Shown: positions 1 to 64,000 of the stretch, one piece after another
Layout: each line of letters starts with the position of its first letter
Numbering within the stretch: position 1 is the stretch's first letter
NCBI RefSeq assembly: GCF_009749395.1
Contig: NZ_WBIR01000005.1
Location: 248,001-312,000 of the forward strand
DNA length: 64,000 nucleotides
Direction: 5' to 3'
Source: Agromyces salentinus
GTDB taxonomy: Bacteria; Actinomycetota; Actinomycetes; Actinomycetales; Microbacteriaceae
Made by a program: the position numbers and the translations under genes
The notes under the pieces: model-generated
Databases searched by the model: none
What the model saw: the letters and a program-made list of their open reading frames with translations, nothing else
Told to the model about the DNA's origin: nothing

Positions 1-447
1 CAGCTCGCCGCTCTCGACGAGCTCCTGCCCGAGCGAGTGATCGACCGTCAGCTGCTCGAGCTCGATGCCGTGATGGCGATAGACCCGGGAGTCGCCGACG
101 TTGAAGACCAGCCAGGCGGGGCCCTCCTCGTCCTCGACGAGTGCGATGCCGGCCACCGTGCTGCCCGCACCGCGATCCGTGCTCGCCGCGACGGCGTCGA
201 CGGCGCTGCCCGCGGCGGCGAGCGCCGCCCGCACCTGCCCGACGCTGGCCACGTCGCCGCCCGCCACGTGCTCGCGGAACGCGTCGATCACCGCGGCGCT
301 GGCTCGATCGCCGGCCTCGTAGCCGCCCATGCCGTCGGCCACGACGAAGACCGGCCATTCGGCGAGCGCGGAGTCCTCGTTCGCCCGTCGCACGAGGCCG
401 ACGTCGGTCGCGACGGCGGAGGTCAGGCGGATGCTGGGGTGGGCCAT
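1..447 (-). CDS. PP2C-family Ser/Thr protein phosphatase (N-terminal part, cut by window edge)
   Basis: Metal-dependent protein phosphatase expected to remove phosphate from Ser/Thr of targets of the kinase encoded at the other end of this operon. 149 codons are visible. The metal-binding motif ADGMGG is at residues 37-42, the GAGSTVAG strand at about 93-100 and NVGDSRVYR at about 116-124, all in PP2C order. The C-terminal metal-binding Asp residues lie off the window. The ATG (445-447) overlaps the TGA of the FHA gene upstream as TGATG, so the two are probably translationally coupled. Family is certain. Substrates are inferred from the FHA and kinase neighbours. Confidence 0.93.
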   Translation of the reverse strand, partial: MAHPSIRLTSAVATDVGLVRRANEDSALAEWPVFVVADGMGGYEAGDRASAAVIDAFREHVAGGDVASVGQVRAALAAAGSAVDAVAASTDRGAGSTVAGIALVEDEEGPAWLVFNVGDSRVYRHHGIELEQLTVDHSLGQELVESGEL

Positions 448-1901
448 CAGTACAGCGCCCCCGGTCCGGTCGGGTCGGGTTCGACGCGGGCCTCGAGGGT
501 GCCGAGCACGAACCGGCCGGTGAACGGCGTGGCGACGCCCACCTCGATGAACTGGTCGGTGCCCGCGCCGTCGGCGATGAGGACGCCGTTCGTGGAATCG
601 AGGTCGGTGATCCACCACTGCGCCCCGTCGAACTGGATCATGGCGTGGGTCTTGGACAGCGTCCGGCTCGGGTCCGGGACGACGAGGGCGCGAGCCGCGG
701 CGTCGCCGGTGCGCGGGTTGCGCCCGAGCATGACGGTCGGCGCCTCGAGCGGCAGCGCCGTGCCGTCGGCGAGGACCAGTCGCCACTGGAACGCGGGTCG
801 CCGATCCACGACGACCGTGCGGTCGAAGGGATCCTCGTCGCCCGTGACGATGGTCGCCGCGTCATCGACCTCGAACGCATCGAGGGGCGACGCGACCGCC
901 TGCGCACCGGTCGCGGCGGCGCTCGGCGGCGCGAAGGCCGGCAGCGAAGCCGGAATGACGGGGCCTGCGGCGGGCCCGGTGGCGACCGGCCCGGTGGGCG
1001 GCGCGACGGGCGGGGTCGCCATGAACGGATTGGTGAGGGTCGCGAACGTCGGGGCCTGCGCCGGGGCGGGACTCGGGACCGCGGCCTGGCCGGGCGCCTG
1101 TGCCTCTGCCGGTCGATCCTGCGGCTGGGCCTGCGGCGCTCCCGGCATCGGCGGCAGCGGCTCGATGCGACCAGGGACGCGCGGCGGCTCGTCGATGCCG
1201 AACGCCGACGGCGGCGCGAAGGGGGACGACGCCGGGTCGGGAGCCGGCGTCGCCTGCCCGGCGGCCGGTGCCGCGAGCGGGCCGGTCGTCGGCTGGGCAG
1301 CCGGCCGGACGGGCGCCGCGGGTGCCGGCGTGATGGGGACCGCGCCGATCGGCGCGGGTGCGACGTGAGCGGATGCCGCGACCGGTGTCGCATCCACCGC
1401 GGGTCGGGGCGCCGCGAGCGGTCCGCCCGTCGTCGCCTCTGGATACGGTGCCGCGAGGGGGCCGCTGGGCTGCACGGGCGGGATGGAACCCGTGGCGCCG
1501 GTCCGCGACATCCGCCCGCGCTCGGGATCGGGCGACGGCCCGACGGCCAGCACCGTCGCCCAGACGGGCGGGAGCAGCACCCCGAGCACCGTCGTGCCGA
1601 CGCCGCGCCAGCTCTGCCGGCTGATGCGGTGCAGCGCGAACACCTTGAAGACCAGCCCCACGACCTGTGCCAGGGGGACGTAGAGCAGCAGGGCGAGCCA
1701 GGGCTGCTGTCCGCCGATGCGGAACACCTGCATCTCGTTGTAGACCGGCACCCACGCCGACCAGGCGGGCCGGCCGTACTGCGCGAAGACCTTCGCGAGC
1801 ATGAACGCGTACCAGACGTAGAGGCCGATCGCGATGACGAAGGTCACCCCGCTCACGAGCAGTGAGGCGGCGGCGATCTGCTGGGCTTCTTCGGGCGTCA
1901 T
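447..1901 (-). CDS. DUF5684-like membrane protein with C-terminal FHA domain
   Basis: 484 aa. Residues 1-125 carry about four hydrophobic segments, including the WYAFMLAKVFAQYGRPAW region typical of DUF5684-like small membrane proteins. Residues about 130-350 form a long Pro/Ala-rich, low-complexity linker. The C-terminal 110 residues are an FHA phosphothreonine-binding domain: LGRNPRTG, then SRTLSKTHA and DLDSTNGV, the canonical G-R, S-x-x-H and N positions. It should dock a phosphorylated partner at the inner membrane. It lies in the kinase/MoxR operon, overlapping the transglutaminase-like gene by ATGA and the PP2C gene by TGATG. Substrates of the neighbouring kinase are the obvious ligands, but this is inference. 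Confidence 0.92.
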   Translation of the reverse strand: MTPEEAQQIAAASLLVSGVTFVIAIGLYVWYAFMLAKVFAQYGRPAWSAWVPVYNEMQVFRIGGQQPWLALLLYVPLAQVVGLVFKVFALHRISRQSWRGVGTTVLGVLLPPVWATVLAVGPSPDPERGRMSRTGATGSIPPVQPSGPLAAPYPEATTGGPLAAPRPAVDATPVAASAHVAPAPIGAVPITPAPAAPVRPAAQPTTGPLAAPAAGQATPAPDPASSPFAPPSAFGIDEPPRVPGRIEPLPPMPGAPQAQPQDRPAEAQAPGQAAVPSPAPAQAPTFATLTNPFMATPPVAPPTGPVATGPAAGPVIPASLPAFAPPSAAATGAQAVASPLDAFEVDDAATIVTGDEDPFDRTVVVDRRPAFQWRLVLADGTALPLEAPTVMLGRNPRTGDAAARALVVPDPSRTLSKTHAMIQFDGAQWWITDLDSTNGVLIADGAGTDQFIEVGVATPFTGRFVLGTLEARVEPDPTGPGALY

Positions 1902-4426
1902 CGTGCTGGCTCCTGGAGTGATGCTCGTGCGGGGCGGAGGGATCTGGCGAGGGAGGCGAACGAGAGACGCGCCGACAGCCGGCGGCGCGCTCGCGCCCCG
2001 CCCCGGAGTTCGTCACGCTCGCGATCGACGAGCGACCACGCGGCATCCGCCTCGCTCGAGGTGGGCGGGTCGCCGGCGAAGACCGCGCGATCGACGAGCG
2101 CCGCGAGCGTCGCGGCGGCCGGGCGGCCGACGGCGCGCGCGGTGTCGGCGCGCACGACGTGCTCGGCCTCGAGCAACCCGTGGTCGGCGTAGAGGTCGAC
2201 GAGCTCCTCCCAGGCGCCGACGACGCGGACCTCGGGCGAGGGGTCGCGCCGCCGGCGACGCGACCGCAGGGACTTCGCCAGCAGCAGGACGGCGAGGGGC
2301 AGGAGCGCCAGCAGCACGGCGGCCGCACCGAGCCCGGTCCACCGCAGCCATGCGGCCACCGCGGGCGGCACGGCGGCGGCGCTGTCGTCGGGAGCCGCGG
2401 CCGCGTCGTTGGACTCGCTCTGCGCGGACGGCGGTTCGACCACCGGCGCGTCGGGACGCTCGGGCGTGGTCGGGTGCTCGGGGAGCTGCTCGCCCTCCTG
2501 GATGAGGCTCGGCGCGACCTCGTGCTGCGGGGTCGCGTCGACGGGCACCCACGCGTCGGCCCCGCCGGACACCTCGGTCCACGCGGTCAGCGCGGCGCCC
2601 GTGCAGACGTCGGTGCAGGCGTCGACGCCGGGCACCTCCGGGGCGCCGGGCAGCCGGAACCCGAGCACGACCCTGGACTCGTACCCGAGCGCCCGGGCGA
2701 TCAGTGCCACCGCGACCGCGAACTGCTCGTCGTCGCCGATGCCCGCCACGAGGGCGGCGTCGGATGCCTCGGGCCCGGCGAGTCGCTGCTGGTCGGCAAG
2801 CTGGGTGAACAGGGCCTCGATGCGGGCCTTCGAGTGGCCTGAGTAGCTCGGCAGGAAGGCGTAGCCGCTCCCGAGTCCCGCGATCCAGCCGGCGGCGTCG
2901 GGGCCGTCGGCGGTCGCGTGGCTGAGGTACCCGCGCGTGCGCAGGCGATCGACGAGCTCGAGGAACCCGGCGGCGGTCGCGGACTGCCCCTGCAGGTCCA
3001 GCCAACCCGTCAGGGCCGGGTACTCCTCGGGATCGAGCAACGCGGTGCCGCCCGGCTCCCCGAGTTCCCGCGTGCCGTCGGGTGCGGCGATGACGGCGTA
3101 CTCGTCGCCCGAGGCCAGGCCTCGAGGGGCGCCTCCGCCCGCGCCCGAGGCATCCGTGATCTCCGCCGTGTCGATCGAGGTCGCGTCGTCGGCCGAGCGG
3201 TGGAACCCGTCGTCGAGCGCTGCCGCGCGAGCACCCGTGAAGTCGGGCGCCGCGCGCAGGCCCAGTGGCGCGGGCACCCAGATGCCGGAGTACCCGTCGC
3301 CCACGCGCAGCTCGAATGCCGCGTCACCGGGCGCACGGACCGCCGCGCGCGGGAGGCGGTTGAAGCGGACGGCCTCCTCGTCCTCGTCGATGCCGACGTG
3401 GAACGTCTCGCCGTCGTACGCGTCGAGCGTCGCGAGCCGGAGCCGCTCGATGCCGGCGGTGTCGCCCTCGATGCTCAGCCACGGCTCGTCGATGCGCTCC
3501 GCGGTGAATGCGGATCGATAGCTCGCGAGCGGCGTCGGCGTCTGCCGCAGCACGACTTCGGGCTGCACGGCGTCGCGGAGCGCCGACCGGTCGACGATGC
3601 CGGCCGCGGCGGGCGCGACCACGGCGCCCGCGACGAGGGCGACGGCCACCAGCAGCCCGGCCAGTGAGCGGCGTCGGAACGCCGGCCAGCCGGAGAGTCC
3701 GGCGCGCTGGACGGTGCCCGCGGTCGCGCGCCTGAGCGCCATCGACCTGGTCGTTCGCGCCCGCAGCAGCAGCCAGGCGAGGGCGGCGACCAGCCCGCCG
3801 ACGGCGACGAGGAGCTCGCGTGGCGCGGGCACCGAGATCGACCCGAGGAGGACGGGGGCGCTCACCGCGCTCGACCCGAACGCCAGGCCGAATCCCGACA
3901 TCGCGAAGCCGACGAGCACCGCGAGCGGCGAGGTCCGGCGATCCGGCACGACGAGCAGGCCCGCGACGACCGTGCCGACGAGCATCACGAGGAGGAACGG
4001 CACGAGCACCGCCTGGTACTCGCCGAGCGGCAGGGAGAGCGTCAGCACCTGCTTCCAGCCCACCACGATGCCGACGGCGCCGTCGCGGATGCCGCGCCCC
4101 CATGCCTGCGGCCCGCCCGCCATCGCACTCGGGATGGCCACCGGGACGACGAGCAGCAGGTACGCGACGACCGTGGCCCCGACGATCGCGAGCCAGCGGA
4201 GCGGGCCTCGGAATGGAAGCGCCCGGGCGAGCGCGACGATGCCGAGCCCCGCGAGGATCCCGACCGCCGCGACCAGGATCGCCCGCGCCGAGCCGTAGAT
4301 GGGCCACGCCGCGACGGTCGCGAGCAGGCCCGCGACGACGACGTAGCCGAGGCCCAGGGCAGCGCGGAACGCACCGGCATCGGACGCCCGTGCCGGGCGG
4401 TCGGCGCGACGGCGGGGCCCGCTCAT
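1898..4426 (-). CDS. membrane-anchored transglutaminase-like protein (TgpA/DUF3488 architecture, degenerate catalytic site)
   Basis: 842 aa from the ATG at 4426, which overlaps the upstream stop as ATGA. The same frame stays open far upstream, but that stretch is the shadow of the DUF58 gene. About seven membrane helices fill residues 1-250. An extracytoplasmic region with a transglutaminase-like core follows, then one helix near residue 710 and a cytosolic tail. In active homologues the core has Cys, His and Asp. Here the Cys position reads GDDEQFAVAVALIARALG (Asp/Glu in place of Cys) and the His position reads LTAWTEV (Thr in place of His). Only the Asp of WVPVDATP remains. It is therefore probably a non-catalytic scaffold or binding protein. 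DUF58-MoxR-transglutaminase is a known gene association. Confidence 0.9.
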   Translation of the reverse strand: MSGPRRRADRPARASDAGAFRAALGLGYVVVAGLLATVAAWPIYGSARAILVAAVGILAGLGIVALARALPFRGPLRWLAIVGATVVAYLLLVVPVAIPSAMAGGPQAWGRGIRDGAVGIVVGWKQVLTLSLPLGEYQAVLVPFLLVMLVGTVVAGLLVVPDRRTSPLAVLVGFAMSGFGLAFGSSAVSAPVLLGSISVPAPRELLVAVGGLVAALAWLLLRARTTRSMALRRATAGTVQRAGLSGWPAFRRRSLAGLLVAVALVAGAVVAPAAAGIVDRSALRDAVQPEVVLRQTPTPLASYRSAFTAERIDEPWLSIEGDTAGIERLRLATLDAYDGETFHVGIDEDEEAVRFNRLPRAAVRAPGDAAFELRVGDGYSGIWVPAPLGLRAAPDFTGARAAALDDGFHRSADDATSIDTAEITDASGAGGGAPRGLASGDEYAVIAAPDGTRELGEPGGTALLDPEEYPALTGWLDLQGQSATAAGFLELVDRLRTRGYLSHATADGPDAAGWIAGLGSGYAFLPSYSGHSKARIEALFTQLADQQRLAGPEASDAALVAGIGDDEQFAVAVALIARALGYESRVVLGFRLPGAPEVPGVDACTDVCTGAALTAWTEVSGGADAWVPVDATPQHEVAPSLIQEGEQLPEHPTTPERPDAPVVEPPSAQSESNDAAAAPDDSAAAVPPAVAAWLRWTGLGAAAVLLALLPLAVLLLAKSLRSRRRRRDPSPEVRVVGAWEELVDLYADHGLLEAEHVVRADTARAVGRPAAATLAALVDRAVFAGDPPTSSEADAAWSLVDRERDELRGGARARRRLSARLSFASLARSLRPARASLQEPAR

Positions 4427-5811
4427 CGCACGGCTCCGCGAGCGAGCAGTTGCGGCAGGTCGTCCAGTTCGCCGAGGGTGAGCACGGTGAGCTCGTCGGA
4501 GCGGCGGACGCCGGGCTCGGCGCCGGGCTCGCAGCGCACCGCGACGACGGCGATGCCGGGCGGGAGGGCGATGGACGCCCGCCGCAGGCGCTGCAAGGGG
4601 ACGAGCGACCCGGTCACGAGGAACGCGATCGAGAGGTCGCCGAACGACTGGGCGACGAGTGCCGCGACGGATTCGAGGCGGATGACGCGCGCATCCGCGC
4701 CCGACGCGGACCCGCCCTCGAGGCCGGAGACGGCGTCGAGGAGGGTGCGCGGCGTGATGGTCGGGAGCGAGCGCATCGACTGCACCGCCCCGCGGTCGGC
4801 GACGTCGAGGCCGGAGCTCACGGCGACGAGCACGTCGCGGCCCTCCGAGACGCCTCGGACGCCCAGGGATGCCGCGGCGCTGACGGCCACCTCGAACTCG
4901 TCGTCGTCGGCGTAGCCCTCGAGGTCGAGGTCCAGCAGCACGGCGATCCGCGCGTGACGGGACTCCTCGTACTGGCGCACCATGAGCTTGCCCGTGCGAG
5001 CGGTCGACTTCCAGTGCACGTGCCGCTGCGAGTCGCCCGGCACGTAGTCGCGCACCGCGTGGAAGGAGAGGTCGGCGTCGACGAGGCGATTCGACGGCGC
5101 CCCCTCGAGGTCGCGGATGAGTCCTGCGCTCGAGGACGGCAGGAGCGCGGTGACGGGGTGCACGTGCACGCGCTGCACCTCGGGCCAGCTCATCGCGCGG
5201 CGGAGCACGCGCAGGGGGTCGCCACGGGAGACGGTCATCGGGCCCACGTCGATGATCCCGCGCCGCTGCGCGGCGATGACGAGGTCCTCCCGATGGTGTC
5301 CCCCGCCGCGGAGGAGTGGGACGTGCGCCTCGACGAGCCCCGGCCCCACCGGGATGTCGACGACACCCGGCAGCGCGGGCCGCGAGCCGTCGTTCACGAT
5401 GTCGAGGGTGCCGCGGATCTCGGAGCCGGCGACGACGCGGTCGCGATCCAGCTCCAGCCGCACCCGGTACTCGTGCGCGCCGAGCAGGAACGGGATGCAG
5501 ACCAGGAGCAGCGCCAGCGCCATCGCCGCGACCACCCACGCCTCGAACCATCCGAACGCCGCTCCGGCGATCGCGCCGCCGACCACCAGGCCGACGAGCA
5601 GGAGTCCGGCCGGGGAGACCGTCTCCTGCACCCAGGCGCCGGCCCGAGCCACCGCGGCGGCGACCGCGCGGGCACCACGGCGCACGCGCGCGGCGCCGGC
5701 AGCGGCGGGGCTGCGGTGCGTGCGCGCGAGTCGGGTGACCGTCGCGCCACGGGTCGAGGTGACCGTGTCGGTGGTCGCGGGTTCGCGGAGGAGCGCGTTC
5801 TGAGGGGTCAC
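4423..5811 (-). CDS. DUF58 domain-containing membrane protein
   Basis: 462 aa from a GTG start that overlaps the MoxR stop as GTGA. An N-terminal basic stretch of about 80 residues precedes two hydrophobic helices (about 85-130). A beta-rich region and the DUF58 signature follow: DYVPGDSQRHVHWKSTARTG, then KLMVRQYEES, with a VWA-like Rossmann core behind it (VLLDLDLEGYADDDEF). DUF58 proteins are partners of MoxR ATPases and are thought to present a VWA-like domain to the ATPase ring. The gene sits directly after moxR and before the transglutaminase-like gene, the usual order. The biochemical role is not known for this family. Confidence 0.93.
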   Translation of the reverse strand: MTPQNALLREPATTDTVTSTRGATVTRLARTHRSPAAAGAARVRRGARAVAAAVARAGAWVQETVSPAGLLLVGLVVGGAIAGAAFGWFEAWVVAAMALALLLVCIPFLLGAHEYRVRLELDRDRVVAGSEIRGTLDIVNDGSRPALPGVVDIPVGPGLVEAHVPLLRGGGHHREDLVIAAQRRGIIDVGPMTVSRGDPLRVLRRAMSWPEVQRVHVHPVTALLPSSSAGLIRDLEGAPSNRLVDADLSFHAVRDYVPGDSQRHVHWKSTARTGKLMVRQYEESRHARIAVLLDLDLEGYADDDEFEVAVSAAASLGVRGVSEGRDVLVAVSSGLDVADRGAVQSMRSLPTITPRTLLDAVSGLEGGSASGADARVIRLESVAALVAQSFGDLSIAFLVTGSLVPLQRLRRASIALPPGIAVVAVRCEPGAEPGVRRSDELTVLTLGELDDLPQLLARGAVR

Positions 5812-6773
5812 GCCACGCCGTTCTCCCGAGGCGCGGCCACGTCGAGCAGGATCTGGTTGATCACGGCGACCGCGGTCACGCCGTCGAACTCGGCCTCGGG
5901 CTCGAGCACGAGCCGGTGCGAGAGCGCCGCGACGGCGAGCGCGCGCACGTCGTCGGGGGTGGCGTACGTGCGGCCGGCAGCTGCCGCCCAGGTCATGGCC
6001 AGGCGCGACAGGGCGATCGCCCCGCGCACGCTGACGCCGAGGCGCACCTCGGAGGCCCGCCGCGTGGCGTCGACCAGGCGCATGACGTAGTCGGAGACGA
6101 GCGGATTCACGTAGACGCCGCGGGAGAGCTCGGTCATCGCGACGATCGTGTCGGTGCCGACGATCGCCTCGAGCTTGGGCTTCGGGGCGCCCACGGCCTG
6201 CAGGATCCGCATCGTGGCGGCCTCGTCGGGGTAGCCGATCGAGGTCTTCACCGAGAAGCGGTCGAGCTGCGCCTCGGGCAGGCGGTACGTGCCGGCCTGC
6301 TCGATCGGGTTCTGCGTCGCGATCACCATGAACGGATTGCCGACCGGGCGGGTGACGCCGTCGATCGTGACGTTGCCCTCCTCCATGACCTCGAGCAGCG
6401 AGGACTGGGTCTTCGGGCTCGCGCGGTTGATCTCGTCGGCGAGCACGATGTTCGCGAAGACCGGCCCGGCGTGGAACTCGAAGTGGCCGGCCTTCTGGTC
6501 GTACACGGTGATGCCGGTGACGTCGCCGGGCAGCAGGTCGGGCGTGAACTGGATGCGCGAGGAGGTGCCGTGGATGGTCTCGGCCATGGCGCGCGCCAGC
6601 GCGGTCTTGCCGGTGCCGGGTGCGTCCTCGAGGAGCACGTGGCCGCCGCTCACGGCGGTCGCGAGCACGAGCTCGACGACGTGCCGCTTGCCGAGCACGG
6701 CCTGCTCGACGTTGTCGGCGATGAGCGAGAACGTCTCGGCGAACCAGGCGGCTTGCTCCGGTGCGATCGTCAC
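5808..6773 (-). CDS. MoxR-family AAA+ ATPase
   Basis: 321 aa, the normal MoxR length. Walker A is APGTGKTALA near residue 45, Walker B is IVLADEINRA and sensor 1 is VIATQNPIEQAGTYRLPEAQ. The GTG at 6773 was chosen because an AGAGGA Shine-Dalgarno lies 8 nt upstream and the protein then begins where the family does. An earlier ATG in frame (6929) would run into the end of the preceding gene. MoxR ATPases remodel or activate partner proteins, usually VWA/DUF58 partners. The next gene encodes DUF58 and overlaps by GTGA. The 52 bp gap to the Ig-like gene upstream is the largest within this operon. Confidence 0.94.
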   Translation of the reverse strand: MTIAPEQAAWFAETFSLIADNVEQAVLGKRHVVELVLATAVSGGHVLLEDAPGTGKTALARAMAETIHGTSSRIQFTPDLLPGDVTGITVYDQKAGHFEFHAGPVFANIVLADEINRASPKTQSSLLEVMEEGNVTIDGVTRPVGNPFMVIATQNPIEQAGTYRLPEAQLDRFSVKTSIGYPDEAATMRILQAVGAPKPKLEAIVGTDTIVAMTELSRGVYVNPLVSDYVMRLVDATRRASEVRLGVSVRGAIALSRLAMTWAAAAGRTYATPDDVRALAVAALSHRLVLEPEAEFDGVTAVAVINQILLDVAAPRENGVA

Positions 6774-6825
6774 GGGGTGGTCCTCTCGGAGGGGGTGGGG
6801 TCGGTTGGTCTGGGGTGGGCCACTG

Positions 6826-9800
6826 CTACGGTCCGGCCGGCGGCACGGGGGGCTCGGGGTCCGGCGTGGGCGTGGGCGTGGGCGGGTCCGGCGGGTCCGT
6901 CGGCTCCGGCGGCGGGCACAGCGATCCACTGCGCACGATGGGCGCGAGGTCGACGTACTCCCCCGTGAAGACGAGGTCGTAGGTGACCGCGAGCGGCGCG
7001 TTGACGGGATCGGGCACGACCCAGTTGCGCACGACAGCCGAGCCCCATGCCGCCTGCGAGACGGTCGCGAAGACCTCGTCGAGCGTCGGGGCCGCAGCGT
7101 CGGCCGGTTGCGGGAGGCACTGCTCGGCGAAGTCGACCGTGACCTCGGTCGGCGCCGTGGCCGCGGTGACCGCCACCTCGTCGGAGCACTTGGTGCTGAA
7201 CCACGACTGCTTGCAGGTCTTCACGCGCACGTCGCCGGGCGAGGCCGACGTCTGCAACGAGAAGTCCTCGCGCCAGTCGCCGTACATCCAGTACACGGGC
7301 CGGAATCCGCCGCTCGCCTCGACCACGGGCGCCTGCTGCAGCCGGTACTCGAAGTGGCTGCCGCCTCCGGACGGCGTGGTCGCCACGGTGTAGCTCAAGG
7401 AGCCACCGGGCAGGTCGACGTCGTGGATGGTGTCGGCCCTGGCCGTGTCGGACTGCACGACGCCGTAGCCGTTCGAGGCGCACACCTTCACGTAGTAGCG
7501 CTCGCGCTCGCCGAGCCCCGAGAGCGTCGAGGAGGTGGACTCGACCTCGGCACCGGAGGTCTGCAGGCCGCCGTCGCCGTCGACCCAGCAGCGGGCGTCG
7601 CCGTTGCGCCAGGCGAGGTAGCGCACGTCCGACGGCCGGTCGCTGAAGTTGACGTCGAGGCCGACGCCGGAGACCAGGATCGAGGTGTTCGAGGCGGATG
7701 CCGCGGCGATGGCGTTCGGGCTGAGTCGCGGCGCACCGGCGACGGTGACGGGAACCGCCGTCGTCGCGCCCTCGTTGCCTCCGCGCCCGGTGGGCGGGTC
7801 GAAGATGCTCACCGGCACGAGCGTGAGCATCTTCGGTCCGGGCGCCAGCGTCAGCTCGGTCCTCGTCGTCGCTCCGCTGCGCTCGATGACCGTCCCGGTC
7901 TCGACGACCCGGAAGGATCGCGCGTCCCGGTCGGCGGTGATGCTGAGTGCGACGACGCCGGCATCGGGTGAGGTCGTGCCCTCGCGGTAGACGGGCTCGG
8001 CCGAGGCGGACGCGATGTCGGGTGCCTCGTAGCTCCAGGTCGTCACGGGGTTCGTGCTCGTCGAGACGCCGACGCCGTTGACCGCCCGCACCGCGAAGTC
8101 GTGCCGTTCGCCGGGGGTGAGGCCGGAGACGGTGCACCACCAGGCGCCGGGCGCGCGGGGTCCGCAGTCGGCGGGAACGGTGCGGCCGCCCTCGAGCACC
8201 TCGAGGCCGGTGACGGGCGGGTGCGCGCGCATCGCCTCGCCGAGGGAGACCTCGAGGGTCACGCTCGAAGCCGTGTAGTCGGCCGTGGAGACGGCGGCCG
8301 GAGCCTGCGGCAGGCCGAGCAGGTCGACGGTGAGGCGGCCGGTGCCGGTCCGGCCCTGCGCATCGGCGACCGTGAACGGCACGACGCACTCGCCGCCGAA
8401 GGCGTCGGCGCCGCTCGGCCACGTGACGACGATGGTGCGATCGTCGGCGGCGCGAATGGTCGCGACCTGGCAGGACGTCGCGCCCGCGCCGAGTCCGGTG
8501 AGCTTCAGGCCGGAGCCGGTCTTGCCCGCGAACGGGTCGTACTCCCCGCCGACCCCGATGACGGTGACGGCGCAGGAGGCGCCGTCACCGACGGAGCACT
8601 GCTGGGTCAGCACGGCGCCGCGCGGGGCATCCGCGGGAGCGGAGCCGACCACCAGCGAGATGGCGGAGGTCAGTCCGTCGAAGGCGCCGATGCTGACGGT
8701 CGCGGTCTCGCGGGTCCCCGGCCTGGCGTCGGCGCGAGCGACGATGCTCACCCGGTCGCCCGCCTGCTCGACGGTGAAGGCGCTCCCGGAGTACGCGACC
8801 GAGTAGTCGAGCTTGGAGGGATCGCCCTCGCGGCCACCCTCCCATGTCGTCATCTCGTCGTAGAGCGCGACGGTCTCGCTCGCGCCGGGCGGCACGGTGC
8901 GGCTCACGGCCGAGAGGATCGCCTGCGGGTCCTTCGGGATGATCGCGATCGGCACGCCGACCCACGACCATCGCTTCTGGCCGTCGAGGCGCACGGGGAT
9001 CAGGCAGTGGTCGCTCCACGGCGCCTCGCGCCCCGCGGCGTACTCGACCTCGCCGCCCGCAGCCGGTCGGCAGGTCGCGGCCGCGCGCTGCACGGCGTAC
9101 GTCTCGGCGGCGTCGACCTCGACCGCGTCGCCGGAGGGGAGGTCGAGCAGCTCCCGGACCTCGAACTCGACCGACTGCTCCTCGCCGACCTCGATCGGGT
9201 CGGCGTCCGCGCGGAGCTGCACCCGCAGGTCGTCGGATGCCGGGACCACGAGGAATCCGAACGCCTCCGCCTCGCGGCCCGCTCGGTCCGTGCCGTGCAC
9301 GCGGAACGGGACGAGGGCTCCGGCCTCGGGCGTGGGGCCGACGATGCTCTGGCCCGCGACCCGGTAGGCGTCGGAGCCGTCGCCCCAGATCTCGACCTCG
9401 AGCTGCCCGAGCTCGCCGGACGCCCATTCCACGTGACCCGAGACGACGTCGAGCCCGCGCTCGGGCAGCTGCGCGCGGGTGCTCGCGGTGACCACGGTGT
9501 CCGAGACGACCGGCGCGTCGGGCGACTCGGACTCGGTCACGTTGACGACGATGAGGCCCTCGGCCGTGCTCGAGGTGCGCGCGGACTTCACCGTGTACCG
9601 GTACGAGTTGGTGCCGGCGACGTCGCCGGGGCGCAGCACGACCCGGCCGTCCTCGAGCGAGGTCGAGCCGTCGACGAGCCCGTCGAGGCGTGCGTACTCG
9701 CTGCTGCCCTCTGGCGCGTTCGGCACGAGTGCGACCAGATCGAGGTCGCCCTGCGCCGGGTCCACGTCATTGCCCGCGGGCTGGATCGTCACCGGCGCCT

Positions 9801-12800
9801 CGGCGGACTGCTGGGCGCGCACGTAGTCGCTGAACGTCACGGGCGCGGCATCCGTCACCGAGGCCGTGAGCACGCCGATGCGCACCCGGCCGGTGCCCTC
9901 GTCGCCCGAGGCGTCCCGCACGGTGTACTCGAAGGCGGGCTGCTCGGCGCCGGTGCCGTTCTCGGGTGCGGTGTAGACGATCGTGTCGCCCTCGGCCGAG
10001 ATCGTGGCGATGCCGAGGCCCGTGGCCGGCTGCGTCACCGAGGTGAGCACCGTGCGATCGCCGTCGGGGTCCATGCCGACCGCCGGCACGGGCACGCGCA
10101 CGCTCTGCCCGCTGAGCACGCGGGCGAGGAGGAGCCTGGGCTCGGGCGCGCGGTTGGCGCCGTCGGGCAGAACGGTCACGGTCACCGTGCTGTGGTCGAG
10201 CCGCTCGGGCGCCTGCTCGAGGCCGACGGCGTATCCGAGCTCGTAGGTGCCGGGCGTGGTCGGGGCGAGGTAGCGGACCCGGTCGCCCGAGGCGAACGCG
10301 AGCTCGCCGGCCGCCGCGGAGGAGCTCACGTCGGGGTGCACCACGAGGCGCTCGCCGCGCGGGCTGACGTCGTTCGCCGTGACGGGGATGTCGACGAGCT
10401 CGCCGACTCGCACGGTGACGGTGTCGGGCATCGCGATGGGGCTGAGGCCGACGGATGGCGCGACCTGGAACACCGCGAGGTCGCCCACGGCCGTGCCGCC
10501 GGCGCCGTCGGCGACGGTCACCTTCGCGCGTCCGACGAGCCCCGGCTGTCCGTCGACGGTCACGCCCGTGGCGCGTACGAGCGACTGCGACACGACGCCC
10601 ACGCCGAGCTCGGGCGTCGCCGAGACCGCCCCGGTGACGACGAGGACGCGGCCGGTGGTGTTCTGGGCCGCATCGAGGATGTCGACGAGCGCATCCTCAC
10701 CCGCGCGCACGAACGCCGTGACGGGGGCGATCGCGAGCGCCGCGCCGGGCGCCGCGACGGTGACCCGGATCGAGGCGGTCTGCTCGGCCCGCGTCACGAG
10801 GTCCTGGACCGTGAAGGTCGCGAGGTACGCGCCCGGCGCCTCGGCCGAGAGCTCGATCTCGCCGGAGGACGCGTTCGGCACGACGGTCAGTCCGCCGCTC
10901 GCGGCGGTGGCCGTGGGAACGGCGTCGACGAGGCGGAGCGAGCCCGACCCGCCGCTCACGTGGTCGGCGATCTGCACGGTCGCGGTCTCTCCGGCGCCCG
11001 CGGTGACGGCGACCGGCGCGAGGTCGAGCGCGGCGCTCGAGGTCACGCGCAGGTCGAGGGTCGCCTCGGCCGTCGCCCCCCGCTCATCGGCGACGGTCAG
11101 GCGCACCTGGACCTTCTCCGCGCCCGCGTTGGGGTCGGTATGGCGCACGGCGACCCGGCCGTCGGCCATGGGCACGACCGAGATCGGCGCCGACGGGTCG
11201 ACGGGCTGCGCATCGGCCAGGACGAAGGCGTCGCCCTCGGGGTCGACCCACCCGGAGAGCACCGAGACGAGCGCGGTGCCGCCCGGCATGAGCTCGGGCG
11301 CGGGCCAGCGCTGCACGCAGTCGGCGACGCCGCACCAGGCGGGCGCACTGTTGACGTCGTCGGGGACCACGGTGAGCGTCACGGTCGTGGCCGCAGAGCT
11401 CGCCGCGCCATCCGTCGCCGCATAGGTGAAGGTCGCCGACCCCGACGTCGCCCGCACGCGCACGGTCGGCGTCTGGTCGTTCGAGACGAGGGCAAGGTCG
11501 CCGAACGCCGCGTCGGAGAGCCCGCCGGTCATCGACGCCGGATCGACGGTGAGCACGTCCTTGGCGTTCGGGTCGTGGTCGTTCAGCAGCACCGGCAGCT
11601 CGACCTGCTGGCCGGCGCGCACCCCGAAGGCGTCGGCGACGGCGACCGGCGGCTCCTGGCGCGCGAGGTCCTCGACCTCCTCGGTGCCGACGCGGTCCTC
11701 GACCTCGTCGTCGAGCGCCCACTGCTCGAGCGGCACCAGGCGGCCGTCGGGGACGGTCCACAGCATGCCCGAGCTCGTCTCGTTGAGCACGGCCCGGTCG
11801 CCGTTGCCGCGCAGCACGGGTGCGAGCGACTGCGCGGCATCCTGGTCGCGGGCACCGGCCGGGAGTTCGAGCGCCACGGACCGATCGCCCTCGCTCGTCC
11901 AGGCGGTGCCGCCCTCGGGCGAGAGCCACGCGGCGACGACCTGGCCGTCGACCACGATCGGCTGCGCGGGCGTGCCCGCGGCGGCGACGGTGCGTTCGGC
12001 CTTCGCGCTCCCGTCGGTCGCGAGCTCGAGGAGGCCCCCGGAGTCGGCGATAGCGACGGATGCCGCGGCCCGGTCGCCCTGCTGCAGTCGCGCGTCGGCC
12101 GCGACGTCGATCCGGATCGGCTCGTCGGAGCCCTCGAGCCAGACGCGACCCTCGGCGGCGTCGAGGAGGACCCAGCGCGTGCCGACGACCGTCAGCTCGA
12201 GGCGGGCGTCGGCCACGGGAGCATCGACCACCGGGGCGGCGTCGCCGTCGAACTCCCCCGTCGCGGCGTCGTAGAGCCGAACGGCCTCCTCGCGGGCCGA
12301 GTACATCGCGATGAGGCCCTCGGGCGACACGCCCACGGTCGTGGCCGCGTACGTCTCCTCGTCGTCGCCCTCGGACGAGCGCTCGGCGTACGGGTCGACC
12401 GGGACGGCGTCATCGCCGTCGAGCCGCCCGGCGTGCACGGTGCCGGTGTCGGTCCGGTAGGCGATCCACTCGCCGGCCGTCACCACGTCGCGCGTGCCGG
12501 CCGGGGTCGGCAGCGAGCCGCCCCCGTCGTCGGAGGCGAGGTCGGCGGGATCGGCGGGGTCGATCGGCCAGCGCTGGCGCGACCCCTGGTTGTAGACGGA
12601 TGCCGCGGAGCCGGCCTGCACGACCGTGGTGGGGTCGTCGACGTCGCGGACCACGTCGATCTCGGCGAGGTCGGTGTTCACTCGGGCGTACTGGCCGGAG
12701 TCGCGGGTGACCCACACCGAGGTCTCGACGCGCGGCACCTCCTGCGCCTCGTAGCCGTTGGCCGTGACCGCGAGCGTCGCCACCACGGCGACGGCGGCCA

Positions 12801-12867
12801 CCCCGGCGACGGACGCGATGATCGCACTGCGACGGCCGGTACGCGCCGACGACCTGCCCGCGGCCAT
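6826..12867 (-). CDS. giant membrane-anchored Ig-like/cadherin-like/Fn3 surface protein
   Basis: 2013 aa. One N-terminal membrane helix (about residues 14-35) with a basic cytosolic tip is followed by about 330 residues of short beta strands with propeller-like spacing (EWIAYRTDTG, VRLYDAATGEF, TRWVLLDAAEGRVWL). Many Ig/cadherin-like modules follow, recognisable by phrases such as VRAGQQVELPVLLNDHDPN and VRVGELVDIPVTANDVSPRG, then Fn3-like modules (TGLEVLEGG, LTPGERHDFAVRAVNGVGVS). The C-terminus is a Pro/Thr-rich tail without a sorting motif. Cysteines come in local pairs (CGVADC, CSVGDGASC), suggesting disulfides outside the cell. The ATG at 12867 overlaps the kinase stop as TGATG. The frame continues upstream only as a shadow of the kinase. 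It is probably an extracellular fibre or sensor controlled by the kinase. Function is unknown. Confidence 0.9.
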   Translation of the reverse strand: MAAGRSSARTGRRSAIIASVAGVAAVAVVATLAVTANGYEAQEVPRVETSVWVTRDSGQYARVNTDLAEIDVVRDVDDPTTVVQAGSAASVYNQGSRQRWPIDPADPADLASDDGGGSLPTPAGTRDVVTAGEWIAYRTDTGTVHAGRLDGDDAVPVDPYAERSSEGDDEETYAATTVGVSPEGLIAMYSAREEAVRLYDAATGEFDGDAAPVVDAPVADARLELTVVGTRWVLLDAAEGRVWLEGSDEPIRIDVAADARLQQGDRAAASVAIADSGGLLELATDGSAKAERTVAAAGTPAQPIVVDGQVVAAWLSPEGGTAWTSEGDRSVALELPAGARDQDAAQSLAPVLRGNGDRAVLNETSSGMLWTVPDGRLVPLEQWALDDEVEDRVGTEEVEDLARQEPPVAVADAFGVRAGQQVELPVLLNDHDPNAKDVLTVDPASMTGGLSDAAFGDLALVSNDQTPTVRVRATSGSATFTYAATDGAASSAATTVTLTVVPDDVNSAPAWCGVADCVQRWPAPELMPGGTALVSVLSGWVDPEGDAFVLADAQPVDPSAPISVVPMADGRVAVRHTDPNAGAEKVQVRLTVADERGATAEATLDLRVTSSAALDLAPVAVTAGAGETATVQIADHVSGGSGSLRLVDAVPTATAASGGLTVVPNASSGEIELSAEAPGAYLATFTVQDLVTRAEQTASIRVTVAAPGAALAIAPVTAFVRAGEDALVDILDAAQNTTGRVLVVTGAVSATPELGVGVVSQSLVRATGVTVDGQPGLVGRAKVTVADGAGGTAVGDLAVFQVAPSVGLSPIAMPDTVTVRVGELVDIPVTANDVSPRGERLVVHPDVSSSAAAGELAFASGDRVRYLAPTTPGTYELGYAVGLEQAPERLDHSTVTVTVLPDGANRAPEPRLLLARVLSGQSVRVPVPAVGMDPDGDRTVLTSVTQPATGLGIATISAEGDTIVYTAPENGTGAEQPAFEYTVRDASGDEGTGRVRIGVLTASVTDAAPVTFSDYVRAQQSAEAPVTIQPAGNDVDPAQGDLDLVALVPNAPEGSSEYARLDGLVDGSTSLEDGRVVLRPGDVAGTNSYRYTVKSARTSSTAEGLIVVNVTESESPDAPVVSDTVVTASTRAQLPERGLDVVSGHVEWASGELGQLEVEIWGDGSDAYRVAGQSIVGPTPEAGALVPFRVHGTDRAGREAEAFGFLVVPASDDLRVQLRADADPIEVGEEQSVEFEVRELLDLPSGDAVEVDAAETYAVQRAAATCRPAAGGEVEYAAGREAPWSDHCLIPVRLDGQKRWSWVGVPIAIIPKDPQAILSAVSRTVPPGASETVALYDEMTTWEGGREGDPSKLDYSVAYSGSAFTVEQAGDRVSIVARADARPGTRETATVSIGAFDGLTSAISLVVGSAPADAPRGAVLTQQCSVGDGASCAVTVIGVGGEYDPFAGKTGSGLKLTGLGAGATSCQVATIRAADDRTIVVTWPSGADAFGGECVVPFTVADAQGRTGTGRLTVDLLGLPQAPAAVSTADYTASSVTLEVSLGEAMRAHPPVTGLEVLEGGRTVPADCGPRAPGAWWCTVSGLTPGERHDFAVRAVNGVGVSTSTNPVTTWSYEAPDIASASAEPVYREGTTSPDAGVVALSITADRDARSFRVVETGTVIERSGATTRTELTLAPGPKMLTLVPVSIFDPPTGRGGNEGATTAVPVTVAGAPRLSPNAIAAASASNTSILVSGVGLDVNFSDRPSDVRYLAWRNGDARCWVDGDGGLQTSGAEVESTSSTLSGLGERERYYVKVCASNGYGVVQSDTARADTIHDVDLPGGSLSYTVATTPSGGGSHFEYRLQQAPVVEASGGFRPVYWMYGDWREDFSLQTSASPGDVRVKTCKQSWFSTKCSDEVAVTAATAPTEVTVDFAEQCLPQPADAAAPTLDEVFATVSQAAWGSAVVRNWVVPDPVNAPLAVTYDLVFTGEYVDLAPIVRSGSLCPPPEPTDPPDPPTPTPTPDPEPPVPPAGP

Positions 12868-14006
12868 CAGATGACGCCTGCGAGGAGGAGCGCGGCCGCG
12901 CCGGCCGCGAGGACCAGGACGGCGGAACCGACCCCGATGAGCGCGGGTTTCAGCCACCCGCTGCCGGATCGCGCCGGCGCGAGGCCGCCCGCATCGACGA
13001 CGGCGGCCGAGGGGCGCGCCTCGGCCTGGGCGGCGGCTCGGCCGGCTCGGCGCGAGTCGGGGTTCACGGTCGTGACGACCGGTCCGCGCTGCGACGCGTC
13101 GCCGAACGAGATGTGGGCCGCCGATGCCCACTCGGCCGACGCGACCTCGAGGCTCGTCGGGGCGACGCCGAGTTCGTACTGCGCCCACCGCAACTGCTCG
13201 CCGAACTCGGCCATCGAGGCGTACCGGCGGGCGGGGTCGCGCTGCATCGCGGTCGAGAGGACGGTGTCGATGCGGGCGGGCACGCCCCTGGGGCCGAGCG
13301 GCGTGTATTTGGCGCCGAGCACGCGGCGGGAGAGCTGGTCGACCGAGTTGCGGCTGCGGTCGGCGAGCTCGAACGGGCTGTGCCCCGCGAGCAGCGTGTA
13401 GAGCGTCGCCCCGAGGCTCCAGACCTCGGTCGCGACGGTGCCGGTGGTGCGTTCGCCGAGCACCTCGGGGGCGCTCCACGGAATCGACATCGCGAACGTC
13501 TCACCCCCGCCGCCGTCGCCGATCGCTCCTGCGATGCCGAAGTCGGCGAGCACCGGTGCCCCGAGCGAGTTCACGAGCAGGTTCGACGGCTTGATGTCGC
13601 GATGCAGCATGCCGGACCGGTGCGCCGTCTCGAGGGCACCGGCCATGCGCACGCCGATGTCGAGCACCTCCCCCGCCGGCATGGGGCCGCGCTTGACCCT
13701 GGCCCCGAGCGACTCGGGGCAGTACTCCATGACGAGGTAGGGGCGGCCGTCGGAGGAGATCGAGGCCTGGTGGATCGTGACGATCGACGGGTGCGCGCTG
13801 ACCCGCGCCATGGCGTCGGCCTCGACCGTGAAGGCCCGGCGGGCGTCGGGATCGACGACGTCGACGAGGAGCACCTTCACGGCGGTCACGCGCCGCGGCA
13901 GGTCCTGCTCGTAGAGGAACACGTCCGCGAAGCCGCCCGCGCCGAGCGGGCGGACGTAGCTGTACCCGGCGAGCACCGGCGGCGCTGACGGCAAGCGTTT
14001 CGGCAC
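12867..14006 (-). CDS. transmembrane Ser/Thr protein kinase
   Basis: 379 aa from a GTG preceded by AGAAGGGGG at 8 nt. Kinase core: Gly loop LGAGGFADVF (21-30), ATP Lys in TAVKVL (about 44), catalytic loop HRDIKPSN (135-142), DFG (155-157) and the SAPE version of the APE motif. A juxtamembrane linker of about 80 residues leads to a single C-terminal helix (WLKPALIGVGSAVLVLAAGAAALLLAG) and almost no extracellular part, so it has no PASTA sensor domains. It is the first gene of the seven-gene operon ending with the PP2C phosphatase, so it probably phosphorylates operon members. Its sensing input may come from the giant protein encoded next. That is inference. Confidence 0.95.
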   Translation of the reverse strand: MPKRLPSAPPVLAGYSYVRPLGAGGFADVFLYEQDLPRRVTAVKVLLVDVVDPDARRAFTVEADAMARVSAHPSIVTIHQASISSDGRPYLVMEYCPESLGARVKRGPMPAGEVLDIGVRMAGALETAHRSGMLHRDIKPSNLLVNSLGAPVLADFGIAGAIGDGGGGETFAMSIPWSAPEVLGERTTGTVATEVWSLGATLYTLLAGHSPFELADRSRNSVDQLSRRVLGAKYTPLGPRGVPARIDTVLSTAMQRDPARRYASMAEFGEQLRWAQYELGVAPTSLEVASAEWASAAHISFGDASQRGPVVTTVNPDSRRAGRAAAQAEARPSAAVVDAGGLAPARSGSGWLKPALIGVGSAVLVLAAGAAALLLAGVI

Positions 14007-14145
14007 GAACGTGGCCCCCTTCTGCCGGTGTTTCGTCGAGTCACCGGCGGAGCGGTTCGTATCGGAATGCGGAATGCGTGCGAGCGCGGGCCACGGGAGC
14101 GACCCGGTGGAGCGGAGGACGGCCGCGCCGCGGGCATCCGCGGTT

Positions 14146-14151
14146 ATCTTA
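14146..14151 (-). promoter_or_regulatory. candidate -10 element of the kinase operon
   Basis: On the minus strand this reads TAAGAT, a TANNNT -10 hexamer, about 140 bp upstream of the kinase GTG inside the only non-coding gap (14007-14212) before that operon. No good -35 is visible. The rest of the gap shows no gene. Confidence 0.4.
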
Positions 14152-14212
14152 GACGACGTCTCGGAACCCACCGAATCGGACGGCAGCGGCCGAGCGGGCT
14201 TCGGCCGGTTTG

Positions 14213-14581
14213 CTACTCGGCGTCGAAGGGCGTCTCGCCGAGCTTCAGCCGGTCGATGAGCGCGGCCGCGTGGTTGGTGCTCAGGATGATGCGCGCGAAC
14301 TCGCCGCCCGCGAGCTCGAGCACGACGGCCTGGCGCTTGCCCTTGACGATCACGAAGTCGAGGCCGCCGTGGTACTTCCACGCGCCGACGGCCACCACGA
14401 GCGGCAGCTCGGTGCCCTTGGTGCGGATGCCGCGGATCCACACCCACGGATCGTCGGTGATCGTCGCGGACCTGATGTCGTCGCGCTGCACCACGATGTC
14501 GTCGGCGCGCAGCGCGAGTGCCTTCTCGGCCGGGGTGAGGAGGACCTCGATCCGGTCGGTGTGCACGCGTAGCTGAGCCAT
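14213..14581 (-). CDS. small conserved hypothetical protein, possible PH-like fold
   Basis: 122 aa from the ATG at 14581, preceded by AGGATGGGACC. Translation is all beta-strand-like with one C-terminal helix: a basic N-terminal strand, then DDIRSATITDDPWVWIRGIR, KYHGGLDFVIVKGKRQAVVL and a final helix ending TNHAAALIDRLKLGETPFD. Alternating short strands closed by a single helix suggest a PH-like domain of the kind found in small actinobacterial proteins, but no motif proves it. The stop is about 200 bp upstream of the kinase start, so it may be a separate transcript. Function is unknown. Confidence 0.8.
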   Translation of the reverse strand: MAQLRVHTDRIEVLLTPAEKALALRADDIVVQRDDIRSATITDDPWVWIRGIRTKGTELPLVVAVGAWKYHGGLDFVIVKGKRQAVVLELAGGEFARIILSTNHAAALIDRLKLGETPFDAE

Positions 14582-14640
14582 GGTCCCATCCTGCCCGAGT
14601 CGTCCGACATGAGGACAGCCGACGCCCCACAACGGGGAAA

Positions 14641-14684
14641 CGGTTCGATACCGTTATCGAGCCGTAACCGTGATGCCCGGTTAC
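14641..14684. repeat. two adjacent stem-loops between hemL and the PH-like gene
   Basis: Positions 14641-14664 read CGGTTCGATA-CCGT-TATCGAGCCG, a 10 bp stem with one G:U-type mismatch. Positions 14664-14684 form a second stem, GTAACCG with CGGTTAC. They lie between the hemL stop (14725) and the start of the minus-strand gene at 14581, so they could terminate hemL or serve as operators for the small gene. There is no T-run. Confidence 0.5.
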
Positions 14685-14724
14685 CGACGCTTCGGGTCGG
14701 CGCCGGGGCACCGGTCGCGCCGGC

Positions 14725-16071
14725 TCAGGCGGGACGAGCGGATGCCGCGGCGCGGGCGGCGGCCGGAAGCGCATCCACGATGCGACCGATCGCCGCCTCG
14801 TCGTGCGCGGCCGTGACGAACCACGCCTCGAACACCGACGGCGGAAGCGAGACGCCCGCGTCGAGCATCGCGTGGAAGAAGGGCGCGTAGCGCCACGACT
14901 CCTGGCGCTGCACGCCCGCGTAGTCGTGCACGCCGCCGGCGACCTCCTCGCCGAACACGAAGCTGAAGAGGTTGCCCGCCCGCTGCACGCCGTGCGCGAC
15001 GCCCTCGACGGCGAGCGCCGTCGAGACCGCCTCGCTGATCGTCGCCGCCGCCTCGTCGAGGTGCGCGTAGACCGCGGCGTCCGCCGCCCGGAGCGTCGCG
15101 ATGCCCGCGGCGACGGCGACCGGATTGCCCGAGAGCGTGCCGGCCTGGTAGACGGGGCCGAGCGGGGCGAGCTGGTCCATGATGTCGGCGCGACCGCCGA
15201 GTGCTGCGACGGGCATGCCGCCGCCGATGACCTTGCCGAAGGTCAGCAGGTCGGGCGTGTACGCGTGCTCGGTGCCGGACTCGAGGCCCCACCAGCCGGC
15301 CTCGGACACGCGGAAGCCCGTGAGCACCTCGTCGCTGATGACGAGGGAGCCGTTCGCGTGCGCGAGCTCGACGAGCGCCGCGTTGAAGCCGGGCAGCGGC
15401 GGCACGACGCCCATGTTCGCGGAGGCGGCCTCGACGATGACGGCGGCGATGCGGTCGCCGTGCTCGGCGAACGCCGCGCGCACGGCATCGAGGTCGTTGT
15501 AGGGCAGCACGAGCGTGAGCGCCGCGATGTCGGCGGGCACGCCGGCCGAGCCGGGCAGCGCGAAGGTCGCGAGCCCGGAGCCCGCCTCGGCGAGCAGGCC
15601 GTCGGAGTGGCCGTGGTAGTGCCCGGCGAACTTCACGAGCACGTCGCGGCCGGTGAAGCCGCGGGCGAGGCGGATGGCGCTCATCGTCGCCTCGGTGCCG
15701 GTGGAGACCAGCCGCAGCTTCTCGACCGGCGCGACGCGGGCCTCGACGAGCTCGGCGAGCTCGGTCTCCGCGGGCGTGGACGAGCCGAACGAGAGGCCGC
15801 GGGCCGCGGCATCCGTCACCGCCTGGACGACGCGCGGGTCGGCGTGGCCGAGGATCGCGGGCCCCCACCCGGCGACGAGGTCGACGTACTCGCGGCCCTC
15901 GACGTCGGTGACGTACGCGCCGCGCGCGCTCACAAGGAAGCGCGGGGTGCCGCCCACCGAGCGGAAGGCCCGCACGGGCGAGTTGACCCCGCCCGGGATC
16001 GCGGCCTGCGCACGGGCGAAGAGCTCGGCGTTGCTCGACGGGGCGTCGGCGCCGGAGTGGCGGGCGTTCAT
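14725..16071 (-). CDS. hemL: glutamate-1-semialdehyde 2,1-aminomutase
   Basis: 448 aa, normal length. PLP enzyme converting glutamate-1-semialdehyde to 5-aminolevulinate, the second dedicated step of the C5 haem route. It opens with the conserved region [20 protein letters not shown] and has the PLP-lysine motif [12 protein letters not shown] together with SDEVLTGFR. The ATG overlaps the hemB stop as ATGA, so hemB and hemL are co-translated. The C-terminus ([11 protein letters not shown]) is Ala-rich. Partner of the glutamyl-tRNA reductase encoded by hemA at 29741. Confidence 0.98.
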
Positions 16072-17066
16072 GCGACGTCTCCCTTGCGGATCCAGTCGGC
16101 CAGTTCGACGGCCCAGTACGTGAGCACGGCGTCGGCGCCGGCACGGCGGATGCCGCGCACAGACTCGATCACCGCCCGCTTGCGGTCGATCCAGCCGTGG
16201 GCGGCCGCTGCCTCGATCATCGCGTACTCCCCCGACACCTGGTAGGCCCAGACGGGCACGTCGGATGCCGCGGCGACGTCGGCGAGCACGTCGAGGTAGC
16301 TGCCGGCGGGCTTGACCATGACGATGTCGGCGCCCTCCTCGATGTCGAGCATCGCCTCGCGCAACCCCTCACGCCGGTTGCCGGGGTCGAGCTGGTACGA
16401 GCGGCGGTCGCCCTCGAGCGTGGACTCGACGGCGTCGCGGAACGGGCCGTAGAACGCCGACGCGTACTTCGCCGAGTAGGCCATGAGCACGACGTCCTGA
16501 TGACCGCCGTCGTCGAGGGCTTCGCGGACCGCGGCGACCTGGCCGTCCATCATGCCCGAGAGGCCCAGCAGCTGGGAACCCGCACGCGACTGCTCCAGTG
16601 CCATCGCCGTGTACCGCTCGAGCGTGGCGTCGTTGTCGACACGGCCGCGCCCGTCGAGCACGCCGCAGTGGCCGTGGTCGGTGAACTCGTCGAGGCACAG
16701 GTCGGTCTGCACCACGAGCCGGCCGGCGGATGCCTCGACCGCGACGCGCGTGGCCACGTTGAGGATGCCCTCTGGGTCGGTCGCACCCGACCCGCGCGCG
16801 TCGCGCTGCTCGGGCACGCCGAAGAGCATGACGCCGCCGAGGCCGACGGACGCGGCGGCGTCGATCGCCGCAGGGAGGCTGTCGAGCGTGTGCTGCACGA
16901 CACCCGGCATGGACGCGATCGGCAGCGGGGCGCTCGCGCCCTCGCGCACGAACATGGGAAGCACGAGCTCGGCCGGGTCGAGCCGGGTCTCGGACGCCAG
17001 GCGGCGGAGCGCCGGCGTCTCGCGGAGACGCCGCGGGCGGATGCGGGGGGCAGGCGTGGAAGTCAC
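16068..17066 (-). CDS. hemB: porphobilinogen synthase (5-aminolevulinate dehydratase)
   Basis: 332 aa. Condenses two 5-aminolevulinates to porphobilinogen. Both Schiff-base lysines are present ([17 protein letters not shown] and [11 protein letters not shown]). The metal site reads [12 protein letters not shown]: the first and third Cys of the zinc-type C-x-C-x7-C cluster are kept but the middle one is Asp, as in Mg-type enzymes, so metal use cannot be assigned. The GTG start has no Shine-Dalgarno but lies 6 nt after a TAGGCT -10 element, so the mRNA is probably leaderless. hemL follows with an ATGA overlap. Confidence 0.97.
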
Positions 17067-17078
17067 CGCACAAGCCTA
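17064..17078 (-). promoter_or_regulatory. leaderless promoter of hemB-hemL
   Basis: Minus strand: TAGGCT (17078-17073), six bases, then the GTG start of hemB at 17066. This spacing puts the transcription start at or beside the start codon. The sequence between lacks an AG-rich ribosome site. Confidence 0.6.
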
Positions 17079-17188
17079 CGTCGCGGCGACCTCGTCGCCC
17101 CTGAGAGCCGGCCCCCGGATGCCGAGGCACCGTGTCGCGGCAGCCAGACCGGCCCCCGTCAGCGCCTGTGCTGATCTCGTCATCCCTC

Positions 17189-18817
17189 CTAGTATCCGGA
17201 GACGCCGGCCGGCCAATGCAGCTCGGCGCCCCTCTTCGTGAGCAGGGCTTGGAACTCCGCGAGGAGTTCCGGACTGGTGCGGATCGCTCGCGGGCGGGAC
17301 GCGCGATCGAGGCAGAAGGCCGCGAGGCGGCCGGCTGCTTCGCCGATGTTCCACTCCACCGGGTGCAGCCGGAAGGCGCCGTTGGTGATGTGGGTGGTAC
17401 CGACGTTCTTGCCCGCGGGCAGGAGGTTCTCCAATCGGCGGGGGATCAGGGCTCCGAGGGGGATCTCGAAGGGGCGCGACGGCAGGTCGAGGTAGTTGTC
17501 GCCACCGGTGCTGGGGTGCAGGTCGATGCGGTACATGCCGACGCCGACGGAGTCGTCGAACGTGGCGGGCCCGGTCTCGCCGGTCGCGGCGATGGAGAGG
17601 TCGAGCTCGGTGACCGTGGTCTCGGCGAGGATGCGACGCGACTCCCGGATGTAGGGCGCCATCGCCAGCCCGTCGGGCCCCTGCGTGAGGTCGGACCGCA
17701 GGCGCAGCCCGGTGAACCCGGTGCCGCCGTCGGGCCTCGGCGCCTCCGTCTGCAGCCAGTACAGCATCGAGAGCGACTGCTGACGTGCGGATGCCTGGCG
17801 CTCCGCGCGCACCGCCTCGGGCACGTCGATGATCGTGCCGCCGATGTGGTCGATCATGGGCCAGTTCACGAGCACGACGTCGCTCGGGTACGTGCCGGGC
17901 TCGAAGTTGTGCCGGGCGATGATGCGTCGGAAGGTCCAGAGCTCGCGATCGCCCGCATCCTCCCGCTGATCGGCGACGCGTTCGGCGTCGATGCCGGCAT
18001 TCGGCGTGAACGTGCGGGTGGTGATCTCGAGCGAACGCGGGTCGGGGCCCGTGAGCGAGATCATCGGCGCGCCCCAGTAGTCGGGCTGCGCGGTGCGCCA
18101 GGCGTCGTACTCGGCCGGTCGGTCGATCGTGTGGTCGCCGTCGACGTGGTCGACGACGAAGCACCAGCTGAAGGCCTGCTGGTTCTCCGGTTGGGCCTCG
18201 TCGGGGGCGCTCGGCTCGCCCGTGTCTCGCCTGGACTCGAATCCGGTGACGTACTCGGCACCCGTGAGGGGCAGCAGGTCACCGAGTTCGGTGGCGTCGA
18301 TGACGTAGTCGGCGACGACGATCGTCTCCCGGCCGTCGTCGAGACTGCGGAAGGTGACGGCCTCGACGCGGTCGCGGTCGACGGATGCCGCGGTCGGCAC
18401 CGCCGGCTGCAGGATCGTGAGCCGGCCGGTCGCCCGGTACGGCGCGAGCATCTCCTCGATGACGGCGACGCCGACGAGGGGTTCGGCGCAGACGCGGCCC
18501 ACGAGTCCGGCCCCCGGGTTCAGGTGCGGGTCGGTGCGCGCGGCCTCCGTGAGCGGGTAGTTGCGGCGGTAGTAGTCGCGGATGCCGTCGCGCAATGCGC
18601 GGTAGCGGGCGGTGGTGCCGAACGACTCGACCCAGGTGTGCTCGTCCATGGGCACGGCCTGGCTCGTGAGTTGCCCGCCGAGCCAGCGGTACTCCTCGGT
18701 GAGCACGACCGTGCGGCCGGCCTCGAGCACCCCGAGCGCGGCGGCGACCCCGCCCAGGCCGCCGCCGGCGATGAGGACCTCGGCGCGGAGTTCGGCCGGG
18801 CTGGTTCGAGTGGTCAT
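17189..18817 (-). CDS. FAD-dependent oxidoreductase (FAD_oxidored family)
   Basis: 542 aa from the ATG at 18817, which overlaps the lacI stop as ATGA. The FAD-binding motif AEVLIAGGGLGGVAAALGVLEAG is near residue 13, followed by WLGGQLTSQAVP, DYVIDATELGDLLPLTGAEY and the C-terminal NLLPAGKNVGTTHITNGAFR block of the PF12831-type oxidoreductases. These are often found in carbohydrate-use loci, but the substrate here is unknown. It is co-transcribed with its LacI regulator and separates hemD from hemB, so it looks like an insertion into the haem locus. The frame also stays open through the regulator region as a shadow. Confidence 0.88.
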   Translation of the reverse strand: MTTRTSPAELRAEVLIAGGGLGGVAAALGVLEAGRTVVLTEEYRWLGGQLTSQAVPMDEHTWVESFGTTARYRALRDGIRDYYRRNYPLTEAARTDPHLNPGAGLVGRVCAEPLVGVAVIEEMLAPYRATGRLTILQPAVPTAASVDRDRVEAVTFRSLDDGRETIVVADYVIDATELGDLLPLTGAEYVTGFESRRDTGEPSAPDEAQPENQQAFSWCFVVDHVDGDHTIDRPAEYDAWRTAQPDYWGAPMISLTGPDPRSLEITTRTFTPNAGIDAERVADQREDAGDRELWTFRRIIARHNFEPGTYPSDVVLVNWPMIDHIGGTIIDVPEAVRAERQASARQQSLSMLYWLQTEAPRPDGGTGFTGLRLRSDLTQGPDGLAMAPYIRESRRILAETTVTELDLSIAATGETGPATFDDSVGVGMYRIDLHPSTGGDNYLDLPSRPFEIPLGALIPRRLENLLPAGKNVGTTHITNGAFRLHPVEWNIGEAAGRLAAFCLDRASRPRAIRTSPELLAEFQALLTKRGAELHWPAGVSGY

Positions 18818-19905
18818 GCGGAGCCTTCGGGGGTGGACCGGGTCCCGGATGCCGCGGGCGCGACGAGCGTGGCGCCCGCGAGCGTCGGGCAGGGCAGGGT
18901 CTGGCGGAGCTCGCCCTGCTCGACCCGATCGTCGGGGTCGAGCATGCGGGCGAGGAGACTGGTCGCCGCGGCCGCGAGCTCGGTGCGCGGCGGGCTGAGC
19001 CGGGTGAACTCGACGCGGCTGCCCCCACGACCGGGCTCGGCGAGCACGATCATGCCGAGCTCGGCCGGGACGTCGACGCCGTCGCGCACGGCGAACGCGT
19101 GCAGGCGCTCGGCCCACTCGGCGGTCTCGACGACGACCACGGTCGCGCCGGAGGAGCGGATGGCGGCCCAGTCGCGTTCGAGGTCGTCGCCGAGGGACGG
19201 GATGGCGACGAGTTCGGCGAGGGCGGCATCGCCGCCGCGGCGTGCGAGTTCGTCGAGCACGCCCGCGCGCCGGTCGAACACGGACTCGCCGCGGCTGTCG
19301 ACGTGCAGGTAGGCGAAGCGTCGGTGGCCGAGCTCCCAGGCCTCCCCCACGAGACGGGCGGTGCCGCTCGTGTAGTCGATCGCCACGTACGGCACGCCGT
19401 CGACGTCGCGGCGGCCGATGGCGACGAACGGGAAGCCGTCGGCGACGAGGCGCTCGAGTTCGGCGTGGTCCATCTCGACGCCGAGCAGGAGGCATCCGTC
19501 GGCGAGGCGCAGCCGGTTGTGCTCGTGCAGCAGGCGGCGGGTGCCGTTCACGACCGGGGCGCTCGTGAACAGCAGGAGGTCGCAACCGAGGTTCTCGGCA
19601 GCCTGCTCGATGCCGCTGAGCAGCGGCGCGTAGAAGTCCCGGCTCTCGGTCGGGAACGCCGGCTCGTAGGTGAAGACGCCGAGGATCTTGTTGCCGACCC
19701 CGGCCAGGCGGCGGGCGGCCGGATCGGCCACGTACCCGGTCTCACGGAGCACCTTCAACACGCGCTCCCGGGTCTCCTCGGGGATGCGAGCGTCGCCGTC
19801 GGCCTTGTCGTTGAGCACGAGCGAGACGGTCGCCTGGCTCACGCCCGCGAGCGCGGCGATGCGTCGCTGCGTGATGCGTCGCGGGGGTGTCTGGGAAGTC
19901 GACAT
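18814..19905 (-). CDS. LacI-family transcriptional regulator
   Basis: 363 aa. Helix-turn-helix near residues 10-35 (RIAALAGVSQATVSLVLN) with the hinge helix DPAARRLAGVGN, then a periplasmic-binding-protein-like effector domain (ILGVFTYEPAF onward, with FVAIGRRDVDGVPYVAIDY). Start supported by AAGGA five bases upstream of the ATG. It should control its own operon through the two operator copies just upstream. The inducer is probably a sugar or related small molecule, judged only from the family. It is unlikely to be a haem regulator, because LacI proteins do not normally bind haem intermediates. Confidence 0.95.
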   Translation of the reverse strand: MSTSQTPPRRITQRRIAALAGVSQATVSLVLNDKADGDARIPEETRERVLKVLRETGYVADPAARRLAGVGNKILGVFTYEPAFPTESRDFYAPLLSGIEQAAENLGCDLLLFTSAPVVNGTRRLLHEHNRLRLADGCLLLGVEMDHAELERLVADGFPFVAIGRRDVDGVPYVAIDYTSGTARLVGEAWELGHRRFAYLHVDSRGESVFDRRAGVLDELARRGGDAALAELVAIPSLGDDLERDWAAIRSSGATVVVVETAEWAERLHAFAVRDGVDVPAELGMIVLAEPGRGGSRVEFTRLSPPRTELAAAATSLLARMLDPDDRVEQGELRQTLPCPTLAGATLVAPAASGTRSTPEGSA

Positions 19906-19932
19906 CGAGATCCTTGGGGTCGCGTCCTGCGG

Positions 19933-19983
19933 TGCTAATCCGCATTAGCAGCGACTCTAGAGGACGCTAATGCGGATTAGCAA
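19933..19983 (-). promoter_or_regulatory. double LacI operator and promoter
   Basis: Two 16 bp palindromes: GCTAATCCGCATTAGC at 19934-19949 and its exact reverse complement GCTAATGCGGATTAGC at 19966-19981. Their centres are 32 bp apart, about three helical turns, so both face the same side of the DNA. On the minus strand a promoter threads through them: -35 TTGCTA (19983-19978), an 18 bp spacer, and -10 TAGAGT (19959-19954). The distal operator covers the -35 and the proximal one covers the start site. This fits repression of the lacI-FAD oxidoreductase operon. Confidence 0.8.
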
Positions 19984-20060
19984 TGGGTTCGTCGAAGACG
20001 CCGAACACGTACACACGACTGGTCGGCCCGATCAGTCTGTCGAGCGGAGGTGGGCGGCCG

Positions 20061-20873
20061 TCAGGCGTGGGCGATCGCGGCGCCGACGACGGCGTCGATG
20101 AGCGACTCCGCACTGCGTTCGCGGGCCACGACGTCGACCCGGAGGCCGAGCTCCGCGGCGTCGCGCTGCGTCTGCGGGCCGATGGCCGCGACGAGGATCG
20201 ACTCGGGGATCGGGCCGAGCTGCTCCTGCACCTGCTCGGCGACGCTGCCCGAGGTCACGAGGATCGCGTTGACGCGGCCGGAGCGCACGTCGTCGATGAC
20301 CTTCTGCGCCACCGGAACGCCGACCGTGCGGTAGGCGACGACCCCCTCGACCGTGTGGCCGGCCTCGGCGAGGCCGATGGAGAGGACCTGCTTGGCGATG
20401 GCCGAGCGCAGCGCGAGCACGCGGAGCCCCTGGGCGCCGTCCGTCGCGGCCTCCCACTCCTCGAGGAGGCCCCTGGCCGAGTTGTCCTCGGAGGGCACGA
20501 TGTCCGCGTGGTATCCGGCGGCCACGAGGGCGGCCGCGGTCGTCTCACCGACGGCGGCGACCCTCGTGGTCTCCGGGATCACGGCGTTGTAGGACGAGAG
20601 CACGTCGACCGTGGTGGCGCTCGTGACGGTCAGCCAGTCGAACGCCCCGGCGGCGAGCCGTGCGAGCGCCGCCTCGAGGGCGGGCTGGTCGTCGGTCGGT
20701 GCGAAGTTGATGAGCGGGGCGATGATCGGGGTGGCTCCGCGGGCGCGCAGCGCCCCCGCGACGCCGTCGCCCCAGGGACCGCCACGGGGCACGAGCACGC
20801 GCCATCCGCTCAGGGGCTTGCCGGCACGTGACGGCAGCCCGATGGGCCCGGTGACGGGTTCGTATTCGGTCAC
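20061..20873 (-). CDS. hemD: uroporphyrinogen-III synthase
   Basis: 270 aa from a GTG that overlaps the hemC stop as GTGA. Cyclises hydroxymethylbilane to uroporphyrinogen III. HemD is poorly conserved, but this protein has the expected two-domain pattern: WRVLVPRGGPWGDGVAGALRARG, FDWLTVTSATTVDVL, VAAVGETTAAAL, DAILVTSGSVAEQV-type motif at NAILVTSGSVAEQVQEQLG and LVAAIGPQTQRDAAELGL. Position directly after hemC supports it. It is a stand-alone enzyme, not fused to a methyltransferase or response regulator as in some actinobacteria. Confidence 0.93.
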   Translation of the reverse strand: MTEYEPVTGPIGLPSRAGKPLSGWRVLVPRGGPWGDGVAGALRARGATPIIAPLINFAPTDDQPALEAALARLAAGAFDWLTVTSATTVDVLSSYNAVIPETTRVAAVGETTAAALVAAGYHADIVPSEDNSARGLLEEWEAATDGAQGLRVLALRSAIAKQVLSIGLAEAGHTVEGVVAYRTVGVPVAQKVIDDVRSGRVNAILVTSGSVAEQVQEQLGPIPESILVAAIGPQTQRDAAELGLRVDVVARERSAESLIDAVVGAAIAHA

Positions 20874-21835
20874 GAGGTCTCCTCAGTGGCAGCAGCGAGT
20901 TCAGCGGCACCGTTGCCGAGGAGTTCTGCGACGGCGCGATCGGCGACATCACGAGCCGCATCCGCCAGGTCGGCGGCCGAGCGGCTCTCGGGGGTCGCGG
21001 CGTGCGAACTGGTGATGCGCCGCGTCCCGTCGGCACTGTACACGCTCGCACTGAGGAACAGAAGTTCGTCGTCGAGGAAGGCGGTGACGCCCACCGGGGC
21101 CGCGCAACCGGCCTCGAGCCCGGCGAGCACGAGCCGCTCGGCGAGCGCCGCGGCCCGGCTCGAGCGGTGGTCGACGGCTTCGAGCGCCTGCTCGAGCGAG
21201 TGGTCGCCGCGCCCACGTCGCACCTCGATCGCGAGGGCGCCCTGGGCTGCGGCGGTGGGCCAGTCCTCGAGCGGGAGCAGGTCGGTCACGGCGTCGGAAC
21301 GGCCGAGGCGTCCGAGCCCCGCGGCGGCGAGCATCACCGCGTCGAGGTCGCCCGACTCGACCTTGCCGAGCCTGGTGTCGATGTTGCCGCGGATGTCGAG
21401 CACCTCGAGGTCGGGGCGCACGGCATGCAGTTGCGCGATGCGGCGCGGCGACCCCGTGCCGACGCGGGCTCCGGCCGGAAGCGTTTGCAGGGTGAGGCCG
21501 TCGCGGGCGCAGAGCGCGTCACGGGCGTCGGCGCGCTTGGGCACCGCGCCGAGACGGAGACCCTCGTGGTCGGCCGTGGGCAGGTCCTTCATGGAGTGCA
21601 CGACGAGATCGCACCGGCCCTCGAGGAGCGCTTCGCGCAGCGCGGTGACGAAGACGCCCGTGCCGCCGAGCGAGGCGAGCGAGGCCCGCGAGACGTCGCC
21701 CTCGGTCGTCACCGGGACCAGCTCGATCTCGGCCTTGGCGGCGACGGCGATGCGCTCGGCGATCTGCCGGGTCTGCGCCATGGCCAGCGCGCTCGCGCGC
21801 GTGCCGACGCGGATGACGGAGCCGCCCCCGCTCAC
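20870..21835 (-). CDS. hemC: hydroxymethylbilane synthase (porphobilinogen deaminase)
   Basis: 321 aa. Polymerises four porphobilinogens. It starts IRVGTRASALAMAQT, carries the catalytic Asp motif HSMKDLPT, the GTGSPRR arginine loop, DIRGNIDTRL, and the cofactor-attachment Cys in EAGCAAPVG. The GTG at 21835 overlaps the hemH stop as GTGA and gives the family N-terminus. The frame stays open upstream only as a shadow of hemH. Transcribed between hemH and hemD. Confidence 0.98.
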   Translation of the reverse strand: MSGGGSVIRVGTRASALAMAQTRQIAERIAVAAKAEIELVPVTTEGDVSRASLASLGGTGVFVTALREALLEGRCDLVVHSMKDLPTADHEGLRLGAVPKRADARDALCARDGLTLQTLPAGARVGTGSPRRIAQLHAVRPDLEVLDIRGNIDTRLGKVESGDLDAVMLAAAGLGRLGRSDAVTDLLPLEDWPTAAAQGALAIEVRRGRGDHSLEQALEAVDHRSSRAAALAERLVLAGLEAGCAAPVGVTAFLDDELLFLSASVYSADGTRRITSSHAATPESRSAADLADAARDVADRAVAELLGNGAAELAAATEETS

Positions 21836-23136
21836 GGCGCGATCCCGGACAGCGCCGGGCGGAAGCCGAGGCGCACGTTCTCGCAGCAGCCCGGTCGGCA
21901 GACGTCGTACCAGGGGCCGAGTTCGGTCATCGCGGGCCGCTCCGCGAGCGGGGTGCCGTTGACGCGCTCGAGCACGAGGTCGACGAGACCGGCGACATAG
22001 GCGGGGTGCGTGCCGGGGGTCGGCACGCGAACGGCGGCCAGGCCATGCTCCTCGGCGCTCTCGAGCGCCTCGTTGTCGAGGTCCCAGAGCACCTCCATGT
22101 GGTCGCTGACGAACCCGAGCGGCACGATCACGATCGCCTTGCGGCCGGCTGCCGGCAGCTCGGCGATGGCGTCGTTGATGTCGGGCTCGAGCCACGGCAT
22201 CGAGGGCGGGCCGCTGCGGGACTGGTACACGAGCTGCCACGGGACGTCGGATGCCCCCGCTTCGCGCATGACGACCTCGGCCACCGCGAGGTGCTGGGCC
22301 GCGTAGGCGCCGCCCTCGCCGAACCCGCGCTCGGCCGGGCCGGACTTGGCGGCGTCGGTCGACGGGATCGAGTGCGTCGCGAAGAGCACCTCGACCTCGG
22401 TCGTCGGGTCGAGGCCGGGCGTCGCCGCCAGGAGCTCGGCGATGCCGTCGCGCACGCCCTCGATGAAGGGGGCGACGAAGCCGGGGTGGTCGAAGAACTG
22501 GCGGACCTTGTCGATCTGGATCGCGTGCGAACCCTCACCGGTGCCAGTGTCGGCGAGGGCGTCGGCGAAGTCCTCGCGGTACTGGCGGCAGCTCGAGTAC
22601 GAGCTGTAGGCGCTCGTCGCGATCGCGATGAGCTTGGTGAAGCCGGCCGCCTTCGCCTCGTCGAGCGCGTCGTTGAGGTACGGGTCCCAGTTGCGGTTGC
22701 CCCACAGCACGGGCAGGTCGACGCCGCGGGTCGCGAGCTCCCGCTCCAGTGCGGCCTTCAGCTGCCGGTTCTGCTCGTTGATCGGGCTGGTGCCGCCGAA
22801 GTGGCGGTAGTGGTGGGCCACCTCCTCGAGGCGCTCGTCGGGGATGCCGCGACCGCTCGTCACGTTCCGGAGGAACGGGATGACGTCGTCCTGGCCTTCG
22901 GGCCCGCCGAACCCGGCGAGCAGGATCGCGTCGTACGCGACGGGCTCGGTCACGTGCGGGGCACCGCCCTGCGCGGCCGGCGTCGCGCCGGGCACGATGG
23001 CGCCCGCCACGCACGGTGCGGATGCCGCGGGCGAGGGCTTGCGGCCGCGCGGCGTCGTGCCCGCGGCATCCGCCCCGGTGCTCTCGCCCGCGGCCGCGCC
23101 GTCGGCGCCGGTCGATCCGAGGTTCACGGCGGCCAT
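21832..23136 (-). CDS. hemH: coproporphyrin III ferrochelatase
   Basis: 434 aa. Inserts iron into coproporphyrin III in the pathway ending with HemQ (called CpfC in that nomenclature). Motifs: LLAGFGGPEGQDDVIPFLRNV, the metal-site His in FATHSIPS and the active-site region SDHMEVLWDLDNEA. A Cys-rich C-terminal motif CRPGCC plus SSCRQY resembles the [2Fe-2S]-binding Cys set reported in actinobacterial ferrochelatases. The ATG has a GGAGG ribosome site at 10 nt and overlaps the hemQ stop as TAATG. It adds an unusual Ala/Gly-rich N-terminal extension of about 60 residues. A GTG near residue 62 would remove it but has no ribosome site. Confidence 0.96.
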   Translation of the reverse strand: MAAVNLGSTGADGAAAGESTGADAAGTTPRGRKPSPAASAPCVAGAIVPGATPAAQGGAPHVTEPVAYDAILLAGFGGPEGQDDVIPFLRNVTSGRGIPDERLEEVAHHYRHFGGTSPINEQNRQLKAALERELATRGVDLPVLWGNRNWDPYLNDALDEAKAAGFTKLIAIATSAYSSYSSCRQYREDFADALADTGTGEGSHAIQIDKVRQFFDHPGFVAPFIEGVRDGIAELLAATPGLDPTTEVEVLFATHSIPSTDAAKSGPAERGFGEGGAYAAQHLAVAEVVMREAGASDVPWQLVYQSRSGPPSMPWLEPDINDAIAELPAAGRKAIVIVPLGFVSDHMEVLWDLDNEALESAEEHGLAAVRVPTPGTHPAYVAGLVDLVLERVNGTPLAERPAMTELGPWYDVCRPGCCENVRLGFRPALSGIAP

Positions 23137-23873
23137 TACTGGAGCACCTCCACGAGTTCGGCGGTCGAGATCCGGCGGCCGGTGTAGAACGGCAGCTCGT
23201 CGCGCACGTGACGGCGGGCGTCGGTTGCGCGCAGCTCGCGCATCATGTCGACGAGGTCGGTGAGCTCGTCGGCCTCCATGGGGAGGAGCCACTCGTAGTC
23301 GCCGAGCGCGAACGCCGACACGGTGTTCGCGACGACCCCGCGGAACGCGGCGCCCTTGCGGCCGTGCTCGGCCAGCATGCGGCCCCGCTCGCCCGGGTCG
23401 AGCAGGTACCAGTCGTAGCTGCGCACGAACGGGTAGATCGTGAGCCAGTCCTTGGGCTCGATGCCGCGGAGGAAGCCGGGCACGTGCGCCTTGTTGAACT
23501 CGGCGTCGCGGTGCACGCCCATGGCGTTCCACGTCGGCAGCAGCGAGCGCAGGAGTCGTGCGCGACGCAGTTCGCGCAGTGCCCACTGCAGGCCCTCGGC
23601 GGTGTCGCCGTGCAGCCACAGCATCACGTCGGCATCGGCCCGCAGGCCGGAGACGTCGTAGATGCCGCGCAGGGTCACGCCCTCGTCCTCGACGAGGGAG
23701 ATGATGCCGTCGAGTTCGTCGACGAAGCGTGGGACATCGTGGCCGTCGAGGTCGTCGGGGCGGGCGGGGTCGCGGCGGAGCACTGCGAACACCGTGTACC
23801 CCACGGGGGACTGCTCGGCGTCGGATTCGGTCTGGAGCGCGTCGGCTGCCGCTTCGGCAGCGGGGGAAGACAT
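23136..23873 (-). CDS. hemQ: coproheme decarboxylase (chlorite-dismutase family, HemQ)
   Basis: 245 aa. Final step of the coproporphyrin-dependent pathway: oxidative decarboxylation of coproheme to haem b. It shows the family core VGYTVFAVLRR, LRADADVMLWLHG, the actinobacterial GVHRDAEFNKAHVPGF segment and the catalytic Tyr region IYPFVRSYDWYLL. An acidic Ala-rich leader of about 20 residues precedes the fold. The ATG is preceded by a purine-rich GGGGGAGA tract. It is first in a co-translated run hemQ-hemH-hemC-hemD. Its presence beside hemH shows the Gram-positive haem route. Confidence 0.97.
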   Translation of the reverse strand: MSSPAAEAAADALQTESDAEQSPVGYTVFAVLRRDPARPDDLDGHDVPRFVDELDGIISLVEDEGVTLRGIYDVSGLRADADVMLWLHGDTAEGLQWALRELRRARLLRSLLPTWNAMGVHRDAEFNKAHVPGFLRGIEPKDWLTIYPFVRSYDWYLLDPGERGRMLAEHGRKGAAFRGVVANTVSAFALGDYEWLLPMEADELTDLVDMMRELRATDARRHVRDELPFYTGRRISTAELVEVLQ

Positions 23874-23914
23874 GTTCCTAGTCTCCCCCTTTCCCGCTCA
23901 ACGGCCAAAAGTGT

Positions 23915-24553
23915 TCAGTCGTGCACGAGGAGCGAGGTCGAATGCTCGAGGTGTTCGCGGATCGCATCGGCCCCCCTCGACTGCACGTCCTCGACGAGCG
24001 CACGATGCTCCTCGGCGAGTCCGTCGAGCGTGTAGTGCGGGCGCACGTGCAGGAGGAAGAGCAGCATCTCGGCGCCGATCGCGGCGTGCGCCTCGATGAT
24101 CCGGGGGCTCTCGGAGGCCGCGACGAGGGCCCGGTGCAGCTCGAGGTGCACCCGCTCGGTCTCGAGCCAGTCGTCGGATGCCCCGAGCCGGTCCAGTGCG
24201 TCCAGCACCGGGGCGAGCACCTCGGCCGGCCATGCGTCGCCGTGGCGTTCGTGGGCGATGCGGACCGCTTCGACCTCGAGTGCGGCACGGTACTGCTGCA
24301 GCGCGATGATGGTGTCGCGGTCGAACCGGGCGACGCGGACCCCGCGGTAGGGGGCCGCCACCGCGAGCCGGTCGGCGGCCAGTCGCTGGAACGCAGCCCG
24401 CACCGTGTGTCGCGAGACGCCGAACCGGGCGGCCGTGGCCTCCTCGCGCAGCGGCTCGTCGGCCGCGAGCGCGCCGCTGAGGATCTCGTCGCGCACCGCA
24501 TCGGCCACCCGCTGGACGGCGGTGGCGTTCGGCGCGGCATCCTGCTCGCTCAT
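23915..24553 (-). CDS. GntR-family (FadR/FCD-type) transcriptional regulator
   Basis: 212 aa. An N-terminal winged helix (AVRDEILSGALAADEPLREE, ARFGVSRHTVRAAFQRLAAD) is followed by an all-helical FCD-type effector domain with metal-ligand-like residues (HLELHRALVAA, HYTLDGLAEEHRALVEDV, IREHLEHSTSLL). The stop is 41 bp before hemQ and both read the same way, so it could be transcribed with the haem genes or act on them. Ligands of this family are usually small organic acids, and the sequence does not show which. Confidence 0.92.
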   Translation of the reverse strand: MSEQDAAPNATAVQRVADAVRDEILSGALAADEPLREEATAARFGVSRHTVRAAFQRLAADRLAVAAPYRGVRVARFDRDTIIALQQYRAALEVEAVRIAHERHGDAWPAEVLAPVLDALDRLGASDDWLETERVHLELHRALVAASESPRIIEAHAAIGAEMLLFLLHVRPHYTLDGLAEEHRALVEDVQSRGADAIREHLEHSTSLLVHD

Positions 24554-24619
24554 CGAGGATCGACCCCGGTGCTCGCCGGCGACGACGCGTGGGTCACACG
24601 CCCGGCGCGACGAACCGGA

Positions 24620-24934
24620 TCAGTCGTCGGATGCCGCCGCGCGGACGATGAGCCACACGGTGACCCCGACGACCGCGACGGCGCCCGCCGCGACGCCGAG
24701 CACGGTGGCGGGCTGCTCGTCGGCGAGGCGGCGCAGCTTCGCCTTGACCTCGACCGCCTTGCGCCTGGCCTGCTTGGGGAGGTTGAGCTTCTCCTCGAGC
24801 GCGTTGAGCGTCTCGGCGAAGTCTGCGCGGGCACGCTCGGAGGCGACGCGGGCCTGCACGCGCGTGAGGTTGCGCTCGCGCTCCTTGGAGCTGCGGTCGG
24901 AGGTGCGCGAGACGTCAGTGGCGGTCATAGTCAC
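24620..24934 (-). CDS. DUF3618-type small membrane protein
   Basis: 104 aa. Charged N-terminal half (SSKERERNLTRVQARVASER, ADFAETLNALEEKLNLPKQ) likely forming an amphipathic or coiled helix, then one membrane helix near the C-terminus (ATVLGVAAGAVAVVGVTVWLIV). Matches the DUF3618 pattern of small actinobacterial envelope proteins. Start uncertain between GTG 24934 and ATG 24928: GAAGGGA lies 4 and 10 nt upstream respectively. It overlaps the holin-like gene by about 20 bp. Third gene of a small membrane-protein operon. Confidence 0.85.
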   Translation of the reverse strand: MTMTATDVSRTSDRSSKERERNLTRVQARVASERARADFAETLNALEEKLNLPKQARRKAVEVKAKLRRLADEQPATVLGVAAGAVAVVGVTVWLIVRAAASDD

Positions 24935-25319
24935 CGGTTCCCTTCAGCGCGTCGAGGTCGGCCTTCAGGCTCTCGACGGACTCGAGCGGCTGGCTGCCGC
25001 GCTTGAAGTTCGTGATGCCGATCCAGACCAGGACGGCGATGATCAGCACGAGGACGCCGGACACGGTCAGCGCCGCGGCCCAGGCGGGCATGACGAGCGC
25101 GAGCGCGAAGATCGCCGCGGTGATGAGCGTGAAGAGCAGGAACACGGCGACCACCGCCGCCGCCGCGAACAGTCCGGACCCGATGCCGAAGTGCTTGATC
25201 TTGTAGGAGATCTCGGCCTTGATCTGGTCGATCTCGGCCTTGATCAGCGTCGAGACGGTGTCGGGGAGCTCGCCGATCAGCTGGAACAGCGATCGGTCGT
25301 CGTTCGAGGTGGCAGCCAT
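24915..25319 (-). CDS. holin-like superfamily membrane protein (PF07332-type)
   Basis: 134 aa. N-terminal amphipathic helix (SLFQLIGELPDTVSTLIKAE, IDQIKAEISYKIKHFG), then two strong membrane helices (GLFAAAAVVAVFLLFTLITA and AAALTVSGVLVLIIAVLVWI) and a short acidic tail. This is the actinobacterial Actinobacteriophage-holin-like family, found as a chromosomal envelope gene next to DUF3618 and YtxH proteins. No lysin or structural phage genes are nearby, so a prophage role is unlikely. Confidence 0.88.
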   Translation of the reverse strand: MAATSNDDRSLFQLIGELPDTVSTLIKAEIDQIKAEISYKIKHFGIGSGLFAAAAVVAVFLLFTLITAAIFALALVMPAWAAALTVSGVLVLIIAVLVWIGITNFKRGSQPLESVESLKADLDALKGTGDYDRH

Positions 25320-25331
25320 GGTCTCCCCGCC

Positions 25332-25778
25332 TCAGGAACCGGGCTTCGTCGTGCGCGGCTTGGTCGAGGCGACCGGCTTCGACGAAGCGGCCGACTTCGA
25401 GGCGACGGCGGATGCGTCGTCGATGGCCTCGTCGAGCTTGGCCGCCGCGTCGTCGATGGCTTCGCGCGCGGCATCCGCGGCCTTCGAGACGCTCGACTTG
25501 GCCGAGTTCGAGGCCGACCGGACGTCGGACTTCGTGGCGCCCGAGCCCTTGGTGGCCTTGCCGATGAGCGACTTCACGTTGTCGAGCACCGTGTCGCTGA
25601 CATCGCCGACCCTCGCCATGGCGAAGTCCTTGGCGGTGGCGACGCCGTTCTGCACCGTGGGCGTGTTCCACACGCTCTCGGCCGCACCCTTGATCTGCTC
25701 GTACCGCTCGCGGCCGGCACGCGTGCCGAGCACGTAGCCGACGCCGAGACCGACGACGAAGAGGACCTTGCCCTTCAT
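25332..25778 (-). CDS. YtxH-like small membrane protein
   Basis: 148 aa from the ATG at 25778 (GGGG five bases upstream; a GTG six bases earlier is possible). An N-terminal glycine-zipper helix, KVLFVVGLGVGYVLGTRAG, is followed by RERYEQIKGAAESVW, the YtxH pattern. A long Ala/Ser/Lys/Asp helical tail may form a coiled coil. Twelve bases separate it from the holin-like gene. First gene of the trio, with its own promoter upstream. Related proteins are stress-associated in other bacteria. Here that is inference. Confidence 0.87.
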   Translation of the reverse strand: MKGKVLFVVGLGVGYVLGTRAGRERYEQIKGAAESVWNTPTVQNGVATAKDFAMARVGDVSDTVLDNVKSLIGKATKGSGATKSDVRSASNSAKSSVSKAADAAREAIDDAAAKLDEAIDDASAVASKSAASSKPVASTKPRTTKPGS

Positions 25779-25821
25779 GTGCACCCCATTTCCCCACTGC
25801 GCGGATGCGCGACGTCATTCC

Positions 25822-25849
25822 AGCGTAGACCCCGTGACCCTTCGCGCAA
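25822..25849 (-). promoter_or_regulatory. promoter of the YtxH-holin-DUF3618 trio
   Basis: Minus strand: -35 TTGCGC (25849-25844), a 16 bp spacer, -10 TACGCT (25827-25822). The predicted start is about 35 bp before the YtxH ATG. It lies in the hemY/YtxH gap, so the trio is transcribed separately from hemY. Confidence 0.55.
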
Positions 25850-25890
25850 GGGGGTTGCGCCGGGTTGCGCGGGAAAGTATGCCGTTCCGG

Positions 25891-27393
25891 CTATGCGTCG
25901 GCGGCCGGGTTCACGGCGAGGTGCCTGATGCGCGCGGCCGCCTCGACCGCGTGCGGCACGACCGATGCGAGGCCGGTGCCGGCGACCCAGGAGCCCGTGA
26001 CCTCGAGGCCGGGCTCGGCCGCCACGGCCGTCTCGAGCGCCCGGACGCGGTCGCGCTGGCCGATGGTCGCCTGCGACAACGCGTCGCGCCAGCTCGCTCG
26101 GCCGAGCGCGAGCACCGCGTCGTCGCCGAGGTCGACCCCCAGCAGGGCGGATGCGTCGGCGATCGCCCGCGCACGGACCTCGGCCTCGTCGAGGCCGTCG
26201 AGCGGGTTCTGCTCGCCCGCGCGCCCGTAGGACAGGCGCACCACGTGCCGACCGTCGGTGCGGCGCGCGAGCCAGGGCCACTTCGCGGTCGAGTGGGTGA
26301 GCGCCTTGGCCGCGACGCCTGGGGTCCCGGTGGCCACGAGCACGCCGGTTCCACGCGGCGCGGCGTCGAGCGGGGGCGCGTCGAGCACGAGCGTCACGAT
26401 CTCGACGGAGGCCGCGGGCGGGCCGCCCTCGACCTCGGCCCAGCCGTCGACGGCATCGGCCAGCAGCGCCCGCGCCGCGTCGGCGGGAGCGGCGACGATC
26501 GCGAACCTGGCGTCGACGATCAGGTCGGCATCGCCATGCGATGCCGACGCGCGCCATCCGGCGTCGCCACCATCGCCGTCGGCACGCACGAGCGACCCGA
26601 CCGCGGCATCCGTCACCACCTCGGCGCCGAAGCGCTCGAGCTGGGCGAGGAGCGCGTCGACGACCCGATGCATGCCGCCGTCGAGCCCCTGGACGGCCCC
26701 GCCGGCCTTGCGCTCCTCGAGGAGCTGGCCGACCCCGCCCGAGAGCGAGCCCGTGCGGGTCATCGCCTCGTTCAGGCCGGGGGCGACGACGTCGAGGTCG
26801 AGGTCGTCGGGGTTCGTCGAGTAGACCCCGGACGAGATGGGCGCCACCAGCCGGTCGAGCACGAGCTCGCCCATGCGATCGCGGACGAGCCTGCCGAGGC
26901 TGTGCGCGCGACCGATCTTGAGGATCGGCTTGAGACGGTCGAGGTAGGCGCGCGACGCCCCGCTCCACCCGATGATGCGGCGCACGTCGTCGCCGAGCGG
27001 ATTCGCCGGGATCCCGAGCACGCCGGTGCGCGGGAGCGGCGCGGCGTCGAGGCCGGGGGCTCCGCCGCCGTCGCGGCCGCCCTTGCCCCGCGCGGCGGGC
27101 CAGACCAGCCAGGCGCCCGCGGGATTCGGCTGCTCGATCGCGTCGGCGAGGCCGAGGTCGCCGAGGAGCTCGGCGACCGCTCCCCCGCGCGTGGCGAAGG
27201 ACTCGGCGCCCGAATCCAGCGTGAGGCCGGCGAGCTCGATGCGTCCGACGCATCCGCCGGGCGCCTCGCGGCGCTCGAGCACGAGGACGCGGAGCCCGAT
27301 CTTGGCGCATTCGAGCGCGGCGACGAGGCCGGCCACGCCGCCGCCGACCACGACGACGTCGGCCTCGCGATGCTCGGAGACCCGGTCGGTCAT
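25891..27393 (-). CDS. hemY: coproporphyrinogen III oxidase / protoporphyrinogen oxidase (HemY/CgoX type)
   Basis: 500 aa. FAD enzyme. In organisms with HemQ it oxidises coproporphyrinogen III to coproporphyrin III. FAD motif VVVVGGGVAGLVAALECAK near residue 14, then GGCVGRIELAGLTLDSGAES, GLDGGMHRVVDALLA and the C-terminal LEVTGSWVAGTGLASVVPHA block. The ATG at 27393 overlaps the hemE stop as ATGA. The frame is open far upstream as a shadow of hemE. A Gly-rich insert (ARGKGGRDGGGAPG) sits near residue 105. Confidence 0.96.
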   Translation of the reverse strand: MTDRVSEHREADVVVVGGGVAGLVAALECAKIGLRVLVLERREAPGGCVGRIELAGLTLDSGAESFATRGGAVAELLGDLGLADAIEQPNPAGAWLVWPAARGKGGRDGGGAPGLDAAPLPRTGVLGIPANPLGDDVRRIIGWSGASRAYLDRLKPILKIGRAHSLGRLVRDRMGELVLDRLVAPISSGVYSTNPDDLDLDVVAPGLNEAMTRTGSLSGGVGQLLEERKAGGAVQGLDGGMHRVVDALLAQLERFGAEVVTDAAVGSLVRADGDGGDAGWRASASHGDADLIVDARFAIVAAPADAARALLADAVDGWAEVEGGPPAASVEIVTLVLDAPPLDAAPRGTGVLVATGTPGVAAKALTHSTAKWPWLARRTDGRHVVRLSYGRAGEQNPLDGLDEAEVRARAIADASALLGVDLGDDAVLALGRASWRDALSQATIGQRDRVRALETAVAAEPGLEVTGSWVAGTGLASVVPHAVEAAARIRHLAVNPAADA

Positions 27394-28538
27394 GCGCCCG
27401 CCTCGTGCACGAGTTCGACGACGCGGGTGAGCACCGCCGGGTCGGTCTCGGGCGGCACGCCGTGGCCGAGGTTGAACACGTGCGCCGGAGCGGCGGTGCC
27501 GCGGCGCAGCACCTCGCGCACGGCGGACTCGAGCGCCGGCAGCGGTGCGGCGAGGAGCGCGGGATCGAGGTTGCCCTGCAGCGGCACGCCCGCGCCGATG
27601 CGCGCGGCGGCCACGTCGAGCGGCACGCGGTAGTCGACGCCGACCGCATCGACGCCGATGCCGTGCATGGCGCCGAGCAGCTCGCCCGTGCCGACCCCGA
27701 AGTGCACGACCGGGACGGCGCGCGTGACGGGCGAGCCGGCGGAATCGGTCGTCTCGTACTCGAGGCCGTGCACGTGGCTCAGGGCGTTCGCCGAGGCGGG
27801 CGCGACGTGCGTCTCGTAGTCGGCGAGCGAGAGCGCCCCGGCCCACGAGTCGAAGAGCTGTGCGGCGGATGCCCCGGCGAGGACCTGCGCGCGCAGGAAC
27901 CGCCCGGTGAGCTCGGCGGTCCAGTCCATGAGCGCGCGCCACGCCCCCGGGTCGGCGTGCATGAGCGTGCGGGCGGCGAGGTGGTCCTTCGAGGGACCGC
28001 CCTCGGCCAGGTAGGCGGCGAGCGTGAAGGGTGCCCCGGCGAAGCCGATGAGCGGCGTCGCGGTGCCCGATCCGTTGTCGGTGCGGTTCAGCTCGGCGAT
28101 CGTGAGCGCGACCGCCTCGGCGATCGGCGCGGACGCCTCGTCGAGGCGCGCGGGATCGATGGCGGTCAGCTCGGCCACGCCCGCGGCATCCGCATAGCCC
28201 CGGCCGAAGACCGGGCCGCGACCGGGCTGGATCTCGACGTCGACGCCGACGAGCTTCAGCGGCACGACGATGTCGCTGAAGAAGATGCCCGCGTCCACCC
28301 CGTGGCGTCGCACGGGCTGCAGCGTGATCTCGCTCGCCATCGCCGGGTCGAGGCAGGCGTCGAGCATGCGGGTGCCGACCCGCAGCTCGCGGTACTCGGG
28401 CAGCGACCGGCCGGCCTGCCGCATGAACCAGACCGGCGTCGTGTCGGCGCGCTCTCCTCTATATGCACGCACCAGGCGCGAGTCACCCGTGAGGCCGGCG
28501 GAGAGGGGATGCTGCGGAGAGAGGATCACGCGAGCCAT
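27390..28538 (-). CDS. hemE: uroporphyrinogen decarboxylase
   Basis: 382 aa from the ATG at 28538. Decarboxylates the four acetate side chains of uroporphyrinogen III to give coproporphyrinogen III. Signatures: PVWFMRQAGRSLPEYRELR at the N-terminus, GIFFSDIVVPL, GFAGAPFTLAAYL, QLFDSWAGALS, and VPLQGNLDPALL with NLGHGVPPETDP near the end. First gene of the hemE-hemY pair. A 16 bp inverted repeat lies about 30 bp upstream of the start. Confidence 0.98.
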   Translation of the reverse strand: MARVILSPQHPLSAGLTGDSRLVRAYRGERADTTPVWFMRQAGRSLPEYRELRVGTRMLDACLDPAMASEITLQPVRRHGVDAGIFFSDIVVPLKLVGVDVEIQPGRGPVFGRGYADAAGVAELTAIDPARLDEASAPIAEAVALTIAELNRTDNGSGTATPLIGFAGAPFTLAAYLAEGGPSKDHLAARTLMHADPGAWRALMDWTAELTGRFLRAQVLAGASAAQLFDSWAGALSLADYETHVAPASANALSHVHGLEYETTDSAGSPVTRAVPVVHFGVGTGELLGAMHGIGVDAVGVDYRVPLDVAAARIGAGVPLQGNLDPALLAAPLPALESAVREVLRRGTAAPAHVFNLGHGVPPETDPAVLTRVVELVHEAGA

Positions 28539-28918
28539 TGTCCCGCATCGGGCTGGGAGGGGCCGCCGCGGTGGGCGCCGTGGGCGCCGTGCGCACGCGA
28601 GCACGGCGCCCACCGCGCGCTGCTCTTGCGTGGGCGCGCAGCGGGCGGGCGCTTGTCGGCGAGCACGCCGAGGGTCTAAGGTCGGACTCGTTGTGCGCCC
28701 CCCTCGCACGACGACGCGCCGCAGGCGGCGTGCCTCCGTCCCCCCGGAGAAGTTGACGACATGTCCCGGTTCGTGTGTCCCCCACTGTCCCCCTCGCCGA
28801 TGTCCGACCGCGCGATCGACGGCCATGGTGCCGCGCGCTCGCGTTCGTTCGAAGCAGGGCTCTCCGAACCGTGCAGGCGTTCAGCCGCACCCCGCCCCGA
28901 CGCGAGCGGAGCCCGGCG
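28539..28918. other. 380 bp divergent intergenic region between hemE and the PH-like membrane gene
   Basis: It holds a perfect 16 bp inverted repeat (CGCGGTGGGCGCCGTG at 28567-28582 and its complement at 28602-28617) close to the hemE start, a plus-strand promoter candidate at 28653-28682, and a 53-codon frame at 28761-28922 with a GGAG upstream that overlaps the next ATG. The small frame has weak third-position GC and is not called as a gene. Confidence 0.6.
28653..28682 (+). promoter_or_regulatory. promoter candidate for the gene at 28919
   Basis: -35 TTGTCG (28653-28658), an 18 bp spacer, -10 TAAGGT (28677-28682). This would give an untranslated leader of about 230 nt before the ATG at 28919. 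Confidence 0.4.
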
Positions 28919-29668
28919 ATGAGCGACGATTCGCGGCGCAGCACGGCCCCCACCGTGCTCGTCGGCATCGCCGCCGCCCTCGTGGTGGCGGCGCTCATCG
29001 CCGGGTCCCCGATCATCGACGGCCTCGTGGCGCGCCTGCCGGCGGTGCCCTCCAGCGCCAGCGCGTCCGGGGTTGCGATGCTCTGCCTGCTCGCCGTCGG
29101 CATCTGGTGCCTCGCCCTGCTCGCTCGCGGTGCCAGGGTCCGCGCCAGGCGTGCCGCCCTCGCCCGCAGGCATGGCGACGACGTCGTGTGCGCCATCCGC
29201 ACCGGCCCGATGGTGCAGCGGATGAACGAGCTCCGGCGCGAGGGCGCGAAGCCGCTCCGTCTCGGTCGCCGCTACTCGATCGTGGCCGACGAGGCCGGCA
29301 TCACCCTCTGGGACGGCGGCCGGAGGCCCCGACGCGTCGACAGCTACCCCTGGCGCGAGGTCCGCAACATCCGGGCCGACGCGATGGTCGCGGGCACCCA
29401 GGTGCTCGCCGTGCTCGTGCTGCGGGTGCGGCGCCACAAGAACAGCGTCGAGGTGCCCGTCGTGCTCGCCTCGGAACGGCCGGGTCGGTACGCGATGTCG
29501 GATGCCGCGTTCTTCGCCGTCGTCCGCGACTGGAAGGCCAAGCACCGCACGGCCCTCGCGGCCGAGGGCCTCGAGGTGCCGCCGCTGACCGCGCCGATCC
29601 CCGTGATCACGGCCGCGATGGCCCGCGAGGACGCCGAGGCGCGAGCCCTCGCACTCGCAGCCCGGTAG
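28919..29668 (+). CDS. membrane protein with PH-like cytosolic domain, hypothetical
   Basis: 249 aa from the ATG at 28919, with GGAG seven bases upstream. Two hydrophobic helices (TVLVGIAAALVVAALIAGSP and GVAMLCLLAVGIWCLALLA) are followed by a basic loop and a beta-rich domain: RYSIVADEAGITLWDGGRRP, SYPWREVRNIRAD and TQVLAVLVLRVRRHKNSVEV. This resembles the PH-like domains of actinobacterial YdbS-type proteins. An Ala-rich helix ends the protein. It sits between the divergent hemE and the co-directional hemA, 72 bp before hemA. No enzymatic motif is visible. Confidence 0.82.
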   Translation: MSDDSRRSTAPTVLVGIAAALVVAALIAGSPIIDGLVARLPAVPSSASASGVAMLCLLAVGIWCLALLARGARVRARRAALARRHGDDVVCAIRTGPMVQRMNELRREGAKPLRLGRRYSIVADEAGITLWDGGRRPRRVDSYPWREVRNIRADAMVAGTQVLAVLVLRVRRHKNSVEVPVVLASERPGRYAMSDAAFFAVVRDWKAKHRTALAAEGLEVPPLTAPIPVITAAMAREDAEARALALAAR

Positions 29669-29728
29669 TCGCGATGCCGCCGTGCACCCTCAGTGCCAAC
29701 GCTGATCAGGCGACCAGCTGACGGCGGG

Positions 29729-29741
29729 TAGAATCTCTCCG
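29729..29741 (+). promoter_or_regulatory. leaderless promoter of hemA
   Basis: TAGAAT at 29729-29734, six bases, then the GTG start of hemA at 29741. There is no ribosome site. The -35 region is not recognisable. Confidence 0.65.
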
Positions 29742-31120
29742 TGCTCATCTGCTTCTCCGCGAGTCACAAGAACGCCGGGTTCGACATGCTCGAGCGTCTT
29801 TCGGCGAACGCGAACCAAGCGGCACCGCGCATCCTCGAAGGCCATGACGCCGTGAAGGGCGCCGTGGTCGTCGCCACCTGCAACCGCTTCGAGGCGTACC
29901 TCGACCTCGACGCCGCCGACGGCTCGTCGCCGGTCGAGGTCGTGCACGAGGCGGTCCGCGCCGTCGGCACGGTCGCCGGGCTCGACGCGGCCGAACTCCG
30001 CCAGACCTTCGGCTTCGTGCACGGCAACGCCGTCGCCGCCCACCTCTTCTCGGTCGCATCCGGTCTCGAGTCCGTCGTCGTCGGCGAGGGCGAGATCGCC
30101 GGCCAGGTCCGCCGCTCGCTCGACCGCGCCCGCACCGAGGGCACGACGACCCCCGAGCTCGAGCGGCTCTTCCAGCGGGCGTCGCAGACCTCGCGGCGCG
30201 TCAAGAACGAGACCGAGCTCGGCGGCGAGGGCCGCTCGCTCGTGCGCCTCGCCCTCGACCTCGCCGAGAGTCGCGTCACCGACTGGGCGCAGGCCAGCGT
30301 GCTCCTCGTGGGCACCGGCCGCTTCGCGGGCGCCTCGCTGGCCGCCCTCCGCGACCGGGGCGTCACCGACGTCGTCGTGTACTCGCCCTCGGGTCGTGCC
30401 GGCAAGTTCGCCGCGGGCCACGGCATCGAGGCCGTCTCGACCGACGACTACGCCCGCGTCGCGGCATCCGTCGACCTCATCGTCACGTGCACCACCGCCG
30501 ACCGTCAGGTCGTCGACCGCGGCCTGCTGCTGTCGGGGCGCGAGTCGCTCGCCGCCGCGGCCGCCCTGCCCACGATCGGGCTCGTGGCCGAACCGGCGCA
30601 GGTCGACCGCCGCCAGCTCGTGATCGACCTCGGCCTTCCGCGCAATGTCGCCCCCGACGTGCTCGAGGTGGCCGGCGTCGAACTGCTCGACCTCGAGACC
30701 ATCAAGGTCCACGCGCCCCTCGAGGAGTTCGCGGCCACCGACTCCGCCCGCGCCATCGTCATGCGCGATGCCCGCGCGTTCGGCGACTCCGGCGAAGAGC
30801 AGCGGCTCGCGCCGGCCGTCGTCGCCCTGCGGAAGCACGTCTTCGACATCCTCGACGCCGAGATCGCGCGCGCCGCCTCGCGCGGCGACGACGACGGTCG
30901 CACCGAGGCGGCGCTGCGCCACATGGCGGGAGTCCTCCTGCACACCCCGATGGTGCGCTCGCGCGAACTCGCCCGCTCCGGCGACCAGCAGTCCTGGATC
31001 GACGGCCTCGAGGCCATCTTCGGCATCGCGCCTGCCGCCGAAGCCGCCGGATCGATCGGTTCCGGTGCAGCATCCGCCGATGCCGACGAGGCGTCGGGCC
31101 CGGCGCGCTCGGCCGGCTGA
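29741..31120 (+). CDS. hemA: glutamyl-tRNA reductase
   Basis: 459 aa. Reduces glutamyl-tRNA to glutamate-1-semialdehyde, the entry step and usual control point of the C5 haem route. The catalytic Cys is C47 in VATCNRFEAY. GLESVVVGEGEIAGQVRRSL, QTSRRVKNETELGG and the NADPH-binding VLLVGTGRFAG follow. The C-terminus has an Ala/Asp-rich extension of about 35 residues. The GTG start directly follows a -10 element, so the mRNA should be leaderless. It is the only haem gene here on the plus strand. Confidence 0.98.
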   Translation: MLICFSASHKNAGFDMLERLSANANQAAPRILEGHDAVKGAVVVATCNRFEAYLDLDAADGSSPVEVVHEAVRAVGTVAGLDAAELRQTFGFVHGNAVAAHLFSVASGLESVVVGEGEIAGQVRRSLDRARTEGTTTPELERLFQRASQTSRRVKNETELGGEGRSLVRLALDLAESRVTDWAQASVLLVGTGRFAGASLAALRDRGVTDVVVYSPSGRAGKFAAGHGIEAVSTDDYARVAASVDLIVTCTTADRQVVDRGLLLSGRESLAAAAALPTIGLVAEPAQVDRRQLVIDLGLPRNVAPDVLEVAGVELLDLETIKVHAPLEEFAATDSARAIVMRDARAFGDSGEEQRLAPAVVALRKHVFDILDAEIARAASRGDDDGRTEAALRHMAGVLLHTPMVRSRELARSGDQQSWIDGLEAIFGIAPAAEAAGSIGSGAASADADEASGPARSAG

Positions 31121-31155
31121 CGACTCACCCGGAGCGTCGTGTCGCCCGGCCGCGA

Positions 31156-31170
31156 TAGCGTCGAAGCATG
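31156..31170 (+). promoter_or_regulatory. leaderless promoter of the GNAT gene
   Basis: TAGCGT at 31156-31161, six bases, then ATG at 31168. No Shine-Dalgarno is present. Confidence 0.6.
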
Positions 31171-31896
31171 ACCGACGCGACGCCCCGCTTCGACGGGCCA
31201 CCGCAGCTCGCCCTGCCGTTCGACCTCGTCGATCCCCCATTCGCCCCGATCACGACCGATCGCCTGGACCTGCGACCGCTCGAGGCATCCGACGCCGACG
31301 ACGTGTGGGAGTACCAGCGCCTGCCGGAGGTGCTGCGCTACATCCCCTGGCCCGAGCGCACGTACGCCGAGGGCCTCGAGCACACCGCGAAGCGCGCCGG
31401 GCTGCATCGGCTCGAGCACGACGGCGACGCGATCATCTTCGCGATCCACCTCATCGGCGAGCCGCGCGTCACGCCGGCCGAGAGGGCGGCACGGACCGCG
31501 GGCCCGACGCGTGCGACGGGCGGGGCGGATGCGACGGGTGCGGATGCCGCCGGCTGGCGCGTCATCGGCGACGTGATGCTGCGCGCCGACCGGGTGGAGC
31601 ACGGCCAGCTCGAGATCGGGTGGGTCATGCACCCCGACTTCCAGGGGCGGGGATTCGCCTACGAGGCGGCGTCCGCGGTCATGGAGGTGGCGTTCGGCAC
31701 CCTGCGCGCGCACCGCGTCCACGCGCTGCTCGACGCCCGCAACGCGGCATCCGCCGGACTCTGCGAGCGGCTCGGCATGCGGCGCGAGGCGACGATCCTC
31801 GAGGAGGAGTACAACGACGGCGAGTGGCAGGACACCGCGATGTACGGGATCCTCCGACGCGAGTGGGCGGCTCGGCGGGCGACGCCTGCTCGGTAG
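31168..31896 (+). CDS. GNAT-family N-acetyltransferase (RimJ/RimL-like)
   Basis: 242 aa. Starts with the RimJ/L-type opening ITTDRLDLRPLEASDADDVW. The acetyl-CoA loop lies in HPDFQGRGFAYEAASAVMEV, and ALLDARNAASAGLCERLGM with the C-terminal strand follows. A Thr/Ala/Gly-rich insert (about residues 105-130) is unusual and absent from typical RimJ proteins. The acceptor may be a protein N-terminus or a small molecule. The sequence does not decide. The transcript is probably leaderless. Confidence 0.9.
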   Translation: MTDATPRFDGPPQLALPFDLVDPPFAPITTDRLDLRPLEASDADDVWEYQRLPEVLRYIPWPERTYAEGLEHTAKRAGLHRLEHDGDAIIFAIHLIGEPRVTPAERAARTAGPTRATGGADATGADAAGWRVIGDVMLRADRVEHGQLEIGWVMHPDFQGRGFAYEAASAVMEVAFGTLRAHRVHALLDARNAASAGLCERLGMRREATILEEEYNDGEWQDTAMYGILRREWAARRATPAR

Positions 31897-31972
31897 CCGA
31901 CGCGGCGAGCGGGGGGCTCCGCGCGCTCAGTCGCCGCGTCGTGGCGAGCCGCGCTGACACCGGCCTCGCCGG

Positions 31973-31993
31973 TTATCCACAGGTTCATCCACA
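31973..31993. promoter_or_regulatory. consensus DnaA box with a second near-match
   Basis: TTATCCACA at 31973-31981 is a perfect DnaA box. TCATCCACA at 31985-31993 differs at one base and lies 12 bp on, in the same direction. Both sit between convergent genes. Confidence 0.5.
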
Positions 31994-31994
31994 C

Positions 31995-32034
31995 CTGAGG
32001 AACTCCCAGACGGCATGCGCCGGGAGTTCCTCAG
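31995..32034. terminator. perfect 13 bp hairpin between GNAT gene and glyS
   Basis: CTGAGGAACTCCC (31995-32007), a 14-base loop, then GGGAGTTCCTCAG (32022-32034). It lies 21 bp past the glyS stop and about 100 bp past the GNAT stop, so it could terminate either. There is no T-run on either side. Confidence 0.6.
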
Positions 32035-32055
32035 GGCAGGACGGCTCGGGGGCCC

Positions 32056-33441
32056 TCAGGCTCCGACGAGGCGAGCGCCGAGGTAGGCCTGCAGCTCGGA
32101 GAGCGGCACGCGCTCCTGCGCCATGGTGTCGCGCTCGCGCACGGTCACGGCATCGTCGTCGAGCGAGTCGAAGTCGACCGTGATGGCGAACGGCGTGCCG
32201 ATCTCGTCCTGGCGGCGATAGCGGCGGCCGATGGCGCCGGCGTCGTCGAAGTCGACGTTCCAGTTCTTGCGCAGGTTCGCGGCGACCTCGCGGGCGAGGG
32301 GCGAGAGCTTCTCGTTGCGCGAGAGGGGCAGCACGGCCACCTTCACCGGTGCGAGGCGCGGGTCGAGGCGCAGGACGGTGCGGCTGTCGACGCCGCCCTT
32401 CGCGTTCGGCACCTCCTCGACGTGGTACGCGTCGACGAGGAACGCCATGAGCGAGCGCGTCAGACCGGCCGCCGGCTCGATGACGTAGGGGGTCCAGCGC
32501 TCGTTCTTGGACTGGTCGAAGAACGAGAGGTCCTTGCCGGAGTGCTTCGTGTGGGTCGACAGGTCGAAGTCGGTGCGGTTGGCGACGCCCTCGAGCTCGC
32601 CCCACTCGCCGCCCGTGAACCCGAAGCGGTACTCGATGTCCACGGTGCGCTTGGAGTAGTGCGACAGCTTCTCGGGCGCGTGCTCGAAGCGGCGGATGTT
32701 CTCGGGATCGATGCCGAGGTCGACGTACCAGTTCCAGCGCTGGTCGAGCCAGTACTCGAACCACTCCTCGTCGGTGCCCGGCTCGACGAAGAACTCCATC
32801 TCCATCTGCTCGAACTCGCGGGTGCGGAAGATGAAGTTGCCCGGCGTGATCTCGTTGCGGAAGCTCTTGCCGATCTGGCCGATGCCGAACGGCGGCTTCA
32901 TGCGCGCGGCCTGCAGCACGTTCGCGAAGTTCACGAAGATGCCCTGCGCGGTCTCGGGGCGCAGGTAGTGCAGCCCCGACTCGTCGTCGAGCACGCCGAG
33001 ATAGGTCTTCAGGAGGCCCGAGAACGCGCGGGGCTCGGTCCACTGGCCACGGGTGCCGCAGTTCGTGCAGACGATGTCGGCGAGGCCGTTCTCGGGAGCC
33101 CGGCCCTTCTTCGCCTCGTAGGCCTCGATCAGGTGGTCCTCGCGGTACCGCTTGTGGCAGTGGAGGCACTCGATGAGCGGGTCGGTGAAGACGTCGACGT
33201 GCCCGGATGCCTCCCACACGGCCTTCGGCAGGATGACGCTCGAGTCCAGGCCGACGACGTCGTCGCGGCTCTGCACCATGTAGCGCCACCACTGGCGCTT
33301 GATGTTCTCCTTGAGCTCGACGCCGAGGGGGCCGTAGTCCCATGCGGAGCGGGATCCACCGTAGATCTCGCCCGCCTGGAAGACGAAGCCCCGGTGCTGA
33401 GCGAGGGCGATGACGGATTCGAGACGGCTGGCAGCGGCCAC
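32056..33441 (-). CDS. glyS: glycine--tRNA ligase
   Basis: 461 aa, the homodimeric class II form of bacteria with an alpha2 enzyme. It opens with [20 protein letters not shown], contains the motif [18 protein letters not shown], Cys pairs CLHCHKRY and CTNCGTRG (a possible zinc site), motif 2 [19 protein letters not shown] and the motif 3 region [14 protein letters not shown]. The GTG start has GGAG five bases upstream. It stands alone, divergent from the hydrolase gene. Confidence 0.98.
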
Positions 33442-33497
33442 GGTGGCTCCAATGGTCGAGAGTTCGGGCCGATCGGCCCGGAAGAAACGGTGCCACC

Positions 33498-33503
33498 ATC
33501 CTA
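33498..33503 (-). promoter_or_regulatory. candidate -10 of glyS
   Basis: Minus strand TAGGAT, about 57 bp before the GTG, flanked by the short inverted repeat GCCACC/GGTGGC (33492-33509). The -35 is not clear. Confidence 0.4.
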
Positions 33504-33608
33504 CGGTGGCCCGTCGGCCGCGACATCCGCTCGGGGTCCGTCGCTCCGGCTGACCGGAGCCGCCGGGCGGTACGCTGTGGCCATCGTCGGGCGGGGGCAG
33601 GGGGACGC

Positions 33609-34934
33609 ATGCCGGATGCAGTGCTCGACCTGGTGATCGTCGACGGCCCCGCGCTCACCACCGTCTACGTGATCGCGGCCGTGCTCTTCGTCTACCTCCT
33701 CGGGCGCGAGGCATCCGCTCGCTGGGTGCTGACGGCGATCGTCGTGCTGCTCGTCGGCGCCATGATCGGCGGCGGCGTGCTCTGGTTCGCCGTGTACATC
33801 CTCGATCTCTTCGGCGGCCCGGTCGTCGAGCAGGTCTGGCTGTGGGTGCCGGGCGCGTTCGCGGCCAGCCTGCTCGCGATCTGGAACCTCTGGCGCTCCC
33901 GGTGGTGGCGCAAGCTCATCGCGCTCCTCTCGATCCCGGTCTTCGTGCTCACGGCGGTGCTCGGCATCAACGCCGCCTACGGCATCGACCGCACCGTGGC
34001 CAACCTGCTCGGCGTCTCGACGGCGCAGAAGGGGGACATCCGCGATCCGAACATCGATCCGCCGCCGCCCGATCCGGCCGAGCCGCTGTACACGACCTGG
34101 ACGGCGCCCGAGGGCATGCCCGACACGGGCGAGGTCGGCACGCCGGACCCGCCCGTGCCGAACACCGCCTCCGGTTTCCCGGCCCGCGCGGCGGAGTACT
34201 ACCTTCCGCCGGCCGCCCTCGTTGAGAACCCTCCGCGGCTCCCACTCGTGATCATGATGATGGGCCAGCCCGGCGACCCCGACGCGAGCTGGATCGCCGA
34301 GGTGCTCGACAAGCACGCCGCCGACCACGACGGCCTCGCGCCGATCGCGATCGTCGTCGACCAACTGAGCGACCCCACGGTCGACCCGCTCTGCCTCGAC
34401 ACGGATCTCGGCAAGGCCGAGACCTACGTCATGCAGGACGTCGTGCCGTGGGCGAAGCTGCACCTGAACGTGCTCCAGGGGCCGCAGTTCACGACGGTGG
34501 CCGGCTATTCGAACGGCGGCGGCTGCGCGGCGTACTTCGGCGCGAAGTACCCCGAGACGTTCGGCAACATCCTCGCGATCGCCCCGACGGAGTACGCGGG
34601 CGTCGAGCATGCAGCAGACGTGCTCGCCTCGGTCTTCGGCGGGGACCAGGCGGCGTACGACGCGGTGAAGCCCGAGGCGATCATGGCCGCCAAGGCGCCG
34701 TACGCCGACTCGACGGCGATCTTCGCCGTCGGCGAGGCCGACCGCGAGTTCGCACCCGGCACCGAACGCCTGGCGGATGCCGCGCGCGCGGCCGGCATGA
34801 ACATCACCTACTACGAGGTGCCAGGCGGCGACCACGGCGTGAGCGGCCTGGTCGGGGGGCTCGAGGAGGGCTTCACGCTCCTGTATCCGCGGCTCGGGCT
34901 CGCCGCACCGGCGACGGCGGAGGAGGGCCGATGA
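33609..34934 (+). CDS. membrane-anchored alpha/beta-hydrolase (esterase-like)
   Basis: 441 aa. Four membrane helices in residues 1-120 ([36 protein letters not shown], an Ala-rich helix, [17 protein letters not shown]) are followed by an extracytoplasmic Pro-rich linker and an esterase-D/mycolyltransferase-like hydrolase. The nucleophile elbow is GYSNGGG, an acidic residue lies in AVGEADREF and the His is in VPGGDHGVS. The ribosome site is GGGGGAC. It overlaps the MprF-like gene by ATGA. In Corynebacterium glutamicum an esterase-like protein is encoded with the alanyl-diacylglycerol synthase and needed for its product, so a similar partnership is plausible here. Confidence 0.88.
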
Positions 34935-37489
34935 CCGGAGCCACGACCGACTCGCGTCCGGCGGACGACGTCGAGCCGAAGGGCCGGCTGCGCTCGACGG
35001 GCGAGCTGATCGCCGGATTCGTGCGGCGCATCCCGTTCAGCATCGTCGTCGCCGTCCTCCTGGTCGTCACGGCGGCGCTGACCGGCACGATGTTCGGACC
35101 CGCCGGAGAGGACACGCTCGAGTTCTGGGCCGCCGGGGTCATCAGCACCTTCGAGGGCGCCCAGTGGTGGACCGTCGGCACCTCCATCGCCATTCCGCAG
35201 GATCCGTTCCAGCTCGTGTTCGGCGTGCTGGCGGCACTCCTGCTCCTCGGCGTCGCCGAACGCCGCATGGGCACGTGGCGCGCCATCGTGGCGTTCACGG
35301 TGACGGGTCTCATCGGCACCGCGCTCGGAGCCTGGCTGCAGTGGTTCGGCGGCGAGGTCGGCGAGTGGTGGGCGACCGGCACCGCCGCCGACCTCACGCT
35401 GGACCCGCTCGCGGGCATCGTCGGGGCGCTCATCGCCTCGACCTCGTTCATGGGCGCCCTGTGGCGGCGCCGCATCCGCCTGGTGACCCTCGCGGCCATC
35501 CTCACGTTCGTGCTCTACGACGGCGACTCCTCGAACGTGTACCGCCTGATCGCGGCCGTCGCCGGATACCTCCTCGGCGCGCTGCTCGCCGGGGACGCGT
35601 CCAAGCTCTCGGTCCGACGCAGCTCGCACGCCGAGACCCGCACGCTCGTGGCCGCGGTCATCGCCGTCACCGCGATCGGTCCGGTCGTCGCCCTCTTGAA
35701 CGGAACGGAGCTGACGCCGTTCGCCTTCGCCTCGTACCTCTTCGCCGAGCAGCCCGTCTCGCTCGACGAACTCGTCGCACGATGCGGCGACACGGCGTCC
35801 TCGCTCAGCGCCCAGTGCCTCAGCGACCTCGCCGTGCTCACCACGCAGGGCTTCGGCATGTTCCTGCTCTCGTTCGTGCCCGTCGCGCTCCTGCTGCTCG
35901 CCTCGTGGGGCCTGCACCGCGGGCGGCGCTTCGCGCGCTGGCTCGCGATCACCGTGAACGCGGCGATCCTGCTGTTCGCACGCACCTCGCTCGACGCGAC
36001 CTTCACGGCGAACGACGTCGAGGACGACTGGTCGGCCTTCGACCTCGTCGAGCTGCTGGTCTGGGCGGTTGCGGCGCTCGCCCTGCCGATCGCGCTCATC
36101 ATCATGCTGGTGGTGACGCGTCGCCATTTCGGGATCCGCAGCCCGCGCGAGGCGTTCCGGCGATTCGTCGCCATCGTCACCGGCACGTTCGTGGTGCTCG
36201 CGGCCGCCTACTTCCTCGTGGGCCTGGCCACCCTCGACGAGTTCTGGCCGGCGGCGACGCCCGCCGACCTCGCCGTCGACACCCTGAAGCGCTTCGTGCC
36301 GCCGCACTTCCTCGCCGTGGTCGACCCGATCGTGGTCCCCGGCCACGACCTGACGAGCGTGCTCTGGCAGGGCGTCGGCGTCGCCTTCTGGCTGGTCTTC
36401 ATCATCGCGGCCATCCGGCTCATGACCCGCGCCCGGGTCGGTGCCGGTGCGGATGCCGCGCGCCTGCGAGCCCTGCTCCGCCGCAACGGCGGCGGCACCC
36501 TCGGCTTCATGTCGACGTGGCCGGGCAACGTCATCTGGACCTCGTCCGAGACGGATGCCGCCGTGGCGTACCGCGTCATCAACGGCATCGCGATCACCCT
36601 GTCGGACCCCATCTGCCGCGACGAGGACGCCGGCCGCGTCATCCGCGAGTTCGCTGCCTTCTGCGATGCGAACAGCTGGGTGCCGGTCTTCTACAGCGTG
36701 CATCCGCAGTACCTGCCGATCTTCGAGGAGCTCGGCTGGCAGCACATGTCGGTCGGCGAGGAGACGATCGTGCGGACGAAGGGCCTGGAGCTCACCGGGA
36801 AGCCGTGGCAGAAGGTGCGACAGGCGCTGAACCGGGGCGTCAAGGAGGGCATGACCACCGTCTGGGCGAGCTGGGACGAGCTGCCGAGGGCCACGGTCGC
36901 GGAGATCAACGCGATCTCCGAGGAATGGGTCGCCGAGAAGGAGATGCCCGAGATGGGGTTCACCCTCGGCGGCATGGAGGAGCTGAAGGATCCCGACGTG
37001 CGGCTCATGCTGGCGGTCGGACCCGATGGACGGCTGCAGGCGGTGACGAGCTGGCTGCCGGTCTTCCGCGACGGCGAGGTGATCGGCTGGACGATCGACT
37101 TCATGCGCAGGGCCGACGACAGCATGAACGGCATCATGGAGTTCCTCATCGCGTCGGCTGCGCTCCGCATGAAGGACGACGGGGCCGAGGTGCTGAGCCT
37201 CTCGGGGGCGCCGCTCGCGACGAAGCCGGTGGCGCCGGGCGAGACGGCACCGGACCCCACGGTCATGTCGCGCCTGCTCGAGTTCCTCGCCCGCACGCTC
37301 GAACCCGCGTACGGGTTCTCATCGCTGTTCCGCTTCAAGGCGAAGTTCAATCCCGACTACGAGACCATCTCGATGGCGTACCCCGACCCGCTCGCGCTGC
37401 CGACGATCGGGCTCGCGATCGGCCGGGCGTACCTGCCGGAGGTCTCCCCCAAGGAGGCGGTCGCGCTCGTGCGGACGCTCACGAAGTAG
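34931..37489 (+). CDS. MprF-like aminoacyl-lipid synthase (rhomboid-like membrane half plus DUF2156 domain)
   Basis: 852 aa. The N-terminal half has about a dozen membrane helices. The first group resembles a rhomboid fold (FQLVFGVLAALLLLGVAERR, MGTWRAIVAFTVTGLIGTAL) but lacks the GxSG catalytic motif. The C-terminal 330 residues form a DUF2156 tandem GNAT-like domain: IWTSSETDAAVAYRVINGIA, VFYSVHPQYLPIFEELGW, RQALNRGVKEGMT, MEFLIASAALRMKDDGAEVL, FSSLFRFKAKFNPDYE. Such domains transfer amino acids from aminoacyl-tRNA to lipids. The start overlaps the hydrolase stop as ATGA. The amino acid and the lipid are not evident. Confidence 0.88.
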   Translation: MTGATTDSRPADDVEPKGRLRSTGELIAGFVRRIPFSIVVAVLLVVTAALTGTMFGPAGEDTLEFWAAGVISTFEGAQWWTVGTSIAIPQDPFQLVFGVLAALLLLGVAERRMGTWRAIVAFTVTGLIGTALGAWLQWFGGEVGEWWATGTAADLTLDPLAGIVGALIASTSFMGALWRRRIRLVTLAAILTFVLYDGDSSNVYRLIAAVAGYLLGALLAGDASKLSVRRSSHAETRTLVAAVIAVTAIGPVVALLNGTELTPFAFASYLFAEQPVSLDELVARCGDTASSLSAQCLSDLAVLTTQGFGMFLLSFVPVALLLLASWGLHRGRRFARWLAITVNAAILLFARTSLDATFTANDVEDDWSAFDLVELLVWAVAALALPIALIIMLVVTRRHFGIRSPREAFRRFVAIVTGTFVVLAAAYFLVGLATLDEFWPAATPADLAVDTLKRFVPPHFLAVVDPIVVPGHDLTSVLWQGVGVAFWLVFIIAAIRLMTRARVGAGADAARLRALLRRNGGGTLGFMSTWPGNVIWTSSETDAAVAYRVINGIAITLSDPICRDEDAGRVIREFAAFCDANSWVPVFYSVHPQYLPIFEELGWQHMSVGEETIVRTKGLELTGKPWQKVRQALNRGVKEGMTTVWASWDELPRATVAEINAISEEWVAEKEMPEMGFTLGGMEELKDPDVRLMLAVGPDGRLQAVTSWLPVFRDGEVIGWTIDFMRRADDSMNGIMEFLIASAALRMKDDGAEVLSLSGAPLATKPVAPGETAPDPTVMSRLLEFLARTLEPAYGFSSLFRFKAKFNPDYETISMAYPDPLALPTIGLAIGRAYLPEVSPKEAVALVRTLTK

Positions 37490-37496
37490 GCGGCCC

Positions 37497-37588
37497 GCCC
37501 GTCGGTCCGTCCGTCCGTCCGCCCGTCCGCCCGTCCGCCCGTCCGTCCGCCCGTCCGCCGGTCCGCCCGTCCGCCCGTCCGCCTGTCC
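37497..37588. repeat. 4/8 bp tandem repeat (GTCC/GCCC units)
   Basis: About 90 bp of imperfect tandem GTCCG and GCCCGTCCG units directly after the MprF-like stop. It is pyrimidine-rich on the plus strand. It has the form of a microsatellite that could slip in replication. It is in non-coding DNA between convergent genes. Beyond it, 37590-37668 holds repeated ACAGGAAC words and their complement. Confidence 0.8.
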
Positions 37589-37668
37589 TCATCCGAGAAC
37601 AGGAACGGCCGCGGCATCCGTCACGGGGACAGGAACCCCGACGGAGTGTCGCGCCCCATCGCCTGTTC

Positions 37669-39003
37669 CTATGGGGCGGCGGCGAGCGAGTCCCGCCCGA
37701 TCTCGGCGATCGAGCTGCGGCCGGCGAGCCCCATGGTGAGGTCGAGCTCGGCGATGTGGTTGCGCACCACGGCACGCACCCCTGCGGCGCCGGCGACCGC
37801 GAGCCCGTAGGCGTAGGGCCGCCCGATGCCCACCGCCGTCGCACCGAGCGCGAGCGCCTTGAACGCATCGGCGCCGCCACGGACCCCGCTGTCGAGCACC
37901 ACGGGCACCCGGCCGCCGACCCGTTCGAGCACGGCGGGCAATGCGTCGAGGGAGGCGACTGCGCCGTCGATCTGGCGTCCGCCGTGGTTCGAGACGACCA
38001 GTCCGTCGACCCCGGAGTCGAGTGCCCGCGCGGCATCCGAGGGGTGCATGACGCCCTTCAGCAGGATCGGCAGGCTCGTCCACTCGCGGAGGTTCGCGAG
38101 GTCCTCCCAGGTGAGGCCGGGGTCGGCGAAGACGTCGAGGAAGGTCTCGATCGCGGCACGCGGCAGCGGGGACCTGAGCGACGCGCGGATGCCGCCGTCG
38201 ATGAGCGGGCTCCGTGCACCGGCGCGCGCGATCGAGAGTGCCGAGACGAGGAGCGCGGGCGTGATCCGGGGCCGCGGGCCGGCCGCTCCCCCGGCCGCTC
38301 CCCCCGCCGCGAGGCGGCTGACGCGCTCACGCACGAGGTCGGCGAAGACGGGGTCGCTCGTGTACTGGGCGATGCCCTGGCCGCGGCTGAAGGGCAGGAA
38401 CGCGGCGTCCAGGTCCCGCGTGCGCCAACCGAGCAGGTGCGTGTCGAGCGTGACGACGATCGCCTCGCAGCCGCACGCCTCCGCGCGACGCACGAACGAC
38501 TCGTTGAGCTCGTCGTGCGAGCTCCAGTACAGCTGGAACCACCGGGACGCCTCCCCCATCTCGGCGGTCACCTCCTCCATCGACCGAGACGCCTGGTTCG
38601 AGAGCACGTACGGCACGTCGAGGGCGGCCGCCGCACGACCCACGGCGGTGTCGGCCTCGGGATGCGCGAGCTCCGCGACGCCGATGGGCGAGAGCAGGAA
38701 CGGCGTGGCCCGGCGACGCCCGAGCAACTCGATCGACAGGTCGCGCCGGGAGACGTCCCGGAGGACCCTCGGCCAGATGCGCCAGCGATCGAACGCGGCG
38801 CGGTTCGCGGCCATGGTCGCCTCGGCGCCCGCCCCGCCGGCCAGGTAGGCGAACGCCTCGGCCGTGGTGGCCTTGCGCGCCGCGCGCTCGAGCGCGACCG
38901 AGTCGACCGGCACCGTCGGCCTGGTGCCGCTCAGCCCGGCGCGATACACCTCGGACTGGACCGCCCGCCCGATTCCGCGATCGTCGGCATCGCTCATGCT
39001 CAA
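37669..39003 (-). CDS. FMN-dependent alpha-hydroxyacid oxidase (lactate 2-monooxygenase-like)
   Basis: 444 aa. TIM-barrel FMN enzyme oxidising an L-alpha-hydroxyacid, lactate being most likely. Landmarks: FLLSPIGVAELAHPEADTAV, FQLYWSSHDELNESFVRRAE, the active-site His in LVVSNHGGRQIDGAVASLDA, and the phosphate-binding VVLDSGVRGGADAFKALALG. An internal Gly/Ala-rich segment (RLAAGGAAGGAAGPRPR) lies in the variable loop 4 region, which is also long in lactate 2-monooxygenase. Ribosome site AGGGAGC before the ATG. Monooxygenase, oxidase and dehydrogenase forms cannot be separated from sequence alone. Confidence 0.92.
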   Translation of the reverse strand: MSMSDADDRGIGRAVQSEVYRAGLSGTRPTVPVDSVALERAARKATTAEAFAYLAGGAGAEATMAANRAAFDRWRIWPRVLRDVSRRDLSIELLGRRRATPFLLSPIGVAELAHPEADTAVGRAAAALDVPYVLSNQASRSMEEVTAEMGEASRWFQLYWSSHDELNESFVRRAEACGCEAIVVTLDTHLLGWRTRDLDAAFLPFSRGQGIAQYTSDPVFADLVRERVSRLAAGGAAGGAAGPRPRITPALLVSALSIARAGARSPLIDGGIRASLRSPLPRAAIETFLDVFADPGLTWEDLANLREWTSLPILLKGVMHPSDAARALDSGVDGLVVSNHGGRQIDGAVASLDALPAVLERVGGRVPVVLDSGVRGGADAFKALALGATAVGIGRPYAYGLAVAGAAGVRAVVRNHIAELDLTMGLAGRSSIAEIGRDSLAAAP

Positions 39004-39058
39004 GCTCCCTCGCTTCGCAGGTTCCGGCCAGCGTATCCGCCCCGAACCGCCGGAGACA

Positions 39059-39074
39059 TAGGGTGGAACGGATG
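39059..39074 (+). promoter_or_regulatory. leaderless promoter of the Nudix gene
   Basis: TAGGGT at 39059-39064, seven bases, ATG at 39072. The string ATAGGGTGGAACG before this ATG is repeated exactly before the pepO ATG on the other strand (44333). Confidence 0.6.
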
Positions 39075-39476
39075 CCGCTGCCAGACCTGCTCGTCGCCGC
39101 GATCGCGCTCGTGCGCGACCGCCGCGTGCTCATGGTCACCGCGCGCGGCCGCGACGTGCACTACATGCCCGGCGGCAAGATCGACGCGGGCGAGACGCCG
39201 GCCGCCGCCGCCGCCCGCGAGGCGTTCGAGGAGGTCGCCCTCGAACTCGACCCCGACGAGCTCGTCGAGCTGTTCGAGGTCGTCGCCCAGGCCCACGGCG
39301 AGCCCGACGGGCGCCTCGTGCGCATGCGCGTGTTCCGCGCCGAGACGGATGCCGCGCCCGCCGCCTCGGCCGAGGTCGGCGCCCTGCACTGGGTGACCAC
39401 GGCCGACGTGGGCCGCTGCCCGCCCGCGGGCGCCGAGGTGCTCCGGCTGCTCGCGGCATCCGGGGTCATCGACTGA
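39072..39476 (+). CDS. Nudix hydrolase
   Basis: 134 aa from the ATG at 39072 (a GTG nine bases earlier is inside the -10 element). The Nudix box GKIDAGETPAAAAAREAFEE is complete except that the last conserved Gly is Ala. It is preceded by RRVLMVTARGRDVHYMPGG. It hydrolyses a nucleoside diphosphate linked to some other group. The substrate cannot be read from the sequence. The stop overlaps the next start as TGATG. Confidence 0.92.
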   Translation: MPLPDLLVAAIALVRDRRVLMVTARGRDVHYMPGGKIDAGETPAAAAAREAFEEVALELDPDELVELFEVVAQAHGEPDGRLVRMRVFRAETDAAPAASAEVGALHWVTTADVGRCPPAGAEVLRLLAASGVID

Positions 39477-40324
39477 TGTCCGGGCGTCGGCCGTCGGTCC
39501 TCCGTCTCATCGGATGGACCCTGGCCGACGAGCTCTACGCCGGATGGCGCCAGCTCGCCATCGTCGGCGGCAACCGACGACCGCCGGCGTGGCACGAGGG
39601 CGACGACGCTCTGCCCGAGGTCGTGCTGCTGCCGGGCGTCTACGAGCATTGGACCTTCCTGCGGCCGCTCGGCAACGCGCTGAACGCGGCCGGGCATCGG
39701 GTTCGCGTGGTGCGCGGCCTCAGCGTGAACCGCCTGCCGATCGCCACGACCGCCGCGCGTGCGGTCGCCGCCCTCGCGGCCTCGCCGACGCCGAGCGCCG
39801 GACGCGTCCTCGTGGCGCACAGCAAGGGCGGGCTCGTCGGCAAGCACGTGCTCATGGACCAGGCTGCGGCGGCGGCTTCGGCCGCAGTTTCGGACGCTGC
39901 CGCGGGCTCGGAGCGAGCGGATGCCGCGGCCGGCGCGCTCGATCCCGGTGCGCCTCCGGTCCGGGTGCCCGACGTCGGGGTGCTCGGCGTCGTCGCGATC
40001 TGCACGCCGTTCGCGGGCTCCCGCTACGCCCGGATGTTCGTGAACCGCACGATGCGGGCACTCCGCCCCGACGACGAGACGATCGTGCTCCTCAGCGGCG
40101 CGGCATCCGTCAACGCCCGGATCGTGTCGATCTTCGGCGTCTTCGATCCGCACGTGCCCGAGGGCAGCGTGCTCGCCGGTGCGACGAACGTGCAGGTCGA
40201 CACCGCCGGGCACTTCATGATCCTGCGCACGCCCGAGGCGGCCGGCGCCGTGCTCGACGGCATCAGGGCGCTGGCCTCGCCGCTGTGGGAGCCTCCGCCG
40301 GTCGAGCCCACGCCCGTCGAGTAG
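39476..40324 (+). CDS. alpha/beta-hydrolase (triacylglycerol lipase-like)
   Basis: 282 aa. Strand-loop opening EVVLLPGVYEHWTFLRPLGN, nucleophile elbow RVLVAHSKGGLVGKHVLMDQ (a variant of G-x-S-x-G with Ala first), a low-complexity Ala-rich insert at about 125-160, then VLGVVAICTPFAGSRYARMF and the late His in DTAGHFMILRTPEA. No signal peptide, so probably cytoplasmic. Coupled to the Nudix gene by TGATG. The last codons and the TAG stop lie inside the intergenic palindromic repeat motif GTCGAGTAGCG. Confidence 0.88.
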   Translation: MSGRRPSVLRLIGWTLADELYAGWRQLAIVGGNRRPPAWHEGDDALPEVVLLPGVYEHWTFLRPLGNALNAAGHRVRVVRGLSVNRLPIATTAARAVAALAASPTPSAGRVLVAHSKGGLVGKHVLMDQAAAAASAAVSDAAAGSERADAAAGALDPGAPPVRVPDVGVLGVVAICTPFAGSRYARMFVNRTMRALRPDDETIVLLSGAASVNARIVSIFGVFDPHVPEGSVLAGATNVQVDTAGHFMILRTPEAAGAVLDGIRALASPLWEPPPVEPTPVE

Positions 40325-40340
40325 CGAACGTCTCGAGACG
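40316..40340. repeat. partial copy of the GTCGAGTAGCG...CGAGACG repeat
   Basis: GTCGAGTAGCGAACG followed by the palindrome CGTCTCGAGACG. It contains the stop codon of the upstream hydrolase gene. Related to the fuller copy at 57206-57293. Confidence 0.5.
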
Positions 40341-40423
40341 CGCCGCCGGTCGCGGAAGCCGGGGCCGATCGAGGCGTGCGTCGAATCGAGCTCGGGCCCG
40401 GACCGAGACCCCGCCCTCCAGGA

Positions 40424-41119
40424 TCAGCGGGAGCTGACGCTCCGTCGACGCGCGAGCGCGAGACCACCGATCGCGACGAACATCAGGGCGACGAGCGCCG
40501 AGCCGGTGCCGTCGAATCCGGTCTCGGCGAGCTGAGGCTTGGAGGCGTCGTCAACGGAATCGGCCGGGACCTCGACGGGCTGGTCGGCAGGCGCCGCCGG
40601 CTCGGCCGGAGCCTCGACCGCGGCCGCCGTGATGCTGAGCTGCACCTCGTTCGAGAAGGCCGTCGAGCCGTCTTCGAACGACTGCGAGGCGTGGACCATG
40701 AACCGCGGACGATCCGGGGTGTCCGCACCGACGAAGGCGCCCGGCATGATCACGACGTCGATGGCGCCGTCGGGGTCGACCTCGATGAGCGGCGAAATGA
40801 GCGTTCCCTGGCCGGCCCGCACGGTGACGCGCGTCAACTCGATGCCGGGGATGAACCCGGATCCCGTCACGTGGATGCCGTCGAGCCAGTCACCCTCGGG
40901 GTAGACGGTGTTCTCGACCTCGATCGCGAGGGTCGGCAGCTCGAACGGAACGGCCTCCTCGGCGCCCTCGTCGGACTCCTCGACCGGCAGGCCGACCGTG
41001 GGCTCGGGCTGATCGGGGAGCTCCTCGGCTGCGGCCGGAGCGCCGACCAGGCCGACGAGCAGGAGGCCGGCGGCCGCGGCGAGCGCGGCGAGACGAATGG
41101 GGGCGGGGTTCACGGACAA
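40424..41119 (-). CDS. secreted cell-wall protein with LAETG sorting signal
   Basis: About 231 aa. Signal peptide (RLAALAAAAGLLLVGLVGAPAAA), then an acidic linker and one Ig-like beta domain (VTGSGFIPGIELTRVTVRAG, FMVHASQSFEDGSTAFSNEV). The end is a classical sorting signal: LAETG, the hydrophobic helix SALVALMFVAIGGLALA, then RRRS. LAxTG is the class E sortase motif of high-GC Gram-positives. No sortase gene lies in the window. Start uncertain: TTG 41119 has GAGAG at 8 nt, GTG 41113 has nothing clear. Confidence 0.88.
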   Translation of the reverse strand: MSVNPAPIRLAALAAAAGLLLVGLVGAPAAAEELPDQPEPTVGLPVEESDEGAEEAVPFELPTLAIEVENTVYPEGDWLDGIHVTGSGFIPGIELTRVTVRAGQGTLISPLIEVDPDGAIDVVIMPGAFVGADTPDRPRFMVHASQSFEDGSTAFSNEVQLSITAAAVEAPAEPAAPADQPVEVPADSVDDASKPQLAETGFDGTGSALVALMFVAIGGLALARRRSVSSR

Positions 41120-41277
41120 CGGCGTCGCTCTCGTTCGGGTGGGCGGGGTCGCCTCCGAAGAGGCGGGCTGCGATCACCCTACGGGAGGGAAGGAATCCGA
41201 ACATCGCGGTGGCATCACGATTCGGACTCGAAGCCGCGCTCGACGCGCGGCGACCGCGCGGCGACCGTGCGGCGACG

Positions 41278-42186
41278 TCAGTGCACGTACTCGAGGAGGT
41301 CCATGCCGAGCTGGCGCATGCCGTCGAGCACCGCGAGACGCGAGGAGAGGCCCGTGTCGGCGAAGTAGGTCGACACCGCATACGAGACGCTCGCGCGCGG
41401 CCCGCGGAGCACGCCGACCTCGCTGCGCACGCCGCCGTCGGTGCCGGTCTTGTTCACGAGGAGCACGCCGTGGTCGGGGGTCCGGTGCGCGAGCGGGTCG
41501 AGGCCGAACGCGCTCGCGACCATCGAGAGGTCGGAGTTGAGCGAGAGCCAGCCGATGACCCGCTGGGAGACCTCGGGGCTCACGATCTCGCCTCGGGCGA
41601 GCGACGCGAACAGCCAGGTGAGCTCCTTGGCGGAGCCGATCGAGAGCTGCGGCGCATCATCGGGCCCGCGGTGGTCGCGGACGAGGTCGAGCAGCGCGGT
41701 CCTGGTCAGGCCCAGCGCCTCGGTGCGTGCGCGCACCGACTCGAGCCCGACGTGGCGGAGCAGCACGTTCGTGGCCAGGTTGTCGCTCGTCGCGCCGATC
41801 ATGGCGGCGAGGTCGGCGAGCGGAAGCGACGGCGACTGGAGGTGCTGCCAGATGCCGGAGTCGCCCACGGCGTCGCGCGGGGCCCGGTCGAGCACCGTGA
41901 ACGCCTCGGCGCTCGTGCCCCCGAGCCGGGAGGCGACCTCGACGAGCAGGAGCACCTTGCCGATCGAGGCGGTCGGCATCACCACGTGGTCATCGACCGA
42001 GAAGAGCTCCTTGCCCGTCGCGAGGTCGGTCGCCCTGGCCGAGACCTGCACCCCTGCGAGGGCGAGCTCGCTCAGCGCCTGGAAGCCCCTGGCGAAGTTC
42101 TCGTTGACCTCTTCGCCGCGATGCTTGCCGCGATGCACGTTGGAATGGCGCGCGCGTCGCTCTGATCCCTGCGACGGCGTCACCAC
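41278..42186 (-). CDS. class-A beta-lactamase-fold serine hydrolase
   Basis: About 302 aa. Ser-x-x-Lys motif TASIGKVLLLVEV, the SDN motif in GATSDNLATNVLLRHVG, and the KTG motif VNKTGTDGG are in the right order and spacing for class A. The omega-loop Glu that deacylates beta-lactams is not visible: that stretch reads LLDLVRDHRGPDDAPQ. No signal peptide is seen at either possible GTG start. It may be an esterase or amidase rather than a resistance enzyme. The start is uncertain by one codon, and a shorter GTG start near residue 17 is possible. Confidence 0.85.
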   Translation of the reverse strand: MVTPSQGSERRARHSNVHRGKHRGEEVNENFARGFQALSELALAGVQVSARATDLATGKELFSVDDHVVMPTASIGKVLLLVEVASRLGGTSAEAFTVLDRAPRDAVGDSGIWQHLQSPSLPLADLAAMIGATSDNLATNVLLRHVGLESVRARTEALGLTRTALLDLVRDHRGPDDAPQLSIGSAKELTWLFASLARGEIVSPEVSQRVIGWLSLNSDLSMVASAFGLDPLAHRTPDHGVLLVNKTGTDGGVRSEVGVLRGPRASVSYAVSTYFADTGLSSRLAVLDGMRQLGMDLLEYVH

Positions 42187-42287
42187 GGTGCGTGCACGAT
42201 CTCTCTGGGCTGGTCGGCGTGCTGGGCCACGGCGGTCGGCACGCTCGGGGGACGGACGGGTCTGGTGAAGCGGGTCGGCAGCCGGAG

Positions 42288-44333
42288 CTACCAGATGGTC
42301 ACGCGCTCGGCCGGGTCGAGCCAGAGTGCGTCATCGGGGGTCACTTCGAATCCAGTGTAGAACTCGTCGATGTTGCGCACGATCTGGTTGCACCGGAACT
42401 CGTTCGGCGAGTGCGGGTCGATGGCCAGGAGCCGGATGACCTCCTCGTCGCGACCCTTCATCTGCCAGGCCTGCGCCCAGGAGAGGAAGAACCGCTGCAC
42501 GCCGGTCAGGCCGTCGAGCACTGGGGGCTCCTCGCCACCGAGGGAGATCACGTAGGCCTTCCAGGCGATCGCGAGACCGCCGAGGTCGCCGATGTTCTCG
42601 CCGATGGTCAGCGCGCCGTTGACGTGGTTGGCGTCGACCTCTCGGTCGGCGTCACCGCCCGTCGTCGCAGCGTCGGCCTCGTCGCCTGCCGGGGCGCCGA
42701 CGAGCTGGGCCGGCACGAGCGCGTCGTACTGCGCGATGAGCGCCTTGGTGCGCTCCTCGAACGCCGCCCGGTCGGCTTCGGTCCACCAGTCGGTGAGTCG
42801 CCCGTCGCCGTCGTACTTCGATCCCTGGTCATCGAACCCGTGCCCGATCTCGTGGCCGATCACGGCGCCGATGGCCCCGTAGTTGGCGGCGGCATCGCGG
42901 CCCTCATCGAAGAACGGGTACTGCAGGATGGCCGCCGGGAAGACGATCTCGTTGAACCCGGGGTTGTAGTACGCGTTGATCGTCTGCGGCGTCATGAACC
43001 ACTCGTCGCGATCGATGGGCTTGCCGATCTTGCCCAGTTCCCGGTTGAACGCGAACTCCGCGGTCGCGCGCACATTGCCCACGAGGTCGTCGCCGATCTC
43101 GAGCGAGGAGTAGTCGCGCCACTTCACCGGGAACCCGATCTTCGGCGTGAACTTCGCGAGCTTGTCGAGGGCCTTGGCCCGCGTCTCGTCGCTCATCCAC
43201 TCCAGAGCGTCGATCGACTGGCGGTACGCCTCGACCAGGTTGGCCACGAGGTCGTCCATCGCGGCCTTGGCCGTCGGCGGGAAGTGCCGCTCGACGTAGA
43301 TGCGCCCGACGGCCTCGCCCATGGCCCCCTCGACGAGTGAGACGCCGCGCTTCCAGCGCTCGCGCAGTTGCGGGGTACCGCTCAGGGTGCGGCCGTAGAA
43401 GTCGAAGTTCGCCTCGACGAAGTCCTCGGAGAGGTAGGCCGCGCTCGAGCGGATGACCTGCCAGGCGAGCCAGTCGCGCCAGGCCGGCAGCCGGTCGGCA
43501 CTGAGCAGGGTGCCGAGGGCCTCGACGAAGGACGGCTCGCGCAGCACGACCTCGTCGAACGCGCTCGCGGGCACGCCCATCGCGTCGCGCCAGACGTCGA
43601 GGTCGACCTCGCCGGACGTCGACGTCGCGGATGCCGCAGCCGAGGCATCCGCCCAGCTGGAGAGGTTGTACGTCTTCTCGCTGTCGCGCGTCTCGACGTT
43701 GCTCCAGTGCGCCGCGGCGATCTCGGTCTCGAGATCGAAGACCCGCTGGGCGCGGCCGGCCGGGTCCTCGAGCCGCGCGAGACCGAACATGCGCTCGAGG
43801 TGCGCGCGGTACGCGTCGCGGATCGGCGCGAAGCGCTCCTCGCGGAAGTAGCTCTCGTCGGGGAGGCCGATGCCGCCCTGCTCGAAGAACACGAGGTAAC
43901 GGTCGGGGTCGCCCGGGTCGTTGTCGACGAAGAGCTGGAGGAGGCCCGCGACGCCCTGGCGTTCGAGGCGGCCGAGCGTGTCGAGGAACGAGCGGATGTC
44001 GCCGACGAGCGCGACCTCTCCGAGCTGGCCGGCGATCGGCGTCGCCCCGAGCAGGTTGGCCCGCTCCTCGTTGAGGAAGCTCGCATACAGGTCGCCGACC
44101 TTGCGCTCCTCGGTGCCGGCCTCGGCCTGCTGCGACTCCTCGATGATCTCGCGCACGGCCTTCTCGGCCTCTTCATGCAGCTCGATGAACGAGCCGAACC
44201 GCGCCTTGTCGGCCGGGATCTCGGTACGTTCGATCCACTTGCCGTTGACATGGCGGAACAGGTCGTCCTGCGGCCGCACCGCCTCGTCGAGTTCGTCGTG
44301 CGCGATGCCGGAGGTGAGCGAGACGTCGGTCAT
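42288..44333 (-). CDS. pepO: M13-family zinc metallopeptidase (PepO-like)
   Basis: 681 aa from the ATG at 44333. Neprilysin-type oligopeptidase. Substrate-binding NAYYNPGFNEIVFPAAILQ, the zinc motif HEIGH within IGHEIGHGFDDQGSKYDGDG, the third zinc ligand in GENIGDLGG, and the C-terminal RNIDEFYTGFEVTPDDALWL followed by the family's Trp end. There is no signal peptide, so like other bacterial PepO proteins it probably acts on small peptides in the cytoplasm. The start lies 7 bp after a -10 element. Confidence 0.96.
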   Translation of the reverse strand: MTDVSLTSGIAHDELDEAVRPQDDLFRHVNGKWIERTEIPADKARFGSFIELHEEAEKAVREIIEESQQAEAGTEERKVGDLYASFLNEERANLLGATPIAGQLGEVALVGDIRSFLDTLGRLERQGVAGLLQLFVDNDPGDPDRYLVFFEQGGIGLPDESYFREERFAPIRDAYRAHLERMFGLARLEDPAGRAQRVFDLETEIAAAHWSNVETRDSEKTYNLSSWADASAAASATSTSGEVDLDVWRDAMGVPASAFDEVVLREPSFVEALGTLLSADRLPAWRDWLAWQVIRSSAAYLSEDFVEANFDFYGRTLSGTPQLRERWKRGVSLVEGAMGEAVGRIYVERHFPPTAKAAMDDLVANLVEAYRQSIDALEWMSDETRAKALDKLAKFTPKIGFPVKWRDYSSLEIGDDLVGNVRATAEFAFNRELGKIGKPIDRDEWFMTPQTINAYYNPGFNEIVFPAAILQYPFFDEGRDAAANYGAIGAVIGHEIGHGFDDQGSKYDGDGRLTDWWTEADRAAFEERTKALIAQYDALVPAQLVGAPAGDEADAATTGGDADREVDANHVNGALTIGENIGDLGGLAIAWKAYVISLGGEEPPVLDGLTGVQRFFLSWAQAWQMKGRDEEVIRLLAIDPHSPNEFRCNQIVRNIDEFYTGFEVTPDDALWLDPAERVTIW

Positions 44334-44346
44334 GCGTTCCACCCTA
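44331..44346 (-). promoter_or_regulatory. leaderless promoter of pepO
   Basis: Minus strand TAGGGT (44346-44341), seven bases (GGAACGC), ATG at 44333. Confidence 0.6.
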
Positions 44347-44495
44347 TTCGTGCCCGCCGACCGGGCGGATGCCCCGCGGCCGGTCTCATGGCGCACTCGC
44401 AGCGTGGATGGGCGCCGATCGGCTCGGCGACCGCGAGCACCCCCAGTTCGAGGGGTGCGGGGGCGGAAAGCGTCGTCCGGGTCGTGCCGGGGAAA

Positions 44496-44501
44496 TATGC
44501 T
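44496..44501 (+). promoter_or_regulatory. candidate -10 of the first Ig-repeat gene
   Basis: TATGCT, with the predicted start about 25 bp before the TTG codon. The inverted repeat GCACCCC/GGGGTGC at 44437-44458 lies just upstream and could be an operator. Confidence 0.4.
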
Positions 44502-44531
44502 CGTCTCCACTTCCCACCCGAATGGACGACG

Positions 44532-47363
44532 TTGACCCCTCTCACCCGCGCGCGCGGGCGATCGCTCCTCGCGACCGCCACCACCGCATTCATCCTCGCC
44601 GCGCTCGTGCCGGCATCACCCGCGTTCGCTGCCGACGAGGACCCGGTCATTCCGGTCGCGTCCATCTCAGGCGTGGTCACCGATCCCACTGGCGCGCCCG
44701 CCCCGGACGCCTGCCTGGCGGCCGAAGTGCTCGCCGACGGCGCATGGGCGCCGATCGACCTGGGCCTCGAGATCCGCACGGATGCAGACGGCGCCTACAG
44801 CGTCGCCGGGCTCGGCGACGGCACCTACACGATCAGCGCGGCATCCTGCACGAGCCCTTCTGACACGCAACCCACGTGGGCGCCGTCGCGCTCGGAGCAG
44901 CCCGAGATCGTCGACGGCGTCGTCGTCGCAGACGGCACCGTCGTCACCGATGGCGTCGCAGCGGCGGCGGTTGACATCCAACTGCTTCCCGCGCCGATCG
45001 AGGTCGTCGACGGTCCGGCGATCTCCGGCGACGCCGAGTTCGGCGCGACGCTCACCGCGGACCCCGGAACGTGGACCGTCGGCGGAGTCGACTTCCCCGG
45101 ACTCGACTTCGCCTACCGGTGGCTGCGCGACGGCGCCGAGATCGCGGATGCCACGGGCGCCGCGTACGTCGTGACCTCCGAGGACCTCGACGCGTCGCTC
45201 TCCGTCACGGTCACCGCGACGCGCGACGGATGGGAGCCGGCATCGGCCACCACCATCGGGACCGCGCCCATCGCGGCGCTGCCCATCACGTCGAGCACGC
45301 CGACGATCACGGGAACCGCGAAGGTCGGCGAGACGCTGACGGCGGCCGCCGGCGGCTGGTCGGTCGCACCGGCACTCGCGTGGCTCCGGAACGGGGCTCC
45401 GATCGCCGGCGCCACGAATCCGACCTACGTCCTGACGGCAGCCGACCTCGGTAAGACCGTCTCGGTGCAGGCGACGGCGGCTCTCGCCGGCCACACCACC
45501 GCGACGATGACGTCTGCATCCACGGCTGCGGTAGCGATCGGCACACTGGTCACGGCGGCGCCGACCGTCGCGGGTACCGCGAAGGTCGGATCGGCGTTGA
45601 CCGCGATGACCGGATGGACACCCGGCGGCATCACGTACACCTACGTGTGGAAGCGCAACGGGACCACGATCACCGGCGCGACCCAGGCGACCTACACGCC
45701 CGCAGCAGCAGACCTGGGCGCCAAGCTCACCGTCACCGCGACCGGCCGGCTTCCCGGCTACAGCAGCGTCGTCCGCACCTCGGCACCCACCGCCGCCGTC
45801 ACGGTCGGCACCTTCGCCGCACCCGCGCCGACCCTTTCGGGCACGGTCGCGGTCGGCCGAACCGTGACCGCCGTCCCTGGCACCTGGAAGCCCGGTGCGA
45901 CGTTCACCTACCAGTGGAAGCGCAACGGCGTCTCGATCACCGGCGCGACGAAGTCGACCTACGCGATCACCGCGACCGACCTGAAGACCGCGCTGACCGT
46001 GACCGTCACCGGCCAGGCGACCGCCTACACGACCAGGTCGACGACGTCTGCCCCTACCACGGTCGCGGCCGGCACCTTGACCGCGGCGACGCCGACCATC
46101 GCGGGCATCCGCGCGGTCGGCCGGACCCTCACAGCGGTCCCCGGCACCTGGGCGCCGTCAGGCGTCACCCTCGCCTACCAGTGGAAGCGCGCGGGCGTCT
46201 CGATCACCGGAGCCACCGCATCGACCTACGTGCTCACCGCCGCGGATCTGGGCAAGACCCTGACCGTGGCCGTCATCGGCAGGAAGACCGCCTACACCTC
46301 GGCGGCCAAGACCTCGGTCGCCACGGCCGCGATCGTCGCCGGAACCATCACCGCGGCTACGCCGACCGTCGCCGGCATCCGCGCGGTCGGCAGGGCCCTC
46401 ACCGCCGTGCCCGGAACGTGGGCGCCCTCGGGTGTGACCCTCGCCTACCAGTGGAAGCGCGCGGGCGTCTCGATCACCGGGGCGACCAAGTCGACCTACG
46501 TGACCACCGCGACCGACCTCGGCAAGCCCCTCACCGTCACCATCACGGGCACGAAGGCCGGTTTCACGACTGTGGTGAAGACCTCGGTCAACACCGCAGC
46601 CATCGCAGCAGGCACCATCACGTATACGCCGAAGCTCTCGGGCACGCAGCGCGCCGGCTCGAAGCTCGCGGTCACCGTCGGAACCATCACTCCCAGTGGC
46701 GCCACGGTGAAGTACCAGTGGTACCGCAACGGCACCGCGATCAGTGGCCAGACCGCATCGACCTACGCCCTCGGCAACGTCGATGCCGGCAAGGTCGTCT
46801 CCGTGACGGTCACCGTCTCGAAGACCGCGTTCACGACGAAGGCATCCACCCTGAAGACCGGAACCGTCGCGGTCCGTCCGGCGAGCTTCACCGGGGACGG
46901 ATGGTTCCGCGTCGGCATCGACGTGCAACCCGGCACGTACTACACGGCGTCGTCGCCGTCGTCATGCCAGTGGTGGCGGACCTCCTCTGCTGACGGATCC
47001 GAGGCATCCATCCTCGGCTGGGATCCGGGTGGAACCGGCCGCCGCATGATCACGATCCTCTCCACCGACCGCTACGTCGTCTTCAGCGGATGCGGTTCCT
47101 GGATCCGCTACGACGGCACCGGCACGCAGAGCACGACGATGGCCGGCGACGGCATCGCCGTCGTGGGCGTCAACCTGCGACCGGGCCGCTACGTGTCCTA
47201 CGGCAACTCCGGTTGCTGGGCCGGCGACTGGAACGCGCCGACGGGGGCCGAGGCGGACCTCCTGGCAGGCGGAACCTACGACGGTGACATCTACTGGATC
47301 GTCGAGCCCGGGATCTTCTGGGAGACGTACAACTGCAACACGTTCACCTGGTACTCGTACTGA
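44532..47363 (+). CDS. secreted seven-repeat Ig-like protein with two C-terminal Cys-containing domains
   Basis: 943 aa from a TTG start preceded by GGACGAC. No ATG or GTG fits before the signal peptide (RSLLATATTAFILAALVPAS, PAFA then ADED). Residues about 40-125 form a Cna-B/carboxypeptidase-regulatory-like domain (SISGVVTDPTGAPAPDACLA, GTYTISAASC). Seven Ig-like repeats of about 88 residues follow, each with a P-T-x-x-G-x-x-x-V-G-x-x-L-T start and a Y-x-W-x-R-x-G-x-x-I core. The end holds two copies of a small domain (WFRVGIDVQPGTYYTASSPS with a C-x-W motif, then VGVNLRPGRYVSYGNSGCW). No sorting signal. Repeats 3-5 are identical in DNA to the next gene. Confidence 0.9.
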   Translation: MTPLTRARGRSLLATATTAFILAALVPASPAFAADEDPVIPVASISGVVTDPTGAPAPDACLAAEVLADGAWAPIDLGLEIRTDADGAYSVAGLGDGTYTISAASCTSPSDTQPTWAPSRSEQPEIVDGVVVADGTVVTDGVAAAAVDIQLLPAPIEVVDGPAISGDAEFGATLTADPGTWTVGGVDFPGLDFAYRWLRDGAEIADATGAAYVVTSEDLDASLSVTVTATRDGWEPASATTIGTAPIAALPITSSTPTITGTAKVGETLTAAAGGWSVAPALAWLRNGAPIAGATNPTYVLTAADLGKTVSVQATAALAGHTTATMTSASTAAVAIGTLVTAAPTVAGTAKVGSALTAMTGWTPGGITYTYVWKRNGTTITGATQATYTPAAADLGAKLTVTATGRLPGYSSVVRTSAPTAAVTVGTFAAPAPTLSGTVAVGRTVTAVPGTWKPGATFTYQWKRNGVSITGATKSTYAITATDLKTALTVTVTGQATAYTTRSTTSAPTTVAAGTLTAATPTIAGIRAVGRTLTAVPGTWAPSGVTLAYQWKRAGVSITGATASTYVLTAADLGKTLTVAVIGRKTAYTSAAKTSVATAAIVAGTITAATPTVAGIRAVGRALTAVPGTWAPSGVTLAYQWKRAGVSITGATKSTYVTTATDLGKPLTVTITGTKAGFTTVVKTSVNTAAIAAGTITYTPKLSGTQRAGSKLAVTVGTITPSGATVKYQWYRNGTAISGQTASTYALGNVDAGKVVSVTVTVSKTAFTTKASTLKTGTVAVRPASFTGDGWFRVGIDVQPGTYYTASSPSSCQWWRTSSADGSEASILGWDPGGTGRRMITILSTDRYVVFSGCGSWIRYDGTGTQSTTMAGDGIAVVGVNLRPGRYVSYGNSGCWAGDWNAPTGAEADLLAGGTYDGDIYWIVEPGIFWETYNCNTFTWYSY
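45501..46330 (+). repeat. 830 bp exact direct repeat, copy 1
   Basis: Identical by reading to 48466-49295 (offset 2965 bp), including silent positions. It covers the end of Ig repeat 2 through repeat 5. Identity ends sharply at 45500 (C against G) and 46331 (G against C), with clearly diverged paralogous sequence on both sides. Confidence 0.85.
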
Positions 47364-47375
47364 CCCGTTCCGCAT

Positions 47376-47411
47376 GAAGGCCGGTCCCCTCGCCCGAGGG
47401 GACCGGCCTTC
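47376..47411 (+). terminator. 16 bp-stem hairpin after the first Ig-repeat gene
   Basis: GAAGGCCGGTCCCCTC, loop GCCC, then the perfect complement, 12 bp past the stop. No T-run. A second stem CGCCCCC-GTTTT-GGGGGCG follows at 47424-47442. Confidence 0.85.
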
Positions 47412-47474
47412 GCCGTCTCTCGGCGCCCCCGTTTTGGGGGCGGCCGTCTTCTGCATTTCATCCGGCGTTTCACC

Positions 47475-47480
47475 TAGGCT
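47475..47480 (+). promoter_or_regulatory. candidate -10 of the second Ig-repeat gene
   Basis: TAGGCT, 28 bp before the TTG start. The leader would contain GGAG five bases before the TTG. Confidence 0.45.
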
Positions 47481-47508
47481 CGGCCGGTCCGCAAGAAATT
47501 GGAGAACG

Positions 47509-50028
47509 TTGAATTCACCGCTCAGGCATCGAGTGCGCTCGCTCGTTGCGACCACCGCTGCCGCACTCGTGGTCGCAGCCCTCATCCCGGCGTCACCCGC
47601 CTTCGCCGACCAAGCTGATTCGCTGGCTCCGGTTGTCTCGATCTCTGGTGTCGTCTACGACCCCGCTGGCCTTGCAGCGAGCGAGGTCTGCATCGCTGCG
47701 GAGGCGTTCGACGGTGAGGCTTGGACCCCGATCTCCGTCGGGCCCGAGATCCGAACGGATACCACGGGCGCGTTCTCCATTCTCGACCTGCCCGACGGCA
47801 CCTATACGGTGAGCGCCGAATCATGCGAATCGCCGTCCGACACGGCCCGTACCTGGTTCCCGTCGCTGTCTGCGCAGCCTGCGATCATCGAGGGAGCCGT
47901 TGCCGATGGCATCGTCGTCAGCGGTGGCTTAGAGGTAACCAGCACCGACATCCATCTGCTCGCAGTACCTGTGACAAACACGAGCGCGCCGACCATCATC
48001 GGCGACGCTCTGATCGGGTCCACACTGACGGCAGACGTAGGGGCGTGGAGCGTTACCGAGTTGTCGTTCACCTATCAGTGGCTGCGCAACGGTGCGCCCA
48101 TCGCGGATGCCGTCGGCGAGACCTACAACCCGACGGTTGACGACGCCGACACCAAGCTCTCGGTCGAGGTGGTTGCGGATCGCCATGGCTGGACGACAAG
48201 CTCGGCGACATCGGCGACGACGAACGTCGTACCACGCCTCGCCCTCACGGCCGGGACACCGACGATTTCCGGCACGGCGAAGGTCGGGCAGAGCCTCACC
48301 GTCACGCCCGGTGACTGGTCGCCCGAGGCGGTGGTGACATACGTCTGGTTGCGCGATGGAGACGAGATCGCGACTGCGACGACGGCCGACTACCTGCTCT
48401 CGGCCGCAGACGTCGGCGCGAAGATCTCTGTTCGTGTCACCGGCGCGGCGACCGGCCACACCACGGCGACGATGACGTCTGCATCCACGGCTGCGGTAGC
48501 GATCGGCACACTGGTCACGGCGGCGCCGACCGTCGCGGGTACCGCGAAGGTCGGATCGGCGTTGACCGCGATGACCGGATGGACACCCGGCGGCATCACG
48601 TACACCTACGTGTGGAAGCGCAACGGGACCACGATCACCGGCGCGACCCAGGCGACCTACACGCCCGCAGCAGCAGACCTGGGCGCCAAGCTCACCGTCA
48701 CCGCGACCGGCCGGCTTCCCGGCTACAGCAGCGTCGTCCGCACCTCGGCACCCACCGCCGCCGTCACGGTCGGCACCTTCGCCGCACCCGCGCCGACCCT
48801 TTCGGGCACGGTCGCGGTCGGCCGAACCGTGACCGCCGTCCCTGGCACCTGGAAGCCCGGTGCGACGTTCACCTACCAGTGGAAGCGCAACGGCGTCTCG
48901 ATCACCGGCGCGACGAAGTCGACCTACGCGATCACCGCGACCGACCTGAAGACCGCGCTGACCGTGACCGTCACCGGCCAGGCGACCGCCTACACGACCA
49001 GGTCGACGACGTCTGCCCCTACCACGGTCGCGGCCGGCACCTTGACCGCGGCGACGCCGACCATCGCGGGCATCCGCGCGGTCGGCCGGACCCTCACAGC
49101 GGTCCCCGGCACCTGGGCGCCGTCAGGCGTCACCCTCGCCTACCAGTGGAAGCGCGCGGGCGTCTCGATCACCGGAGCCACCGCATCGACCTACGTGCTC
49201 ACCGCCGCGGATCTGGGCAAGACCCTGACCGTGGCCGTCATCGGCAGGAAGACCGCCTACACCTCGGCGGCCAAGACCTCGGTCGCCACGGCCGCCATCG
49301 CCGCCGGCACCCTCACCGCCCCGACCCCGACGATCTCCGGAACCCGCACCGTGGGTAAGACCCTCACCGCGGTCCCCGGAACCTGGGCACCCAGCGGGGT
49401 CGCCCTGACCTACCAGTGGAAGCGCGCCGGCGTGCCGATCACCGGCGCGACCAAATCGACCTACGTGCTCACTGCTGCCGACCTCGGCAAGCCCCTCACC
49501 GTCACCATCACGGGCACGAAGGCCGGCTACACCACCCTCGCCAAGAACGCCAGCAGCACCGGCCTCATCGCCGCTGGGTCGCTGTCGCTGTCGGTCGGCG
49601 TGAGCGGGACGACCAAGGTCGGCTCGACCCTGACCGCTTCCGCCAGCGCCACGGCCGGTGCGGCTCTGTCCTACCAGTGGTACCGCAATGGCTCGGCGAT
49701 CAGCGGCGCGACCGGGCGCACCTACAATCCCTCCAACGCGGACGTCGGGAAGTCGCTCGCGGCCGCCGTGACCGCGCGCAAAGCCGGTTACGCGACCCGC
49801 ACGGTTCGCTCTGGTGCCACCGCGGCGATCCGTCCGCCCGACCGCACCACGCCGATCAGCGGTACAAAGAACTGCCCGAGTTGGGCCCCAATCAAGGGCA
49901 ACCAAGGCAGTCCCGAGTGGATCTACCATCTGCCCGGCGGCGGGAGCTACAACGTAACGAATCCGGAGGAGTGCTTCTCTTCCGAAGCTGCTGCAATGGC
50001 CGCCGGGTATCGACGGGCACGCAACTAA
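47509..50028 (+). CDS. secreted seven-repeat Ig-like protein with C-terminal Cys domain (paralogue of the gene at 44532)
   Basis: 839 aa from TTG with GGAGAACG upstream, matching the start context of its paralogue. Signal peptide RSLVATTAAALVVAALIPAS, PAFA then DQAD. A Cna-B-like domain (SISGVVYDPAGLAASEVCIA) and seven Ig-like repeats follow, repeats 3-5 identical in DNA to the paralogue and the others diverged. The C-terminus differs completely: after PDRTTPISG comes a 50-residue module KNCPSWAPIKGNQGSPEWIY, HLPGGGSYNVTNPEECF, SEAAAMAAGYRRA, resembling the small Ada/sunset-type domain appended to many actinobacterial secreted proteins. No sorting signal. Function is probably adhesion or matrix, by architecture only. 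Confidence 0.9.
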   Translation: MNSPLRHRVRSLVATTAAALVVAALIPASPAFADQADSLAPVVSISGVVYDPAGLAASEVCIAAEAFDGEAWTPISVGPEIRTDTTGAFSILDLPDGTYTVSAESCESPSDTARTWFPSLSAQPAIIEGAVADGIVVSGGLEVTSTDIHLLAVPVTNTSAPTIIGDALIGSTLTADVGAWSVTELSFTYQWLRNGAPIADAVGETYNPTVDDADTKLSVEVVADRHGWTTSSATSATTNVVPRLALTAGTPTISGTAKVGQSLTVTPGDWSPEAVVTYVWLRDGDEIATATTADYLLSAADVGAKISVRVTGAATGHTTATMTSASTAAVAIGTLVTAAPTVAGTAKVGSALTAMTGWTPGGITYTYVWKRNGTTITGATQATYTPAAADLGAKLTVTATGRLPGYSSVVRTSAPTAAVTVGTFAAPAPTLSGTVAVGRTVTAVPGTWKPGATFTYQWKRNGVSITGATKSTYAITATDLKTALTVTVTGQATAYTTRSTTSAPTTVAAGTLTAATPTIAGIRAVGRTLTAVPGTWAPSGVTLAYQWKRAGVSITGATASTYVLTAADLGKTLTVAVIGRKTAYTSAAKTSVATAAIAAGTLTAPTPTISGTRTVGKTLTAVPGTWAPSGVALTYQWKRAGVPITGATKSTYVLTAADLGKPLTVTITGTKAGYTTLAKNASSTGLIAAGSLSLSVGVSGTTKVGSTLTASASATAGAALSYQWYRNGSAISGATGRTYNPSNADVGKSLAAAVTARKAGYATRTVRSGATAAIRPPDRTTPISGTKNCPSWAPIKGNQGSPEWIYHLPGGGSYNVTNPEECFSSEAAAMAAGYRRARN
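48466..49295 (+). repeat. 830 bp exact direct repeat, copy 2
   Basis: See copy 1 at 45501-46330. Another patch of about 47 bp of identity (GACCTCGGCAAGCCCC onward, near 46515 and 49480) is nearby. Confidence 0.85.
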
Positions 50029-50044
50029 CCACTTCAACGCGCAC

Positions 50045-50075
50045 AGGCCGCCTGCTCGGTTCGAGTGGGCGGCCT
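50045..50075 (+). terminator. hairpin after the second Ig-repeat gene
   Basis: AGGCCGCC (50045-50052), a 15-base loop, GGCGGCCT (50068-50075), then TCGCC. 17 bp past the stop. Confidence 0.7.
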
Positions 50076-50146
50076 TCGCCGTTCCCGGATCCGGCCGTGC
50101 CCGCCCCGTCTTCGAGCGCGCGTGCTCGGAGTCCCGGCCGGAGCCG

Positions 50147-50161
50147 TACCCTGTTCCCATG
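50147..50161 (+). promoter_or_regulatory. leaderless promoter of the VWA lipoprotein gene
   Basis: TACCCT at 50147-50152, six bases, ATG at 50159. Confidence 0.55.
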
Positions 50162-52039
50162 GCACCCGTTCCGCGGCGCACGGCCGCCCGCTCACCGTTC
50201 CCGACGACCCTGAGGCGGGGCGTTCGCGCGTCATTCGCGATCTCGATGCTCGCGGTGGCGGCGGTGGCCCTGAGCGCGTGCACGTTCGGTGACGACAGCG
50301 TCGACGCCGGGCCGGTCGACGGGGGCGACTTCGCCGACGACGGCTGCACGAGCGTCGTCGTCGCCACCTCGTCGGAGAAGGTCAACATGCTCGACGCGTT
50401 GGCCCAGGCGTTCAAGGAGTCGCCCGAGCATGAGGCGCTCGACGAATGCGCGACAGTGCGGCCCGTGAACGTCTCCTCCGGCGATGCGACCCGGTTCCTG
50501 ACGGCCGGTGGTGACTGGCCCGACGAGGACCCCCGGCGCTGGCCGACGCTGTGGTCACCGGCGTCCACCGTCTGGACCGAGCGCGTCGCCGCCGCGGCAT
50601 CCGCTTCGCTCGTGGGCGAGCCGGTGTCGTTCACGCACACCCCCGTCGTGTTCGGCGTGCCCGAGACGATGGCGAAGGCCCTCGGCTGGCCCGACGAGGA
50701 GATCGGCATTGCCGACCTCGAGAAGTTGTGCGCCGATCCCGAGGGATGGGGCAGCGTCGGCAAGCCGATCTGGGGCTCGTTCAAGATCTCGAAGACGAAC
50801 CCGAACACGTCGACCACTGGGCTGTCGGCGATCCTGATGCAGTCGTACGAGGCATCCGGCAAGACCGCCGATCTCACGGCCGACGACGTCGCGGCGTCCG
50901 AGGAGTTCTCCCGCGTGTTCGAGGAGTGCGTGATCCACTACGGCGACACCACCGGCAAGGTGCTGAACACCCTCTACGACGAGACCCAGAACGGCTCCGG
51001 CGGATCGGGCTACGTCTCGGCGGTGGCACTCGAGGAGACCTCGCTGCTGAACTACAACCAGGGCAACCCCGACTCGCACACGGTGCAGCCCGGCGAGACC
51101 CTCACGCCGCCGAAGGAGAAGCTCGTCGCGGTCTACCCGTCCGGCGGCTCGATCTGGTCGGACAACCCGGTGACGGTTCTCGGAGCCGAATGGGTCACCG
51201 AAGCCCAGCGCCAGGCGGGCGAGGCGTTCATCGCATTCCTCGCCACCGAGTCGGGGCAGCGCATCCTTCCCGAGTACGGGTTCCGGCCGCTCGACGAGTC
51301 GGTGCCGCTCGGCGACCTGTTCACCGAGAAGTTCGGCGTCGACCCCGCCGGCCCGGCGATCACGCTGCCGCGCCCCGCGGTCGACGTCGTGTCGGCCGCC
51401 CTCGACCAGTGGACGCAGATCCGCAAGCCCTCCTCGGTGCTCGAGGTCATCGACATCTCGGGCTCGATGGACGAGCCGATCGGCGACGGCCGCTCTCGAC
51501 TCGACGGCGCCATCGAGGGCGCCCAGTCGACGCTCGGCCACTTCCGCTCGACGGACGAGGTCGGCGTGTGGGCGTTCACGACCGAGGTCGAGTCCGTGGC
51601 GGGCAAGAACCTCATCGAACTGCGCCCGGTTTCGCCGCTCGGTTCCGACGGCGAGACGCTGCGCTCCTCCATCGCCGACCTCCGGTACGCGAATCGGCAG
51701 GGCACGCCCCTCTACGACGCGATCGCCGCGGCGTACGAGGAGATGGCCCAGCGCGCCGAACCGGGGCGCATCAATGCGCTCGTCGTGCTGTCCGACGGGC
51801 AGGACACCGACTCGTCCATCTCGATCGACTCGCTCATCGCGAAGATCGGCGCCTCGACCGGTGAGGGCGGCGAAGGCGGCGGCGACGCCCCGGTGCGCAT
51901 CTTCCCCATCGCGTACGGAGAGGGTGCCGACACCGGCGCTCTGCAGCGCATCGCCGAGGCGACGGGCGGCCAGTGGTTCGACGCCTCCGATCCCGCGAAG
52001 ATCGACCTCGTGTTCGCGTCGGTCATCAACAACTTCTAG
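50159..52039 (+). CDS. lipoprotein with fused solute-binding and von Willebrand A domains
   Basis: 626 aa. A long basic leader, the hydrophobic helix SFAISMLAVAAVALSAC and the lipobox LSAC give a lipid-anchored protein. Residues about 60-390 are a type II solute-binding-protein-like fold (TSVVVATSSEKVNMLDALAQ, PVVFGVPETMAKALGWPDEE, FIAFLATESGQRILPEYGF). Residues about 425-620 are a VWA domain with an intact MIDAS: DISGSM, the Thr in QGTPLYDA and the Asp in VLSDGQDTD. Such fusions are known in actinobacteria but have no assigned role. The next gene begins nine bases later. No permease or ATPase is encoded nearby, so this is unlikely to be a transporter component. Confidence 0.92.
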   Translation: MAPVPRRTAARSPFPTTLRRGVRASFAISMLAVAAVALSACTFGDDSVDAGPVDGGDFADDGCTSVVVATSSEKVNMLDALAQAFKESPEHEALDECATVRPVNVSSGDATRFLTAGGDWPDEDPRRWPTLWSPASTVWTERVAAAASASLVGEPVSFTHTPVVFGVPETMAKALGWPDEEIGIADLEKLCADPEGWGSVGKPIWGSFKISKTNPNTSTTGLSAILMQSYEASGKTADLTADDVAASEEFSRVFEECVIHYGDTTGKVLNTLYDETQNGSGGSGYVSAVALEETSLLNYNQGNPDSHTVQPGETLTPPKEKLVAVYPSGGSIWSDNPVTVLGAEWVTEAQRQAGEAFIAFLATESGQRILPEYGFRPLDESVPLGDLFTEKFGVDPAGPAITLPRPAVDVVSAALDQWTQIRKPSSVLEVIDISGSMDEPIGDGRSRLDGAIEGAQSTLGHFRSTDEVGVWAFTTEVESVAGKNLIELRPVSPLGSDGETLRSSIADLRYANRQGTPLYDAIAAAYEEMAQRAEPGRINALVVLSDGQDTDSSISIDSLIAKIGASTGEGGEGGGDAPVRIFPIAYGEGADTGALQRIAEATGGQWFDASDPAKIDLVFASVINNF

Positions 52040-52048
52040 GGACGACGG

Positions 52049-53083
52049 ATGAATGCCGAGCTCGCCGTCGTCACGATCGTCACCGCCGGCTACGTCGACG
52101 ATGCCGAGGACGCGCTGCAGGCGAGCCCGGTCTACGTCTCACCGGAGGTCGACGGCGCGACGGCCCTGCACGACCAACTGCTGACCCAGGTCGGCGACGC
52201 CTCGATCGGCGTGGCGGTGTTCTCGGACAACGCCGAGCTGGAGGCATCCGGAACCGAGATCGTCGGCCAACTCGCGGAGACCACGGGCTACGACACCATC
52301 ATCGTGGCCGTCGGCGACGACCTCTCGGCCGGGTCGCGCGTGCTCGACGCGGGCGAGGCGATGCAGATCGCGAACCAGGCGGAGGCGAGCGCGGACGGTC
52401 TCAGCCCAGCGCTCACCGAGACGGTGCAGGAGGTGCAGTCGGCCCAGGAGCAGCCGTCGACCACGGGCGGTACCGAGGGCGGCGGCGGCCTCGTCCTCGG
52501 GCTCGCGATCGGGGCGGCGGTGATCGTCGCCGGTGCCGGTGCGGCGTTCGGCATGCTCCGCGCGCGGCGCCGCCGCGGAACGCCCGATGCCCGGCTGCCC
52601 GACCCGATCCGGCGACACGTCGCGACCCTGCGATCCCTGGGCGTCGCCTATGCCCAGGTCGGTACGGCCGGCAACCAGGTGGCCGCGCAGACCGCGACCG
52701 ACGTCAACGGCATCGCGGTCAACGTCGAGGAGCTCTTCACGCGGCTCGACCAGCGCAGCGGTGCCGACCAGCGGGGACTCGCCGCGATCGAGCTCGATGC
52801 CACGCTCCGCAAGCTCACGGCGGCGCTCGATCGCGACTACCTGCTCGACATCCTCACGCACCCGCAGCTCTGGGACGACCCCGACGAGCGGGTCCGCGAG
52901 GTGCGGACCGCGGTCACCGCGGTCTCCGAGGAGCTCGTCGCGAACATCAAGCAGGTCAATGCCCGCCGCGGACTGCACTTCCAGGTCTCCCTCGACGGAC
53001 TCATCGGCCGTCGCTCGGAACTGCAGGAGTGGGAGCGTGCATTCGAGCAGGCGGCCGACGACGGCGAGACCCCGCCGCGTTGA
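52049..53083 (+). CDS. single-pass membrane protein with TPM-like N-terminal domain
   Basis: 344 aa. The N-terminal 115 residues (ELAVVTIVTAGYVDDAEDAL, IGVAVFSDNAELEASGTEIV, TGYDTIIVAVGDDLSAGSRV) resemble the TPM/DUF6676-type domain. A Gln/Ser/Thr/Gly linker precedes one helix (GLVLGLAIGAAVIVAGAGAA), a basic stop and a cytosolic helical domain of about 165 residues. No signal peptide precedes the TPM-like part, so topology needs care: outside-in would require the first domain to be exported by the internal helix. Nine bases after the VWA lipoprotein gene, with AGGGAC as ribosome site, so the two probably act together. Confidence 0.85.
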   Translation: MNAELAVVTIVTAGYVDDAEDALQASPVYVSPEVDGATALHDQLLTQVGDASIGVAVFSDNAELEASGTEIVGQLAETTGYDTIIVAVGDDLSAGSRVLDAGEAMQIANQAEASADGLSPALTETVQEVQSAQEQPSTTGGTEGGGGLVLGLAIGAAVIVAGAGAAFGMLRARRRRGTPDARLPDPIRRHVATLRSLGVAYAQVGTAGNQVAAQTATDVNGIAVNVEELFTRLDQRSGADQRGLAAIELDATLRKLTAALDRDYLLDILTHPQLWDDPDERVREVRTAVTAVSEELVANIKQVNARRGLHFQVSLDGLIGRRSELQEWERAFEQAADDGETPPR

Positions 53084-53135
53084 GCCGCGGCTCCTTCCCG
53101 CCGGAGGCGTGCGTGCCCGCCGCCGCCGCACCTGC

Positions 53136-53150
53136 TTGAATCGGTGCATG
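53136..53150 (+). promoter_or_regulatory. possible leaderless promoter of the YccF gene
   Basis: TTGAAT at 53136-53141, six bases, ATG at 53148. The hexamer departs from TANNNT at position two. Confidence 0.4.
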
Positions 53151-53519
53151 AACACCCTGCTGAACGTCATCTGGCTCGTGCTCTCGGGCTTCTGGCTGTT
53201 CCTCGGCTACCTCGCCGCGGGAGTCGTCATGTGCGTGCTCATCGTGACGATCCCGTGGGGCATCGCGTCGTTCCGCATCGGGCTGTACGCGCTCTGGCCG
53301 TTCGGCCGCAGGGTCGTCGCGAAGCCGACGAGCGGCGCCTGGTCCTTCATCGGCAACGTCATCTGGTTCCTGCTCGCCGGCATCTGGCTCGCCATCGCGC
53401 ACCTGGTCTCGGGTGTGCTGCTCTGCATCACGATCATCGGCATCCCGCTCGGCATCGCCGACTTCAAGCTCATCCCGGTCTCGCTCGCCCCGCTGGGCAA
53501 GGAGATCGTCGACATCTGA
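53148..53519 (+). CDS. yccF: YccF-family inner-membrane protein
   Basis: 123 aa. Two tandem YccF units, each NVIWxxLxGxWL followed by a hydrophobic helix and a GI-x-SF or GI-x-DFK turn: NVIWLVLSGFWLFLGYLAAG with WGIASFRIGLYALWPFG, then NVIWFLLAGIWLAIAHLVSG with LGIADFKLIPVSLAPLG. Four membrane helices in total. The family has no known biochemical role. The frame is open upstream only as a shadow of the preceding gene. Confidence 0.93.
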   Translation: MNTLLNVIWLVLSGFWLFLGYLAAGVVMCVLIVTIPWGIASFRIGLYALWPFGRRVVAKPTSGAWSFIGNVIWFLLAGIWLAIAHLVSGVLLCITIIGIPLGIADFKLIPVSLAPLGKEIVDI

Positions 53520-53607
53520 CGAAGCGGATGCCGCGTGCGAGCCGGATGCCGCGGCGAGCCCGCGACGTCGCCGCGGTCGGCGAGCACCCCGTGTCGCCCG
53601 CCGCCAA

Positions 53608-53626
53608 TAGGCTCGAGACGCCCATG
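53608..53626 (+). promoter_or_regulatory. promoter of the MATE gene with very short leader
   Basis: TAGGCT at 53608-53613, ten bases, ATG at 53624. The predicted leader is only about 3-4 nt and there is no ribosome site. Confidence 0.45.
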
Positions 53627-54982
53627 AACCAGCCACCTCCCGATCCGGCACGCACCGGCGTCGACCGCGACATCCTGCGCCTCGCCGTGCCCGCTCTGGG
53701 GGCGCTCATCGCCGAGCCGCTCTTCCTCCTCGCCGACACCGCCATGGTGGGCCACCTCGGGGCGACGCCGCTCGCCGGCCTCGGGCTCGCGAGCGCGGTG
53801 CTGCAGACGATCATCGGGCTCATGGTGTTCCTCGCGTACGCGACGACCCCGAGCGTGGCGCGCCGCCTGGGTGCGGGCGACGAGCGGGGCGCGGTCTCGT
53901 CCGGCGTCGACGGGCTGTGGCTCGCACTCGGCCTGGGCGCGGTGCTCGGCGTACTCGGCTGGTTCGCGACGCCATGGCTGGTGGGCGTGTTCGGCGCTCC
54001 GCCCGAGGTCACCGCGGCGGCATCCGAGTACCTCTCGATCTCGATGATCGGGCTTCCTGCCATGCTGCTCGTGTTCGCGGCCACGGGCCTGCTGCGCGGC
54101 CTGCAGGACACGACCACGCCGCTCTGGGTGGCCGGTGTCGGGTTCGCGGCGAACATCGGCCTGAACTTCCTCTTCATCTACGGCCTCGGATGGGGCATCG
54201 CGGGCTCCGCGGTCGGCACGGTGATCGCGCAGTGGGGCATGGTGCTCGTCTACCTCGTGGTCGTGGCACGACATGCGGCACGCGTGGGCGCGAGCCCGTG
54301 GCCGCACCACGCCGGTGTCCTGCGCGGCGCGACCTCCGGCGGTTGGCTGTTCCTGCGCACGCTGAGCCTGCGTGCGGCCCTCCTGCTGGCCACCTGGGCG
54401 GCGACCTCGCTCGGACCCGACGAACTCGCCGCCTACCAGGTGGCCATCACGGTCTACTTCACGCTCGGGTTTGCCCTCGACGCCCTCGCCATCGCGGCGC
54501 AGGCGCTCATCGGCAAGGGGCTCGGCGAGGGCGACGTGGAGCAGGTGCGCGCCGTGCTCCGGCGCTGCGTGCAGTGGGGCGTCTGGTCGGGCGTCGCGCT
54601 CGGTGCCCTCGTCGTCGCCACCGCCTGGGCGCTGCCGGCGCTCTTCACGTCGTCGGCCGAGGTCGCGGCGTTGCTCCCGCCGTCGCTCGTGGTGCTCGGC
54701 CTCTCGGCCCCGCTGGGCGGTCTCGTGTTCGTGCTCGACGGCGTGCTCATCGGAGCCGGCGACGCCCGCTACCTGGCCTGGACCGGCCTCGTGAACCTCG
54801 CCGTGTTCGTCCCGCTCGCGCTCGCGACCGTCTGGTGGTCGGATGCCGCGGGCCTGCCGAACGCGACCTCGCTGGCGCTGCTCACCGGCGCCTTCGCGAT
54901 CGGCTACCTCGCCGCGCGCGCGGTGACCCTGTCGTTGCGCGCCCGCGGCGCCGCGTGGATGGTGACGGGCGTCAGCGCCTGA
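53624..54982 (+). CDS. MATE-family efflux transporter (DinF-like)
   Basis: 452 aa with 12 predicted helices in two similar halves. It opens DILRLAVPALGALIAEPLFL, then LADTAMVGHLGATPLAGLGL, the family signature, and mid-protein NFLFIYGLGWGIAGSAVGT. The second half begins FLRTLSLRAALLLATWAATS. Expected to export organic cations or drugs in exchange for Na+ or H+. The substrate is unknown. Follows the YccF gene by about 100 bp, a gap that contains two copies of the iterated decamer GGATGCCGCG. Confidence 0.94.
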   Translation: MNQPPPDPARTGVDRDILRLAVPALGALIAEPLFLLADTAMVGHLGATPLAGLGLASAVLQTIIGLMVFLAYATTPSVARRLGAGDERGAVSSGVDGLWLALGLGAVLGVLGWFATPWLVGVFGAPPEVTAAASEYLSISMIGLPAMLLVFAATGLLRGLQDTTTPLWVAGVGFAANIGLNFLFIYGLGWGIAGSAVGTVIAQWGMVLVYLVVVARHAARVGASPWPHHAGVLRGATSGGWLFLRTLSLRAALLLATWAATSLGPDELAAYQVAITVYFTLGFALDALAIAAQALIGKGLGEGDVEQVRAVLRRCVQWGVWSGVALGALVVATAWALPALFTSSAEVAALLPPSLVVLGLSAPLGGLVFVLDGVLIGAGDARYLAWTGLVNLAVFVPLALATVWWSDAAGLPNATSLALLTGAFAIGYLAARAVTLSLRARGAAWMVTGVSA

Positions 54983-55021
54983 CGCCGCGCACACCCGCCT
55001 GCCTACCTGCCTGCCCCGCGG

Positions 55022-55090
55022 TTCAGGCGCTCGCACGGTACTCAGGATCATCACGGTGAGACCGGCCTGAGCAGCGTGCGAGCGCCTGAA
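55022..55090. terminator. large nested inverted repeat between convergent genes
   Basis: Outer arms TTCAGGCGCTCGCACG (55022-55037) and its exact complement (55075-55090). Inner arms CTCAGG (55041-55046) and CCTGAG (55066-55071). It probably ends both the MATE transcript and the minus-strand lacI transcript. No T-run. Confidence 0.65.
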
Positions 55091-55122
55091 TCACGGGCGT
55101 CGCATCGGAGCCCGGCCGCGGA

Positions 55123-56178
55123 TCAGCGCGACGGTGCTGCGGTGGTGTCGCCCACGTGCAGCACGCTCGTGAAGCAGACCGACCGCGGAGAGTCGCCGGC
55201 GAGCAGGCTCACGACGGCCTCGCCCGCGGCACGTCCCTTCGCGACCGACGGCTGCACGAGCGTCGTCAGGTCGTGCTGCAGGCCGTCGACCCGGATGCCG
55301 TCGAAGCCCAGCACGCTGAGTTCGCCGGGCACCGCGATGCCGAGCTCGTCGGCGGCCTGGATCACGCCCGCGGCCAGCAGGTCGCTCTGCGCGATGATCG
55401 CCGTGGGACGGTGCGAGGGGTCGGCGAGCAGGGCCCGGCCGGCCTCGAGGCCCTCCTCGATCGAACTCGCGCCCGCGACTCGGCCGGTCGCCTCGGGGAA
55501 CACGTCACGGGCCCCGGCGAGCCGCTCGCTCGCCGTCTCGGCGGTGCTGCCGAGCTCGAGGTCGGGGGTCAGCGGCCCCCGCGTGCGGGCGGCGTCGAAC
55601 GGGAGCGTGACGAGCGCGACATCCGCGTGTCCCAGCTCGCGCAGGTACTCGGCGCCGCGACGGGTGGCCTCGCGGTTGTCGATCGAGATCTTCGGGATGC
55701 CGTCACCCGCGTCGCCCTCGATGGCGACCGAGGGGATGCCGCGACGGCGGAGCACCTCGACCGACTGGCCGAGGCGCGGGCTGCACCCGACGAGCACGAC
55801 CGCGTCGACGGGCGCACTCTCGATGCCGACCGCATTGCCGCCCGCCTCGCCGGTGTCGGTGAGCAGCAGCAGCCCCGCGCCGAGGGAGGCGAGGCCCTCG
55901 GTGATGCCGTCGAGCATCTGGATCTTCACCGGGTCCAGGAACGCCGCGCGGACCCGCTCCTCGAGGACGACGCCGACGATGCCCGAGCGGCCCCGGCGAA
56001 GCGACTGCGCGCGCGGGTCGGGCCCGGCGTAGCCGAGTTCGGCCGCCGCCGCGAGGACCTTCTGCTTCGTGGCGCCCGACACCGGGCCGGAGCCGCTGAA
56101 GGCGAGCGATGCCGTCGAGGCCGAGACGCCGGCGCGGGCGGCGACGTCGGACAGGGTGGGTCGCGCGGACTCGGTCAT
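55123..56178 (-). CDS. LacI-family transcriptional regulator
   Basis: 351 aa. HTH at residues about 8-30 (TLSDVAARAGVSASTASLAF) with the hinge DPRAQSLRRGRSG, then a sugar-binding-like domain (IVGVVLEERVRAAFLDPVKI, AVVLVGCSPRLGQSVEVLRR, ELSVLGFDGIRVDGLQHDLT). It stands alone with its own promoter. A perfect palindrome over the -35 region suggests autorepression. Its other targets are not in the window unless the downstream-facing SDR gene, 150 bp beyond the palindrome, is one. Confidence 0.94.
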   Translation of the reverse strand: MTESARPTLSDVAARAGVSASTASLAFSGSGPVSGATKQKVLAAAAELGYAGPDPRAQSLRRGRSGIVGVVLEERVRAAFLDPVKIQMLDGITEGLASLGAGLLLLTDTGEAGGNAVGIESAPVDAVVLVGCSPRLGQSVEVLRRRGIPSVAIEGDAGDGIPKISIDNREATRRGAEYLRELGHADVALVTLPFDAARTRGPLTPDLELGSTAETASERLAGARDVFPEATGRVAGASSIEEGLEAGRALLADPSHRPTAIIAQSDLLAAGVIQAADELGIAVPGELSVLGFDGIRVDGLQHDLTTLVQPSVAKGRAAGEAVVSLLAGDSPRSVCFTSVLHVGDTTAAPSR

Positions 56179-56226
56179 CGTTCGTTCCTCAGGTGGGCGT
56201 GCGGCCGGGGGTCACCGGCACGCCCG

Positions 56227-56259
56227 ATCATAGATCATCGACCTCGAATCGATTCGAGG
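56227..56259 (-). promoter_or_regulatory. LacI promoter with 18 bp palindromic operator
   Basis: Perfect palindrome CCTCGAATCGATTCGAGG at 56242-56259. On the minus strand a -10 TATGAT lies at 56232-56227, so the palindrome covers the -35 zone. The start codon is about 50 bp further on. Confidence 0.7.
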
Positions 56260-56399
56260 GCTGCGGATGCCGCGTGCCGTGCGCCCACGTGCCGAATCGG
56301 CGCATGAGTGCGGGCCCGGTCGGTCGAGAACGGCACTCGGGCGCCGATTCCGCCCTCCGGCGGGGAATGGCGGATGCCGCGGGCCGACCGGTGCCCGCC

Positions 56400-56414
56400 T
56401 AGGCTGGCGGCATG
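56400..56414 (+). promoter_or_regulatory. leaderless promoter of the SDR gene
   Basis: TAGGCT at 56400-56405, six bases, ATG at 56412. Confidence 0.6.
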
Positions 56415-57176
56415 CCGAAGACCGCACTCATCACCGGCGCGAGCTCTGGGCTCGGCGCCGAGTTCGCCCGCCAGCTCGCCGCAACGGGCGCCGACCTCGT
56501 GCTCGTCGCTCGAGATCGCGCCGCGCTCGACGCGGTCGCCGCGAAGGTCCGGGCCAGGTACGGCGTGGCCGTGGAGGTGCTCCCGGCCGACCTGCTGAAG
56601 CGACGGCATCTCGCGAAGGTGATCGCCCGCCTGTCGGAACCCGAGCGCCCCATCGAGCTGCTCGTGAACAACGCCGGCTTCGGGCTTCCGCTCGACTTCG
56701 CGGCGAACGACATCGAGGACGAGGTGCGTCACCTGCACCTCCACGTCGAGGTGCCGATGCGCCTGAGCCACGCCGCCCTCGCGCAGATGCTTCCTCGCGG
56801 ACGCGGGCGCATCATCAACGTCGCATCCGTCGCCGGCTTCATCCCTCGGGCGACGTACGGCGCGTGCAAGGGCTGGCTCATCAGCTTCAGCCGGTGGGCG
56901 AACGACCGGTACGCGGCGCAGGGCGTGACCACCACCGCCGTCTGCCCCGGATACACGCACACGAACTTCCACGAGCGCATGGGACTCGCGCGCGGCAAGG
57001 AGGGCGTGCCCGCCTGGATGTGGCTCGACGCCCGCACGGTCGTCGCCGAGGGGCTGCGCGACGCCGCGCACGGCAAGGGCGTCTCCGTCCCGTCGCTGCG
57101 CTATCGCGCGCTGATCGCCCTCACCCGGCTGGTGCCGGCGTCGGTCGCGATCCGGTTCGGCGAGCGCGGGCGCTGA
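56412..57176 (+). CDS. short-chain dehydrogenase/reductase
   Basis: 254 aa. Cofactor motif TGASSGLGAEFARQLAATGA, the NNAG motif in LLVNNAGFGLPLDFA, catalytic Ser in IINVASVAGFIP and the Tyr-x3-Lys as YGACKGWLISFSRW. An Arg/Asp-rich second strand (LVARDRAALDAV) suggests NADP(H). The C-terminus (YRALIALTRLVPASVAIRFG) is hydrophobic and resembles the membrane-associated DltE/YqjQ-type SDRs. Substrate unknown. Confidence 0.93.
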   Translation: MPKTALITGASSGLGAEFARQLAATGADLVLVARDRAALDAVAAKVRARYGVAVEVLPADLLKRRHLAKVIARLSEPERPIELLVNNAGFGLPLDFAANDIEDEVRHLHLHVEVPMRLSHAALAQMLPRGRGRIINVASVAGFIPRATYGACKGWLISFSRWANDRYAAQGVTTTAVCPGYTHTNFHERMGLARGKEGVPAWMWLDARTVVAEGLRDAAHGKGVSVPSLRYRALIALTRLVPASVAIRFGERGR

Positions 57177-57205
57177 CGCTCCCCGCCGCGATTCGGAAGA
57201 CATCC

Positions 57206-57281
57206 GGTGGTCGAGTGGCGACGGAGGAGCGTATCGAGACCACGTCGCCGGGTCTCGGGACGCGTCCTCCTTCGTCGGGCG

Positions 57282-57293
<12 letters not shown>
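57206..57293. repeat. long imperfect palindromic intergenic repeat
   Basis: Left arm from GGTGGTCGAGTGGCGAC to GTATCGAGACC, right arm from GGTCTCGGGACGCG to GCGCTACTCGACCGCC, pairing over most of 35 bp. The right arm contains the last codons and TAG stop of kbl. It resembles the GGTCTCGATACG/ACTCGACC palindromes scattered through actinobacterial intergenic DNA. Confidence 0.7.
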
Positions 57294-58472
<1,179 letters not shown>

Positions 58473-58474
58473 GC

Positions 58475-59518
58475 CTACGCCTCCGTCCAGTCGAGGATGA
58501 CCTTGCCGACTCCGGCCGACCTGGCCGTGTCGAACGCCGCGCGCCAGTCGCGCGCGGGGTACCGCTCCGAGATGATCGATGCGACGCGTTCGCCGAGCAC
58601 GGGGCTCGTCTGCAGCATCGCGCTCATCGAGTTCCAGGTCTCGAACATCTCGCGGCCGTAGATGCCCTTCACGGTGAGCATGTGGGTCACGACCTTGCCC
58701 CAGTCGACCGCATACGGCTCACTGGGCAGGCCGAGCATCGCGATGCGCCCGCCGTGGTTCATGTTCTCGATCATCTCGGGCAGTGCGCGGGGCGAGCCCG
58801 ACATCTCGAAGCCGACGTCGAAGCCCTCGCGCATGCCGAGCCGGCCCTGCACGTCCGTGACGCTCTCGGTCGACACGTCGACGACGGCGTCGGCCCCCAT
58901 CGACATCGCGAGCTCGAGGCGTGCGGGCGAGACATCCGTCGCGACGATGAAGCGGGCCCCGACGTGGCGGGCGACCGCGATCGACATGAGGCCGATCGGC
59001 CCGCAGCCGGTCACCAGCACGTCCTCGCCGACGACGGAGAACGCGAGCGCGGTGTGCACGGCGTTGCCGAACGGGTCGAAGATCGCCCCGACCTCGGGCT
59101 CGACCGGCGAGTGGTGCACCCAGACGTTCTCGCCGGGGATCACGATGTACTCCGCGAACGCGCCGTCGCGGTGCAGGCCCACGCCGAGGGTGCGGATGCA
59201 CATCTGGCGGCGTCCGGCGCGGCAATTGCGGCACATGCCGCACACCACGTGGCCCTCGCCCGACACCTTGTCGCCGACGGCGACGTCGTGCACGAGCTCA
59301 CCGACCTCGACGACCTCGCCGAAGAACTCGTGCCCGGGCACGAGCGGCGTGGCGATGTTCGACGCCGCCCAGTCGTCCCAGGCCTCGATGTGCAGGTCGG
59401 TGCCGCAGATGCCGGTGCGCAGCACCCGGATCTTCACGTCGGCGGGGCCCGGTTCGGGCTCGGGGCGGTCGGTGTACTCGAAACCTGCGCCGGGAGCGCG
59501 CTTGAAGAGGGCCTTCAT
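58475..59518 (-). CDS. tdh: L-threonine 3-dehydrogenase
   Basis: 347 aa. Zinc-dependent medium-chain dehydrogenase making 2-amino-3-oxobutanoate from threonine. Catalytic zinc Cys in [26 protein letters not shown], the structural-zinc cysteines C-x2-C-x2-C-x7-C in [16 protein letters not shown], and the cofactor motif [15 protein letters not shown]. The [11 protein letters not shown] phrase is close to that of true Tdh enzymes. ATG with GAGG seven bases before. Upstream partner of kbl; 110 bp of non-coding DNA separates it from the Gfo/Idh/MocA gene. Confidence 0.96.
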
Positions 59519-59628
59519 CGATACCTCGTTGTTCGGTGCAGTGGCCGCTGGGTGCGGCGGCCGCTGCGAAGTGGTCCGGTGGGTGCGCCGGATGGCAGAG
59601 CCATCGTACCGGGCGCGGCTCGGGCGGG

Positions 59629-60837
59629 TCAGACGATGACGGATGCCTCGGCGCGGGCGCCGTCGGCGACCTCCACCTGTCCGCGCTCGAAGTACGCGAC
59701 GAGGTCGTCGTCGAGTTCGGGCACGGCGAGCGCGGAGCCGTCTCCGCGGAGCGACTCGGTGGCGAGGATGCCGGCCGCGACCGCTTCCCGCGCGGCGACG
59801 GGGGACGTCTCGGTCAGCCCGCCGTCGCGCACGAAGCGGAGGAACTCGGCGATGAGCAGTGCGTCGGCGCCCTCGTGGCCGGCGTCGGCGGCCTCGGGCA
59901 CGACGAACGACTCGTCGGGCTGGGCGGCACCCTGGTGGCGCCGGTTCCACAGCGCCACGGTCGAGCCGGCCGTGTCGCCGAGGTTCTCGATGCGCCCCTC
60001 GGTGCCGATGACCGTGTAGTTGCGCCAGTAGTCGGGCGCGAAGTGGCACTGCTGGTACGAGGCGAGCACGCCGTTCGACAGGTGCAGGTTGACCATCGAC
60101 ACGTCCTCGACGTCGACGACCGGGTTGAGTCCGGTGAGCGAGGCCGGCGGCCAGTTGTCGAGGCTGAACCAGTCGGGCATCCGCTCGCCCGATCGATCGC
60201 GGCGGTCGTCGATGCCGCCGTAGACGCTCAGCGAGCCCATTGCGGCCACCCGGTCGGCGTAGGCCCCGGCGAGCCAGTGGATGACGTCGAGGTCGTGCGC
60301 GCCCTTCTGCAGCAGGAGGCCGGTGGTGCGGCGCCGGTCGGCATGCCAGTCCTTGAAGTAGTAGTCGCCGCCGTTGCCCACGAAGTGTCGGCACCAGATG
60401 GCCTTGACCTCGCCGATGCGCCCCTCGAGGATCAGCCGCCGCATGAGCGCGATCACCGGCATGTGGCGCATGTTGTGGCCCACGTACAGGCGCGTGCCCG
60501 TGCGGCGCGCGGTCTCGAGCACGGCATCGGCGTCGGCGAGGTCGATGGCCAGCGGCTTCTCGCAGAAGACCGCGACGCCCGCCTCGAGCGCCGGGATGGC
60601 GACGCTCGCGTGCCGGTCGTCGGGGGTCAGCACCATCACAGCGTCGATGCCGGAGGCGAGCAGTTCGTCGAGCGAATCGGTCACCAGTGCGTCGGGGTAC
60701 TCCTCGCGGGCGAGGCCCCTGGCCTGCTCCGAGAGGTCGCAGACGGCGGTGACGCGGCTGCCCTCGCCCGGGCGATGCGCCTCGTGCCTGAGGCTGGCTC
60801 GGGCGCCGAAGCCGACGATGCCGATCTTGAGGTCCAC
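59629..60837 (-). CDS. Gfo/Idh/MocA-family oxidoreductase
   Basis: 402 aa from GTG with AAGGAG at 8 nt. N-terminal Rossmann domain ([19 protein letters not shown]), the family motif [17 protein letters not shown], then the large C-terminal beta domain with [13 protein letters not shown]. The lysine of CEKP is the usual catalytic residue. It should oxidise or epimerise a sugar or cyclitol, probably the one imported by the adjacent ABC system. The 103 bp gap to lacI suggests a possible separate promoter. Confidence 0.93.
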
Positions 60838-60940
60838 GGATGGTGCTCCTTACTGGTTGGCGATGAGAAGAGGTGCGGATGCCGCGGCGAGCGCCTGCGA
60901 CATCGGGAGGGTCTCGGTCGGGCGCGCCGGCGCCGCCGTG

Positions 60941-62005
60941 TCAGGCGGGCGGTCGGGCCGCGGGCGCGTCGAGGTCGGTCGAGCCGCCCGGGAACAGGGA
61001 CCAGGGGAACTCGTGCAGCTCCCCCGCTGACCGCTCGGGTGCGAGCGCCCTCGCCACGATGAGCTCGGCCTGCCGCTCGTAGAAGTCGGTGGGACCGACG
61101 GTGGTCAGCGTCGGCGCGACGAGCTGGGCATCGGGCGTGTTCCCGACGCCGACGACCGCGACGTCGTGCGGGACGCGCAGGCCCAGCATGTGCGCGGCGT
61201 TGATGGCCGCGATCGCCGCGAAGTCGGTCGTCGCGTAGACCGCCGTCGGCCGGTGCTCGCCTGACAGCAGTCGCACGGCCGCCTGGAACGCGCTCGCCTG
61301 GGTGCCGCCGAAGGTCGCCGTCCAGGCGGGATCGGGCTCGATGCCCCGCGCCCGCAGGCCCTCGAGGTACGGCGTGTACCTCGTGACCCCGTGCTCGGCG
61401 CCCATCACGGCGGCCTCGGCCACGAGGCATCCGATGGCCGTATGGCGCTCGAGCAGGTGCTCCATCGCGAGGTGGCATCCGGGGATGGCGTCGGAGCGGA
61501 CGACGTCGTAGCCGGCCGGCTCGAGGTGCTCCGAGAACACGATGAGCCGCTGGCCGCGGTCGACGAGGTCGGCGAGCTTTCGCTTCGCGACCTCGTCGTG
61601 GCCGGCGCCGTCGAGGTAGGCGACGTCGCTCTCGACGCGGTCGAGCGCCGTGTGCCAGTCACCGTCGGCGAGGATCAGCGTCGTGAGCCCGTGCCGGTTG
61701 GCCTCGTCGTTGACGGCGTCGGCCACGGCAAGCGACCAGGGGTCGCTCAGCATGTGCAGCGAGAGCTGGACCATGCCCGTGCGCCCGGTGCGCATCGCCC
61801 GTGCCGAGCGGTTCGGGCGGTAGTTCAGCTCGTCGGCGGCGGCATGCACGCGTCGCGCGGTGTCCTCGGCGACGCCGGCGCCGGTCGTGCCGGCCCGCCC
61901 CGAGAAGACGTAGGACACCGTCGCGGTCGACACGCCCGCGAGGTCGGCGACCATGCGCAGGGTGGGGCGGCGCCTCGGGGCGCCGGAGTCAGCTGCGTGC
62001 GACAT
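60941..62005 (-). CDS. LacI-family transcriptional regulator of the sugar ABC cluster
   Basis: 354 aa. HTH at about residues 15-40 (TLRMVADLAGVSTATVSYVF) and hinge YRPNRSARAMRTGRT, then the effector domain (MVQLSLHMLSDPWSLAVADA, AVYATTDFAAIAAINAAHML). It starts three bases after the permease stop, so it is transcribed as part of the transporter operon. It probably represses that operon in the absence of the sugar. The operator would lie upstream of the binding-protein gene, outside the window. Confidence 0.94.
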   Translation of the reverse strand: MSHAADSGAPRRRPTLRMVADLAGVSTATVSYVFSGRAGTTGAGVAEDTARRVHAAADELNYRPNRSARAMRTGRTGMVQLSLHMLSDPWSLAVADAVNDEANRHGLTTLILADGDWHTALDRVESDVAYLDGAGHDEVAKRKLADLVDRGQRLIVFSEHLEPAGYDVVRSDAIPGCHLAMEHLLERHTAIGCLVAEAAVMGAEHGVTRYTPYLEGLRARGIEPDPAWTATFGGTQASAFQAAVRLLSGEHRPTAVYATTDFAAIAAINAAHMLGLRVPHDVAVVGVGNTPDAQLVAPTLTTVGPTDFYERQAELIVARALAPERSAGELHEFPWSLFPGGSTDLDAPAARPPA

Positions 62006-62008
62006 CCG

Positions 62009-62923
62009 TCACCCCTTCGTCCCGGAGAATGCGATGCCCTGGATGAACTGCTTCTGCAGGATAATGAAGGTCACGAGCATCGGCAGCGTCGCGAGCAGTG
62101 CGCCCGCCATGAGCACAGGGTAGTCAGTGCCATGCAGCCCGACGAGCTGCGACAGGCCCACCGAGAGCGGCATCTTCTCGGGGTCGGTGGTGACCACGAG
62201 CGGCCAGAGCAGGTCGTTCCAGGACCACAGCACCGTGAAGACCGTCAGCGCGATGATGCCCGGCTTCGCGAGCGGCACCATGATGCGCCAGAACGTCTGC
62301 CACGGGTTCGCGCCGTCGATTCGGGCGGCCTCCTCGAGCTCGGAAGGCATCGACATGAAGAACTGCCGCATGAGGAACGTGCCGAAGGCGCTGAAGAGCC
62401 CCGGCACGATGAGCGCCTGGAGGGTGTTCAACCAGCCGAGGGCCTGGATGATCTCGTACTGCGGAAGCAGGTAGAGCTGCGAGGGCACCATGAGGACCGA
62501 CAGGAACACCACGAACAGCACGTTGCGCCCCCGGAACGGGATGCGGGCGAACGCGTACCCGGCCATCGTGCAGAGCACGACCTGGCCGACCGTGCGCCCC
62601 ACCGTCAGCAGCACCGAGTTCAGGAACATCTGCCCGAACGGCATCGAGTCGAAGACCTCGGCGAAGTTCGTGAACACCCACGGGTCGGGGATCACGACCG
62701 GCGGCACCTGCACCGAGTCCTGGAACGTCTTGAACGCGGTCAACGTCTGCCAGATGAACGGGAAGACCATGACGATCGCGCCCGTGACGAGCAGCAGGTG
62801 CACCAGCCAGTGGCCGCGCCGCGTGCCCGTGCGGCCGCCCGCCGGGCGTCGACGATCCGCGGATGCCTCGGGCGCGACATCCGCGCCCGTCATCGCCCTC
62901 GTGTCGAGCGAGAGGTCACTCAT
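62009..62923 (-). CDS. carbohydrate ABC transporter permease (MalG-like)
   Basis: 304 aa. Six helices after an unusually long hydrophilic N-terminus of about 38 residues. The EAA loop that docks the ATPase is EEAARIDGANPWQTFWRIM followed by VPLAKPGIIAL. The C-terminal FIILQKQFIQGIAFSGTKG is typical of CUT1 MalG proteins. Overlaps the other permease gene by 8 bp. No ATPase gene follows, so a shared MsmK-type ATPase encoded elsewhere is likely. Confidence 0.95.
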   Translation of the reverse strand: MSDLSLDTRAMTGADVAPEASADRRRPAGGRTGTRRGHWLVHLLLVTGAIVMVFPFIWQTLTAFKTFQDSVQVPPVVIPDPWVFTNFAEVFDSMPFGQMFLNSVLLTVGRTVGQVVLCTMAGYAFARIPFRGRNVLFVVFLSVLMVPSQLYLLPQYEIIQALGWLNTLQALIVPGLFSAFGTFLMRQFFMSMPSELEEAARIDGANPWQTFWRIMVPLAKPGIIALTVFTVLWSWNDLLWPLVVTTDPEKMPLSVGLSQLVGLHGTDYPVLMAGALLATLPMLVTFIILQKQFIQGIAFSGTKG

Positions 62924-63911
62924 AGTGCACCCACTTCTTCTGGAGCCGGAACTGCACGACCGTGAGCACCAGGATGATGATCAGCAGGAGGAAGGCGATC
63001 GCCGCGGCGTAGCCCCGCTCGTTGTCGCTGAACCCCGCCTCGTAGAAGAGGTAGACGATCGTGCGGGTGTTCGGCATCGCGGGATTGCTGCGGCCGAGCA
63101 TCATGTAGACGAGGTCGAACACCTGCAGTGCGCCGATCACGCTGATGACGCTGACGAAGAAGATGCTCGGGCTCAGCAGCGGGATCGTGATCGAGAAGAA
63201 CTTGCGCACGGGGCCGGCCCCATCGAGGTCGGCCGCCTCCATGACGGTGTCTGGGATGCCCTGCAGGCCCGCGAGGAAGATCACGATGTTGGTGCCGAGC
63301 CCGGCCCAGATGCCGACGACGGCGATGGCGACGAGCGCGGTGCTCGGGTCGGTGAGCCAGGACCGCCCGTCGATGCCGAAGACCGAGAGCATCTCGTTGA
63401 GCACGCCGTAGTCGCCGTTGTAGATCATGCGCCAGACGAGCGCGATCGCGGCCGGCATGGTCACGACGGGGATGAAGTAGAGGGTGCGGTACACGCTGCG
63501 ACCGCGGAGGCCGGCCGTGTTGAGCAGGGCCGCGACCGCGACCGCGATCGGGATGCCGACGAGGGCGATGACCGTGTAGAGCGCCGTGTTGCGCAGCGCG
63601 CCGAGGAGCTCGGGATCCTCGATGAGACGCACGTAGTTGTCGAGGCCGACGAACTCGGAGCCGCCGAACGGGCCCGACTCGGTGAACGAGAGGATGAAGG
63701 TGCGGATGGTCGGCCAGATGTAGAACGCGAGCAGGCCGGCGGCCGTGGGGCCGATGAAGAGCAGCGCCCACCAGGCCGACTGCGCGGGTCCGCGGCGACG
63801 GCCCGCGCGTGGGCCGCGGCCAGGCCGGCCGGGCTCGCCGGGGGCGGCGGACCGCCCCCGGTCGAGCTCGGAGATCGGCGCCGCGGTGCGCTGCGCGATC
63901 AGGTCGGTCAT
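62916..63911 (-). CDS. carbohydrate ABC transporter permease (MalF-like)
   Basis: 331 aa. Hydrophilic, Arg/Gly/Pro-rich N-terminus of about 45 residues, then six helices starting WWALLFIGPTAAGLLAFYIW. EAA loop MEAADLDGAGPVRKFFSITI followed by PLLSPSIFF. First permease of the CUT1 pair, four bases after the binding-protein stop. C-terminal FRLQKKWVHYE is the usual MalF end. Confidence 0.95.
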   Translation of the reverse strand: MTDLIAQRTAAPISELDRGRSAAPGEPGRPGRGPRAGRRRGPAQSAWWALLFIGPTAAGLLAFYIWPTIRTFILSFTESGPFGGSEFVGLDNYVRLIEDPELLGALRNTALYTVIALVGIPIAVAVAALLNTAGLRGRSVYRTLYFIPVVTMPAAIALVWRMIYNGDYGVLNEMLSVFGIDGRSWLTDPSTALVAIAVVGIWAGLGTNIVIFLAGLQGIPDTVMEAADLDGAGPVRKFFSITIPLLSPSIFFVSVISVIGALQVFDLVYMMLGRSNPAMPNTRTIVYLFYEAGFSDNERGYAAAIAFLLLIIILVLTVVQFRLQKKWVHYE

Positions 63912-63915
63912 GGGG

Positions 63916-64000
63916 TCACTCCGCCTCTGCGTCCAGTGCCGCCTGCATCTGCTCGGCGAGCTGCGCGAGGCCGTCCTTCGCCGAGACGCCGCCCGACCAG
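63916..64000 (-). CDS. C-terminus of an extracellular sugar-binding protein (cut by window edge)
   Basis: 28 codons remain: WSGGVSAKDGLAQLAEQMQA then ALDAEAE and TGA at 63918-63916. The KDGLAQLAEQMQAALD helix is the usual last helix of ABC-type extracellular solute-binding proteins. Its place before two CUT1 permeases fits. The rest, including the signal peptide and ligand site, is outside. Confidence 0.75.
   Translation of the reverse strand, partial: WSGGVSAKDGLAQLAEQMQAALDAEAE

Follow-up and report, generated by a model that had tools for sequence, protein, structure and literature searches.

The window analysed here is a stretch of 64,000 nucleotides from Agromyces salentinus, and at its beginning lie seven genes, all on the minus strand. 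The first in reading direction encodes a Ser/Thr protein kinase of 379 aa (12867..14006; Pfam Pkinase 1.1e-39), the homologue of PFNA pkb2. It is followed by a giant protein of 2013 aa (6826..12867; Pfam Big_9, fn3 and Cadherin_5; PFNA fn3), a MoxR-type AAA+ ATPase of 321 aa (5808..6773; AAA_3 5.6e-61, 204.6 bits, with AAA_lid_2 and readable Walker motifs; PFNA aaa-atp), a DUF58 protein of 462 aa (4423..5811; PF01882, 1.1e-10), a transglutaminase-fold membrane protein of 842 aa (TGM, 1898..4426; PF01841 Transglut_core, 3.1e-9; PFNA tgm), a protein of 484 aa in which DUF5684 is joined to FHA by a Pro-rich linker (447..1901; PF18936, 3.5e-10, and PF00498, 7.9e-7) and a PP2C phosphatase of 277 aa (1..447, continuing off the window; PF13672 PP2C_2, 2.2e-9; PFNA prpC). 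The PP2C gene (L006:7614-8447) reaches 387 bp past the end of the window, and its product scores 181 bits against the Stp1/IreP family NF033484, under the cut-off of 230. With gene starts set by inspection, without a gene caller, five of the six junctions are overlaps of 1, 4, 4, 4 and 1 bp, and one is a gap of 52 bp from the giant to MoxR. An earlier note on this DNA had described seven genes of these kinds in one direction, the length of the giant and five overlaps of 1-4 bp, all of which the open reading frames and Pfam bear out; its placing of the operon at 1..14006 is right for the kinase start at 14006 and wrong at the other end, where the operon runs past base 1. An Rfam scan of positions 1-16000 gave no match at gathering score.

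It is nearly certain that the Agromyces locus is a PFNA-type operon of the kind named in Bifidobacterium, an identity that the earlier note had missed. The PFNA operon comprises pkb2, fn3, aaa-atp, duf58 and tgm, to which some species add prpC, a hypothetical gene and fha, and its genes are co-transcribed in B. longum GT15 (PMC8430577). The name does not occur in the passages of PMC7701253 consulted. The window has the core kinase-FN3-MoxR-DUF58-TGM in the same order and direction, an order also present in loci L174 and L173, as well as both accessory genes, prpC and fha. All seven window genes are homologous by BLASTP to genes of L174, a B. tissieri-like locus in which the head region of FN3 shares 97% identity with FN3 of B. 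tissieri. Identity to L174 ranges from 26 to 56% among the core genes (E 1e-28 to 1e-115), namely 56% for MoxR, 41% for the kinase, 32% for DUF58 and 26% for both TGM and FN3, and homology of the giant to FN3 of L174 and to its own-genome paralogues extends along most of the protein. The genome G026 was rejected as source of the bifidobacterial operon because it has MoxR-DUF58 only, and L157 because it is truncated. The window also differs from the published form. Its FHA gene directly precedes PP2C, whereas in L172-L174 PP2C precedes and the FHA match lies further along, in two of these loci on the opposite strand; its kinase has no outer domain, its DUF58 protein carries a Thr-rich tail and its genome holds three paralogous operons. 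Published FN3 is a membrane-anchored protein of about 2000 aa with two Fn3 domains; the window FN3, with its N-terminal TM helix, has one Pfam fn3 stretch where L174 FN3 has two.

PFNA has been published as confined to Bifidobacterium. We selected 80 named loci on DUF58 similarity alone, and FN3-MoxR-DUF58-TGM is unbroken in 69 of them, with 30 genus labels besides Bifidobacterium, one of them doubtful. Contiguity in loci picked in this way means that the arrangement in the window is not a matter of chance. Nor does the restriction to Bifidobacterium hold (the 69 contiguous loci stand under other genus labels), although this restriction describes the range of the set and is no mark by which the set is recognised. 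Genera with a PFNA-type operon include Agromyces, Arthrobacter, Cryobacterium, Nocardioides, Herbiconiux and Promicromonospora, all mainly environmental. The gene order is thus kept in many actinobacterial genera far beyond this strain, the reverse of the lack of conservation that the earlier note had named as speaking against its reading. Among titles and abstract openings of the open-access papers searched we found no description of a PFNA-like set outside Bifidobacterium. Several genomes carry two or three divergent PFNA-type copies, and that of the window carries three. Within the window set all five core genes rank the same seven loci first, and within the C33 set and the C40 set alike the five core genes share their first-ranked locus. 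In the class sample, 28 of 29 genomes with a PFNA-type DUF58 had a strong match to the head of the giant, against 0 of 267 others. The genes flanking the operon in the window adjoin it in five close relatives (L044-L048) and in none of the 16 other listed loci of window type, for some of which only a short flank is available.

The giant has a short N-terminus, one TM helix, a beta-propeller head, Ig/cadherin-like repeats, Fn3 and a Pro-rich C-terminus. The earlier note had called the head propeller-like, and AlphaFold2 agrees: the folded piece (residues 38-425; 11593..12756, minus strand) is nearly all beta at pLDDT 87.7 and pTM 0.85, and we predict a membrane-anchored beta-propeller for the head. 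Propellers fill the Foldseek and VIA match lists, and since these matches are generic, including Rsa4, cd1 nitrite reductase and BamB, we do not use them to assign a function. A PDB search with the single head sequence gave no match and one with the outgroup protein L074 alone gave two weak matches only; a head profile matched the PknD sensor propeller at 1.5e-6, locally, over about 70 profile positions. Pfam assigned no family to the window head, even with the threshold relaxed to E 10, and in eight kinase tails no family passed its cut-off; the folds of both were obtained from structure. L066 and three head proteins of the outgroup (L073, L074 and L077) lack the Ig fibre, and there head and MoxR-DUF58 are kept. 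Because these few relatives lack the fibre and retain the head with the MoxR set, it is the propeller head, not the fibre, that looks like the constant partner.

By simple hydropathy prediction the window kinase ends at a C-terminal TM helix (361-379) and has no outer domain. Along some 300 aa it shares 41-53% identity with the kinase of L174 and with the two paralogues in its own genome. Sister kinases have an outer Fn3-fold domain that, according to the tree, was lost once within the PFNA group, in the clade of the window; the kinase without a sensor domain of the earlier note is therefore correct for this protein but reflects a derived loss. The sister Fn3 tail resembles cytokine-receptor Fn3 domains among others, a likeness of fold and not of ligand. 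Two known kinase types were considered and set aside. As a PASTA kinase (Stk1/PknB equivalog NF033483) the protein scores 144 bits against a cut-off of 450 and has no outer domain. PknD of M. tuberculosis is a kinase with an outer NHL propeller in a single chain. The window shares with it a kinase and an outer beta-propeller, to which the local profile match also points, but here the kinase stops at its TM helix and the propeller, on a long Ig/Fn3 stalk, is a separate protein encoded by the next gene.

The transglutaminase-like gene of the earlier note has the Transglut_core fold but has lost the catalytic Cys. In the window TGM the motif GDDEQFA stands in place of G-x-C, with Asp at the position of the catalytic Cys, so that the Cys-His-Asp triad of a catalytic transglutaminase is incomplete. 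The Cys is absent in 112 of 112 readable TGM copies (of 115), and an own-genome control, L158, is intact. We predict from these motifs that PFNA TGM is a pseudotransglutaminase and not an enzyme of that kind; we found no paper on a dead transglutaminase with MoxR. The same genome holds a separate MoxR-DUF58-TGM set (C40:113-117 kb), which differs in keeping the catalytic Cys-His (GYCVHFA...HAW); a search of L040 and of the adjoining 11 kb with which L041 begins gave no FN3 match beside it. The window DUF58 has a hydrophobic (membrane) stretch and a Thr-rich N-terminal tail, presumably cytosolic. Such a tail is common to the window-type clade and occurs in a few loci outside it. The DxSxS (MIDAS) motif is absent in 109 readable PFNA-type DUF58 proteins and equally in 4 readable outgroup ones, with no motif-bearing control, and this test therefore says nothing specific. 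MoxR also adjoins DUF58 in the mycobacterial moxR1-DUF58-vWA operon, and the likeness of the mycobacterial moxR operon to PFNA has been remarked on (PMC12067865). MoxR, a vWA-like protein and propellers occur together in MoxR-vWA-beta-propeller ternary systems too, which often have a GXXXTAKS P-loop and a propeller fused to the vWA protein, the subsystem coming mostly from bacteroidetes, planctomycetes, verrucomicrobia and proteobacteria (PMC7159879). The window differs from these in phylum, in its P-loop (APGTGKT) and in its unfused propeller.

Taken together our results lead us to propose, tentatively and with slightly less than even confidence, that giant and kinase form a split receptor and that a MoxR-DUF58-pseudotransglutaminase arm, set by kinase and PP2C and read by FHA, governs display of the giant. 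The membrane-anchored propeller giant and the kinase would touch through their single TM helices, and an outside signal sensed by head, fibre or pseudotransglutaminase would alter kinase activity. The kinase would then phosphorylate MoxR, and probably also the Thr-rich DUF58 tail. The earlier note had the kinase acting on the MoxR complex, and this gains by analogy from Pkb2, the homologous kinase of B. longum, which is reported to phosphorylate MoxR (PMC8430577, PMC6803598). The FHA protein would read the mark and PP2C erase it, and the MoxR-DUF58 pair could remodel a membrane partner, most likely the pseudotransglutaminase/propeller complex, and thereby set the display of the giant or its retention in the envelope. 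The kinase gene is last in 45 of the 69 loci and first in 18; being more often last than beside the giant, it means that gene order in general does not imply the TM pairing. In L136 and L149 the order is FN3-DUF58-TGM-KIN, and neither MoxR nor FHA nor PP2C has a match there; arm and remaining genes are thus not encoded together in every case.

Close to the view of the earlier note, which had an FHA-docked MoxR complex assemble, pull on or export the fibre, is a dedicated machine in which MoxR-DUF58-TGM would fold, export or anchor the giant and kinase and phosphatase would only tune this; it is possible but in our judgement unlikely. FN3 lies directly before MoxR in 69, or, where MoxR is missing, before DUF58 in two (L136 and L149), of 71 named loci with at least 3 kb upstream of DUF58, and in 13 of the 80 loci two FN3-like ORFs stand in tandem before one MoxR, as clients might, the upstream ORF being cut by the locus end. 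Yet MoxR-DUF58 persists in the four fibreless relatives, so the long fibre is not needed, and a TGM without its Cys should not cross-link in the usual way. Plain envelope-stress signalling, in which the kinase has many substrates and the other genes are a co-regulated envelope set with no joint complex, would suit the 11 substrates besides MoxR that Pkb2 is reported to phosphorylate in B. longum (PMC8430577). We think it improbable because in each of three paralogous sets the five core genes agree on which loci are nearest, and head and DUF58 co-occur tightly; both argue for direct partnership, even if both are also expected from linkage in one operon.

Host interaction, with the giant binding host cytokines or epithelium and the kinase sensing host immune signals, has been drawn from B. 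longum, where an FN3 fragment binds TNF-alpha and TNF-alpha raises operon expression (PMC10688814), and adhesion by FN3 has been stated (PMC6803598). As the basic role of the operon it seems to us very unlikely. Its relatives live in many soil, plant and other environmental actinobacteria, which makes animal-host sensing an unlikely basic job; divergent copies within one genome and a cytokine-receptor likeness confined to fold tell against it as well, and a host role may be a later co-option in gut species. A role in conflict or defence, as for the MoxR-vWA ternary systems (Kaur et al. 2020), is the least credible reading, for although MoxR, vWA-like DUF58 and a propeller occur together and PF20030 bpMoxR reaches 41 bits (cut-off 27), AAA_3 outscores it at 205 bits, the P-loop is not GXXXTAKS, propeller and vWA-like domain sit on different proteins and the strong PADLOC matches come from kinase-domain models hitting the kinase.

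From an evolutionary point of view the split receptor that we favour allows a wider and more doubtful speculation, namely that PFNA may be an old, widespread actinobacterial device in which a PknD-like sensor propeller moved to its own membrane-anchored giant and the kinase governs a chaperone arm of MoxR and DUF58 to which a dead transglutaminase is coupled. The kinase of the window clade, without an outer domain, would then rely on the giant, and the bifidobacterial role in host immunity would have been acquired late, by co-option. Three features offer handles on the coupling of kinase, FHA and MoxR: the propeller head, the Fn3 tail that was lost and the Thr-rich tail of DUF58. What is new here is the spread across many actinobacteria of a set that had been published as bifidobacterial only and attributed to the sensing of host immunity, and the question of PFNA function thereby moves to easily grown environmental strains.

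Inspection of the translated window (G000:C35:248001-312000 of a 4.23-Mb genome) bore out the seven genes listed in the earlier note, all on the minus strand (1..14006), together with the junctions it had stated, five overlaps of 1-4 bp and a single gap of 52 bp, and every domain it had named was recovered with Pfam. The PP2C phosphatase gene ends 387 bp past the window edge. Judged by eye in the translations, the kinase appears intact in its HRD, DFG and APE motifs, MoxR in its Walker motifs, PP2C in its aspartates and the FHA domain in its core. The named proteins closest to the giant FN3 protein are from Agromyces. Directly upstream of the kinase lies a 122-aa protein (14213-14581, minus strand) without a Pfam or NCBIfam match, and this ORF also adjoins the operon in L044-L048, the five loci most closely related to it.

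The bifidobacterial PFNA cluster, as described in two published accounts, consists of pkb2, fn3, aaa-atp (MoxR), duf58 and tgm in invariant order, to which some Bifidobacterium species add prpC, a hypothetical gene and fha. The same accounts report that the PFNA genes of B. longum GT15 are co-transcribed and that MoxR is a phosphorylation substrate of Pkb2 (PMC8430577; PMC6803598). We compared the window with three reference operons (L172-L174, family f4). These run kinase-FN3-MoxR-DUF58-TGM-PP2C, TGM being the transglutaminase-fold protein, with an FHA match farther along, which L172 and L174 encode on the other strand. In L174 the head region of FN3, the predicted beta-propeller behind the N-terminal TM helix, is 97% identical to that of B. 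tissieri FN3. BLASTP matched all seven window genes to L174, with identities of 56% for MoxR, 41% for the kinase, 38% (partial) for PP2C, 32% for DUF58 and for FHA, and 26% for TGM and for FN3. The window operon differs from these in the relative order of FHA and PP2C, and we are nearly certain that it belongs to the PFNA kind.

One published account describes the operon and its FN3 as restricted to Bifidobacterium (PMC10688814). The earlier note's proposal that the gene order be sought in other actinobacteria was followed by a scan of named genomes with DUF58 alone as query; it confirmed 562 relatives, of which the 80 best were analysed (further ones exist). FN3-MoxR-DUF58-TGM are contiguous and co-directional in 69 of these 80 loci; nine of the other 11 have less than 3 kb upstream of DUF58, and the remaining two are the compact loci L136 and L149. 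The 69 span 30 genus labels (e.g. Agromyces, Arthrobacter, Cryobacterium, Nocardioides, Microbacterium and Promicromonospora), with Leifsonia and Agrococcus represented by MAGs only and Sporosarcina (L144) probably a contaminated or mislabelled record. The PFNA operon is not confined to bifidobacteria. Several of the genera carrying it are mainly environmental, a spread that argues against an origin in host sensing. Within the same 69 loci a kinase is found in 64, PP2C in 47 and FHA in 55, the last a rough figure from a low threshold and two query proteins, and two layouts recur, kinase first (n=18) and kinase last (n=45).

A class sample of 296 genomes gave a DUF58 match at 1e-20 in 57 and of at least 150 bits in 29, which makes the operon by no means universal. 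The head of the giant scores at least 110 bits in 28 of these 29 genomes and in none of the 267 others, the sole exception (G202) being an assembly in 160 contigs; six genomes of the sample have weak heads of 60-74 bits. Head copy counts are lower bounds, since at most five candidates were scored per genome; in G269 and G318 paired heads lie 6.2 and 5.4 kb apart. In the genus sample, all 25 genomes carry a PFNA-type DUF58 of at least 200 bits and 10 of the 25 the window type (at least 60% identity). Some individual records deserve mention. L144 ('Sporosarcina beigongshangi') sits next to an Arthrobacter locus in the tree and its FN3 is broken into two frames, while the TGM motif of L128 ('Sphaerisporangium cinnabarinum', probably also contaminated or mislabelled) is almost identical to that of Cellulosimicrobium L107. 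PFNA-type DUF58 matches in G115 and G219 contain one and two internal TGA codons, respectively, and may reflect gene decay, errors in sequencing or matches drawn out too far; that of G027 showed one internal TGA in one search and none by alignment search.

The genome holds three divergent PFNA-type copies: the window set, one on contig C33 (L038; PP2C-kinase-FN3-MoxR-DUF58-TGM) and one on C40 (L041, L042; the same order followed by FHA). The latter two are 60-63% identical to the window set in MoxR and 39% in DUF58. Against the named loci, the window set shows the same seven loci on top for each of its five core genes (L133, L138, L143, L150, L151, L154, L155). Every core gene of the C40 set has L078 on top and every one of the C33 set L152, the latter with lower ranks that disagree. 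These rankings suggest that each set diverged as a unit, a pattern that co-adapted partners would give and that linkage within a single operon would give too. In the same genome, a separate MoxR-DUF58-transglutaminase set with catalytic Cys-His intact lies at G000:C40:113-117 kb.

Over the 60 residues that lead up to the first membrane stretch of DUF58, which may take in residues ahead of the true start codon, Thr averages 17% in the 19 readable loci of the window type, compared with 7% in 68 others. Most of the 19 show a TSTR..[ST]VTR-like motif; outside the window type, the tails of L126, L057, L054 and L152 reach 15-22% Thr. The Thr-rich tail may be a site for the kinase and a dock for FHA.

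Where transglutaminases have the catalytic G-x-C, the PFNA TGM has G-D/N-x, usually GDDEQ[FY]A. Among the 110 of 115 TGM sequences in which the motif could be read by pattern, the place of the Cys is taken by D (84), E (8), A, S or Q (6 each). Outside the pattern, L053 and L073 lack the Cys too, L083 and L086 end at contig ends and the motif of L175 is unreadable; the 115 include the outgroup loci L073 and L074. At the His place, His is kept in 58 of 113. As a control, the TGM of the separate set at C40:113-117 kb (L158) reads GYCVHFA...HAW, which the three PFNA TGM of this genome lack; in the other family members of the genome the motif was unreadable. The Cys is also absent from the outgroup loci L071, L073, L074, L076 and L077, so in this sampling its loss is older than the Ig fibre, the long repeat part behind the head. 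Loss of the catalytic cysteine speaks against cross-linking.

Several loci depart from the usual layouts. L136 (Microbacterium suaedae record) and L149 (Arthrobacter oryzae record) are compact FN3-DUF58-TGM-kinase loci in which MoxR, FHA and PP2C matches were not found within about 21 kb of locus sequence; in these 2 of 80 loci the MoxR arm and the phospho-reader and eraser seem to have been lost as a set. Two consecutive FN3-like ORFs precede one MoxR-DUF58-TGM in L079, L096, L098, L099, L101, L103, L106, L108, L109, L111, L119, L120 and L146, the upstream ORF being cut by the locus end. In Labedella (L087, L088) a C40-type set is followed directly by a second kinase-FN3, that is, two PFNA-type operons back to back, and L175 (G327, family f4) has the order MoxR-DUF58-TGM-FN3, with FN3 last. 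In L066 (G212; 7933-9237) the FN3 gene encodes a TM and propeller head alone, with MoxR directly next, and is a natural head-only version of the giant. The existence of this state argues against a role purely in fibre export.

We propose that the propeller-bearing giant and the kinase would form a split receptor, whose phosphate mark may be read by the FHA protein and erased by PP2C, and that MoxR-DUF58 would remodel a membrane partner. Taken as a whole this mechanism is tentative, with a chance we put at somewhat under even.
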